DNA of 38,923 nt from Candidatus Synechococcus spongiarum SP3. GTDB lineage: Bacteria > Cyanobacteriota > Cyanobacteriia > PCC-6307 > Cyanobiaceae. Of the stretch, positions 1-38,923 are shown piece by piece; position 1 is the first letter of the stretch; each line of letters opens with the position of its first letter. The notes beneath the pieces were generated by a model. It was given only the letters and a program-made list of their open reading frames with translations. It was not told the DNA's origin and ran no database searches. The stretch is from the NCBI GenBank assembly GCA_001007665.1, contig JXQG01000011.1, positions 1-38,923 of the forward strand, written 5' to 3'. Made by a program: the position numbers and the translations under genes.

Positions 1-78
1 GTATCAGCCCTGCCTCTGCCAGATCCTCCTCGATGGTCTCAAACAGCACCTTGCCCAGTCCATGGCGCCCCGATAGGG
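1..78 (-). mobile_element. Possible IS5-family transposase fragment, cut by window edge
   Basis: Read on the reverse strand, these bases encode a peptide containing RHGLGKVLFE and EEDLAEAGL. This resembles the stretch just before the first catalytic Asp region of IS5-type transposases (pattern RHxLgxxLFxxxxxxLxxxGL). No terminal inverted repeat or target duplication can be seen, because the element leaves the window on the left. The neighbouring receptor gene loses homology at about the same point, which would fit an insertion or recombination there. The assignment rests on about 25 residues and could be wrong. Confidence 0.3.
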
Positions 79-83
79 GGCTG

Positions 84-206
84 ATGGCCGGAATGGAGCT
101 GCGCCTGGGCATCGAGAATCTTTTCAACAAGAAGTATCAAGAGCACCTCTCCAGTGATCTCGGGCGAGGCCGGACACTGCGACTCGGCATGACCCAAACC
201 TTCTGA
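84..206 (+). pseudogene. C-terminal end of a TonB-dependent receptor, truncated
   Basis: The reading frame ending at the TGA of 204-206 encodes GMELRLGIENLFNKKYQEH and finishes with a terminal Phe after MTQT. That is the classic last strands of a TonB-dependent outer-membrane receptor: the 'eNLFNKKY' box and a C-terminal aromatic residue needed for barrel assembly. Upstream of about position 84 the same frame no longer looks like receptor sequence, so the gene is either truncated by the possible transposase fragment or rearranged. A second, intact receptor gene with a similar C-terminal box starts 135 bases downstream. The remnant may therefore be the 3' end of a tandem paralogue, probably also for iron or heme uptake. 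The rest lies outside the window, if it exists at all. Confidence 0.6.
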
Positions 207-304
207 AGCTCCGTGCAAGATTGCCACGAGGTTTTCCAGTGCTTTTCCAGCAGGCAAGGCTGTATTGAACAACATGAAGATGTAAAAAATAGCACTACTT
301 AACC

Positions 305-323
305 TGATAATAATGTCCTTAAG
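305..323. promoter_or_regulatory. Possible Fur-type iron box upstream of the heme receptor
   Basis: TGATAAT at 305-311 matches one Fur half-site. The expected inverted second half (ATTATCA-like) is poorly kept, and the stretch lies in an A+T-rich region 18-36 bases before the receptor start. Iron control is expected for such operons, but this site is only suggestive. Confidence 0.22.
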
Positions 324-340
324 TAAGTCTCAGGCCTGCT

Positions 341-2695
341 ATGCTCAACTTCGCTCCTCTTCATGCTTCTTTCCCCATCATGACCATGGCATCTATTGGC
401 TCGTGTTTTCTCGCCAATTTTTTGCGGCAGCATTGTTTGGTTTCATCCGCCAAGCCTCTCGCTAGTGCTCTGGCTTTGGCATGCGGATGGAACCTGTTGG
501 TCTGCAGACCAGCCCAGAGCCAAGAACAGCCCAATGCACTCGACGAAGTCATTGAGCTACCGGAAATCACGGTCTTTGGTGCTGCTCGCAACGGACGCGA
601 TCCCCTTGAAACCCCCAGTGCAGTTACGGTAATTAATGGGGAAGACATGGATCGTCTTCAGCCATCAACCTATGAAGACCTGCTGATTGACGTACCTGGC
701 CTGGTCATTCAGGGTGGGCGAGGTGTAGCTCAGGAGCCCAATATCCGTGGCTTTCAAGATGAGCAAGTTGTAATTCGCGTCGATGGGGCCCGTCAGAACT
801 TTAATCTCCAGCACCGTGGCCGCTTTTTTGTAGATCCATCTCTATTAAAGCAGATTGAAGTTCTGCGGGGGGGAGCTTCCGCAATGTTCGGCTCTGGAGC
901 CCTTGGTGGTGTGATCTCCCTCGAGACCAAGGATGCCAGCGATATTCTCAAGCCCGGAGAGACATGGGGAGGGGAGGTGAACGTGGGCTTTAATACGCAA
1001 GGAAGTGAGGCATTGCGGGCAGTAACAGCGGCCTTCGCCCAGGAGAATCTGGATATGGTTGCCTTCTTCTCGCAACGTTTAATGCCAATCGATCCTGAAG
1101 ATGGTGATAAAAATCCGATTCTGGATTCTGCTGTTGATAATTTGAACGGAATTCTCAAAATGACCATGACACCAAACGATGATCATCAAGTGTTAATTGA
1201 CGGGAGAATATACACCGACGATGGCCAGGTTCCAAATACCGCAAACTTCGAATTTGATGGACCAGATGATTCTAGTAGGACAACTCTTTTGACAGACCGC
1301 CATCTTAATCATCAGCAATATAGAATCAAGTGGGACTATACACCTTTCAACAGTAAATTTATAAATCTGTCAACATTAGTCTACTATAATGAAACTCGTG
1401 TTGAAGAAAAAAGAGTAAGCGATATGAGATTTGATACGACTGAGGTGTCAACTATTGGTGTTGAGTTAACTAACTCCTCCGACGTCAATTTCGGTAGAAT
1501 GCCTGTAGCACTTGCCTATGGATTGGAGTTCTTTAAGGATGAGCATCAAGCCACTCGCAATTACGAGGACCGCCCTGAGCATCCAGATGCCCAACGCTCT
1601 TTTTATGCCGGCTTTGCGCAAGCCGATTTCAGCCTTACGCCAAAGGTTACCTTGAGTTCCGGTTTGCGCTATGATGGTTTTGTCCTTGATCCTCCAGATC
1701 CTGTAGAGGGTAACGAAAAGCTTCCACAGCGCAAGGAAAGTTCTTTATCCCCCTGGCTCGGCCTGAATTGGCAGCCCTCGGATTATCTACAGTTCTTTAT
1801 AATTACTTCCCAAGCTTTCCGAGCCCCAACCCTGACTGAAATGTATGCTCAAGGAACACATTTCCGTGGTCCATCCTTTGATGCAAATGGCGATATTGTT
1901 CTGGCATATATTCCGGTTACGCGTCCCGTTATTGGAGTAGATGGACGACCCGTTATTGGAGCGGATGGACAGCCCGAGATGGAAGTTGTCACGCGACCCG
2001 TTATTGGAGCGGATGGACGACCCGAGATGGAAATCGTTATGCGTCCCGATGGTCCCGAGATAAAAGATAATAAATTTCAACAAAACCCAGATCTCAAATC
2101 TGAAAAAGCAACTCGAATTGAAATTGGTACACGTTACCAGCGCAGCAACGTTGTGGCAGCAGGAGATGAACTATTGCTTTCTGCGAATGCTTACTATGCT
2201 GATGTTGATAACTATATTGAAGCTATTGTCAGTACTCAGACTGATAATTTTGCCACATTTACGCAGAATGTCAATGCAGAGCTATCTGGATTTGAGGCTG
2301 AGATGGCCTATGATGCCCGGTCCTGGTTCACCTCTGCCAACCTTACGGTTCCCCGTGGCAGCGAAGGGGGAAGTTCACGACAACTGGACAGTATTCCCCA
2401 GGATCGTTTCTCTGTAATCCTCGGCCTGAGACCGGATCCGAAATGGGAGATTGGCTTGCGTTCCACCGTGGCTGGCGAGAGAAAGATCGACGACAACGAG
2501 GATAACAATGCCAACACCGACAGCTTCGTGACCCTTGATCTATTTGCCAATCTCCGCCTCGGTGACGGTTTTTTATCGGATGCTCTGATTTCATTTGGTA
2601 TTGATAATATCACCAACCAAAAGTATAAACTTCATCCCAGTGTACTGCCTAGTCACGGCAGATCCGTTAAATTAAATACACAATTTACCTTCTAA
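341..2695 (+). CDS. TonB-dependent heme/hemoglobin-type outer-membrane receptor
   Basis: This is a 784-residue outer-membrane receptor. After a leader, a TonB-box-like stretch (EITVFGAA) precedes the plug domain (about residues 85-210, with IRGFQDEQVVIRVDG and IEVLRGGASAMFGSGA), followed by the beta-barrel. Heme-receptor hallmarks are present: a FRAP box at residues 493-496, a His at 507, and an NPDL version of the NPNL box at 582-585. His158 in the plug is a candidate second heme ligand by analogy with Yersinia HemR. Between the FRAP and NPNL boxes lies an unusual repeat-rich insert (about residues 527-570). The protein ends in Phe, as expected for assembly into the outer membrane. The start is uncertain: ATG at 380 (residue 14) would give a shorter leader. 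The gene is visibly richer in A+T than its neighbours, which suggests acquisition. It heads an operon with hmuT-, hmuU- and hmuV-like genes, 3 bases upstream of the next start. The exact substrate (heme, hemoglobin or another chelate) is inference. Confidence 0.88.
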   Translation: MLNFAPLHASFPIMTMASIGSCFLANFLRQHCLVSSAKPLASALALACGWNLLVCRPAQSQEQPNALDEVIELPEITVFGAARNGRDPLETPSAVTVINGEDMDRLQPSTYEDLLIDVPGLVIQGGRGVAQEPNIRGFQDEQVVIRVDGARQNFNLQHRGRFFVDPSLLKQIEVLRGGASAMFGSGALGGVISLETKDASDILKPGETWGGEVNVGFNTQGSEALRAVTAAFAQENLDMVAFFSQRLMPIDPEDGDKNPILDSAVDNLNGILKMTMTPNDDHQVLIDGRIYTDDGQVPNTANFEFDGPDDSSRTTLLTDRHLNHQQYRIKWDYTPFNSKFINLSTLVYYNETRVEEKRVSDMRFDTTEVSTIGVELTNSSDVNFGRMPVALAYGLEFFKDEHQATRNYEDRPEHPDAQRSFYAGFAQADFSLTPKVTLSSGLRYDGFVLDPPDPVEGNEKLPQRKESSLSPWLGLNWQPSDYLQFFIITSQAFRAPTLTEMYAQGTHFRGPSFDANGDIVLAYIPVTRPVIGVDGRPVIGADGQPEMEVVTRPVIGADGRPEMEIVMRPDGPEIKDNKFQQNPDLKSEKATRIEIGTRYQRSNVVAAGDELLLSANAYYADVDNYIEAIVSTQTDNFATFTQNVNAELSGFEAEMAYDARSWFTSANLTVPRGSEGGSSRQLDSIPQDRFSVILGLRPDPKWEIGLRSTVAGERKIDDNEDNNANTDSFVTLDLFANLRLGDGFLSDALISFGIDNITNQKYKLHPSVLPSHGRSVKLNTQFTF
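1922..2051 (+). repeat. Tandem 48-base repeat inside the receptor's outer loop
   Basis: Two nearly identical 48-base units encode RPVIGADGQPEMEVVT and RPVIGADGRPEMEIVM. A half unit (RPVIGVDG) precedes them and the start of another (RPDG) follows. The reading frame is kept. The array falls between the FRAP and NPNL boxes, so it should extend the large extracellular loop that holds the heme-ligand histidine. Confidence 0.85.
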
Positions 2696-2698
2696 ATC

Positions 2699-3661
2699 AT
2701 GTTGAGTATTTCTTCCATGGCACTTTCTCAATTCTTGAAAATGACTTTTCACGACAAAGCCTTTGCCGGTCCGTGGCGCCAGCTTCGGGCTAGACAATTC
2801 ATGACAGCAGCCGTCGGTGCGATGGTTGGCCTTCTACTTCATTGGCCAGCCCAGGCCCAAGACTTGACCAGGCGAGTTGTTGTCGCTGGTGGAGATCTCA
2901 CGGAAATCGTCTTTGCCCTTGATGGTGAAGATCACCTTGTCGGTATTGACTCAACATCCACATGGCCACCGCAAGCACAAGATCTTCCCCAGATTGGCTA
3001 TGTCAGGCGCCTATCCGCGGAAGGCATTCTGTCTCTGGATCCCGACTTGCTGATTGCCGCCCATGATGCCGGCCCGAATGTGGCGCTGCGGCAGCTTCGA
3101 CGGGCTGGTGTCCTGGTTGTTCAGGCGCCTGACGTGGACGGCGCCGACGGGGTGGTGGCCAAGATCGGCCTGGTGGGCGAGATTCTCAATCGAGAGGATA
3201 ACGCCCAGGCCCTGGCAGCGCAGTTTCAAGCCGATCTGGCTGCTGTGCAGGCCAAGGTGGCAACCCTGACCCGGAAACCCCGGGTGTTGTTCATTCTTTC
3301 CATCGCGGGCAATGCGCCCATCGTCGGCGGTCGCGACACTGGCGCAGACGACATCATCCGTCTTGCTGGCGCCACCAACGCGGCAGCAGCCGTCAGTGGC
3401 TACAAGCCCATGGGCCGAGAAGCCATTCTGGCGGCGCAGCCGGACGTGCTGCTGATGATGGATCGTCACGCTGAAACATTCGGTGGCGCAACGGCAATCC
3501 TGAGCCGTCCTGAATTCGCCCTCACCCCCGCCGGTCAGGCTGGTCATGCTGTGACCATGGACGGCTTGCTGCTGCTGGGCTTTGGACCCCGCACCCCCCA
3601 GGCTGTCGCCCAACTGGTTCGGGCCCTTCAGCCCCAGGCTGCTGTGGAAGCCGGTCTTTAA
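2699..3661 (+). CDS. hmuT: Periplasmic heme-binding protein of an ABC transporter (HmuT-like)
   Basis: This is a substrate-binding protein of the HmuT/HutB type, about 320 residues from this start. A signal peptide is visible as MTAAVGAMVGLLLHWPAQAQ, whose Met is residue 35. The real start may therefore be ATG at 2801, since a 34-residue extension before a normal signal peptide is unusual. The mature part shows the family's features: VVVAGGDLTEIVFALDGED, then GYVRRLSAEGILSLDPDLLI, and later TGADDIIRLAGATNAA and LSRPEFALTPAG. It should carry heme from the outer-membrane receptor to the HmuU permease. The gene begins 3 bases after the receptor stop and 21 bases before hmuU, so the four genes probably share a transcript. 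Composition is GC-rich like the host, unlike the receptor gene. Confidence 0.87.
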   Translation: MLSISSMALSQFLKMTFHDKAFAGPWRQLRARQFMTAAVGAMVGLLLHWPAQAQDLTRRVVVAGGDLTEIVFALDGEDHLVGIDSTSTWPPQAQDLPQIGYVRRLSAEGILSLDPDLLIAAHDAGPNVALRQLRRAGVLVVQAPDVDGADGVVAKIGLVGEILNREDNAQALAAQFQADLAAVQAKVATLTRKPRVLFILSIAGNAPIVGGRDTGADDIIRLAGATNAAAAVSGYKPMGREAILAAQPDVLLMMDRHAETFGGATAILSRPEFALTPAGQAGHAVTMDGLLLLGFGPRTPQAVAQLVRALQPQAAVEAGL

Positions 3662-3682
3662 TGCATGGGAGAACGTTGAAGA

Positions 3683-4720
3683 ATGGCAAATGTCCGTCGG
3701 CGCCAGCAGTTATGGATTATCTTTCTGCTGTTGGCAGTTGGTCTTTTGGCCGTGGCTGCCTTGACGTTAGGCCCTGTCGCCATCCAACCCGACCGCCTGT
3801 TGGCCACGCTTCTTGGCCAGGGGGACACGACGGAAACCGCTGTCCTTTGGGTCATTCGCTTGCCGCGGCTCCTGCTGGGTCTGGCCGCCGGCATCGCCTT
3901 GGCCCTCTCCGGTGCAGCCCTGCAAGGCATTCTGCGCAACCCTCTGGCCGATCCAGGGCTCATCGGCATCACCGCTGGCGCCTCCCTTGGCAGTGTCACG
4001 GTCATCGTTCTCGGAGAAGCAATTGCAGACTCTTTGCCCATGACACTCAGACCATGGCTCTTGCCGATTGCGGCTTTTCTGGGCGCGGCTCTGGTGATTG
4101 CGCTTGTGTTTTCCCTGGCGCAGCGCGGTGGCCAAACATCTGTGGCAACCTTGATTTTGGCCGGCGTGGCGATTAATGCCACAGCCTCTGCAATCATTGG
4201 AGGATTGGTGTATATCAGCGATGATGATCAGCTACGGGATCTGACGTTCTGGACCATGGGCGCCCTGGCGGGCGCCGGCTGGCCGTTGGTGCTCATGGCT
4301 GTTGTCCTGACCGCCCTGTCGGCTCCCTTGCTGGTGGGGCAAGCCCAGGCACTGGATATGCTGCAGTTGGGAGAGCGAGCCGCGTTTCACACGGGCCTGG
4401 ACGTGGAGCGCTGCAAGCGGCGTGTGGCGCTGGGAACAGCGATCGCTGTTGGCGCCGTCACCTCTGCCGCTGGTCCCATTGGCTTTATTGGTCTGGTGGC
4501 TCCCCACTTGGCGCGCCTCATCTTCGGACCACGCCACGCCGTTCTGCTGCCGACAGCGATCCTGATGGGAATTTTCCTGGTGCTGGCAGCAGATCTTGCG
4601 GTCCGCTTTGTGGCGCCCCCAGCGGAGCCGCCCCTGGGTTTGGCCACCAGCTTGATTGGGGGACCGTTTTTTCTTTGGCTGTTACTGCGCAGCCCGATGG
4701 ATCATCAACGAAGGAATTAA
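3683..4720 (+). CDS. hmuU: Heme ABC transporter permease (HmuU-like, FecCD family)
   Basis: This is a 345-residue multi-spanning inner-membrane permease of the FecCD/BtuC family, of normal length. The family motifs RLPRLLLGLAAGIALALSGA, QGILRNPLADPGLIGITAG and GPIGFIGLVAPHLARLIFG are all present. The last is the cytoplasmic coupling region that contacts the ATPase. It should form the inner-membrane heme channel with HmuV. The ATG follows a purine-rich stretch (GAAGA) a few bases upstream. Its TAA stop is only two bases from the probable GTG start of hmuV, so coupled translation is likely. Confidence 0.9.
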   Translation: MANVRRRQQLWIIFLLLAVGLLAVAALTLGPVAIQPDRLLATLLGQGDTTETAVLWVIRLPRLLLGLAAGIALALSGAALQGILRNPLADPGLIGITAGASLGSVTVIVLGEAIADSLPMTLRPWLLPIAAFLGAALVIALVFSLAQRGGQTSVATLILAGVAINATASAIIGGLVYISDDDQLRDLTFWTMGALAGAGWPLVLMAVVLTALSAPLLVGQAQALDMLQLGERAAFHTGLDVERCKRRVALGTAIAVGAVTSAAGPIGFIGLVAPHLARLIFGPRHAVLLPTAILMGIFLVLAADLAVRFVAPPAEPPLGLATSLIGGPFFLWLLLRSPMDHQRRN

Positions 4721-4722
4721 TT

Positions 4723-5505
4723 GTGCTGGAAGCTGCCGATGTCTGCGTGATGCGGGGCCGACGGACCCTTTTGAAGGGGATCAACCTGCGGCTGCAGCCC
4801 GGGCAGATCACCGCTGTGATTGGCCCCAACGGTGCTGGCAAGTCAACGGTGTTGGCCTGTCTCTCGGGAGCATTGATTCCCGTGCGCGGCACACTCCGAT
4901 TGGCCGGGGCGTGCCTGCATCAGTTGTCTGCAGCTGAGTTGGGGCGCCGCCGTGCTGTTCTTGAACAATCGCCAATCGCCCCTGCCGGATTCACGCTGAA
5001 TGCGCTGGTGGAGTTGGGAATCCCTTGCCAGGTGCCGCCGTGGCAAGCCCGGGCGCTGGTTGGTCGGGCCCTCACGGCTGTGGGCCTGGCTGAGCACGCT
5101 CGTCAGACGATTGATGTCTTGTCGGGCGGTGGACAACAGCGGGCCCATTTGGCTCGTGTTCTGGCGCAACTGTGGGCAGGGCAGGCCCTGGGTGGTGGAC
5201 ATTGGCTTCTTTTGGATGAGCCCACAGCCCACCTGGACCTGGCCCACCAGGCCGCTGTCATCCGCATTGCCCACCAGGCGGCAGCGGCAGGGGCCGGGGT
5301 GGTGGTGGTGGTCCATGACCTGACCGTTGCCGCTGCTCTGGCAAGTCAAGTTGTCCTGATGCAAGACGGTTGTGTGGCGGCCTGGGGACCGGCAGACCAA
5401 CTCTTGCAGCCCATGGTTCTAGAGCCAGTCTATGGTCTGCCCCTGTTGCGCAAGGAACCCACAGCCGGAAGAGCGGCAATCATCCCCCTCTTCCCTGTCC
5501 GGTAA
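4723..5505 (+). CDS. hmuV: Heme ABC transporter ATP-binding protein (HmuV-like)
   Basis: This ATPase subunit is 260 residues from the GTG at 4723. An AAGGA Shine-Dalgarno at 4711-4715, seven bases upstream, favours this start over an in-frame ATG at 4675, which would overlap hmuU by 46 bases. Walker A is GPNGAGKST (residues 34-42). The ABC signature reads LSGGGQQRAHLARVLAQLW, with Gly where HmuV proteins usually have Glu. Walker B is LLLDEPT, followed by the HLDL D-loop and the VVVVVHDL switch His. It should power heme import through HmuU. It is the last gene of the operon and is followed by a strong hairpin. Confidence 0.9.
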   Translation: MLEAADVCVMRGRRTLLKGINLRLQPGQITAVIGPNGAGKSTVLACLSGALIPVRGTLRLAGACLHQLSAAELGRRRAVLEQSPIAPAGFTLNALVELGIPCQVPPWQARALVGRALTAVGLAEHARQTIDVLSGGGQQRAHLARVLAQLWAGQALGGGHWLLLDEPTAHLDLAHQAAVIRIAHQAAAAGAGVVVVVHDLTVAAALASQVVLMQDGCVAAWGPADQLLQPMVLEPVYGLPLLRKEPTAGRAAIIPLFPVR

Positions 5506-5519
5506 AGCCCCAAGGGTGA

Positions 5520-5557
5520 GGCTGGTTTGCGGCCACAGTGGTCGCCACAAACCAGCC
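5520..5557. terminator. Strong hairpin between convergent genes, probable hmu terminator
   Basis: Arms GGCTGGTTTG (5520-5529) and CAAACCAGCC (5548-5557) pair perfectly. Most bases between them also pair around an AGTG loop, giving 15 base pairs with two mismatches. It lies 15 bases after hmuV and before the end of a convergent gene. There is no T-run, so it may act as a stability element or a terminator for both directions. Confidence 0.5.
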
Positions 5558-5605
5558 ATAGGCAGGAGGGCGAACACCTGGGAGGTGGCTCCCGGCCGCC
5601 ACGGC

Positions 5606-6145
5606 CTAGGCCTGACTCGTGTCCTGGTTGTTGTCGCACTCGGCCAAATCCGGTGTTTGGTGGAGAAGGCGGTTCAAGCGCAAACGGTCGGGATTGAGGG
5701 GGTCAGGGGCTAGTTCACCGGCAATTTCCCGAAACTTGCCTTCCACGGAGTCAGGTAGCTTGACGGTGAAAATTCGCTCCAGCAGTGCCTCTACGGAGAA
5801 GAGGTAGGCATTGATGTTCTCCAGTTCGGCAATGACGGCATGCTTCCTGCCCATCTCTTCATTGCCGGCTGCGCTGTCTCCACAGCCAATTGCTTTGGCC
5901 TCCGCCTCCTTCTGCAATTCCTCCAGAGCACGTACCGCCAGGGTGCGGAACGATTGCAGGGAAGTCCAGATTAGCTCTTGTTGGTGTCGCAGTGTGGGGT
6001 ATTCGCGGATCAGGCGGTCATGCTCTCGGTAAAATCGCTTGCAATCCGGACACTGGCAGCATCTCTCGGATGGTACAGACAAGTTTCCACCTGGAACTGA
6101 TTGTACTTTAGCAAGGAAGTGACGCTGATGGCCAACTTCCGACAC
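5606..6145 (-). CDS. Unrecognised protein with an N-terminal Cys cluster and helical body
   Basis: This is a 179-residue reading frame from a GTG start; I do not recognise the family. Near the N-terminus (about residues 29-34) lies CCQCPDC, which looks like one half of a zinc ribbon or other metal-binding knuckle and is followed by KRFYREHDRLIREY. The remainder is rich in Glu, Ala, Leu and Arg in a heptad-like pattern (ALEELQKEAEAKA, AVIAELENINAYL, ALLERIF), suggesting long helices or a coiled coil. No signal peptide or membrane segment is seen. It lies on the same strand as another unrecognised gene upstream (6238-6558), separated by a terminator-like hairpin. An adaptor or regulatory role is possible but unsupported. 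The frame could be lineage-specific. Confidence 0.55.
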   Translation of the reverse strand: MSEVGHQRHFLAKVQSVPGGNLSVPSERCCQCPDCKRFYREHDRLIREYPTLRHQQELIWTSLQSFRTLAVRALEELQKEAEAKAIGCGDSAAGNEEMGRKHAVIAELENINAYLFSVEALLERIFTVKLPDSVEGKFREIAGELAPDPLNPDRLRLNRLLHQTPDLAECDNNQDTSQA

Positions 6146-6180
6146 GAAAAAGACAAATTTCCGGCCAAAACCCGGAATTT
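6146..6180 (-). terminator. Terminator-like hairpin with T-run (reverse strand)
   Basis: On the reverse strand the arms AAATTCCGG (6172-6180) and CCGGAAATTT (6155-6164) pair with one bulge. They are followed by GTCTTTTTCG, a five-T run. This fits a factor-independent terminator for the gene at 6238-6558. It lies directly before the GTG start of the next reverse-strand gene. Confidence 0.5.
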
Positions 6181-6237
6181 CGGCAACGGGAACGCAGGAT
6201 TTAAGGTGCCGGGGAGACTGACGGCCCTGGTCGGGGA

Positions 6238-6558
6238 CTATTTGAGGTGGGGCATGTCTTCACCAAAGTGCTCGGGAAGTGGAATTTCCTCGGGAAGTGG
6301 AATTTCAATAGAGCTGACCAGCTGGATTGCATCTCGCAAACGCATGGCATCCGCAAACCATCCCATGGCCTGCTCCGTGTTCCCGCGCCGTTCCGCGTCA
6401 CTGGCCTGTTCCTCATGGGCCTCTGCCAACAGGGCAAGCCAACAGAGACTCCGAGCTTGCACCACCGAGAGGTCCAGCTCCTCAATCTGCTCATGGATGA
6501 TGCGGTTACTTTCCTGCTGCACCAGCAGCCTTAGGCGCAGAGCATGAAGCTGGGTCAC
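6238..6558 (-). CDS. Unrecognised small helical protein
   Basis: This 106-residue frame starts with GTG at 6558; I do not recognise the family. The first 80 residues are strongly helical (LRLRLLVQQESNRIIHEQIE, ALLAEAHEEQASDAERRGN, EQAMGWFADAMRLRDAIQ) and resemble a TPR-like or helical-hairpin fold without a clear TPR signature. The tail holds a duplicated EIPLPE peptide produced by an 18-base tandem repeat. There is no signal peptide or membrane span. It shares strand with the Cys-cluster gene downstream, with a terminator-like hairpin between them, so the two may be transcribed separately. No function is proposed. Confidence 0.5.
   Translation of the reverse strand: MTQLHALRLRLLVQQESNRIIHEQIEELDLSVVQARSLCWLALLAEAHEEQASDAERRGNTEQAMGWFADAMRLRDAIQLVSSIEIPLPEEIPLPEHFGEDMPHLK
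6271..6306 (-). repeat. Perfect 18-base tandem duplication in a reading frame
   Basis: CTCGGGAAGTGGAATTTC occurs twice in direct succession (6271-6288 and 6289-6306). It duplicates the peptide EIPLPE near the C-terminus of the 106-residue protein and keeps the frame, so it looks recent and tolerated. Confidence 0.95.
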
Positions 6559-6628
6559 AGTCTCACCCGCTAACCCTTTCAGCGTAGCGCACGAAAGATC
6601 CTTGACAATGGGGACATGGCCTGGCGAA

Positions 6629-6702
6629 CGGGGCTGGAGGGACTTGAACCCACGACCTTGGCTTTAGGAAAGCCCTGCTCTATCCAACTGAGCCACAGCC
6701 CC
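6629..6702 (-). tRNA. tRNA-Arg, anticodon CCU
   Basis: On the reverse strand the acceptor arms GGGGCTG and CAGCCCC pair fully, and the D arm is GCTCAGTTGGATAGAGC. The anticodon loop TTCCTAA gives anticodon CCU, reading AGG. The T arm GTGGGTTCAAGTCCCTC has the conserved TTCAA with one stem mismatch, and the outer pair of the anticodon stem (G-A) also mismatches. The discriminator is G and no CCA is encoded. It is transcribed away from the RNase P RNA gene that starts about 70 bases to the right. Confidence 0.92.
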
Positions 6703-6773
6703 AACAGCTTCAGAGCGTCACAGGGATGTCACACTGAAGACAACAGAGCCAGACTACTCCATAAGCTGGTGCC

Positions 6774-7175
6774 GGAAAGGAGGCGAGGCGACCGCGGCAC
6801 GGCTGAGTTTGCTCAGTGCGTGCTGAGGAAAGTCCGGGCTCCCCCATGGCCAGGCCTGCTGGGTAACGCCCAGTGCGGGTGACCGTGAGGATAGTGCCAC
6901 AGAAACACACCGCCGATGGCCCCGGCTTTTGCCCAGGCACAGGTAAGGGTGCAAAGGTGCGGTAAGAGCGCACCAGCAGCATCGAGAGGTGCTGGCTCGG
7001 TAAACCCCAGCCGGGAGCAAGGCGAAGAACCAAGGTTGGCCATGTGCCTGTTCTGCTCAAACATGCCGCTTGAGGCCTGTGGTAACACAGGTCCTAGAGA
7101 GATGGTCGCCCCTGGAGAGGGGTCCATTCCATGGAGACCTCCCAGGAACAGAACCCGGCTTATGTCCTGCTTTCC
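6774..7175 (+). ncRNA. rnpB: RNase P RNA (M1 RNA)
   Basis: The catalytic RNA of RNase P is recognised by conserved core segments: GAGGAAAGTCCGGGCTC near the 5' side (about 6824-6840), GTGCCACAGAAAC (about 6894-6906), CTAGAGAGATGG (about 7093-7104), and ACAGAACCCGGCTTA near the 3' end (about 7149-7163). The 5' GGAAAGGAGG and the 3' TCCTGCTTTCC can pair as helix P1, which sets the boundaries used here. Total length of about 400 bases fits a cyanobacterial type-A RNA. The RNA matures tRNA 5' ends. Its 3' end contains the probable ATG of RNase III (7162), an unusual arrangement that may link the two genes' expression. Confidence 0.93.
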
Positions 7176-7920
7176 AACCTCTTCCCTCGCCCCCCAGCGC
7201 CAAGCCCGGCTCCAGGCTCTGCTCCAGTGCCTCGGCCTGGATTCCCTCCGGGACACTCCGGCGCTGGGGTTGGTGGAAGAAGCCCTGACCCACCGCTCCG
7301 CAGGCTTGGGCATTGACAATGAGCGACTGGAATTCCACGGGGATGCGGTGCTCCGCCTGCTGGCGGCTAGTTTCCTGCGTCAACACTGGCCGGAACTCCC
7401 CGTGGGTGAGCTGTCCCGGGTGCGCAACCAGTTGGTGAGCGACCGGGAACTGGCCCGCCTGGGCCAGGCCATCGGCCTCCAATCCTTGATTCACATGGGG
7501 GTTCAAGCCCGGCGCGACCCCACGGCAACCACACCCATCCTGGCGCGCAGCTGCGAAGCTTTGCTCGGCGCCCTCCATGACGCCCTGCGGCTTGGCGGCG
7601 GGGACGGGTTGCGGGAACTGTACCCATGGCTGGAGCCCCACTGGCTGCCGCTGGTCCGGGAATTGCTGAGCCACCCTCAGCGCCATCATTGGAAAACAGC
7701 GCTCCAGGAATGGAGCCAGGCGGTCCACGCCTGCTTGCCCACGTACATCACCGAAGAGGTGGAGCCTGTCCACGGCCATCCCCAGCGATTTGCCGCCCAG
7801 GTTCATGTGGCGGGTACACGGCTGGGCCAGGGTCGCGGTCCATCCCGCCGCCAAGCGGAGCAAGCCGCTGCAGCCCAGGCCTGGGCTGCGCTCCACCATC
7901 AGCCAGCGTCTCCAGGTTGA
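7162..7920 (+). CDS. rnc: Ribonuclease III
   Basis: This double-strand RNA endonuclease has 252 residues from the ATG at 7162, which lies in the last 14 bases of rnpB. The longer open frame further upstream is simply rnpB sequence. The catalytic signature NERLEFHGDAVLRLLAA carries the metal-binding Glu and Asp; a His replaces the usual Leu before the Gly-Asp. VEEALTHRSAG precedes it, and the second acidic cluster is seen in ARSCEALLGALHDA, where the family normally has 'adalEAliGAiylD'. A C-terminal double-stranded RNA-binding domain follows (about residues 185-245, ending GPSRRQAEQAAAAQAWAAL). It should process rRNA precursors and structured mRNAs. Its TGA overlaps an ATG (7920) in the polA frame. 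Confidence 0.9.
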   Translation: MSCFPTSSLAPQRQARLQALLQCLGLDSLRDTPALGLVEEALTHRSAGLGIDNERLEFHGDAVLRLLAASFLRQHWPELPVGELSRVRNQLVSDRELARLGQAIGLQSLIHMGVQARRDPTATTPILARSCEALLGALHDALRLGGGDGLRELYPWLEPHWLPLVRELLSHPQRHHWKTALQEWSQAVHACLPTYITEEVEPVHGHPQRFAAQVHVAGTRLGQGRGPSRRQAEQAAAAQAWAALHHQPASPG

Positions 7921-7988
7921 TGACGTCTGCCATGGCACGGCGGGGCCCATGGCAGGCTTGTGTGGTCCTGCTCCGTTGTTGTCTCGCC

Positions 7989-10865
7989 ATGGCTGACGCG
8001 CCACTTCTGCTGCTGGTGGATGGACATTCCCTGGCATTTCGCAGCTACTACGCATTGGCGAAGCACGATGGGGGGCTGAGCACCAGCGGTGGCATCCCCA
8101 CCAGCGTGACCCATGGTTTCCTCAAGGCACTGCTGGAGGTTGCCCAGGAGTTGCAACCCCAGGGGGTGATCATCGCCTTTGATACCGGGCAACCCACCTT
8201 TCGCCACCAACTGGATACCGCGTACAAAGCCAACCGTGGGGATGCGCCGGAGGAGTTTCACCAGGACGTGCATAACCTGCAACACCTGCTCCAGGAGGCC
8301 CTGAGGCTTCCTGTATGTACAGCCCCTGGCTTTGAGGCCGATGACGTGATTGCTGCCGTGGCTCGCCACGCTGTGGAGCGGGACTGGCGGGTGCGCATTC
8401 TCAGCGGGGATCGGGACCTGTTTCAACTGGTGGATGACCAGAAGGACGTGGCCTGCCTCTATATGGGCGGCGGACCCTATGGGGGGCGTGGCATCAGTGT
8501 GGTGGACGAGGCGGCAGTGCGGCAGAAACTGGGGGTTGCCCCTCACCAGGTGGTGGACCTGAAGGCTCTGACCGGCGACAGCAGCGACAACATTCCCGGC
8601 GTGCGGGGGATCGGCCCCAAAAGTGCCGTCACTCTGTTGGCAGAGTATGGAGACCTGGACGCCATCTACAGCGCCCTGGTGACCGTCAGGACCAGCCTCG
8701 CGAAAAAACTGGACGCTGATCGAGACAGCGCCTTTCGCTCCCGCACACTGGCCCGTATCCGTGTGGATGTGCCGCTGGCGGAGCCGCCCCGTCTGGCCCT
8801 GGCGGGCCTGGATGCCACGGCCCTGGCCACCCGGTTGCGCCAGTTGGAGTTGCGAAGCCTGGGCCGGCAACTGGAGGCATTTCGCCGCTGCTTTGGCGGC
8901 GACGCCATGGCCCAGCCCCATGGACTCCAACCCGGTGCCGACCACGAGACCAGGGAAGACTCACAGGGCCTTCCATTGAATGGCGGTGACCCGATTCTCC
9001 GTGGTCCCCGGCTCGAGCCCCGGTTGATCACCACGGAGGCGGCGTTGGTGGCGCTGCTGGAGCGCTTGGAGGCATCCACAAATCTAGCCGAACCCGTGGC
9101 CCTGGATACGGAAACCACGTCTCTCAATCCCTTTCAGGCCCAGCTTGTGGGCATTGGCGTCTGTTGGGGAGAAAACAACGACGACATGGCCTACATCCCC
9201 CTGGGGCACCAGGACACCAGTCCCCAACTGGATGCGGATCTGGTGCTGTCCCGCGTGGGTCCCTGGCTGGCCAGTGACGCACACCCCAAATGCCTGCAAA
9301 ACGCCAAATACGACCGTCTCGTTCTTCTGCACCACGGCGTACGCCTCAATGGGGTGGTGATGGATACCCTCCTGGCGGACTACCTGCTGGATCCCGCTGG
9401 CCGCCATGGCCTCAGCGATATGGCGCAACGTCACTTCGGCTTTCTCCCCACCAGCTTCCAGGAGTTGGTGGGTAACCACAAGACGATCGCTGCCGTGGAG
9501 GTGACGGCCGCAGCCCACTACTGCGCCATGGACGTGCATCTGACTCGCCGTCTCGCCACCGTTCTCCGCCAGGCCCTGGCCACGGCAGGCCGCCAGCTGG
9601 AACAGCTGTTCACCACGGTGGAGATGCCCCTTGAGCCGGTGCTGGCCCAGATGGAGGCCACCGGCATGTCCATTGACTGCAGCTATCTGCAGACGCTCTC
9701 CCAACAACTTGCCGAGCAATTGGAGCAGTTGGAGCAGCAGGCCTACGGGGCGGCAGGGTGCTCCTTCAACCTGGCCTCACCCAAACAACTGGGGCAGGTT
9801 CTGTTTGAGACCCTGCAACTGGATCGGCGCAAGTCCCGCAAGACCAAAACCGGCTACAGCACTGATGCCGTGGTCCTGGAGCGCCTGGCGGGGGATCATC
9901 CGGTGGTGAGCATTCTCCTGCAGCACCGCACCCTCAGCAAGCTGAAAGGCACCTACGTGGATGCCCTGCCAGCCCTGGTGGAGCCCACAACCGGTCGGGT
10001 GCATACGGATTTCAATCAAGCGGTCACCACCACTGGGCGCCTCTCCAGCAGCAACCCCAACCTCCAGAACATTCCCGTCCGCACAGCCTTCAGCCGTCAG
10101 GTGCGCCAGGCGTTTCTTCCCAAACCCGGGTGGCAGCTGATCAGTGCGGACTATTCCCAGATTGAACTGCGCATTCTGACCCATCTCTGTGGGGAGCCCC
10201 TGCTGTTGGAGGCCTACAACCGGGGGGACGATGTCCATAAGCTCACCGCCCAAGTCCTGCTGGACAAACAAGAGGTGAGCGCCGAAGAGCGCCGCCTGGG
10301 CAAAACCATCAACTTCGGGGTGATCTACGGCATGGGTCCCCAGCGGTTTGCCCGGGCAACCGGGGTGGCCCGGGCCGAGGCGCAAACGTTTCTGGACCGC
10401 TACCACAGGCGCTACCCGCAGGTGTTTGCGTTTCTGGAGCACCAGGAGCGTCTGGCCCTCAGCCAAGGGTATGTGGAAACCCTGCTGGGGCGCCGCCGGC
10501 TGTTTCATTTTGCTCCCCAGGGACTGGGGCAGTACCGGGGGCGCGACCCCATGGCCATCGATCTGCACCAGGCCCGCCGTGGCGGCCTGGAAGCCCAGCA
10601 ATTGCGCGCCGCCGCCAACGCCCCCATTCAGGGCTCCAGCGCCGACATCATCAAACTGGCCATGGTGCGGCTCCATGGGGTGCTGGCGCCCCTGCCCGCC
10701 CAGCTTCTGCTTCAGGTCCATGACGAGTTGGTGCTGGAGGCGGCGCCAGAGGCCTGCGCTCAGGTTATCGACCTGGTGCGGCACACCATGGAAACCGTTC
10801 TGCCGTTGCGGGTACCCCTCCAGGTGGAGGCCCGTTCAGGGTCCAACTGGATGGAGGCCAAGTAG
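7989..10865 (+). CDS. polA: DNA polymerase I with proofreading exonuclease
   Basis: This three-domain polymerase has 958 residues from the ATG at 7989, where homology begins (PLLLLVDGHSLAFRSYYA). An in-frame ATG at 7920 overlapping the rnc stop would add 23 residues of no recognised homology. The 5'-nuclease domain (about 1-290) keeps DGHSLAFRS, GFEADDVIA, LSGDRDLFQLV and GDSSDNIPG. The 3'-5' exonuclease appears active: DTET (Asp373, Glu375), NAKYD, and YCAMD. The polymerase domain has motif A DYSQIELR (Asp721), motif B RRLGKTINFGVIYG, and motif C VHDELV (Asp912). It works in Okazaki-fragment maturation and DNA repair. A near-perfect hairpin follows the stop. Confidence 0.96.
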   Translation: MADAPLLLLVDGHSLAFRSYYALAKHDGGLSTSGGIPTSVTHGFLKALLEVAQELQPQGVIIAFDTGQPTFRHQLDTAYKANRGDAPEEFHQDVHNLQHLLQEALRLPVCTAPGFEADDVIAAVARHAVERDWRVRILSGDRDLFQLVDDQKDVACLYMGGGPYGGRGISVVDEAAVRQKLGVAPHQVVDLKALTGDSSDNIPGVRGIGPKSAVTLLAEYGDLDAIYSALVTVRTSLAKKLDADRDSAFRSRTLARIRVDVPLAEPPRLALAGLDATALATRLRQLELRSLGRQLEAFRRCFGGDAMAQPHGLQPGADHETREDSQGLPLNGGDPILRGPRLEPRLITTEAALVALLERLEASTNLAEPVALDTETTSLNPFQAQLVGIGVCWGENNDDMAYIPLGHQDTSPQLDADLVLSRVGPWLASDAHPKCLQNAKYDRLVLLHHGVRLNGVVMDTLLADYLLDPAGRHGLSDMAQRHFGFLPTSFQELVGNHKTIAAVEVTAAAHYCAMDVHLTRRLATVLRQALATAGRQLEQLFTTVEMPLEPVLAQMEATGMSIDCSYLQTLSQQLAEQLEQLEQQAYGAAGCSFNLASPKQLGQVLFETLQLDRRKSRKTKTGYSTDAVVLERLAGDHPVVSILLQHRTLSKLKGTYVDALPALVEPTTGRVHTDFNQAVTTTGRLSSSNPNLQNIPVRTAFSRQVRQAFLPKPGWQLISADYSQIELRILTHLCGEPLLLEAYNRGDDVHKLTAQVLLDKQEVSAEERRLGKTINFGVIYGMGPQRFARATGVARAEAQTFLDRYHRRYPQVFAFLEHQERLALSQGYVETLLGRRRLFHFAPQGLGQYRGRDPMAIDLHQARRGGLEAQQLRAAANAPIQGSSADIIKLAMVRLHGVLAPLPAQLLLQVHDELVLEAAPEACAQVIDLVRHTMETVLPLRVPLQVEARSGSNWMEAK

Positions 10866-10882
10866 CGGGGGCGATCGGCCCG

Positions 10883-10918
10883 TCCATGGGTTGGCCACGT
10901 AACAGGCCAACCCATGGA
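10883..10918. terminator. Long perfect hairpin after polA
   Basis: TCCATGGGTTGGCC (10883-10896) and GGCCAACCCATGGA (10905-10918) are exact inverted repeats with an 8-base loop. The hairpin lies 17 bases past the polA stop and 56 before cysS. There is no T-run. Each arm contains a CCATGG hexamer, the palindrome that is over-represented across the window. Confidence 0.55.
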
Positions 10919-10974
10919 TCCTGGCTGGAAAGCACCGGGACAACCTAACTTGACGGCGACTCCATCGCTCTTCA

Positions 10975-12411
<1,437 letters not shown>

Positions 12412-12464
12412 CCAGCCAGTGGACGAGATTTTAAGGGCGTGTGTGGCTTGTGGGGGGTTAAGGG

Positions 12465-12671
12465 TCAGGGGTTAGGTGTTAAGGCTTTCGCTGCCAGGGT
12501 TTCCACCAGGCGATCTACTTTCCCGTCAAGCCTTTGGTTGTCAGCCGGCAGGTCATCAATTCGTTTCATAGTCAGCCCTACCCCTGCCAGGATCACTGCT
12601 GGCTGTAGCAGCGTTGTCAGCCATTCTCCGAGTTCAGGTGGTACGGCAGGCGCATCGGGCTGGCTCTGCGT
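12465..12671 (-). pseudogene. Remnant of a membrane/coiled-coil small protein (copy 1)
   Basis: The reverse strand encodes EWLTTLLQPAVILAGVGLTM followed by KRIDDLPADNQRLDGKVDRL and a short tail. This is one hydrophobic stretch that would span a membrane, then a heptad-rich helix. The layout and parts of the sequence (WLT..., PAVI, KRIDDL) match another remnant at 12978-13366. No start codon precedes the hydrophobic stretch, and the frame runs back into ankyrin-gene debris, so it is probably a 5'-truncated gene. I do not know a function for this protein type. Confidence 0.45.
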
Positions 12672-12938
12672 TCACCCATCCTCAACCAGGAGGACGGCAA
12701 GATTCGAATCCGTGCATTGGGGTCTGCCCCGGCATCCAGCAGCAGCTTCGCCACCGCTGGGGTCTGCGGCCAATCAACCACCCAGTGAAGAGGGGTGAAT
12801 CCATGGGGGCAGGGCCAAGCGGTTGCACTGATCCAGGGTCCATTTCGCCACGGCATCCACCAGGGCAACAACCCTCGAAGCCAGCAGCGCCAGGATTCCG
12901 CCCGCCTGGCGACGGCCGCTGCTGTTGCGGGGGGACAT
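12617..12938 (-). pseudogene. Frameshifted ankyrin-repeat protein remnant
   Basis: One frame gives an ankyrin repeat: HGFTPLHWV, then AVAKLLLDAGADPNAR. It carries the diagnostic TPLH and LLLxxGADPN. A second frame immediately upstream starts with ATG at 12938 (MSPRNSSGRRQAGG) and runs through a hydrophobic ILALLASRVVALVDAVAKW. The two join into one sensible protein if a single base was lost or gained near 12800. Only one repeat is left, and the downstream part runs into unrelated sequence. Ankyrin proteins are common in symbionts, where some are thought to act on host cells. Here the gene appears dead. Confidence 0.6.
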
Positions 12939-12977
12939 GGCTTCCTTCCATGTGGGGGCATGGGCAGAGTACCCCGC

Positions 12978-13366
12978 CTACCCGGTAAGGACGCGGTGAC
13001 CTGTGGCGGGGGGTTGGCGGGGGGCCTTGCGCAGCATCTCCATGATCTTCAAGGGGAGGCCCTTCATTTCATCACGGAGTTCTTTTACGTCTTTCCTACG
13101 TCTTTCCGGATCTCCTTCTGGTCTTCACGCAGGTCGTCAATCCTCTTGCCAAGTTGGTTCACAAGCTGATTGATCAGGCATTTTACCACAGCCACGATGA
13201 CTGCTGGCGTCAACCATTGATGGAGTCCAGGGGGAGGGTAGGCAACGGCTGGCTGGATCCACGTTGGTCCTAATCCAATGGCTGCGCGCTTAACCAGCCG
13301 GTCACAAGGTGTTGCATCTGCGCTGCTGCGACATGATACGTTGATTACATTCCTGTAGACGGCCAC
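12978..13366 (-). pseudogene. Membrane/coiled-coil small protein (copy 2), frameshifted by an 11-base duplication
   Basis: The reverse strand encodes QWLTPAVIVAVVKCLINQLV, a likely membrane anchor, then GKRIDDLREDQKEIRKDV, a charged helix, and stops prematurely. The cause is visible: an 11-base unit is present twice in tandem. Deleting one copy restores a frame that goes on with KELRDEMKGLPLKIMEMLRK and ends at the TAG of 12978-12980. The original gene probably encoded about 75-120 residues; its start is unclear (ATG at 13366 or a downstream GTG). The family is unknown to me, and two other remnants of similar design are in this window. Confidence 0.5.
13086..13107. repeat. 11-base tandem duplication causing a frameshift
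   Basis: TACGTCTTTCC is repeated exactly at 13086-13096 and 13097-13107. Because 11 is not a multiple of three, it breaks the reverse-strand reading frame described at 12978-13366. Confidence 0.95.
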
Positions 13367-13492
13367 TGTGGTCGGCAGGATTGACGTCTCAGCTCAGTGC
13401 CATCAACGGCAGCATCCTTTCCCAATGCTGCTGAAGGCCAGGCAAAGGGTTGCCGTCGCTCCCAGGACAACCCTTTCCCTGTCTCTTCTTTC

Positions 13493-15133
13493 ATGACTCC
13501 CGACCCCCTGTTGTCGGCTGGTTCACCAGCCGCTGGCTTTGCTGCCTTTGGCTTGCGCGACGAACTGATCCAGGCTCTTGCCGCCAGTGGCTATCGCCAG
13601 CCCTCGCCTGTGCAGGCCCAGGCCATCCCCCTGCTGCTGCAACGCCGTGACCTGATTGCCCAAGCCCAGACAGGGACGGGCAAAACGGCGGCCTTTGCCC
13701 TGCCCTGTCTCCACAACCTGGATGCCCAGCAACGCTGTTGTCAGGTGTTGGTGCTGACGCCCACCCGGGAATTGGCCTTGCAGGTGGCCAGGTCCTTTGC
13801 TCGCTATGGGGAGCAACTGACCCAGGTGCGGGTTCTGCCCATCTATGGGGGCAGTGATTTTCGTCCCCAGATTCAAGGGCTGAGGCGCGGCGCCCAGGTG
13901 GTGGTGGGGACCCCAGGACGGGTCATGGATCACATGCGTCAAGGTACCCTCAGCCTCGATGGCTTACGGGGTCTGGTGCTGGATGAAGCCGACGAGATGC
14001 TGCGCATGGGCTTCATTGACGACGTGACCTGGATCATGGAGCGGACACCCCCGGAGCGTCAACTGATGCTCTTCTCCGCCACGATGCCGCCGGAAGTGCG
14101 CCAACTCTCGGGGCGGTTTCTCCAGGATCCCGTTGAGGTCACCATTGCCACATCCAAGGCTGATACCCAGCGCATCCGCCAACAACTGCTCATGGTCCAT
14201 GCCAACCAGAAGCTGCAGGCGCTGGTTCAGGTGTTGGACACGGAAGCCAGTGAAGCCACCATGGTGTTTGTGCGCACCAAGCAGGCGACGGTGGACGTGT
14301 CAACTGCGCTGGACAGCCATGGTTATCGCTGCGCAGCCCTCAATGGCGACGTGGTGCAAAGCCAACGGGAGCAGGTGATTGAACGGTTGCGCTCTGGCCG
14401 TGTGGACGTGGTGGTGGCCACGGACGTGGCAGCCCGCGGCATTGACGTGGAGCGCATCACCATGGTGATCAACTACGACGTTCCCCTGGATGCCGAGGCA
14501 TATGTTCATCGCATCGGCCGCACGGGACGGGCTGGGCGGCAGGGACGGGCCCTGTTGCTGGCTACACCCCGAGAGCGGCGCCTGGTTCAGGCCATTGAGC
14601 GCGCCAATGGTCAGCAGTTGGAGATGATGGAGCTGCCCGATGCCGACACGGTCAATCAGCGACGGCGCCAGCGCTTCAAGGAGCGTATCCTTGCGGCGCT
14701 GGATGGCACTGATGTCCCCGTCTTTGAACAGTTGGTGCAGGAGTTGAGTGCAGAAAAAGGTTTGCCTGTGGAGCACATCGCCGCCGCTCTCGCCCAGTTG
14801 GTGCAGGGCGCCAAGCCGTTTGCGTGTTCTGCCGAAGAGCCTCTGCTCCCCTTGAAACCACGACGCCAGTCCCGGCCGCTGGCGGCCCACATGGAGCGCT
14901 ACCGCATTGAGGTGGGCTGGAAACATCGGGTCAAGCCCGGCAATATTGTGGGCGCCCTGGCCAACCAGGCGGGTATCCGTGGGCAATCCATTGGTCGAAT
15001 TCATATTTTTGACGAGCACAGCACCGTGGATCTGCCCAAGGATTTACCGGAAGACCTGTTTGCCACGCTGCGCACCATGCGGGTGGTGAGCAAGCCGCTG
15101 CGCATTCGCAAGCTGGAGGCCAGCATGGTGTAG
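13493..15133 (+). CDS. deaD: DEAD-box RNA helicase (DeaD/CsdA-type)
   Basis: This ATP-dependent RNA helicase has 546 residues from ATG 13493; a GTG at 13397 would add 32 residues without recognisable homology. All helicase motifs are present: Q motif (FGLRDELIQALAASGY to PSPVQAQAIP), motif I AQTGTGKT, Ia PTRELALQ, Ib TPGR, motif II DEAD, motif III SAT, motif V ATDVAARGID and VI HRIGRTGRAG. The C-terminal region (about residues 455-525, YRIEVGWKHRVKPGNIVGAL) matches the DbpA/CsdA RNA-binding domain, which points to a ribosome-assembly or cold-response helicase. A downstream small membrane protein gene converges on it, with 18 bases between the stops. Confidence 0.93.
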   Translation: MTPDPLLSAGSPAAGFAAFGLRDELIQALAASGYRQPSPVQAQAIPLLLQRRDLIAQAQTGTGKTAAFALPCLHNLDAQQRCCQVLVLTPTRELALQVARSFARYGEQLTQVRVLPIYGGSDFRPQIQGLRRGAQVVVGTPGRVMDHMRQGTLSLDGLRGLVLDEADEMLRMGFIDDVTWIMERTPPERQLMLFSATMPPEVRQLSGRFLQDPVEVTIATSKADTQRIRQQLLMVHANQKLQALVQVLDTEASEATMVFVRTKQATVDVSTALDSHGYRCAALNGDVVQSQREQVIERLRSGRVDVVVATDVAARGIDVERITMVINYDVPLDAEAYVHRIGRTGRAGRQGRALLLATPRERRLVQAIERANGQQLEMMELPDADTVNQRRRQRFKERILAALDGTDVPVFEQLVQELSAEKGLPVEHIAAALAQLVQGAKPFACSAEEPLLPLKPRRQSRPLAAHMERYRIEVGWKHRVKPGNIVGALANQAGIRGQSIGRIHIFDEHSTVDLPKDLPEDLFATLRTMRVVSKPLRIRKLEASMV

Positions 15134-15151
15134 GATCCCCTCCCCCTGCCC

Positions 15152-15367
15152 TTAGCGCTTTTTCTCCAGACCCAGGTAGAGCAGGAACCACAGCAACGCC
15201 AAGGCCCCCGCGCCAGCCGCCACGGCAATCCCAAGAGGATGATCCCAACGGAGCAGGCCCGCAAACGCCACCAGCAATGCACTGCTCACCATGCGAGACC
15301 CGTCACGGCGGTTGTCGGTAAACAGTCGCTGCAGGAACGGGAGCATGGATCTCGGTGGTGAAGTCAT
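15152..15367 (-). CDS. Small two-span membrane protein downstream of the bilin lyase
   Basis: This is a 71-residue protein with two hydrophobic segments, MVSSALLVAFAGLL (about residues 26-39) and LGIAVAAGAGALALLWFLLYLGL (about 45-67), ending in a basic EKKR. No family is recognised. The ATG at 15367 lies 7 bases after the stop of the CpeY-type lyase gene, so it should be cotranscribed with it and may have a thylakoid role. That link is positional inference only. It converges on the helicase gene. Confidence 0.6.
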   Translation of the reverse strand: MTSPPRSMLPFLQRLFTDNRRDGSRMVSSALLVAFAGLLRWDHPLGIAVAAGAGALALLWFLLYLGLEKKR

Positions 15368-15374
15368 GGAGCAG

Positions 15375-16634
15375 CTAGCGTAAATCCTGCGCTCTCAGGG
15401 CCAGGGATGCCTGGGCTTGACCTTGGAGAAGGGCGAGCGCCATGGTGCTCGCCCAGCGCAGTTGCTCCCCGTGGGAGGAATGTTGCAGAGCTTGCAGAGC
15501 GTCCTGTTGATCTGTGAGGGCCAACTCCCCCATGGCCACCGCCGCGGCAATGCGGGACTTCCGGTATTGGGGGGCGGTTTGCTCCAACCCCTGTTTCAGC
15601 CAAGCGCTCCGCCCATGGTGTCCCCCCAGACCCACCAGGCGCATGAGCATGTAATGGCCGCCATAGTCGCTGCCGTAGTGGTGGTGCAGTTGCTCCAGGA
15701 TCACAACCTGGCTGGTTCTGGACTGCTGAAGGATGCCTGCGGCGGCGCCGTATTGACAATTCTCGTCCCGTTGCAGCAACAACCGGATCCACCCAGCGGG
15801 GGTATTTTCCGTGGGTTCGGGTTGGCCAATGAGCCGCAGCCTGCGGGGGTCGTCACGGCAGAGTTCATCCAGGAGGGCTGCCACTGACTCGAGAGCATGG
15901 CCGCTGGCCAGGGCACGACGGGCCAGGGAAAACGCCGTCAGGGACCGCAGGGGCATGGAGACCGGTGTCCGCACCACCGCCGCCAAATGCTCCGGTTGGG
16001 CCGCCAGGCCCAGGTCGATCACCGCTATGCGCCGCTGTCCCGCCTCCGGATCCTGGAGGCGGCTTACTACAGGCTGCAACAGAGTTCCCGGGCCTCCCTG
16101 GCGCACCAGACAGGCCCGGGCTGCCCCATCCAGGAGGCGGTCCGGATGGTTGATACAGCTCTCCACAACATCCCTGGCGCCATGGAGTTCCAGACGGGTG
16201 AGGCACTGAATCACGGCGCGCTGTTGGGTCCCAGGGCCATGCAATGCGCCCACCAGGGCTTCGGTGAGTTGGTCCGGGTCCATGGTTTGACCGGCGGCCC
16301 AGAGTCGGGAGAGGCTATTGGCGGCACTGACCACCGCCCCTGCGTCATCGCTGTTGAGGGCCTCGACCACCCGCGCCACACTGCGGGGATCGGGGCGACG
16401 CCCCAGGGCCTCCAGGGCTTTGCGACGGGTGAGGCGCTCATTGATGTCGTGGCCGCGCCATGCCGATGCCGCCAATAGAGCGTTGAGGGATTCCGGGCTG
16501 CTGGCGGCTCCCAAACGGGTGGCTGCCACGTACTGCAGGCCAGGGTTGGGCAGGTTGGCCGCGGTGCTGTGCAGCACCTGAATGGCCTCTTGCTCATCCA
16601 TCCAGCCGAACAGGCCGTCAAAGCGCTCAGCCAT
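15375..16634 (-). CDS. cpeY: Phycoerythrin bilin lyase, CpeY type (HEAT-repeat E/F family)
   Basis: This 419-residue protein is built almost wholly of HEAT/PBS-type helical repeats. The N-terminus MAERFDGLFGWMDEQEA and the stretches YVAATRLGAASSPESLNALL and LTRRKALEALGRRPDP match the CpeY branch of the E/F lyases. These attach phycoerythrobilin to a Cys of the phycoerythrin alpha subunit (Cys82 in studied homologues). The ATG at 16634 is chosen because homology begins there; ATG 16640 is two codons earlier. The start overlaps the end of an upstream pentapeptide-repeat gene by 8 bases. CpeY often works with CpeZ, but no cpeZ gene is in this window. A related paralogue (MpeY/MpeZ) cannot be excluded by eye. 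Confidence 0.78.
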   Translation of the reverse strand: MAERFDGLFGWMDEQEAIQVLHSTAANLPNPGLQYVAATRLGAASSPESLNALLAASAWRGHDINERLTRRKALEALGRRPDPRSVARVVEALNSDDAGAVVSAANSLSRLWAAGQTMDPDQLTEALVGALHGPGTQQRAVIQCLTRLELHGARDVVESCINHPDRLLDGAARACLVRQGGPGTLLQPVVSRLQDPEAGQRRIAVIDLGLAAQPEHLAAVVRTPVSMPLRSLTAFSLARRALASGHALESVAALLDELCRDDPRRLRLIGQPEPTENTPAGWIRLLLQRDENCQYGAAAGILQQSRTSQVVILEQLHHHYGSDYGGHYMLMRLVGLGGHHGRSAWLKQGLEQTAPQYRKSRIAAAVAMGELALTDQQDALQALQHSSHGEQLRWASTMALALLQGQAQASLALRAQDLR

Positions 16635-17304
16635 GGGCATCGCCACGGGTGTTGCCGCAGGCGTCCCTTGCCGCCAGGCTCTCGCGGGTGGTGCAGCGGG
16701 CCAGGCGATTCCAGCAATCCAACTCTTGATAGGACCGTGACAGCAGCTCATCCCGAAAGCCTTCCAGCCCCAGTGCCCCTGTGAACACAGCCCCCGCAAT
16801 GCTCCCCACCCCGGTGAAGTCCGCCCCCCGCAGATCAGCGGCCCGGAAATCACAGCCCTCCAACTGGGCATAGGCAAAGCGGCTGCCCGTCAGCAGCGCA
16901 CCACAGAAGCGGCTCCGGCGCAGGTCGCCACTGGCAAAGCCAATGTCCTGCATCAGGGCGCCACGGCAGTCTGCCCCACTCAGATAGATCCCCAACATGA
17001 ATGCCCCCCGCAGATCCATGCCCCGCAGGTCGGCGGTGTTAAGAAACGCGCCACCCAGCTGTGCCCCAGGTCCCACGGCGCCGGAGCGTGCATAGGCAAA
17101 GCCTGGCGGCCAGCGGGTCAACGCGTCGTAGCGCGCCAAACCCAGGTCGGCTCCCTCCAGGCGAGCGTCCCCCAGGTCCGCGCCCCGTACATCGGCGCGG
17201 CAGAGCTTGACCCCCCGCAGATCCACTGCCCCCAGTTGGCAGCCCTGCCAGTTGGCGCCTCGCAAATCAGCGTTGCGGTGACCGTTGGGACGACAAGCCT
17301 CCAT
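16627..17304 (-). CDS. Pentapeptide-repeat protein in the phycoerythrin cluster
   Basis: The protein has about 225 residues with continuous A(D/N)LxG-type repeats (NADLRGANWQG, VDLRGVKLCRADVRGADLG, TADLRGMDLRGAFMLG, RAADLRGADFTGVG), predicting a right-handed quadrilateral beta-helix. A helical tail follows (GLEGFRDELLSRSYQELDCW). The ATG at 17304 is likely; the frame is open to 17415. It has no signal peptide or membrane span. It is the first gene of the leftward operon with the CpeY-type lyase (8-base overlap) and the small membrane protein, and is divergent from cpeS. The 141-base gap presumably holds both promoters. A role in phycoerythrin maturation is inferred from position only. Confidence 0.8.
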   Translation of the reverse strand: MEACRPNGHRNADLRGANWQGCQLGAVDLRGVKLCRADVRGADLGDARLEGADLGLARYDALTRWPPGFAYARSGAVGPGAQLGGAFLNTADLRGMDLRGAFMLGIYLSGADCRGALMQDIGFASGDLRRSRFCGALLTGSRFAYAQLEGCDFRAADLRGADFTGVGSIAGAVFTGALGLEGFRDELLSRSYQELDCWNRLARCTTRESLAARDACGNTRGDAHG

Positions 17305-17445
17305 CACGGCGCTGCCCTGTTGTCGAGCGGCCGGGGCTGGTGATCCATGGGCACGATGCTGATGCAGCCTCCCCAGCCTGCGACAACGACAGGGCACCAT
17401 GGATGTCTCTGCCATAGGTTGTTGCTTTTTTCTCCACCACGCTCA

Positions 17446-18000
17446 ATGGTGGACTTCCTGCGCCTCAGTGCTGGGACCTGGCTATCGGTGCGCAGTGTCC
17501 ATCATTTTGACTTCTCCCCGGACCAGTCCGGGGAGTCCAACCTGATCATTACCCTGCTGGAGCAGGAGGATGAGGCCGTGCAGCGGGTTTGCGCCCAACA
17601 ACAGGTTCCCTGTAGCGCCGCCACCATCGGGGCCCGCTTTCATTGGCAGGGCAACCATCGGCAGGGGCCAGCTGATGAGCGCTATGGGGCGGTGCTGGTG
17701 GACCTGCCCGGTCCGCACCAGGGCTGTGGTCGTTTGGTGCGGGACGTGGGCTATGTGGAGGCCACGCCGGTAATCAGCCCCTACCGCTTTGACGAGGACG
17801 GCCTGCTCACCATTCACACCGTCTATGACCGCAACATCGGGAGCGAGCGCTGCTGGTTTCTCAATGAGGACGTGCGGGTGCGGGTGGGCACGGTCCAGCT
17901 CATGGACGGTCCCAACCTGGTGAGCACCGCCACGGAAACCCGTTGCACCCCCCTTGCGGATCTGGAGCAGGTGCGGCGGGTGGCGCAGGGGCGTTGTTAA
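17446..18000 (+). CDS. cpeS: Phycobilin lyase, CpeS type
   Basis: This 184-residue protein belongs to the CpcS/CpeS lyase family, a ten-stranded lipocalin-like barrel. Homology starts at ATG 17446 with FLRLSAGTWLSVRSVHHFDF. Family positions seen include GESNLIITLLEQ, IGARFHWQGN, LVRDVGYVEATPVISPYRF and the late RCWFLNEDVRVRVGTVQ. In red cyanobacteria CpeS attaches phycoerythrobilin to Cys82 of the phycoerythrin beta subunit. The position directly before pebA and pebB, which make that chromophore, favours CpeS over CpcS. It is the first gene of the rightward cpeS-pebA-pebB unit, with 50 bases before pebA. Confidence 0.85.
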   Translation: MVDFLRLSAGTWLSVRSVHHFDFSPDQSGESNLIITLLEQEDEAVQRVCAQQQVPCSAATIGARFHWQGNHRQGPADERYGAVLVDLPGPHQGCGRLVRDVGYVEATPVISPYRFDEDGLLTIHTVYDRNIGSERCWFLNEDVRVRVGTVQLMDGPNLVSTATETRCTPLADLEQVRRVAQGRC

Positions 18001-18050
18001 GGCTCTTTGGGGCGGCAGCCTAACATGGGAGCCATGCCTGGTCCTGCAGC

Positions 18051-18764
18051 ATGTTCACTCACTTCCTGGATAAGCTCGCCGATGACGTCCAGGTGCGCTC
18101 TGGCGCTCCCCTGCACCTGCCCAAGGAGTTGGCGGAATGCCGCTCCACCAGGAAGGAAGGGGTGATTCGCAGTTGGGCCTGGTCTTTGCCGGGAATTCGC
18201 CGCCTGCGGGCCACCCGACTGGATGCGGGGAACGTGCTTCAGGTGTTCAACGCGGTGGCCTTCCCGGAAACGGACCGTCAGCAACCCTTGTTGGGCATTG
18301 ACCTTTTGCAATTCGGGTTGCGCGACAAGCTGGTGGCAGTAATGGATTTCCAGCCCTTACGTCAGGATCCCGACTACCTGGAGCACTACATGGGGGGGCT
18401 TAAATCCCTGCAGCAACGCTTCCCGGCCTTTGCCATGGGGGAAGACATGCGCCGCTACGACGCCAATCGCTACTTTTCCCCATGGCTGCTTTTTGCCCGC
18501 GGTCCGGCGACAGAGCTGAAGAAGAGCCTCAGGAACGCCTTTGAGCTACTGCTGAGCGCCTACTGGACACTTCACGATGCCGAGCAGCCCGACCCCCGCC
18601 TGCAGGAGGAGGTGGAAGCGCTGCAGAGCGACTATGCCCGCTACAGCACCCAAAAGGACCCGGCCCATGGTCTCTTTGCCAGCTATTTCGGGAAAAGCTG
18701 GGCGGATCGGTTCCTCCATGAGTTCCTGTTTCCTGAGTCCATTTCCACCAAGACCACCCCATGA
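18051..18764 (+). CDS. pebA: 15,16-dihydrobiliverdin:ferredoxin oxidoreductase
   Basis: This 237-residue ferredoxin-dependent bilin reductase reduces biliverdin IXalpha to 15,16-dihydrobiliverdin. Family features: a conserved SWAWSLPGIRRLRATRLD region, ending in GNVLQVFNAVAFP; PLLGIDLLQFG; and the segment MGEDMRRYDANRYFSPWLLF with the central Asp/Tyr/Phe residues. The C-terminal signature is AHGLFASYFGKSWADRFLHE. Its stop overlaps the pebB start by four bases (ATGA, 18761-18764), the usual coupled pebA-pebB order, which supports channelling of the intermediate to PebB. Confidence 0.93.
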   Translation: MFTHFLDKLADDVQVRSGAPLHLPKELAECRSTRKEGVIRSWAWSLPGIRRLRATRLDAGNVLQVFNAVAFPETDRQQPLLGIDLLQFGLRDKLVAVMDFQPLRQDPDYLEHYMGGLKSLQQRFPAFAMGEDMRRYDANRYFSPWLLFARGPATELKKSLRNAFELLLSAYWTLHDAEQPDPRLQEEVEALQSDYARYSTQKDPAHGLFASYFGKSWADRFLHEFLFPESISTKTTP

Positions 18765-19504
18765 CCTGGCTCTGGCAGCCCTATCTGGACCACGCCCGGC
18801 AACGCCTGCAAGCGCGGCTGCCCGACCTGCGGCCCTACCCCATCCCGGAAGGCTTTGGGGAGCGCCGGGCAGAAACGGGCTCAAAGGCCCGTCCTGTTGA
18901 GGTAGTGACCCGCAGCTGGGCGGTGCAGGCTCGCGGCATCCGCCAGGCGCGGGCCGCCTGCGTGGCCGCCGACCCCGTCCCCCAGGTGCTGAACCTTGTC
19001 ATCAACCCTGACCACAACTATGAGTTACCGTTTTTCGGGGCGGATCTGGTGACCCTGCCGGGTGGGCACTTGCTGGCCCTTGACTTGCAGCCCGTTCTCA
19101 AGCAGGACGAGCGCCACACAGCCCCAGTCTGGGAGCGACTGGAGCCCGTCTTCCAGCGCTGGCGCCAGCGTCTGCCGGATGGGGGGCCCATCCCGGCGGA
19201 GGCACAGCCCTATTTTTCCGACGGGTTCCTCTGGACCCGCCTCCCCCTCAGCGAAACCACCCTGCTGGAGGCGGCGGTCTTCCCGGCGTTTCAGGAGTAT
19301 CTGGAACTGTACCTGGATTTGGTGGCCGCGGCAGAGCCGGTGCGGCCCGAGCGCGCCCGGCAACTCCTGGCGGGACAGCGGCGCTACACTGACTACCGTG
19401 CCGAGAAGGACCCGGCCCGAGGGATGCTCAGCCGCTTCTATGGTGCGGAGTGGACCGAGGCTTACATTAACGACTTCCTGTTTGACCTGCCCCCGGTCGC
19501 CTGA
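18761..19504 (+). CDS. pebB: Phycoerythrobilin:ferredoxin oxidoreductase
   Basis: This 247-residue bilin reductase converts 15,16-dihydrobiliverdin to 3Z-phycoerythrobilin. Matching features are the N-terminal IPEGFGERRAETGSK, NLVINPDHNYELPFFGADL, YFSDGFLWTRLPLSE, and the C-terminal DPARGMLSRFYGAEWTEAYI. The internal Asn-Pro-Asp (INPD) carries a conserved acidic residue near the bilin pocket. It is translationally coupled to pebA by a 4-base overlap. A Nif11-domain gene follows after 39 bases on the same strand and may be read through from here. Confidence 0.93.
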   Translation: MTWLWQPYLDHARQRLQARLPDLRPYPIPEGFGERRAETGSKARPVEVVTRSWAVQARGIRQARAACVAADPVPQVLNLVINPDHNYELPFFGADLVTLPGGHLLALDLQPVLKQDERHTAPVWERLEPVFQRWRQRLPDGGPIPAEAQPYFSDGFLWTRLPLSETTLLEAAVFPAFQEYLELYLDLVAAAEPVRPERARQLLAGQRRYTDYRAEKDPARGMLSRFYGAEWTEAYINDFLFDLPPVA

Positions 19505-19543
19505 GGCTTTAAGCTGAACAGTCGTCTCCAGTCACATCCTTGA

Positions 19544-19843
19544 ATGTCGGAACAGCAGATTCCTGCGTTTCTAGAGCGCATCAAGACAGACAAAAACCTT
19601 GCGGTGGCCCTGTTCGACGCCAAAACACCCGCAGAGGTCATCACCCTGGCTGCCAGTGCCGGCCTGGACTGCACCGCTGCCGAGATTAGCCAGTGGCAGG
19701 CCACCCGAGCCGTCTCCAGACCTGTAGAGAGCGGCATCTGCGCCAACGGCTTACGTTGGCGCAGTCTCCGTGGTCCCGGTGGACTCTATGTGCAGATTGT
19801 GGGAGCCAGGGCCAGCTTTGGACTGTGGTGTCCCAGTCGCTGA
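19544..19843 (+). CDS. Nif11-domain small protein after pebB
   Basis: This is a 99-residue protein. The N-terminal half (MSEQQIPAFLERIKTDKNLA, then FDAKTPAEVITLAASAGLD) matches the Nif11 domain, also used as leader sequence in ribosomally made, modified peptides (Nif11-type leaders). There is no double-glycine cleavage site where a leader normally ends, and the C-terminal half (RGPGGLYVQIVGARASFGLW) has only two Cys and is not an obvious peptide core. No lanthionine synthetase or other maturation gene is nearby. It therefore looks more like a stand-alone Nif11 protein tied to the phycoerythrin cluster than a natural-product precursor. The role is unknown. Confidence 0.75.
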   Translation: MSEQQIPAFLERIKTDKNLAVALFDAKTPAEVITLAASAGLDCTAAEISQWQATRAVSRPVESGICANGLRWRSLRGPGGLYVQIVGARASFGLWCPSR

Positions 19844-19867
19844 GGGATGAAGCCGAGGGTTGTTCCG

Positions 19868-20587
19868 TCAATGGCCTGCGGTTGAACCAACGGCCACCAC
19901 TACCGTGAGAAACACCCGCACCAACTCGAAGCTCCCCACAATGGATAGAGCAAGCCCCAACTTCTGGGCCACAGGGGGCACGCCGTTGGCCCAGGCGGCA
20001 GAGACCCGTCCCCCGGCAGACCACTTCGTCACTGCCACATCCCGCCAGTAGGCTCCGTAGCGGGGCAGGCTGATATTGAAGGGTACGTTGCCCATGGGGC
20101 GCCCGGACAACAGCCGCCGCTGCTGATAGGGAACAGTGTCCACCCCGAAGGTGTTCATGTACTCGGGAGAATTGAGCAGGGCGTCCACCAGACCGGCCAA
20201 TCCCTCCTGGCCCAGAACAATGGACCAGGCAATTTTTTCTTGCTCCCCGTTCACCTCGCGGCCGAGAAGGCGCTGCACCAGTTGGGCGGCCACGTCGTAG
20301 TTGGAGTTGCACTGAACCACCCAACGCTGGAAGCGCTCCGAGAGACACAGGCCGCGCATGAACTGCTGTACGTTGATCTGGCCATTCCTGAGCTGGGATT
20401 CCAGGAAAGGCTCACGATCCGCCGCCATGGTGTGGAAAAACAGTTGGCGGTAGGCTGTATTAATCAGCACATCCATGTTGCTGTCATTCTCCATGCGATG
20501 GCCGCGGGGCGCCAGGTCTTCCTTGGCAAACCCCGAAACATGGGCATTCATGGATGTTGCCGGATAGGGCAAAAGGCCAAGAGTCAT
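19868..20587 (-). CDS. cpcG: Phycobilisome rod(-core) linker, CpcG2/CpcL-like
   Basis: This 239-residue linker has the conserved Pfam linker domain (about residues 30-190): LINTAYRQLFFHT, ESQLRNGQINVQQFMRGLCL, FQRWVVQCNSNYDVAAQLVQ, GEQEKIAWSIVLGQEGLAGL and TVPYQQRRLLSGRPMGN. The ATG at 20587 opens with MTLGLLPYP, like other CpcG proteins. The last 30 residues are hydrophobic (LGLALSIVGSFELVRVFLTVV). A hydrophobic C-terminus is the mark of CpcL/CpcG2 linkers, which anchor rod-only phycobilisomes at the membrane near photosystem I. Ordinary CpcG rod-core function remains possible. It converges on the Nif11 gene with 24 bases between the stops. A decayed similar copy lies just upstream. Confidence 0.85.
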   Translation of the reverse strand: MTLGLLPYPATSMNAHVSGFAKEDLAPRGHRMENDSNMDVLINTAYRQLFFHTMAADREPFLESQLRNGQINVQQFMRGLCLSERFQRWVVQCNSNYDVAAQLVQRLLGREVNGEQEKIAWSIVLGQEGLAGLVDALLNSPEYMNTFGVDTVPYQQRRLLSGRPMGNVPFNISLPRYGAYWRDVAVTKWSAGGRVSAAWANGVPPVAQKLGLALSIVGSFELVRVFLTVVVAVGSTAGH

Positions 20588-20663
20588 GGAACGTGAAGCC
20601 GCAGTGGGCAATAAAACTCCGACGCATCTTAGACGCACGAAACCCCTTGGCACTCAGCGGAGA

Positions 20664-20850
20664 GCGAGAAATGCGGCAAGGCTGACAGGCTGTCCGTCCT
20701 TTCTGGGCAAAAAACTGGACCAGACAATTGTCCCTTGCTCCCCATGCATCTGGCAGCCCAGGAGGCGCTGCATCCCACGGGACGCCACCTCATGATTGGA
20801 GTTGGCAAATCAATGACAACCGTTGCTGCCGAAAGACACAGATGACTTCA
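20664..20850 (-). pseudogene. Decayed second copy of the rod linker domain
   Basis: The reverse strand encodes, in order, NSNHEVAS, MQRLLG, HGEQ, IVWS and VSLAAFL. The intact linker gene just downstream reads NSNYDVAA, VQRLLG, NGEQ, IAWS and LVDALL at the same spacing. DNA similarity is also plain (for example GAGGCGCTGCA versus GAAGGCGCTGCA). A stop codon sits inside the matching region, no start is present and homology fades at both ends. This is a broken tandem duplicate of the cpcG-like gene, and it occupies much of the 387-base gap before the next gene. Confidence 0.65.
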
Positions 20851-20974
20851 AAAATGTTCAAAACAGCAGCAATTGCTACATATCATGAAGAATTGTGTTC
20901 ATTTTTGTAATTTTGACTTCAAATTCCATCTTGCGTGACATCGAAAATTCTGACACTCCACTACGGGAGTTGTC

Positions 20975-21214
20975 ATGTCCTCGTCCTCAATTCGTCGCTG
21001 CACAGTGTGCCAAGCCTGCTGGATTGGTCCTCAGCTCTTTTGGTCCACAGGCGCGCCCGGCAACAATCTTGACCTGGCCGGTTTGGTCTGCAATACGGAC
21101 TACGGTGGCGCTGGCCGCTGCGCCAATCCTGCCAGAGGCCGCCTGGGTGGAGACACCTGGGAGCAGCGGGAAGCCTGGATTCGGGGGATCACCCTCCCTG
21201 GAGAGATTGGGTGA
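20975..21214 (+). CDS. Small Cys-containing protein, family not named
   Basis: This is a 79-residue protein with four Cys: CTVC near the N-terminus, then one Cys each in LAGLVCNTDYGG and GRCANPARG. The spacing suggests a small metal-binding or disulfide fold, followed by GGDTWEQREAWIRGI. It is soluble, with no signal peptide. A GGGAG Shine-Dalgarno at 20965-20969, six bases before the ATG, supports translation, and a strong inverted repeat follows the stop. The compact aromatic/Cys pattern looks like a real conserved small protein of marine cyanobacteria, but I cannot name a family. Confidence 0.6.
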   Translation: MSSSSIRRCTVCQACWIGPQLFWSTGAPGNNLDLAGLVCNTDYGGAGRCANPARGRLGGDTWEQREAWIRGITLPGEIG

Positions 21215-21222
21215 GAGCATCA

Positions 21223-21277
21223 GCGCTTCAGGGCGCCTCCGGACACCTGGGAACTTCAAGGAAAAGCCCTGAAGCGC
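21223..21277. terminator. Inverted repeat after the small Cys protein gene
   Basis: GCGCTTCAGGGC (21223-21234) and GCCCTGAAGCGC (21266-21277) are perfect inverted repeats separated by 31 bases. They begin nine bases after the TGA at 21212-21214. No T-run follows. The repeat could end transcription or protect the 3' end of the message. Confidence 0.45.
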
Positions 21278-21371
21278 CAGCTCGACAAATCTCCGTTGCC
21301 CCACCCGAAACAGCCTGCTGGCCCATACATCCCCCTCCACGAGGGACGCTCTCAGGGTGACAGGGCACCCC

Positions 21372-21774
21372 ATGGGAAAGGTTGTCCGATTGTTTTGCGT
21401 TGCCCGCAGGCGCTGGGGCGCGGTGGGCAAGGGGGCTACGATCTCTTGGGTGGCAATCCCGGGCACCCTGTTGGCAGCCTTCTTTGGCTCGGCAGGCTTT
21501 TTCAAGGTGGGTGGAGATGAAAGACCTGAGAGCCGAATTGAAAGCGGATCTCCAGGCCAGTGAAGCCAGGTGGAATCAGAAGATTGACGAGGTGAAAGAG
21601 GAACTCAGGGAGACCAAAGACGAAATCAAAGCTCTGCTTCTGGCTCAGACACCCCGTCGGCACAACCTTAAGGTGAACACAGCCCTGCCTCTGACCATGG
21701 GCGTCACCATGGCTACTCACCCAGGCGAACCTGTCTCCTGCTGCTGCAGAGCCGCGGGCGTGAGCTGCTCGTAG
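21372..21774 (+). pseudogene. Membrane/coiled-coil small protein (copy 3), apparently frameshifted
   Basis: From ATG 21372 one frame encodes a hydrophobic span (ISWVAIPGTLLAAFFGSAGFF). About ten bases after it, a second frame begins at ATG 21517 with MKDLRAELKADLQASEARWN and KIDEVKEELRETKDEIKALL, a strongly charged coiled coil. Joining the two by one frameshift near 21505-21516 gives the same anchor-plus-coil layout as the remnants at 12465-12671 and 12978-13366. The second frame could instead be a free-standing soluble gene, since GGTGGAG precedes its ATG. It runs 58 bases into the end of the convergent phosphoribosyltransferase gene. Function unknown. Confidence 0.42.
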
Positions 21775-22268
21775 CGCTCAAAAGGTTGGAGGATCCAGGG
21801 ACTGGCCGGCAACTCCATGGCCCAGACGTGGGGGCGCATGGCGCTGTGCCCTTTCAGCCAGAGCACAGCGGTGGTGAGGGAGTCTGGGTTGATGGACTGG
21901 CGCAGCCACGTGGTTGCGGCGCTCAAGGTGGTGCCCGAATCAGCCAGGTCATCCACCAGCAGCAGGTGGGACCCAAGACGCCTACAGGTGTGTGCCAGGC
22001 TCTGCCCCACACGCACACCGCCCTGCTCCCGACCGTTCGCCCTCCCGTAGCTGCTGGCCGCCATTACCACCAGGGGTCGGTCGAAGAGGCGGGAGAGGGT
22101 ATCACCCACCCGCAGCCCCCCACGGGAGAGGGCCACCACCTGGTCAAAGGGGCAGCCATGGTGGTCAACCAGCAGGGCCAGATGCTCAATCAGGGCATGG
22201 TATTGGTCCCAACTCACCACCAGTTCCCCGGCGGTGGGATCAACGAAGGGTTTCACGATTTTGAGCAC
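21717..22268 (-). CDS. Purine-type phosphoribosyltransferase
   Basis: This is a type I phosphoribosyltransferase of about 183 residues. The PRPP-binding loop is LLLVDDLADSGTTLSAA, and an upstream VVALSRGGLRVGDTLSRLFD segment forms the hood/pyrophosphate loop. These resemble Gpt/xanthine- or hypoxanthine-type enzymes, which salvage purine bases using PRPP. The base used cannot be read from the sequence. The GTG at 22268 is taken as start because homology begins there (KPFVDPTAGELVVSWDQYH); it overlaps the upstream glycosylase gene by 29 bases. A longer frame reaches 22412 but is shadow sequence. It is transcribed with the uracil-DNA glycosylase and VOC genes. Confidence 0.75.
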   Translation of the reverse strand: MLKIVKPFVDPTAGELVVSWDQYHALIEHLALLVDHHGCPFDQVVALSRGGLRVGDTLSRLFDRPLVVMAASSYGRANGREQGGVRVGQSLAHTCRRLGSHLLLVDDLADSGTTLSAATTWLRQSINPDSLTTAVLWLKGHSAMRPHVWAMELPASPWILQPFERYEQLTPAALQQQETGSPG

Positions 22269-22962
22269 TTGACGCCAGCTTATCCAGGCGGGCGCGGACG
22301 GCTTTGAAATCTTCCCAGGTAAGCCATTTGGGCTCCCCCTTTTGCCGTGATGCGTTGCGCAGGAGAAACGACGGATGGAAGACGGGCATATAGACCCTGT
22401 TGTCCCGTTCAATCCACTGTCCCCGCATCTTGGTGATGCCGGTTTTGATGCCCAGAACCCCCGTCATGGCCGTGGATCCTGCCAACAGCACCACATCTGG
22501 ATTCACCAGTTGAATCTGGCGCTGAAGCCATGGACGACAGTGGGCCATTTCTTCGGGTGTGGGCTTGCGGTTGCCGGGAGGGCGGCACTTGACCACGTTG
22601 CAGATGTAGATGTCCTGCTCCTGATCAAGGCCCACGCTGGCCAGGATTTGATCCAGCAACTGACCCGCCCGTCCCACAAAGGGGAGTCCCGTTTCGTCTT
22701 CATGCTGACCGGGTCCCTCTCCGATGAGCATGAGCCGCGCCAGGGGATTGCCACGACTGATGACCACGTGGGTGCGGGTGGTGGCTAGCTCACAGCGGCG
22801 GCAGCCCAGGCACTCCCTGGTCAAGGCCTCCAGGCTGTCTTCATGCTCCGGAACTCGGGCGGCCGCAGCAGCAGGCGGTGATAGCGTCGGAGCATCGGGA
22901 GGATGATCAGGAGGGGCTGCACCCCCAGAGAAAAGGTCGAGTTGGCTACGTTGGGGGCTCAT
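22240..22962 (-). CDS. Family 4 uracil-DNA glycosylase (iron-sulfur)
   Basis: This 240-residue enzyme removes uracil from DNA. It shows the family 4 pattern: GEGPGQHEDETGLPFVGRAG for the water-activating and uracil-binding region, NVVKCRPPGNRKPT, and the late VFHPSFLLRN with the leaving-group-stabilising His. Four Cys at 51, 54, 126 and 142 match the [4Fe-4S] ligands; the 15-residue gap between the last two equals that of the Thermotoga enzyme. The N-terminal 45 residues are Pro/Ala-rich and probably disordered. It sits between a VOC gene and the phosphoribosyltransferase gene, all on one strand. Confidence 0.92.
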   Translation of the reverse strand: MSPQRSQLDLFSGGAAPPDHPPDAPTLSPPAAAAARVPEHEDSLEALTRECLGCRRCELATTRTHVVISRGNPLARLMLIGEGPGQHEDETGLPFVGRAGQLLDQILASVGLDQEQDIYICNVVKCRPPGNRKPTPEEMAHCRPWLQRQIQLVNPDVVLLAGSTAMTGVLGIKTGITKMRGQWIERDNRVYMPVFHPSFLLRNASRQKGEPKWLTWEDFKAVRARLDKLASSAQNRETLR

Positions 22963-22971
22963 GGGTGCAGT

Positions 22972-23379
22972 TTAGACCGGGCCGACCATGGGATCTGTGG
23001 GGTCCTCCCACAACAGCACACGGTTGTCCTCGGGATCCAGAAGCCATTGCTCCCGACCGAAGGGCGCCTTGCGGACAGGATCCAGCACCTGGGCGCCCAG
23101 GGCGATGGCCCGTTGGCGTGTGGGCTCCAGATGGGCACAGCGCAGGCAGAGGGCCAGGCCACTGCTCTGCCGGGATGGGGGGCGCTGGCGTGAAGGGTGA
23201 TACAACACCATTTCCATTCCCGTGGACAGATGGACGGTGATGGCGCCTCCCGGCACAACAGTGATGGATTCACCGCCAACAAGATCTGTATAAAAGCCAG
23301 CCAGGCGCCGGGGATTCTGGCTGGCCAGCACCAAACAACAGCGTGGCGTCACGCCGTCGGGATGGGCATTCTCAGCCAT
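22972..23379 (-). CDS. Glyoxalase/VOC superfamily protein
   Basis: This 135-residue protein has the VOC beta-alpha-beta-beta-beta fold pattern. It starts RCCLVLASQNPRRLAGFYTD, has a strand with MEMVLYHP, a second module beginning LALCLRCAHLEP, and the typical end FGREQWLLDPEDNRVLLWE with a C-terminal Glu that often binds metal. The His of the first strand of metal-dependent glyoxalases is not evident, so glyoxalase I activity should not be assumed. Its stop lies nine bases before the glycosylase start. It is divergent from the aminotransferase gene, whose probable start is 76 bases to the right. Confidence 0.8.
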   Translation of the reverse strand: MAENAHPDGVTPRCCLVLASQNPRRLAGFYTDLVGGESITVVPGGAITVHLSTGMEMVLYHPSRQRPPSRQSSGLALCLRCAHLEPTRQRAIALGAQVLDPVRKAPFGREQWLLDPEDNRVLLWEDPTDPMVGPV

Positions 23380-23455
23380 AGGCGGCGATTCCGTTGTGAT
23401 GGGGAGGCTGGATTACACTGGCAAGACGTGTCACGAAATGTGGTCGCGAAAACAC

Positions 23456-24622
23456 ATGAAGTTTGCTGAGAAGGCGCAACAGCTCCAGCCTTCCCTCACT
23501 CTGGTCATCAGCGCCAAGGCCCGTGACCTGCAGCAGCGGGGGAAAGACGTTTGCAGTCTCAGCACCGGTGAGCCGGATTTTCCGACGCCGTCCTTCATCT
23601 GCAGGGCCGCTGAAGAAGCCATGAAGGCCGGCCACACCCGCTACGGTTCAGCGGCAGGGGAACCCTGCCTGCAGGAGGCCATCGCCAACAAGCTTCACCA
23701 GGACAACAAGCTGACCTACAGCCCTGATGAAATCATGGTCAGCAACGGCGCCAAGCAAGCGCTGTACACCCTCTTTCAAGTGCTGCTGGATCCTGGTGAC
23801 GAGGTGATCATTCCAGCGCCCTACTGGCTCAGTTATCCCCCCATGGTCCACCTGGCTGGCGGCCGCAGCGTGATTGTCCCCACCCGCCAGGATCGGAACC
23901 ACCAACTCGGCGCGGCGGCCTTGGCGGCAGCCATCACGCCCCGCACCCGGCTGCTGGTGCTCAATAGCCCCACCAACCCGACGGGCACGGTCTATCCGGA
24001 GCAGGCTCTGGCGGAGCTGGCCAGTGTGCTGCGCCAGCATCCCCACGTGGCGGTGGTCAGTGACGAAATCTATGAATACATCCTTTACGGCCAAAGCCGT
24101 CACGTGAGCTTTGGCGTCGTGGCTCCGGACTTGGCCGAGCGCACCTTTGTGGTCAACGGCTTTTCGAAGAGCTGGGCCATGACCGGGTGGCGGCTGGGCT
24201 ACCTGGCGGGCCCTCAGCCCGTCTTGCACAAAGCCGTGGCACTCCAGAGCCAGAGCACCAGCAATGTGTGCAGCTTCGTGCAATACGGAGGTCTGGCGGC
24301 ACTCCGTGGCTCGCGGGAGTGCGTCCACACCATGGTGGCCGCCTTTGCCCGTCGACGCCAAGTGGTGCTTCAGGCATTGGGATCCATGCAGCACGTCCAT
24401 GGCCTGGCGCCACAAGGCGCCTTCTACGCCTTTCTCAACATTGCCGCCACCAATCTGAGTTCCGTGGTGTTTTGCGAGCGTCTTCTGGCAGAAGCCGGCG
24501 TGGCCATCGTGCCCGGCGCCGCCTTTGGAGACGACCGCGCTGTCCGCCTCTCCTTCGCCACGGACGCTATCACCTTGAAGCGTGGTTTGAAACGGTTGCA
24601 GGAGTTTCTGGCCGGGCTGTAG
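23456..24622 (+). CDS. aspC: Class I aminotransferase, probable aspartate aminotransferase
   Basis: This 388-residue PLP enzyme of fold type I belongs to the Igamma/Ib aspartate aminotransferase group. The PLP lysine lies in NGFSKSWAMTGWRLGYLAGP. SNGAKQALY binds the cofactor phosphate, NSPTNPTGTVYP includes the Asn next to the PLP ring, and VSDEIYEYILYG gives the Asp/Tyr pair. The C-terminal Arg for the substrate alpha-carboxylate lies in AVRLSFAT. The ATG at 23456 (KFAEKAQQLQPS) matches the family N-terminus; a GTG at 23396 would add 20 residues. It should interconvert aspartate and oxaloacetate, though related prephenate-type activity cannot be excluded. A NotI recognition octamer lies inside the gene at 23859. 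Confidence 0.88.
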   Translation: MKFAEKAQQLQPSLTLVISAKARDLQQRGKDVCSLSTGEPDFPTPSFICRAAEEAMKAGHTRYGSAAGEPCLQEAIANKLHQDNKLTYSPDEIMVSNGAKQALYTLFQVLLDPGDEVIIPAPYWLSYPPMVHLAGGRSVIVPTRQDRNHQLGAAALAAAITPRTRLLVLNSPTNPTGTVYPEQALAELASVLRQHPHVAVVSDEIYEYILYGQSRHVSFGVVAPDLAERTFVVNGFSKSWAMTGWRLGYLAGPQPVLHKAVALQSQSTSNVCSFVQYGGLAALRGSRECVHTMVAAFARRRQVVLQALGSMQHVHGLAPQGAFYAFLNIAATNLSSVVFCERLLAEAGVAIVPGAAFGDDRAVRLSFATDAITLKRGLKRLQEFLAGL

Positions 24623-24624
24623 GA

Positions 24625-24649
24625 ATCCACCTTTTGGAGGATAAATTTT
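24625..24649 (+). terminator. Weak terminator-like hairpin after the aminotransferase gene
   Basis: ATCCACC and GGAGGAT pair with one mismatch around a TTTT loop, followed by AAATTTT. It begins two bases after the stop. The stem is short and the T-run brief. Confidence 0.3.
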
Positions 24650-24713
24650 CAGCATTTAGGGGGATGCCGTCCGTCCACAATTCGTAGACCGTAAATAGGC
24701 TTGCTTGATTTCA

Positions 24714-25583
24714 ATGACATCGCATGGGACGCACGACGTTGTCACGGAGACACGTCAACTCTTTACTGTATTGATTCAAAATCGTAACCAAAACCGTGAT
24801 ACATTTGGTATACGAAACCGTATTGTTGAAGTGAACAGTCTTCTGGTTCGACAAGTAGCCAATCGCATGGTTCATCGTTGTAGCCTGGATTTTGATGATC
24901 TGGTCCAGATTGGTCATCTAGGGTTAATCAAGGCCGTGGAACGCTTTGATCCCAACGCCGGCTATGCCTTCAGTTCCTTTGCCGTGCCACTGATCCGTGG
25001 TGAGATTCTTCATTATCTCAGGGATCGTGTGAGTCTTGTTCGTGTCTCGCGCCGCTTGTTGGAGCTCCATTCCCGTGGCACCAAACTCCAGGAGGCCATG
25101 GCCAGTGGCTCTGGCCGGTACCCCACGGAGTCGGAGCTTTGTGCAGCGCTGGAGATCACCCCCAGGCGGTGGCAACAAGCCTGTCAGGCCAAGCGAAGTC
25201 TGCGGGTCTGCAGTCTGGATCAATGTGTCGGCGCCCTGGAAGATGAGCGCGAAACGCTGCGTCTGATGGAGGCGCTGTCAGCGCAGCCCCAGGAGGAAGA
25301 CAGCTCTGAACTGTATGCCCATCTGCACTATTTCGTCGCACGTCTGGGGGCCGATGCACAGCGGCTCCTCAGGTGGCGTGTTTTTGAAGGGCTCAGCCAC
25401 CGGGAACTGGCCCATCGGGAAGGCGTCAGTATGCGGGTGATCAGCCGGCGGCTCCATACCACCTTGCAGCAGCTTCAGCTCCAGCTCCAGCCCATGGTTA
25501 TTGAGCCTGCCCCCCTGCGACCACGGCAGCGGCGCTGCCCCTCAACGCCAACCCATCCCCACCGCGGCGCCCATGGCCAGTAG
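24714..25583 (+). CDS. sigF: Group 3 alternative sigma factor (SigF-type)
   Basis: This alternative sigma factor has 289 residues from ATG 24714; a TTG at 24705 is possible. Region 2 is clear: LDFDDLVQIGHLGLIKAVER then FDPNAGYAFSSFAVPLIRGE, the -10 recognition and core-binding helices. Region 3 begins LRDRVSLVRVSRRLLEL. Region 4 with the -35 helix-turn-helix is LRWRVFEGLSHRELAHREGV then SMRVISRRL. The order matches SigB/SigF-type factors without region 1. The last 40 residues (Pro/Arg/His-rich) are unusual and overlap the convergent DUF92 gene by 42 bases, so they could be an extension. The A+T-rich start of the gene contrasts with its GC-rich end. Confidence 0.87.
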   Translation: MTSHGTHDVVTETRQLFTVLIQNRNQNRDTFGIRNRIVEVNSLLVRQVANRMVHRCSLDFDDLVQIGHLGLIKAVERFDPNAGYAFSSFAVPLIRGEILHYLRDRVSLVRVSRRLLELHSRGTKLQEAMASGSGRYPTESELCAALEITPRRWQQACQAKRSLRVCSLDQCVGALEDERETLRLMEALSAQPQEEDSSELYAHLHYFVARLGADAQRLLRWRVFEGLSHRELAHREGVSMRVISRRLHTTLQQLQLQLQPMVIEPAPLRPRQRRCPSTPTHPHRGAHGQ

Positions 25584-26303
25584 GGCTGCCACAATGGTGA
25601 GGGCAGCGTTAACCAGTTCGTTGGTGAGCCACGCCACGCGCCCCTGCCATGTGGCCCCGATCCAGCTCTCCACCAGGGTGGCCATGGTGGCTGCAGCACC
25701 CAGGAGCAGAAGCTGCGCCAGGGGACCAGGACCAATGGAGGGCTTCAGCAGGGCCAGGGCCAGGGCCGCATACAGGACAATGGCCGCCACGCCAGCAACC
25801 GTACCGATGATACTGACGGCTCCGTCCGTGCCCACTGGCACGGGTTGGAGGGTGGTGATCAGCAGGGTGCGTCCCCCCCAGCGCTTGCCAATTTCACTGC
25901 CCCATGTGTCCCCCAGCTTGGCGGCAAAACTGGCTACAAAGCCCAGGGTCAGTAGAGATCCTGCCCCGGCAGGCGCCATGGTCATGAGCACGGCCAGGCT
26001 CAATCCCGTTGCCGCAGATCCCCACAGGTTGCATGGACCGCGACGCCCCCCGCGGGCCTCTGCAAGCTGGAGAGCCTGTTTGTGCTTGAGGCCGAGGCGG
26101 GTCACCGCTGAACCCAAGACCAGGTAAAGGACAACCGTGAGCCAGCCAGGCCAGCCCATGGTTCCCCAAAGCACGGTGCCCAGCGCTCCCCCATGGACCC
26201 AGCCTCGGGCGGTGAGCACCGGCAGACGATGGAGCAGAAGGATGAGACCCCCGTTCACCAGCAGTCCCGCCCACCAGGGATTGAGAGATGCAACCGAGAT
26301 CAT
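25542..26303 (-). CDS. DUF92/VTE6-like integral membrane protein
   Basis: This 253-residue polytopic membrane protein of the DUF92 family (TIGR00297) has seven or so hydrophobic spans and the family signature [20 protein letters not shown] between spans. The plant homologue VTE6 is a phytyl-phosphate kinase in tocopherol and chlorophyll-phytol recycling. A similar role in phytyl phosphate salvage in the thylakoid is plausible, but is taken from the family. The ATG at 26303 ([15 protein letters not shown]) is the first Met. Its end overlaps the convergent sigma-factor gene by 42 bases, and it is divergent from dnaE. Confidence 0.85.
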
Positions 26304-26446
26304 GGGGTCAATGTACAGGCAGGGGCCGTGGAATGCACCGAGATCCCGGCGGCCCTATGGGCATTGGGACAGTTTTTCTGCTGGCGGCTACTGGCGCTTG
26401 CCCCCAGGATTGGCCCTACGATTCCCTGATCCATGCAGCGCTTGAT

Positions 26447-29400
26447 GTGAGCTTCGTTGCACTGCACAATCACAGTGACTACAGTCTTCTGGACGGAGCC
26501 TCCCAACTGCCTCAGTTGGTGGAACGTGCCAAGGCGTTGCAGATGCCCGCCTTGGCCCTCACCGACCACGGGGTGATGTATGGAGCCGTTGAGTTGTTAA
26601 AACTTTGCCGCCAGGCAGGCATCAAACCGATTATCGGCAATGAAATGTACATCATGAACGGTTCTATTAGGGCGCCACAGCAAAAACGCGAGCGACGTTA
26701 TCATCTGGTGATCCTGGCAAAGAATGATGAAGGCTATCGTAATCTGGTGAAGCTAACCAGCATCAGCCACTTGCAGGGAATGCGTGGCAGAGGAATTTTT
26801 AGCCGACCCTGCATTGACAAGGATTTATTAAAAAAGCACAAAGAAGGGCTCATCATTTCCACGGCGTGCCTTGGGGGTGAAATCCCGCAAGCGATTTTGC
26901 GGGGACGATTGGATGTGGCCCGCGAAGTGGCCACGTGGTATCGGGATTGCTTTGGAGAAGATTTCTACTTGGAAATCCAGGACCATGGCTCCCATGAAGA
27001 TAGAATTGTGAATACAGAGATTGTCAAGATTGCCCATAGGCTTGGTATTGAGATCATCGCCACAAACGATGCCCATTACCTGAGCAATAAAGACGTGGAA
27101 GCCCATGACACCTTACTTTGTATTCTCACAGCCAAGATGGTGACAGACGAGAAACGGCTCCGTTATACAGGAACAGAGTATCTCAAATCTTCAGAGGAGA
27201 TGGCGTGCCTCTTTCAGGATCACCTGGAGCCAGAGGTGGTTGAACGGGCCCTGGCCAACACCTTGGCCGTAGCCGAAAAGGTGGAAGACTACGATATTCT
27301 TGGCAAATGCCGTATGCCTGACTTCCCCCATTTGCCGGAGCAGGCCACGCCCATTGCCCACCTCCGCGACGTGAGCCGTGACGGCCTTCAACAACGTTTT
27401 CAGCAGCCCAACTGGGACGCCATTGTCTCCAAATACAGCACCTACGCGGAGCGGCTGGAACATGAGCTGGACATCATTGAACGCATGGGATTTCCCACCT
27501 ACTTCCTGGTGGTGTGGGACTACATCCGCTTTGCGCGCCTTCGGGGAATTTCCGTGGGACCTGGTCGAGGCTCGGCAGCAGGGTCTCTGGTGGCTTTTGC
27601 CCTGGAAATTACCAACATTGACCCTGTTCATCACGGCCTTCTCTTTGAACGTTTTCTGAATCCTGAACGCAAGTCCATGCCTGATATTGATACGGATTTC
27701 TGTATTGAACGCCGCGGCGAGGTGATTGAGTACGTCACCAAGCTGTACGGAGACGATCGTGTAGCCCAAATTATTACATTCAACCGGATGACGTCCAAAG
27801 CCGTCCTCAAGGACGTGGCCCGGGTTCTGGACATACCCTACGGGGAAGCAGATCGGCTCGCGAAGTTGATTCCTGTGGTTCGTGGAAAGCCTGCAAAGCT
27901 TAAAATCATGATCAGTGATGAGAGTCCAGCGCCAGAGTTTCGAGAAAAATATAAGAAAGATGAAAAAGTTCGTCGTTGGATTGATCTGGCTTTACGCATT
28001 GAGGGAACCAACAAAACCTATGGTGTCCATGCCGCTGGCGTGGTGATTGGCGCGGATCCCCTGGATGAGCTTGTGCCCCTGCAGCGTAGTAACGAAGGTC
28101 AGGTGATTACCCAATACCCCATGGACGACGTGGAATCCATGGGGCTTCTCAAGATGGATTTTCTGGGGCTGAAGACCCTGACCATGGTTGATAAAGCTCT
28201 GGAGTTGATTCAACAAACCCAAAGTAGAAAACTGGATCTCTATAATCTCCCCATGGATGACAAGACCACCTATGGTTTGTTGTCCCAAGGAGACCTGGAA
28301 GGCATTTTCCAACTGGAATCCGGTGGTATGCGCCAGGTTGTGCGTGATCTACGCCCTTCCTCGTTGGAAGATGTCTCCTCCATCCTGGCCCTCTATCGAC
28401 CCGGCCCGCTGGATGCAGGGCTGATTCCTAAATTTATCAACCGCAAGCATGGGCGCGAAAACACCCATGTTGCCCATGACAAGCTTCAACCCATTCTGGA
28501 AGAGACCTACGGAATCATGGTCTACCAGGAGCAGATTATGCGCATTGCCCAGGATCTGGCGGGATATTCCTTGGGACAGGCAGACCTGTTGCGTCGAGCC
28601 ATGGGCAAAAAGAAAATTGCCGAGATGGAAAAACACCGCAACATCTTCACAAGTGGCGCCAAGGATCATGGCGTGGACAAGAAGATTGCCAGTGAATTAT
28701 TTGATCAGATGGTTCTATTCGCTGAGTACTGCTTCAATAAGAGTCATTCGACAGCCTACGGTGCCGTCACTTATCAGACAGCATACCTCAAAGCCAATTA
28801 TCCCGTTGCCTACATGGCAGCCCTGCTGACCGTTAACTCTGGAAGCAGCGACAAGGTACAGCGTTATATTGCCAACTGTACGGCAATGGACATTGAAGTG
28901 TTACGGCCTGATATCAATGAATCGTGCTTGGACTTCACGCCCGTTGGCCAGCAAATCCGCTTTGGCCTGGGTGCCGTGAAAAATTTGGGGGAAGGGGCCA
29001 TCAAGCAAATCCTGGACAGCCGTGGCCAGGATGGACCGTTCCATTCCCTGGCTGACCTTTGTGACCGGTTGCCCATGGGTTTGCTGAACAAGCGGGCATT
29101 GGAAGCCCTGATCCACAGTGGCGCCCTTGACGGCCTTGAGCCTCAGGGCAATCGAGCCCAGTTGGCGGCTGATATGGAGTTGGTGGTCAGTTGGGCCAGT
29201 GACCGGGCCAAGGACCGAGCCAGCGGCCAGGGCAGCATCTTTGACCTTGCCTCCACCACCAGTTCTTCCACGACACACCACCTGGAGAGCGCGCCCAGGG
29301 CTGAGGCCACCCCGGAATACGACCTGCGTCGGAAGCTGCGTCTGGAGAAGGAAATTGTGGGCTTTTACCTCTCGGATCATCCCCTGAAGCCGCTACTTGA

Positions 29401-30022
29401 ACCCGCCCGCCTGCTTGCCCCCATCAGCCTTGCTGAACTGGACCAGCTACCTGACAAGCGCAAGGTGAGCGCCATTGTCATGGTGTCGGCGCTCAAGATC
29501 GTCACCACCCGCAAAGGAGACCCCATGGGGGTGTTGACGGTGGAGGACTTGAGCGGAAGCTGCGAGGCGGTTGTGTTCCCCAAAACCTACGCCCAGCTCA
29601 GTCAACACTTGCGTGAGGACACCCGCTTGTTGCTGTGGGCCAGCGTAGATCGCCGTGATGAGCAGGTGCAGCTGATTATTGACGATTGCTCTGTCGTGGA
29701 CGACCTCAACCTGGTTTTGGTGACGCTGGAAGCCAGCCGTGCCGGTGATCTTGCCTACCAGAACAAGTTGCGCACGTGCCTGCAGGGGCAAAGCAGCCAG
29801 GAGCAGGTTCCAGCCAAAAGTCCGGTGGTCCTTGAACTGTGTGACAAGAGTTCTCGGCGCCGCTATGTGCGTGTTGGCCAGAAGTTTCGTGTCTGCGATC
29901 CCGAGGCAACAGTCAAGGCACTCAACCAGTCACACTTTGCGGCTCGCCGCCGCCCCCTCATAAAGGCCTCGGCTGAGGGGGGGTCGCCAGCGGATCCTGA
30001 ATCCACGATTCTACAACACTGA
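26447..30022 (+). CDS. dnaE: DNA polymerase III alpha subunit, unsplit
   Basis: This replicative polymerase has about 1191 residues from the GTG at 26447, where homology begins ([18 protein letters not shown]); the open frame upstream has no homology. The PHP domain spans about 1-210 ([18 protein letters not shown]). The polymerase palm holds the catalytic acids in PDIDTDFC (Asp413, Asp415) and [11 protein letters not shown] helix-hairpin-helix region and an OB-fold (about 1010-1090, [20 protein letters not shown] to [15 protein letters not shown]) follow. In many cyanobacteria dnaE is split by an intein before Cys in EYCFNKS. Here that site (Cys762) is intact and continuous, as in marine picocyanobacteria. 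Confidence 0.95.
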
Positions 30023-30111
30023 TGTATCAAGAAAGCTGATTAAGGCCTGTCTGGCCCTTGGATCAGGCCACGGCAAGGCAAAATGGGAAGGAACCTGCGT
30101 AACCATTTCCC

Positions 30112-30246
30112 ATGTACACAGACTTCACCGCAGCCATCCTGCTCTTGCTCACTGCAGTTCCCTTGGCGGCCGTGGTGGTGGCGGCAGGCTACTGGGCCTA
30201 TCGGCAGAGGAAGCTGGGCAACGAGCAAGTCTCGCAGCAGCGCTGA
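30112..30246 (+). CDS. 44-residue single-span membrane protein
   Basis: A small reading frame encodes MYTDFTAAILLLLTAVPLAA, then VVVAAGYWAYRQRKLGNEQV and a short polar end. It has one membrane span and a basic tail, in the manner of the small photosystem or cytochrome complex subunits, but it does not match PsbM, PsbX, PsbY, PsaM, PetG, PetM or PetN as I know them. It lies between dnaE and a convergent PAM68-type photosystem II assembly gene, and ends eight bases before a good hairpin. A purine-rich GGAAGGAA lies rather far upstream (about 18 bases). Function unknown. Confidence 0.55.
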   Translation: MYTDFTAAILLLLTAVPLAAVVVAAGYWAYRQRKLGNEQVSQQR

Positions 30247-30253
30247 GAAGATC

Positions 30254-30276
30254 CATGGCGTCGTCCTGACGCCATG
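30254..30276. terminator. Hairpin between convergent genes
   Basis: CATGGCGTC (30254-30262) and GACGCCATG (30268-30276) pair perfectly around the loop GTCCT. It falls between the stop of the 44-residue protein gene (30246) and the stop of the PAM68 gene (30280), so it can serve both strands. No long T-run. Confidence 0.55.
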
Positions 30277-30279
30277 CCG

Positions 30280-30720
30280 TTAGCCATCCCGCTTCATGGC
30301 GCGCATTGAGGCACGCAACCGTTGAAGATTGTTGCCAAATTGCTCCAATCCCAAGAGGGAACCCGGTCCATCGTCCCAACTGGCGGATAGCACCCCGTAG
30401 CTGAGGCCCAACAGGCCCAGAACAAAAAACACGCCCGACACCCCAACGGTGACAATGGGCTCAATCCGCATGATACCCTGGCTCATCAGCACGTAGCTGA
30501 GCACAAACACCCCCATGGCCAGCAGGGTGGGCGCCCCGCTCAGCAGGAGAACGCGCCGCACCATCCGGTTGGAAACATGGTCGGGAATGGGGGACCGGCG
30601 GGGAGCTGCCTTTTCTCCCGGGTTTCGCGGGGGACGTGTCTTCTGACCCTTCCTCTCCCGAGACAGCCCCACAGCCTCCTCGGATCCGCCAAAACCTTTG
30701 GATGGTTCAGCAACTGCCAT
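30280..30720 (-). CDS. PAM68-like photosystem II assembly protein
   Basis: This 146-residue protein of the PAM68 (DUF3464) family has a charged, Pro/Arg-rich N-terminus (about 1-50), the family stretch SRRMVRRVLL-like RMVRRVLLLSGAP, two membrane spans (LLAMGVFVLSYVLMSQGI and VTVGVSGVFFVLGLLGLSYG), then the conserved SASWDDGPGSLLGLEQFGNN. Cyanobacterial and plant PAM68 assist early photosystem II assembly at the thylakoid, helping insert the CP47 antenna protein and interacting with D1 intermediates. It is transcribed from the rpsO side, starting four bases after the rpsO stop, so the two are likely cotranscribed. Confidence 0.87.
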   Translation of the reverse strand: MAVAEPSKGFGGSEEAVGLSRERKGQKTRPPRNPGEKAAPRRSPIPDHVSNRMVRRVLLLSGAPTLLAMGVFVLSYVLMSQGIMRIEPIVTVGVSGVFFVLGLLGLSYGVLSASWDDGPGSLLGLEQFGNNLQRLRASMRAMKRDG

Positions 30721-30724
30721 GGCG

Positions 30725-30994
30725 CTAGCCCCTGAGCTTCAGGCGCTTGATCAACTCCCGGTAAGCCCCTTCATCCTGCTGGCGGATGTAGCTGAGCAGT
30801 CGTTTGCGGCGCCCGATCATCTTCAGCAAGCCCTGGCGGGAGGCATAATCCTGATTGTTGCGTTGCAGGTGCCGGCTCAACTGGCTGATGCGCTCGCTCA
30901 GCATGGCCACCTGCACCGGTGCTGAGCCGGTGTCCGTGCCATGGACTTGGTAGTCGTTAATGAGGGCCTGCTTCGTGGCCACCGTGAGGGCCAT
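30725..30994 (-). CDS. rpsO: 30S ribosomal protein S15
   Basis: This 89-residue S15 has the standard length and layout: [20 protein letters not shown], then [20 protein letters not shown], then [13 protein letters not shown] and the end [12 protein letters not shown]. It binds 16S rRNA at the central-domain three-way junction and starts assembly of the platform. The ATG at 30994 gives the exact family N-terminus. It lies between ruvA and the PAM68 gene on the reverse strand. Confidence 0.96.
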
Positions 30995-31040
30995 GGAAAT
31001 CCTTACGTGAACGAGGTTGGGGCAAAAGCATACCTCACCG

Positions 31041-31700
31041 TCACCCATGGCCTTGTTGGTGACGGGCCAGCCAGCGCAGGCAACCGCGGATCCAGTCCTC
31101 CGGGCTCTTGTCAGCATCCAGGTCCACTGCCACGGCCACCAGCGCCTGATGAACCTCCCTGGGTTCATAGCCCAGAGCCGTCAGGGTCAGCTCCACGTCC
31201 TGCCGCAGCGCCCCTGTGGGCAATGGGGCAGCATCCATCAGCGCCACCTCCTCTGCCGGGCCAAAGCGCTCGGCCAGTTTGCGGCGCAATTCCACCGCCA
31301 ACCGCTCTGCGCTGCGCTGCCCCACCCCCGGCGCCTGGCTCAGGCGTTTCAGGTCGGCCTGCACCAGGGCCTGCACCAGCTCAGGCAAGGGGAAAAACCC
31401 CAGCAACCCGAGCGCCAGTTGAGGGCCGACGCCACTGACGCTGATGAGTTCACGAAACAACTCCCGCTCCGCATCCGTCTCAAAGCCAAAGAGCAGCCAG
31501 CCATCCTCCCGCACCTGCAAGTGGGTGAACAGGGCCAGCCGTTGGGGACCATCCGACCGCCGCGGCCGCCCCCTCACATGGCTGTGCAAGCGGTGATGCA
31601 GCACCACCTCATAGCCAATGCCATGGCACGCCAGCAGGACGCCCTGGCGAGCACCGCGCTGCCAAAACTGGCGCACCTCCCCTTCCAGCCAGCCAATCAT
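31041..31700 (-). CDS. ruvA: Holliday junction DNA helicase subunit RuvA
   Basis: The 219-residue RuvA binds four-way junctions as a tetramer and loads the RuvB motor. The ATG at 31700 (MIGWLEGEV) is the family start; a TTG four codons upstream is less likely. The N-terminal OB domain includes GIGYEVVLH and [20 protein letters not shown]. The two helix-hairpin-helix motifs are [16 protein letters not shown] and [20 protein letters not shown]. The C-terminal RuvB-binding domain contains [20 protein letters not shown]. An NotI octamer lies inside the gene (31562-31569). The upstream methyltransferase gene ends 20 bases before it on the same strand. Confidence 0.93.
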
Positions 31701-31719
31701 GGCCGATTTCAATCTGGGA

Positions 31720-32490
31720 TCAGCCTAACTTGACGGCCCGAAAACGAAGCCGCACATAGTCCATTGTCCACACGCCGTCGGGGCTGCACAGTTGGGGAGC
31801 AGTGGTCTTGCTCACCTGGGCCACGATGGCCTGCCCCGTTGTTGGGTCCAGGGGATCCAACAACGTCGCGGCGAACGTCTCCAGCTACCAGCTGAGGGGT
31901 CCGGGCACCAGGATAGGAAGAGGGAACAGTCGGATCTCGGTGACTTGGGGTCCATGGTCTTCCAGCAGGTGACGGTACGCATCAGCCGTGGGGAAAAACC
32001 ACGGATCCCGGGACACTGCATTGATCCCGTGGTGGTGCAGCGCTTGACGGAGGGCCTGACGCACCGTGGCGACGTTGCCGGCGTCGCCCAACTCACCAAC
32101 AAATCGACCGCCGTCACGCAGCAGGGACCGTACATTGGCAACCACTGCTGCCGCTTCAGGAATCCAGTGGAGCGCTGCGTTGGAGAACACCGCGTCAAAG
32201 CTCCCCGCCGGAAGATCCGGACCTGCCAAATGGCGTGCGTCCGCCTGTAGGGCGGAGAGTCCACGCTGCCGTGCCACCTTCACAAAGCCGGCATCCCGAT
32301 CCACCCCCAGCACATTGCAACCAGAGACGGCCATGTGGGCGGCGAGTGTGCCGTCACCGCAGCTCAGGTCCAGCACCCGCTCCCCAGGGCGTGGGTCCAA
32401 AAGCCCCATCACGGCACGGCCAAGCTCTGGCATGCAAGCAGCCCAGCACCGATAGCATTCAGGATCCCAACGCTGTTGATCAGCAGCCAT
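31720..32490 (-). pseudogene. SAM-dependent methyltransferase gene with an in-frame TAG
   Basis: From ATG 32490 the frame encodes a class I methyltransferase: motif I VLDLSCGDGTLAAHM, LGVDRDAGFVKVARQRG, DAVFSNAALHWI and the late FPTADAYRHLLEDHGP. It stops at a TAG (31885-31887) after GPLSW. The same frame continues with LETFAATLLDPLDP, then VWTMDYVRLRFRAVK, and ends at a TGA (31720-31722). That tail is exactly the usual end of this family ('gWLxTFa... WtaDYvRLRfxA'), and the TAG sits where Trp is expected, so a single TGG to TAG change explains it. Total length would be about 256 residues. Either the gene is newly inactivated, a 201-residue product still folds, or the TAG is read through. The substrate is unknown; trans-aconitate-type enzymes share the pattern. 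Confidence 0.75.
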
Positions 32491-32634
32491 GGTGACTCCC
32501 ACATTGGCCCCACCCGCAAGTGATCTGGCTCACGCACTGGGCGCTTCACGCAAGGCGACTGGCCCGATAGATGCTACAAGTAAACTGCTGCACTATGGCA
32601 AGGCTATAAATGATAGGGAACGAAATGATGCGTG

Positions 32635-33123
32635 ATGCCTAGGACCATTGTCGCTGAGGATGTTCCACCTCGGAGCAAGCGATCAAGTTACCCGCAACCT
32701 TTCCAGAGCCGCATGGCTTGCAGGGAGAAAAGGGCACTGGGCGATGTCTTTGGTCTGAAGAATTTCGGTGTCAACCTCACCAGGATTGCCCCCGGCGGCA
32801 TGTCAGCGCTGATGCACAGCCATAGTCGTCAGGATGAACTGGTTTATGTGCTGGAAGGGGCACCCACACTGGTGACTCCGTCTGACGATGCCCAACTCGG
32901 GCCAGGCATGTGTGCCGGATTTCCGGCCAGGGGCGAGGCACACCACATTGTCAACCGCACATCAAGAGACATTCTGATTCTGGAAATTGGCGATCGGAGC
33001 GACGGTGATGAGGCCAGCTATCCGCAGGACGATATCCATGCCGCCATGGGGACGGATGGTCAATGGAGCTTTACCCATAAGGATGGAACACCTTACAAAA
33101 ACGATGGGAGATCTGTCCCGTAA
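32635..33123 (+). CDS. Cupin-domain protein
   Basis: The protein has 162 residues from ATG 32635, with a GTG directly before it. It is a single small cupin barrel. Motif 1 reads MHSHSRQDELVYVLEG, with two His and a Glu placed as metal ligands. Motif 2 reads LGPGMCAGFPARGEAHHIVN, with the second His pair. The tail is the Asp/Gly-rich GDRSDGDEASYPQDDIHAAM, then WSFTHKDGTPY. Such proteins bind a divalent metal and range from isomerases to sensors; the substrate cannot be told. It is divergent from the methyltransferase gene and has no operon partner. Confidence 0.85.
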   Translation: MPRTIVAEDVPPRSKRSSYPQPFQSRMACREKRALGDVFGLKNFGVNLTRIAPGGMSALMHSHSRQDELVYVLEGAPTLVTPSDDAQLGPGMCAGFPARGEAHHIVNRTSRDILILEIGDRSDGDEASYPQDDIHAAMGTDGQWSFTHKDGTPYKNDGRSVP

Positions 33124-33182
33124 CAATGGGTCACCATCACCCGCTGGGCACATTCCTCTGAGATTCACCCCGATTGCTTGGC

Positions 33183-33305
33183 TCAGGCGCCAGGTGTTGT
33201 GGCACGCATCCGCTCTTCCTGCCTGGCCATCGCCAACAGCAAAGATTGGTGCTGACGAGGCAGCGGCAGCGAGTCCGAAAGAGATTCCCGCATAGCCAGG
33301 ATCAT
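33183..33305 (-). CDS. Possible 40-residue protein in the cupin-recJ gap
   Basis: A reverse-strand frame from ATG 33305 encodes MILAMRESLSDSLPLPRQHQ, then SLLLAMARQEERMRATTPGA. It is amphipathic and compact, with no membrane span, and could be a real small protein. Nothing else supports it: no clear Shine-Dalgarno, and a second open frame overlaps it on the same strand. The rest of the 301-base gap (33124-33424) shows no recognisable element. Confidence 0.22.
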   Translation of the reverse strand: MILAMRESLSDSLPLPRQHQSLLLAMARQEERMRATTPGA

Positions 33306-33424
33306 ATGAGTCCACAGCCGCCAGCGCACCCCCTAACCCTCCAGCCAGAGTCAATAAAGCGACAACACTATCCCTGGCATCTCCCGCTCATATCCACAAC
33401 CGGGGTTAACAATGGTGTGCCGAC

Positions 33425-35365
33425 ATGATCCGCTTGTGTGCCTTGTCCGTCTCTGCTGAACCTTACCGGGAATCCCCACCATGGCGCCTGCCCGAGGCAC
33501 TGCCCAGGGCGGAGTTGCAATTGGCTGAGCAGTTGGAGCTTCCCCGGTCGCTGGTGGCCGTGTTGCGCAGGCGAGGTCACAGCGATCCGGCCATTCTGGA
33601 GATCCTGGAGCCGGCCCCCGCTCCGCCCCCGGAGCAGCATTTCCCGGATCTGCCCCAAGCCGTCCAGCGGCTCCAGCGGGCCATCGCCAGAAGGGAGACC
33701 GTGGCCATCTGTGGGGACTACGACGCCGACGGCATGACCAGCACCGCCCTGCTGATGGGGGTGGTGCAACGGTTAGGTGGAGTGGCCACAGCAGCCATCC
33801 CCAGCCGCATGGAAGAGGGTTATGGCCTCAATCCAGCCATGGTGGAGCGGCTCCATCAGGAGGGCGTGGGTCTGCTGGTCACCGTGGATAACGGCATCAG
33901 CGCAAGGCCTGCACTGGAACAAGCCCAGGAGCTGGGGGTGGAGGTGATCGTCACGGATCACCATGCCATTCCTGCCCAACGCCCCCCCTATCTGGCCCTC
34001 CTGCACCCTGCAGTGACTCCCCCAGGGTCCCCCTATCGGAGTCTGGCGGGGGTGGGTTTGGCCTATCTCCTGGCGCGCTGCCTCTGCAAGCACAATCCTG
34101 CGGCCCTGGCCAGCAGCCGGGACCTGTTTTGCATCGGCACCGTGGCGGACATGGCCCCCTTGCAAGGGGTCAACCGGCTCTGGTTGCGGCAGGGGCTGGC
34201 CCAGCTTCATCGATCCTCCCTACCGGGGCTCCAGGCCTTGATTCGCTCCGCAGGTCTGGCGGAGCGCCCGCTGGACGAGGAAGACATTGGCTTTCACCTG
34301 GCGCCCCGGCTCAATGCCGTAGGGCGCCTGGGGGATCCCCGGCACGTGGTGGAACTGCTGACCACCCCGTCAGAACAGCAGGCCATGGCCATGGCCCAGT
34401 TTTGTGAAGACCTGAACCAACAGCGGCGGGATCTGTGTGCCGCCATTGAGGCGGAAGCCTTGGCGCTGCTGGAGGCAGACGGGATTGCCCCTGGAGTCCG
34501 GGTGCCGCCGTTCCTGCTGCTGGCCCAGAACCACTGGCACCATGGGGTGGTTGGCATCGTTGCCGCACGACTGATGGAGCGCTTTGCCCGCCCGGTGGCG
34601 CTGCTGGCGGGGGACGACAAGGGTGGGTTCCGGGGCTCCGTTCGGGCCCCCCGCTGGTTTGCCGTGGATGCGGCGCTTCAGTCCTGTGGGGATCTGTTGG
34701 AGGCCTTCGGGGGACACCCCGCTGCCGGGGGATTCACGGTTGCCCCCCGCCGGGTTGTCCCTCTGCAGGAGCGCCTGGAGCAACGGGCCGCCACGGCGTT
34801 GGAACAGGGGGACAGCGCCGTGGTGGTTGCCCCTGAGGCCCATCTGGGTCTGGAGCAGATCAACGGGGCTTTCCTGAAAACCCTTTGCGCCTTGGCGCCC
34901 TTTGGCGTGGAGCATCCGGTCCCGCTGTTCTGGGCGCACAACTGCCGGGTTGTCAGACAACAGGCCCTGCGGGGCGGGCACCGGCGATTTGAGCTGGCTT
35001 GTGGCGAGGCCCGCTTCCCGGCCGTTGCCTGGCGCTGGCCCCATGGACCGGCGCCACACCAGGTGGATGTGGCGTTCCGGATTGCCTGGGATCGCCGGGG
35101 GGCACAGCCCCGGCTGCAATTGGAGGTGGAGGCCCTGCGGGCTGCCCTGCGGGAGGTGGTGCTTCACAAGCAGGGTCGCCAGTATTGGTGCTGTGGCCGG
35201 GAGGGCGGCATTCAACTGCGCAACGCCTCTGGCGAATGCCTCACGGTGCCGTGGCCCCTGCCCAAGGATACCGCTCCAGCCTCCAGCGCCCGGCAATCAT
35301 CTCTCCACCCCTATGTGCGGCAGTTGGCCATCCAGGCAGCCACGGACCTGGGACTGGCCATCTAA
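33425..35365 (+). CDS. recJ: Single-stranded-DNA-specific exonuclease RecJ
   Basis: This 646-residue 5'-3' exonuclease of the DHH superfamily acts in recombination and base-excision repair. Catalytic motifs are GDYDADG (residues 97-103), TVDNGIS, DHH at 178-180 within VTDHHAIP, and CIGTVADMAPL. The DHHA1 part includes FHLAPRLNAVGRLGDPRHVV, HWHHGVVGIVAARLMERFAR and FGGHPAAGGFTV. An OB-fold-like C-terminal region follows, including LALAPFGVEHP-type sequence (LCALAPFGVEHPVPLFW). The ATG at 33425 is the first Met of the frame. It converges on the restriction gene with 30 bases between the stops. Confidence 0.93.
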   Translation: MIRLCALSVSAEPYRESPPWRLPEALPRAELQLAEQLELPRSLVAVLRRRGHSDPAILEILEPAPAPPPEQHFPDLPQAVQRLQRAIARRETVAICGDYDADGMTSTALLMGVVQRLGGVATAAIPSRMEEGYGLNPAMVERLHQEGVGLLVTVDNGISARPALEQAQELGVEVIVTDHHAIPAQRPPYLALLHPAVTPPGSPYRSLAGVGLAYLLARCLCKHNPAALASSRDLFCIGTVADMAPLQGVNRLWLRQGLAQLHRSSLPGLQALIRSAGLAERPLDEEDIGFHLAPRLNAVGRLGDPRHVVELLTTPSEQQAMAMAQFCEDLNQQRRDLCAAIEAEALALLEADGIAPGVRVPPFLLLAQNHWHHGVVGIVAARLMERFARPVALLAGDDKGGFRGSVRAPRWFAVDAALQSCGDLLEAFGGHPAAGGFTVAPRRVVPLQERLEQRAATALEQGDSAVVVAPEAHLGLEQINGAFLKTLCALAPFGVEHPVPLFWAHNCRVVRQQALRGGHRRFELACGEARFPAVAWRWPHGPAPHQVDVAFRIAWDRRGAQPRLQLEVEALRAALREVVLHKQGRQYWCCGREGGIQLRNASGECLTVPWPLPKDTAPASSARQSSLHPYVRQLAIQAATDLGLAI

Positions 35366-35395
35366 TTGGGTGGGGTACTCAAAAGTGGAAGTTGC

Positions 35396-36355
35396 TCATG
35401 GCATATCCTCCTGAAAGGTAAAATGGGCCGCCATCGTCTCATCGGTCAATTTTTTAACCAGCACCTCCTGTTGGGGTATGGCGGGCGCACGAAGCAAATC
35501 AGTCCAGCACGCATCTCCGGGAAAACGTGCATGCACTGGACCAGAATAAAGTGAGAAATCAGAAGGAGAAGTCAGGCTCGCCGATATGACGTTGACCTCT
35601 CCAGCTTTCCATGAAGCAGACCGCAACTTCTCCAGTTTCAGTCCTGTTTGTGCTCCGATGTAGGACATCAATGTGTCTTGTACGACCCATATCGCACGTC
35701 CTCCCCACTGATTTGCAATTTCCGACTTGACGATTATTTGGGACACCATACGTGCCCATACCTGCCGCGTATTGATACCGGGTGAGTTGCAACGCTCCGT
35801 CAAGCGTCCAGTTGCATACAACACTGCATCACAAAAGGCGGACTTCATGTCTGTCCGCTTCGCTTTGTTGCCTCCAGATGTGGAGGCCGTCATGATTTCA
35901 ACGATACAGGGAGGTGCATTGCCATTGCGCAGTACATAGTCAAGACGATAGTTGACATACTTATCTCTCAACGTGACTTTCGACCAAACTTGTACAGTCT
36001 CGCCTTCGCAGAATCCCGCCAACTTCAACACCCGGTTACGCAAGAGGCGTTGCTGTGGCGATGGGTTGATAGCATCCAGCACAAAGAGACGGTGGGGGCA
36101 AGCTGCCCACTGCTCCCTGCCAGATTCAACCGAACACACACCACAAGGAATGAAACCGCCGCCTTCGCGACCTACCGATGAATCAAACAGCAGTGCCAAC
36201 GGTTCGCGTTTTGCGGGCCAGCGCATCATATCTCGGTTGCCCCCACCGTCACACAAGCGATTGTCCATGTGTGGGCATCGGGCTTGGAGGATGTCTGCAC
36301 CATAGGCACCGCTTGTGGTGAGGGTGCGCCCGTAAAGCTCGCTAATTATAGACAC
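35396..36355 (-). CDS. NotI-family type II restriction endonuclease
   Basis: This 319-residue protein matches the RE_NotI family by its N-terminal pattern: ISELYGRTLTTSGAY, CPHMDNRLC, PCGVCSV and CPHRLFVLDAI. NotI binds iron through four cysteines in this part; here Cys27, 35, 71, 74 and 86 are candidates. The likely PD-(D/E)xK-type core holds Asp139 in NYRLDYVL and Glu153 in CIVEIMTASTSGGN. The start is a GTG at 36355, inside the last 10 bases of the methyltransferase gene, so translation is coupled. Specificity is unknown; three NotI octamers in this window must be protected if it cuts GCGGCCGC. Base composition is poorer in G+C than the genes around it, which suggests acquisition. Confidence 0.8.
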   Translation of the reverse strand: MSIISELYGRTLTTSGAYGADILQARCPHMDNRLCDGGGNRDMMRWPAKREPLALLFDSSVGREGGGFIPCGVCSVESGREQWAACPHRLFVLDAINPSPQQRLLRNRVLKLAGFCEGETVQVWSKVTLRDKYVNYRLDYVLRNGNAPPCIVEIMTASTSGGNKAKRTDMKSAFCDAVLYATGRLTERCNSPGINTRQVWARMVSQIIVKSEIANQWGGRAIWVVQDTLMSYIGAQTGLKLEKLRSASWKAGEVNVISASLTSPSDFSLYSGPVHARFPGDACWTDLLRAPAIPQQEVLVKKLTDETMAAHFTFQEDMP

Positions 36356-37380
36356 AATGAGTTCCTTACACTTTGAGCCACTGCCCGAGCCAGTGGGGGA
36401 GGAACAGCATTTGCCACTTGGTGGTGCTGATCGAGGTTGGGGACAATGCCCGTTCGTCGTCGAATGGGACCAGTGAAAACATGTGAGTCGGGGAACCCCT
36501 GAATGCGGGCAGCTTCCCTTGGAGTTAAATAGCGATTCTCAACCGGGTGATATGGGGTTTCTCCGCAACGAAGCGTGAGGGATAGCTTGCCGCGATCCAG
36601 GCGACGAAATTTCGTTGAGTCTTTTGCCGTGAGCCGTTGAACGATTTCCGGGGGGGCTTTGGACTTGGAAAGCCATTCCCCTTCAAGGACATAGGATATC
36701 CGTTCACGATCACGGGGCGGCGTGATGTCCACATGATTGGCCACGGCAGGAGGATCAGGTGGAGCAGCGGCCGGGGGCAGGTCTTCCAGGACATCCCCTA
36801 CCGTCACGTCCCCTACATGGGTTCGCGTGGGAAAGGTGTACCTTGTTCCTTGGGGTACACCAACAAGGATAGCCCGCTTGCGATCCTGAGGCACATGATA
36901 ATTCACGGCATTAAGTATTGCTATATGCAAATCGTATCCCAATCTACTTAATTTATCTGATAAAATATCCGCAACTTCGTGATTAAGAAATTGAGGAACC
37001 TGTTCCATGATGATCGCGATAGGCCGTAGCGTTGAAGCAAAGCGCACCACTTGGAAAGCCAATAAACCCCGGGGATCATCAATTCCTTCCCGTTTCCCGA
37101 TTTGGCTAAAGGGCTGGCATGGTGGTCCACCATGCAGAAGAGTCAAGCCCCCGGCAGATATCCCCAACAACTCACCTGTCTGCTCGGTACCAAGGCTGCG
37201 GACATCTACCTGCAAAACCCTCTTCCCACTTGCATTGCGACGCAGAGTTTCTGCTCCATGGGGGTCTAGCTCTACGGCGCATATCGTCCTGAAGCCGGCC
37301 GAGTCAATGCCGATGTCCATACCGCCGGCACCGGAAAACAGGCTGAGGGCAAGGTTTTTAGCGGCCAGAGCATTGGCCAT
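36346..37380 (-). CDS. DNA (cytosine-5) methyltransferase of the restriction system
   Basis: This C5-cytosine methyltransferase has 344 residues from ATG 37380; the longer open frame to 37833 is aroC shadow. Motif I is LSLFSGAGGMDIG, motif IV GGPPCQPFS with catalytic Cys88, motif VI EQVP (usually ENV), motif VIII QDRKRAILVGV, motif IX begins SLTLRCGETPYHP and LTPREAARIQGFP, and motif X QVANAVPPPLA. The target-recognition region lies between VIII and IX (about residues 185-270). It should methylate the sequence cut by the adjoining NotI-type enzyme, protecting the chromosome. It comes first in the pair, as is usual for safe establishment, and starts 101 bases after the aroC stop. Confidence 0.92.
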   Translation of the reverse strand: MANALAAKNLALSLFSGAGGMDIGIDSAGFRTICAVELDPHGAETLRRNASGKRVLQVDVRSLGTEQTGELLGISAGGLTLLHGGPPCQPFSQIGKREGIDDPRGLLAFQVVRFASTLRPIAIIMEQVPQFLNHEVADILSDKLSRLGYDLHIAILNAVNYHVPQDRKRAILVGVPQGTRYTFPTRTHVGDVTVGDVLEDLPPAAAPPDPPAVANHVDITPPRDRERISYVLEGEWLSKSKAPPEIVQRLTAKDSTKFRRLDRGKLSLTLRCGETPYHPVENRYLTPREAARIQGFPDSHVFTGPIRRRTGIVPNLDQHHQVANAVPPPLARAVAQSVRNSLCL

Positions 37381-37480
37381 GGGGCAGAAAATCGACAACA
37401 GTTGTCCCACTCTACAGGGGGATGAGTCCTGAGTCTGACAGCCCTTGCCTCTGGCCAGGCTCTCTGGTTCAGCGGGCCAC

Positions 37481-38569
37481 TCAAAACAGGCTGCACTGGG
37501 CCTGTTGCAGCAGCAGGTGATCGGCCAGCACCAGGGCCACCATGGCCTCCACCATGGGAACAGCCCGGGGCAGCACACAGGGATCATGGCGCCCCTTGGC
37601 CGCCAACACCACTGGCGCCCCACTGGCATCCACCGTGTTCTGGGGCTTGCGGATGGTGGAGGTGGGCTTGAAGGCCACCCGCATGGTGATGGGCTCGCCG
37701 TTGCTGATGCCGCCCTGGATCCCGCCGGAGTTGTTGGTGGCGGTGCGGATGGATCCGTCACCAGTGGCGAGAAAGGCATCGTTGTGCTCACTGCCCCGCA
37801 GCCGGGTGCCGGCAAAGCCCGACCCGATTTCAAAACCCTTGCTGGCCGGTAAGGACATCACCGCCTTGGCCAGGTCCGCTTCCAATTTGTCAAACACCGG
37901 CATCCCCAGTCCTGCCGGGCAGTGACGCACCACACAACCCACCACGCCCCCCAGGGAGTCCCCCTCCTGGCCAACGGCCTTGATCCTGCTGACCATGGAC
38001 TCGGCCACTGCCAAATCCGGACAGCGCACCATGTTGGCTTCCACCTGGGCCGTGCTCACCGTGGAAGGGTCCACCTGGGCCACCAGGTCATGCACCTGCT
38101 CCACCCAGGCCACCACCTCGATATTGTGCAGGTGGCGCAGCAACTGACGGGCAACGGCGCCGCCAGCTACCCGGGCGATGGTTTCCCGGGCCGAGGCGCG
38201 GCCACCTCCGCTGCGGGCCTGAATCCCGTACTTGGCCTGGTAGGTGGCATCGGCATGGGAGGGGCGGAAGGTCTGCGCCATGGCGCTGTAGTCTTTGGGC
38301 CGCTGATCCTTGTTGCGCACCACCATGGCAATGGGTGTGCCCAGGGTGACGCCATCCAGCAGGCCACTGAGGATCTCCACCTGGTCCGCCTCCTGGCGGG
38401 GCGTGGTGATGGCGCTCTGGCCGGGACGGCGCCGGTTCAGGTCCGCCTGAATCTCCGCCACGTCGAGGGGCAACCGTGGCGGACAGCCATCCACCACCAT
38501 GCCCACGCCACCCCCGTGAGATTCACCAAAGCTGGTGAGGCGAAACAGTGTCCCAAAACTGCTGGCCAT
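37481..38569 (-). CDS. aroC: Chorismate synthase
   Basis: This 362-residue enzyme makes chorismate from 5-enolpyruvylshikimate-3-phosphate using reduced flavin, the last step of the shikimate pathway. The three family signatures are present: [17 protein letters not shown] near the N-terminus, [20 protein letters not shown] in the middle, and the late [37 protein letters not shown] and [15 protein letters not shown] are also conserved. The ATG at 38569 matches the family start ([18 protein letters not shown]). It lies downstream of psbA on the same strand, behind a terminator. Confidence 0.97.
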
Positions 38570-38631
38570 GGTGTTTTTGCATCAGCTTACGGGATCGGGC
38601 CAAGGGTGTGGATCCGCAGGTGGCGGTCAAC

Positions 38632-38657
38632 AAAAAAGCCCCCGCTTTTGCGGGAGC
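38632..38657 (-). terminator. Rho-independent terminator of psbA
   Basis: On the reverse strand GCTCCCGC pairs with GCGGGGGC around an AAAA loop (one mismatch) and is followed by TTTTTTG. It lies about 60 bases after the psbA stop and separates that highly expressed gene from aroC. Confidence 0.85.
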
Positions 38658-38716
38658 AGAAGGGTTGAAAGGAGCCAGGAGCCTGTACCCCCAGCACCCA
38701 TACCGCAGGAATTAAC

Positions 38717-38923
<207 letters not shown>

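Follow-up and report, generated by a model that had tools for sequence, protein, structure and literature searches.

A putative alphaproteobacterial-type hmuRTUV heme-uptake operon in the sponge-symbiont lineage of Synechococcus

Results

A four-gene operon in a phycoerythrin-bearing cyanobacterium

At one edge of a contig of Candidatus Synechococcus spongiarum SP3 we identified four genes that we interpret, with a probability of about 0.88, as an hmuRTUV heme-uptake operon of the alphaproteobacterial (Roseobacter-like) type that an ancestor of the sponge-symbiont lineage of Synechococcus gained horizontally. Within the window, i.e., the whole stretch of 38,923 nucleotides that was analysed, the operon comprises four open reading frames at 341-5505, all on the plus strand and with their positions read off the window: an hmuR-type TonB-dependent heme receptor with plug and barrel (341-2695, 784 aa), an hmuT-type periplasmic heme-binding protein (2699-3661, 320 aa), an hmuU-type permease of the FecCD family (3683-4720, 345 aa), and an hmuV-type ATPase (4675-5505, 276 aa), the start codon of which is uncertain. 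The genes are separated by 3 bp and 21 bp, and the last two overlap by 46 bp, which agrees with the near absence of gaps described in an earlier reading of this DNA from its letters alone (the sequence-only reading). Pfam domains far above chance (Plug and TonB_dep_Rec, Peripla_BP_2, FecCD, and ABC_tran) confirm the receptor and the hmuT-, hmuU-, and hmuV-like genes, which lie exactly where that reading had put them. Its description of the operon as complete holds for transport across the outer and inner membranes only, as hmuS is absent, and tonB/exbBD and heme oxygenase are encoded on other contigs.

The cyanobacterial, phycoerythrin-bearing background proposed for the operon is real, since the same contig encodes, within the window, two ferredoxin-dependent bilin reductases (pebA/pebB-like, 18051-19504, plus strand) of the pathway that consumes the heme oxygenase product, CpeS, and a phycobilisome linker, as well as rnpB, tRNA-Arg, rnc, and polA. 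The source genome (G000) is 2.13 Mb in 117 contigs, 96% complete and 0.1% contaminated, and our genome-wide statements come from single-family searches. We assign the genome to the genus that includes the sponge symbiont Ca. Synechococcus spongiarum, from the matches of its receptor and from kinship labels that the search tool supplies. The closest named records of the receptor are from Synechococcus sp. SB0662_bin_14, a metagenome-assembled genome (73% identity), and Ca. Synechococcus spongiarum isolate 1 (85% identity, over a partial sequence), which fits the host habitat that the sequence-only reading had guessed.

Two scraps of genes lie upstream of the operon, at the contig edge. One of these (90-206, plus strand, 38 aa, with its upstream part missing) is by BLAST the C-terminal end of a second TonB-dependent receptor that resembles Paracoccus and Phaeobacter heme receptors, and a Pfam search with these 38 residues gave no match. 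The other (1-70, minus strand, RHGLGKVLFETIEEDLAEAGLI) is possibly part of an IS5-like transposase, from a weak match (E about 2) in which both matched proteins are annotated as IS5 transposase. The end of contig C24 in the related genome G188 (L036 7807-9426) encodes the N-terminal 540 residues of a receptor of this kind, which share 47% identity with a heme receptor from Phyllobacterium, and from these sequences the ancestor may have carried two heme receptors in tandem. Upstream of the receptor gene in G008 and of its relic in G133 stands a divergent gene for a small cupin-like protein (L029 4259-4780 and L033 7201-7620, respectively), with 81% identity between the two species; none was seen adjoining the operon in the window, and the cupin encoded at 32632-33123 of the window is a different one.

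The receptor and the transporter are probably of the heme type

The receptor passes both NCBI heme-receptor models, with 426 bits for TIGR01785 (cut-off 317) and 339 bits for TIGR01786 (cut-off 324), and its best match in the PDB is ShuA (3.8e-44). It contains a TonB-box-like motif, ELPEITV, at residues 72-78, and the two boxes named in the sequence-only reading are present, with FRAP at residues 493-496 and the NPNL box in the form NPDL at residues 582-585. Alignment demonstrated that His158 of the plug and His507 of loop 7 correspond to His86 and His420 of ChuA/ShuA, both of which are essential in ChuA for the use of hemoglobin (PMC12241658). Both histidines are kept in three members of the genus (G008 and G063 among them), in G049, which belongs to another genus of the same family, and in the receptor of Tateyamaria, and neither occurs in the remaining cyanobacterial receptors of the alignment or in BtuB, FhuA, or FecA. 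Translation of the receptor may begin downstream of its annotated start, as the relative in G008 starts about 26 residues later. An AlphaFold2 model built from three sequences reached a mean pLDDT of 26.5 and was set aside. A second, divergent TonB-dependent receptor of 805 aa, which does not have the heme histidines, is encoded on contig C46 of the source genome (L035 2884-5301). We also observed that the GC3 of the receptor gene is 0.43-0.47 in four species (341-2695 of the window; L029, L030, and L032), with 0.60-0.75 in the adjoining T-U-V genes, a difference for which a separate origin or a local mutation bias could account.

The best PDB matches of the hmuT-type protein are heme-binding proteins, led by a BhuT-type protein (8e-55) and HmuT (8e-51) and including HutB and ShuT; among our references it matches only heme-type binding proteins, and no FhuD, FecB, or PCC 7002 protein. 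Tyr101 of this protein is the conserved tyrosine ligand of HmuT and ShuT, present in 12 of the 13 proteins aligned. Its relatives on plasmids of Paracoccus, Phaeobacter, Sulfitobacter, Phyllobacterium, and Gemmobacter adjoin genes for ChuX/HutX or for hemin degradation. The permease matches hemin permeases in the PDB, of BhuU type (1e-73) and HmuU (4e-67), and the only PDB match of the ATPase below 1e-30 is HmuV, its best NCBIfam model being the heme ATPase model at 240 bits, below the cut-off of 261.

Phylogeny points to marine alphaproteobacteria

Placement of the receptor or the ABC genes in a cobalamin or siderophore clade, the result that the sequence-only reading had named as contradicting it, did not occur, and heme uptake is thereby supported: receptor, permease, and ATPase all fall with alphaproteobacterial heme systems. 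The receptor forms a 100/100 clade with a Tateyamaria plasmid receptor, the closest found at 41% identity, nested among heme receptors of proteobacteria (95/98), and the cyanobacterial receptors form a separate 100/99 clade, a grouping with which was rejected by the AU test (p = 5e-8). For the permease and the ATPase, the trees show clades with alphaproteobacterial hmuU (92/94) and with hmuV (85/96), respectively, and both results are weaker than that for the receptor. These trees suggest that the operon was most likely gained from marine alphaproteobacteria, a donor group represented among our references solely by plasmid records.

The operon is rare in the family and lost or decayed in much of the genus

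Among 300 sampled genomes of the family, the operon occurs only in the source genus and one other (2 of the 59 genera). It was thus unexpected for the family, as had been claimed, and less so for these symbionts, in which related genes have already been reported as siderophore transport (PMC6506613). Three of the ten species of the genus contain intact T-U-V genes (G000, G008, and G188, with the receptor of G188 cut by a contig end). In G063 the receptor remains, U and V are gone, and T is broken; G133 and G091 contain relics, and no operon was detected in four further species. With loss or decay in 7 of 10 members, some of whose genomes are incomplete, the operon does not appear to be essential to the lifestyle. 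Where the operon genes are intact, dN/dS within the genus is 0.13-0.35, i.e., they are under purifying selection. The genes that flank the operon differ among the species examined.

TonB motor, heme degradation, and other iron systems

The partners that the sequence-only reading proposed to look for elsewhere in the genome are all present, namely an exbB-exbD-exbD-tonB cluster on contig C67 and one bilin-type heme oxygenase (4.9e-84) on contig C16. The same exbB-exbD-exbD-tonB order stands divergent from an intact receptor-T-U-V operon in G049, and the ExbB type of the source genome was found in only 2 of the 59 sampled genera, the same two that contain the operon. Eight of the ten species of the genus have tonB, the exceptions being G091 and G164.

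A heme-degrading enzyme (HmuS or a heme oxygenase), which is usually though not universally linked to hmu systems, is not linked to this operon, and no hmuS was found in the operon, the window, or the other cyanobacterial stretches examined. One HmuS-like match, in L033 (E about 1e-4), runs antisense inside an arginyl-tRNA synthetase-like open reading frame and was rejected. A scan for Fur boxes upstream of the operon in four species gave nothing above shuffled sequences. Two further results favor heme as an iron source. Searches of the source genome found no FeoB, and no iron-binding protein of family PF13343, taken as a marker for FutA, was found in six of the seven genus members tested, the source included; the absence of PF13343, although informative within the genus, is weak evidence, as about a third of the good genomes of the family also have no match to it. 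The one member with such a protein, G091, has no tonB and a decayed operon (L034). This may reflect a swap of iron systems, but it is a single case, and PF13343 is also missing from many genomes of the family beyond this genus.

Discussion

A proposed path from host heme to bilins

The genes, their order, the ligand residues, the phylogeny, the presence of the partners, and purifying selection are established, and we infer heme as the substrate in life, heme oxygenase as its sink, and the sponge or its microbes as its source. The receptor would catch heme, or strip a hemoprotein of it, through His507 of loop 7, which would hand the heme over to His158 of the plug, and the plug would be opened by TonB-ExbB-ExbD. 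HmuT would then bind the heme through Tyr101, and HmuUV would pump it into the cell, where the heme oxygenase of the bilin pathway would free the iron and yield biliverdin, which PebA and PebB, encoded in the window, would turn into phycoerythrobilin. HmuS would not be needed in such a pathway, because the bilin-pathway heme oxygenase would replace it. In Anabaena, heme and bilin genes change their expression in response to external heme (PMC10792254). The sponge host is the likely source of heme, given that this genus includes a sponge symbiont.

Other substrates and contamination

We take COG4558 to be the hemin-binding ChuT group. Along with COG0609 and COG1629, it was found enriched in sponge Synechococcus by Burgsdorf et al. 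in 2019, who called these genes siderophore-mediated iron transport and did not mention heme (PMC6506613). If that label were right for the operon studied here, the receptor would take up a ferri-siderophore made by other microbes of the sponge, and FecCD permeases and TonB receptors do often serve siderophores. Free-living picocyanobacteria of the same family also have clusters of a TonB receptor with an ABC transporter, and Hogle et al. in 2022 considered these receptors to be of siderophore type and not for heme, as the clusters contain no heme oxygenase (PMC9122953). This argument does not transfer to the operon in the window because its receptor differs in clade and ligands. The sampled picocyanobacterial TonB receptors fall in a different clade, grouping with FhuA was rejected (AU p = 1e-4), and the source ExbB type had no match at E 1e-15 in the genomes with these siderophore clusters. 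The receptor reaches only 156 bits on the siderophore-receptor model (cut-off 223.5), yet exceeds both heme cut-offs, and it contains the two heme histidines and is paired with an HmuT-type binding protein. We consider siderophore uptake improbable. The genes reported in 2019 are likely the same system, based on a shared clade and gene set, and heme would fit them better than the siderophore label. It is possible that prior genome papers on Ca. S. spongiarum already contain a heme annotation.

Uptake of vitamin B12, or of another corrinoid or tetrapyrrole, has in its favor that BtuC is the best NCBIfam model of the permease, at 230 bits and so below the cut-off of 334; in the PDB set, however, BtuC (3e-43) is far behind the HmuU-type hemin permeases, BtuF matches the binding protein at only 1e-11, about 40 orders of magnitude behind the HmuT-type proteins, and grouping of the receptor with BtuB was rejected (AU p = 1e-5), leaving this substrate very improbable. 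Alphaproteobacterial contamination, introduced during binning or assembly, would account for the affinity of the genes, their position at a contig edge beside a possible insertion sequence scrap, and the GC3 of the receptor (0.44, compared to 0.60-0.81 in other genes). Against this, the contig runs on into rnc, polA, rnpB, pebA/B, and cpeS, other assemblies of the genus, one of them a named Ca. S. spongiarum record, encode the same operon genes with 73-93% identity, and sister species contain decayed copies; based on the gene content of the contig and on these relatives, we rejected contamination, to which we assign next to no probability.

Relationship to known heme-uptake systems

As a heme-uptake operon, the locus resembles ChuA-ChuTU-HmuV of E. 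coli, HmuRSTUV of Yersinia, and BhuTUV of Burkholderia in the histidines of plug and loop 7 and in the FRAP/NPNL boxes, and shares with hmu/shu/chu systems the HmuT tyrosine, a single permease, and a single ATPase. It differs in that it contains no hmuS, that 8-residue repeats lengthen the loop 7 spacing from 24 to 85 residues, and that its host is an oxygenic phototroph. In the Roseobacter Ruegeria TM1040, function of an hmu cluster was shown by mutation, with a receptor mutant growing poorly on heme, and the exbB-exbD-exbD-tonB genes divergent from the operon in G049 resemble this cluster (PMC5225302). The hmuTUV genes of Roseobacter clusters fall in the same broad clade as those in the window, and the marine, host-associated lifestyle is also shared; in the window, unlike in these clusters, the receptor is co-directional with hmuTUV and hmuS is absent, and the aligned Phaeobacter and Sulfitobacter receptors do not contain the two histidines (TM1040 itself was outside the alignment).

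Heme uptake in cyanobacteria has been shown with mutants for HutA1 and HutA2 of Anabaena (PMC10792254), which were outside our alignment. The two histidines are missing from the plasmid receptor of PCC 7002 and related cyanobacterial receptors, which form a clade of their own, a pattern that suggests the operon studied here was acquired independently of them. On the sequence evidence, the observation made by the sequence-only reading is correct and well supported; the mechanism is a known one, found here in an unusual host. For a sponge symbiont that is widespread globally, the operon would identify a specific nutrient that could be drawn from the host, and it would correct the published siderophore reading of genes that are probably the same as these. 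The operon would also represent transfer of a whole outer- and inner-membrane uptake system, apparently including the TonB motor, from alphaproteobacteria to picocyanobacteria, followed by loss species by species.

A tandem repeat in loop 7 of the receptor

Loop 7 of the receptor is lengthened by a 24-bp in-frame tandem repeat (1925-2024, plus strand) encoding PVIGADGR, and this array lies between the heme histidine His507 and the NPDL box. The length of the loop differs in every species compared: FRAP and the NPNL box are 24 residues apart in ChuA and 28 apart in Tateyamaria, with 38 residues between them in G049, 51 in G063, 77 in G008, and 85 in the source receptor. Loops 7 and 8 of ChuA bind hemoglobin (PMC12241658). 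Variation in repeat number of this surface receptor is possible. A more speculative proposal, and one we hold to be rather doubtful, is that heme would be a main iron supply for part of the sponge-symbiont Synechococcus lineage, over inorganic or siderophore iron, that the 24-bp minisatellite would tune loop 7 to hemoproteins of the host or its symbionts by generating repeat-number variants, and that imported heme would feed both iron and phycobilin pools. The receptor contig of G188 ends within the repeat array, which could mean that the repeat itself caused a break in the assembly.
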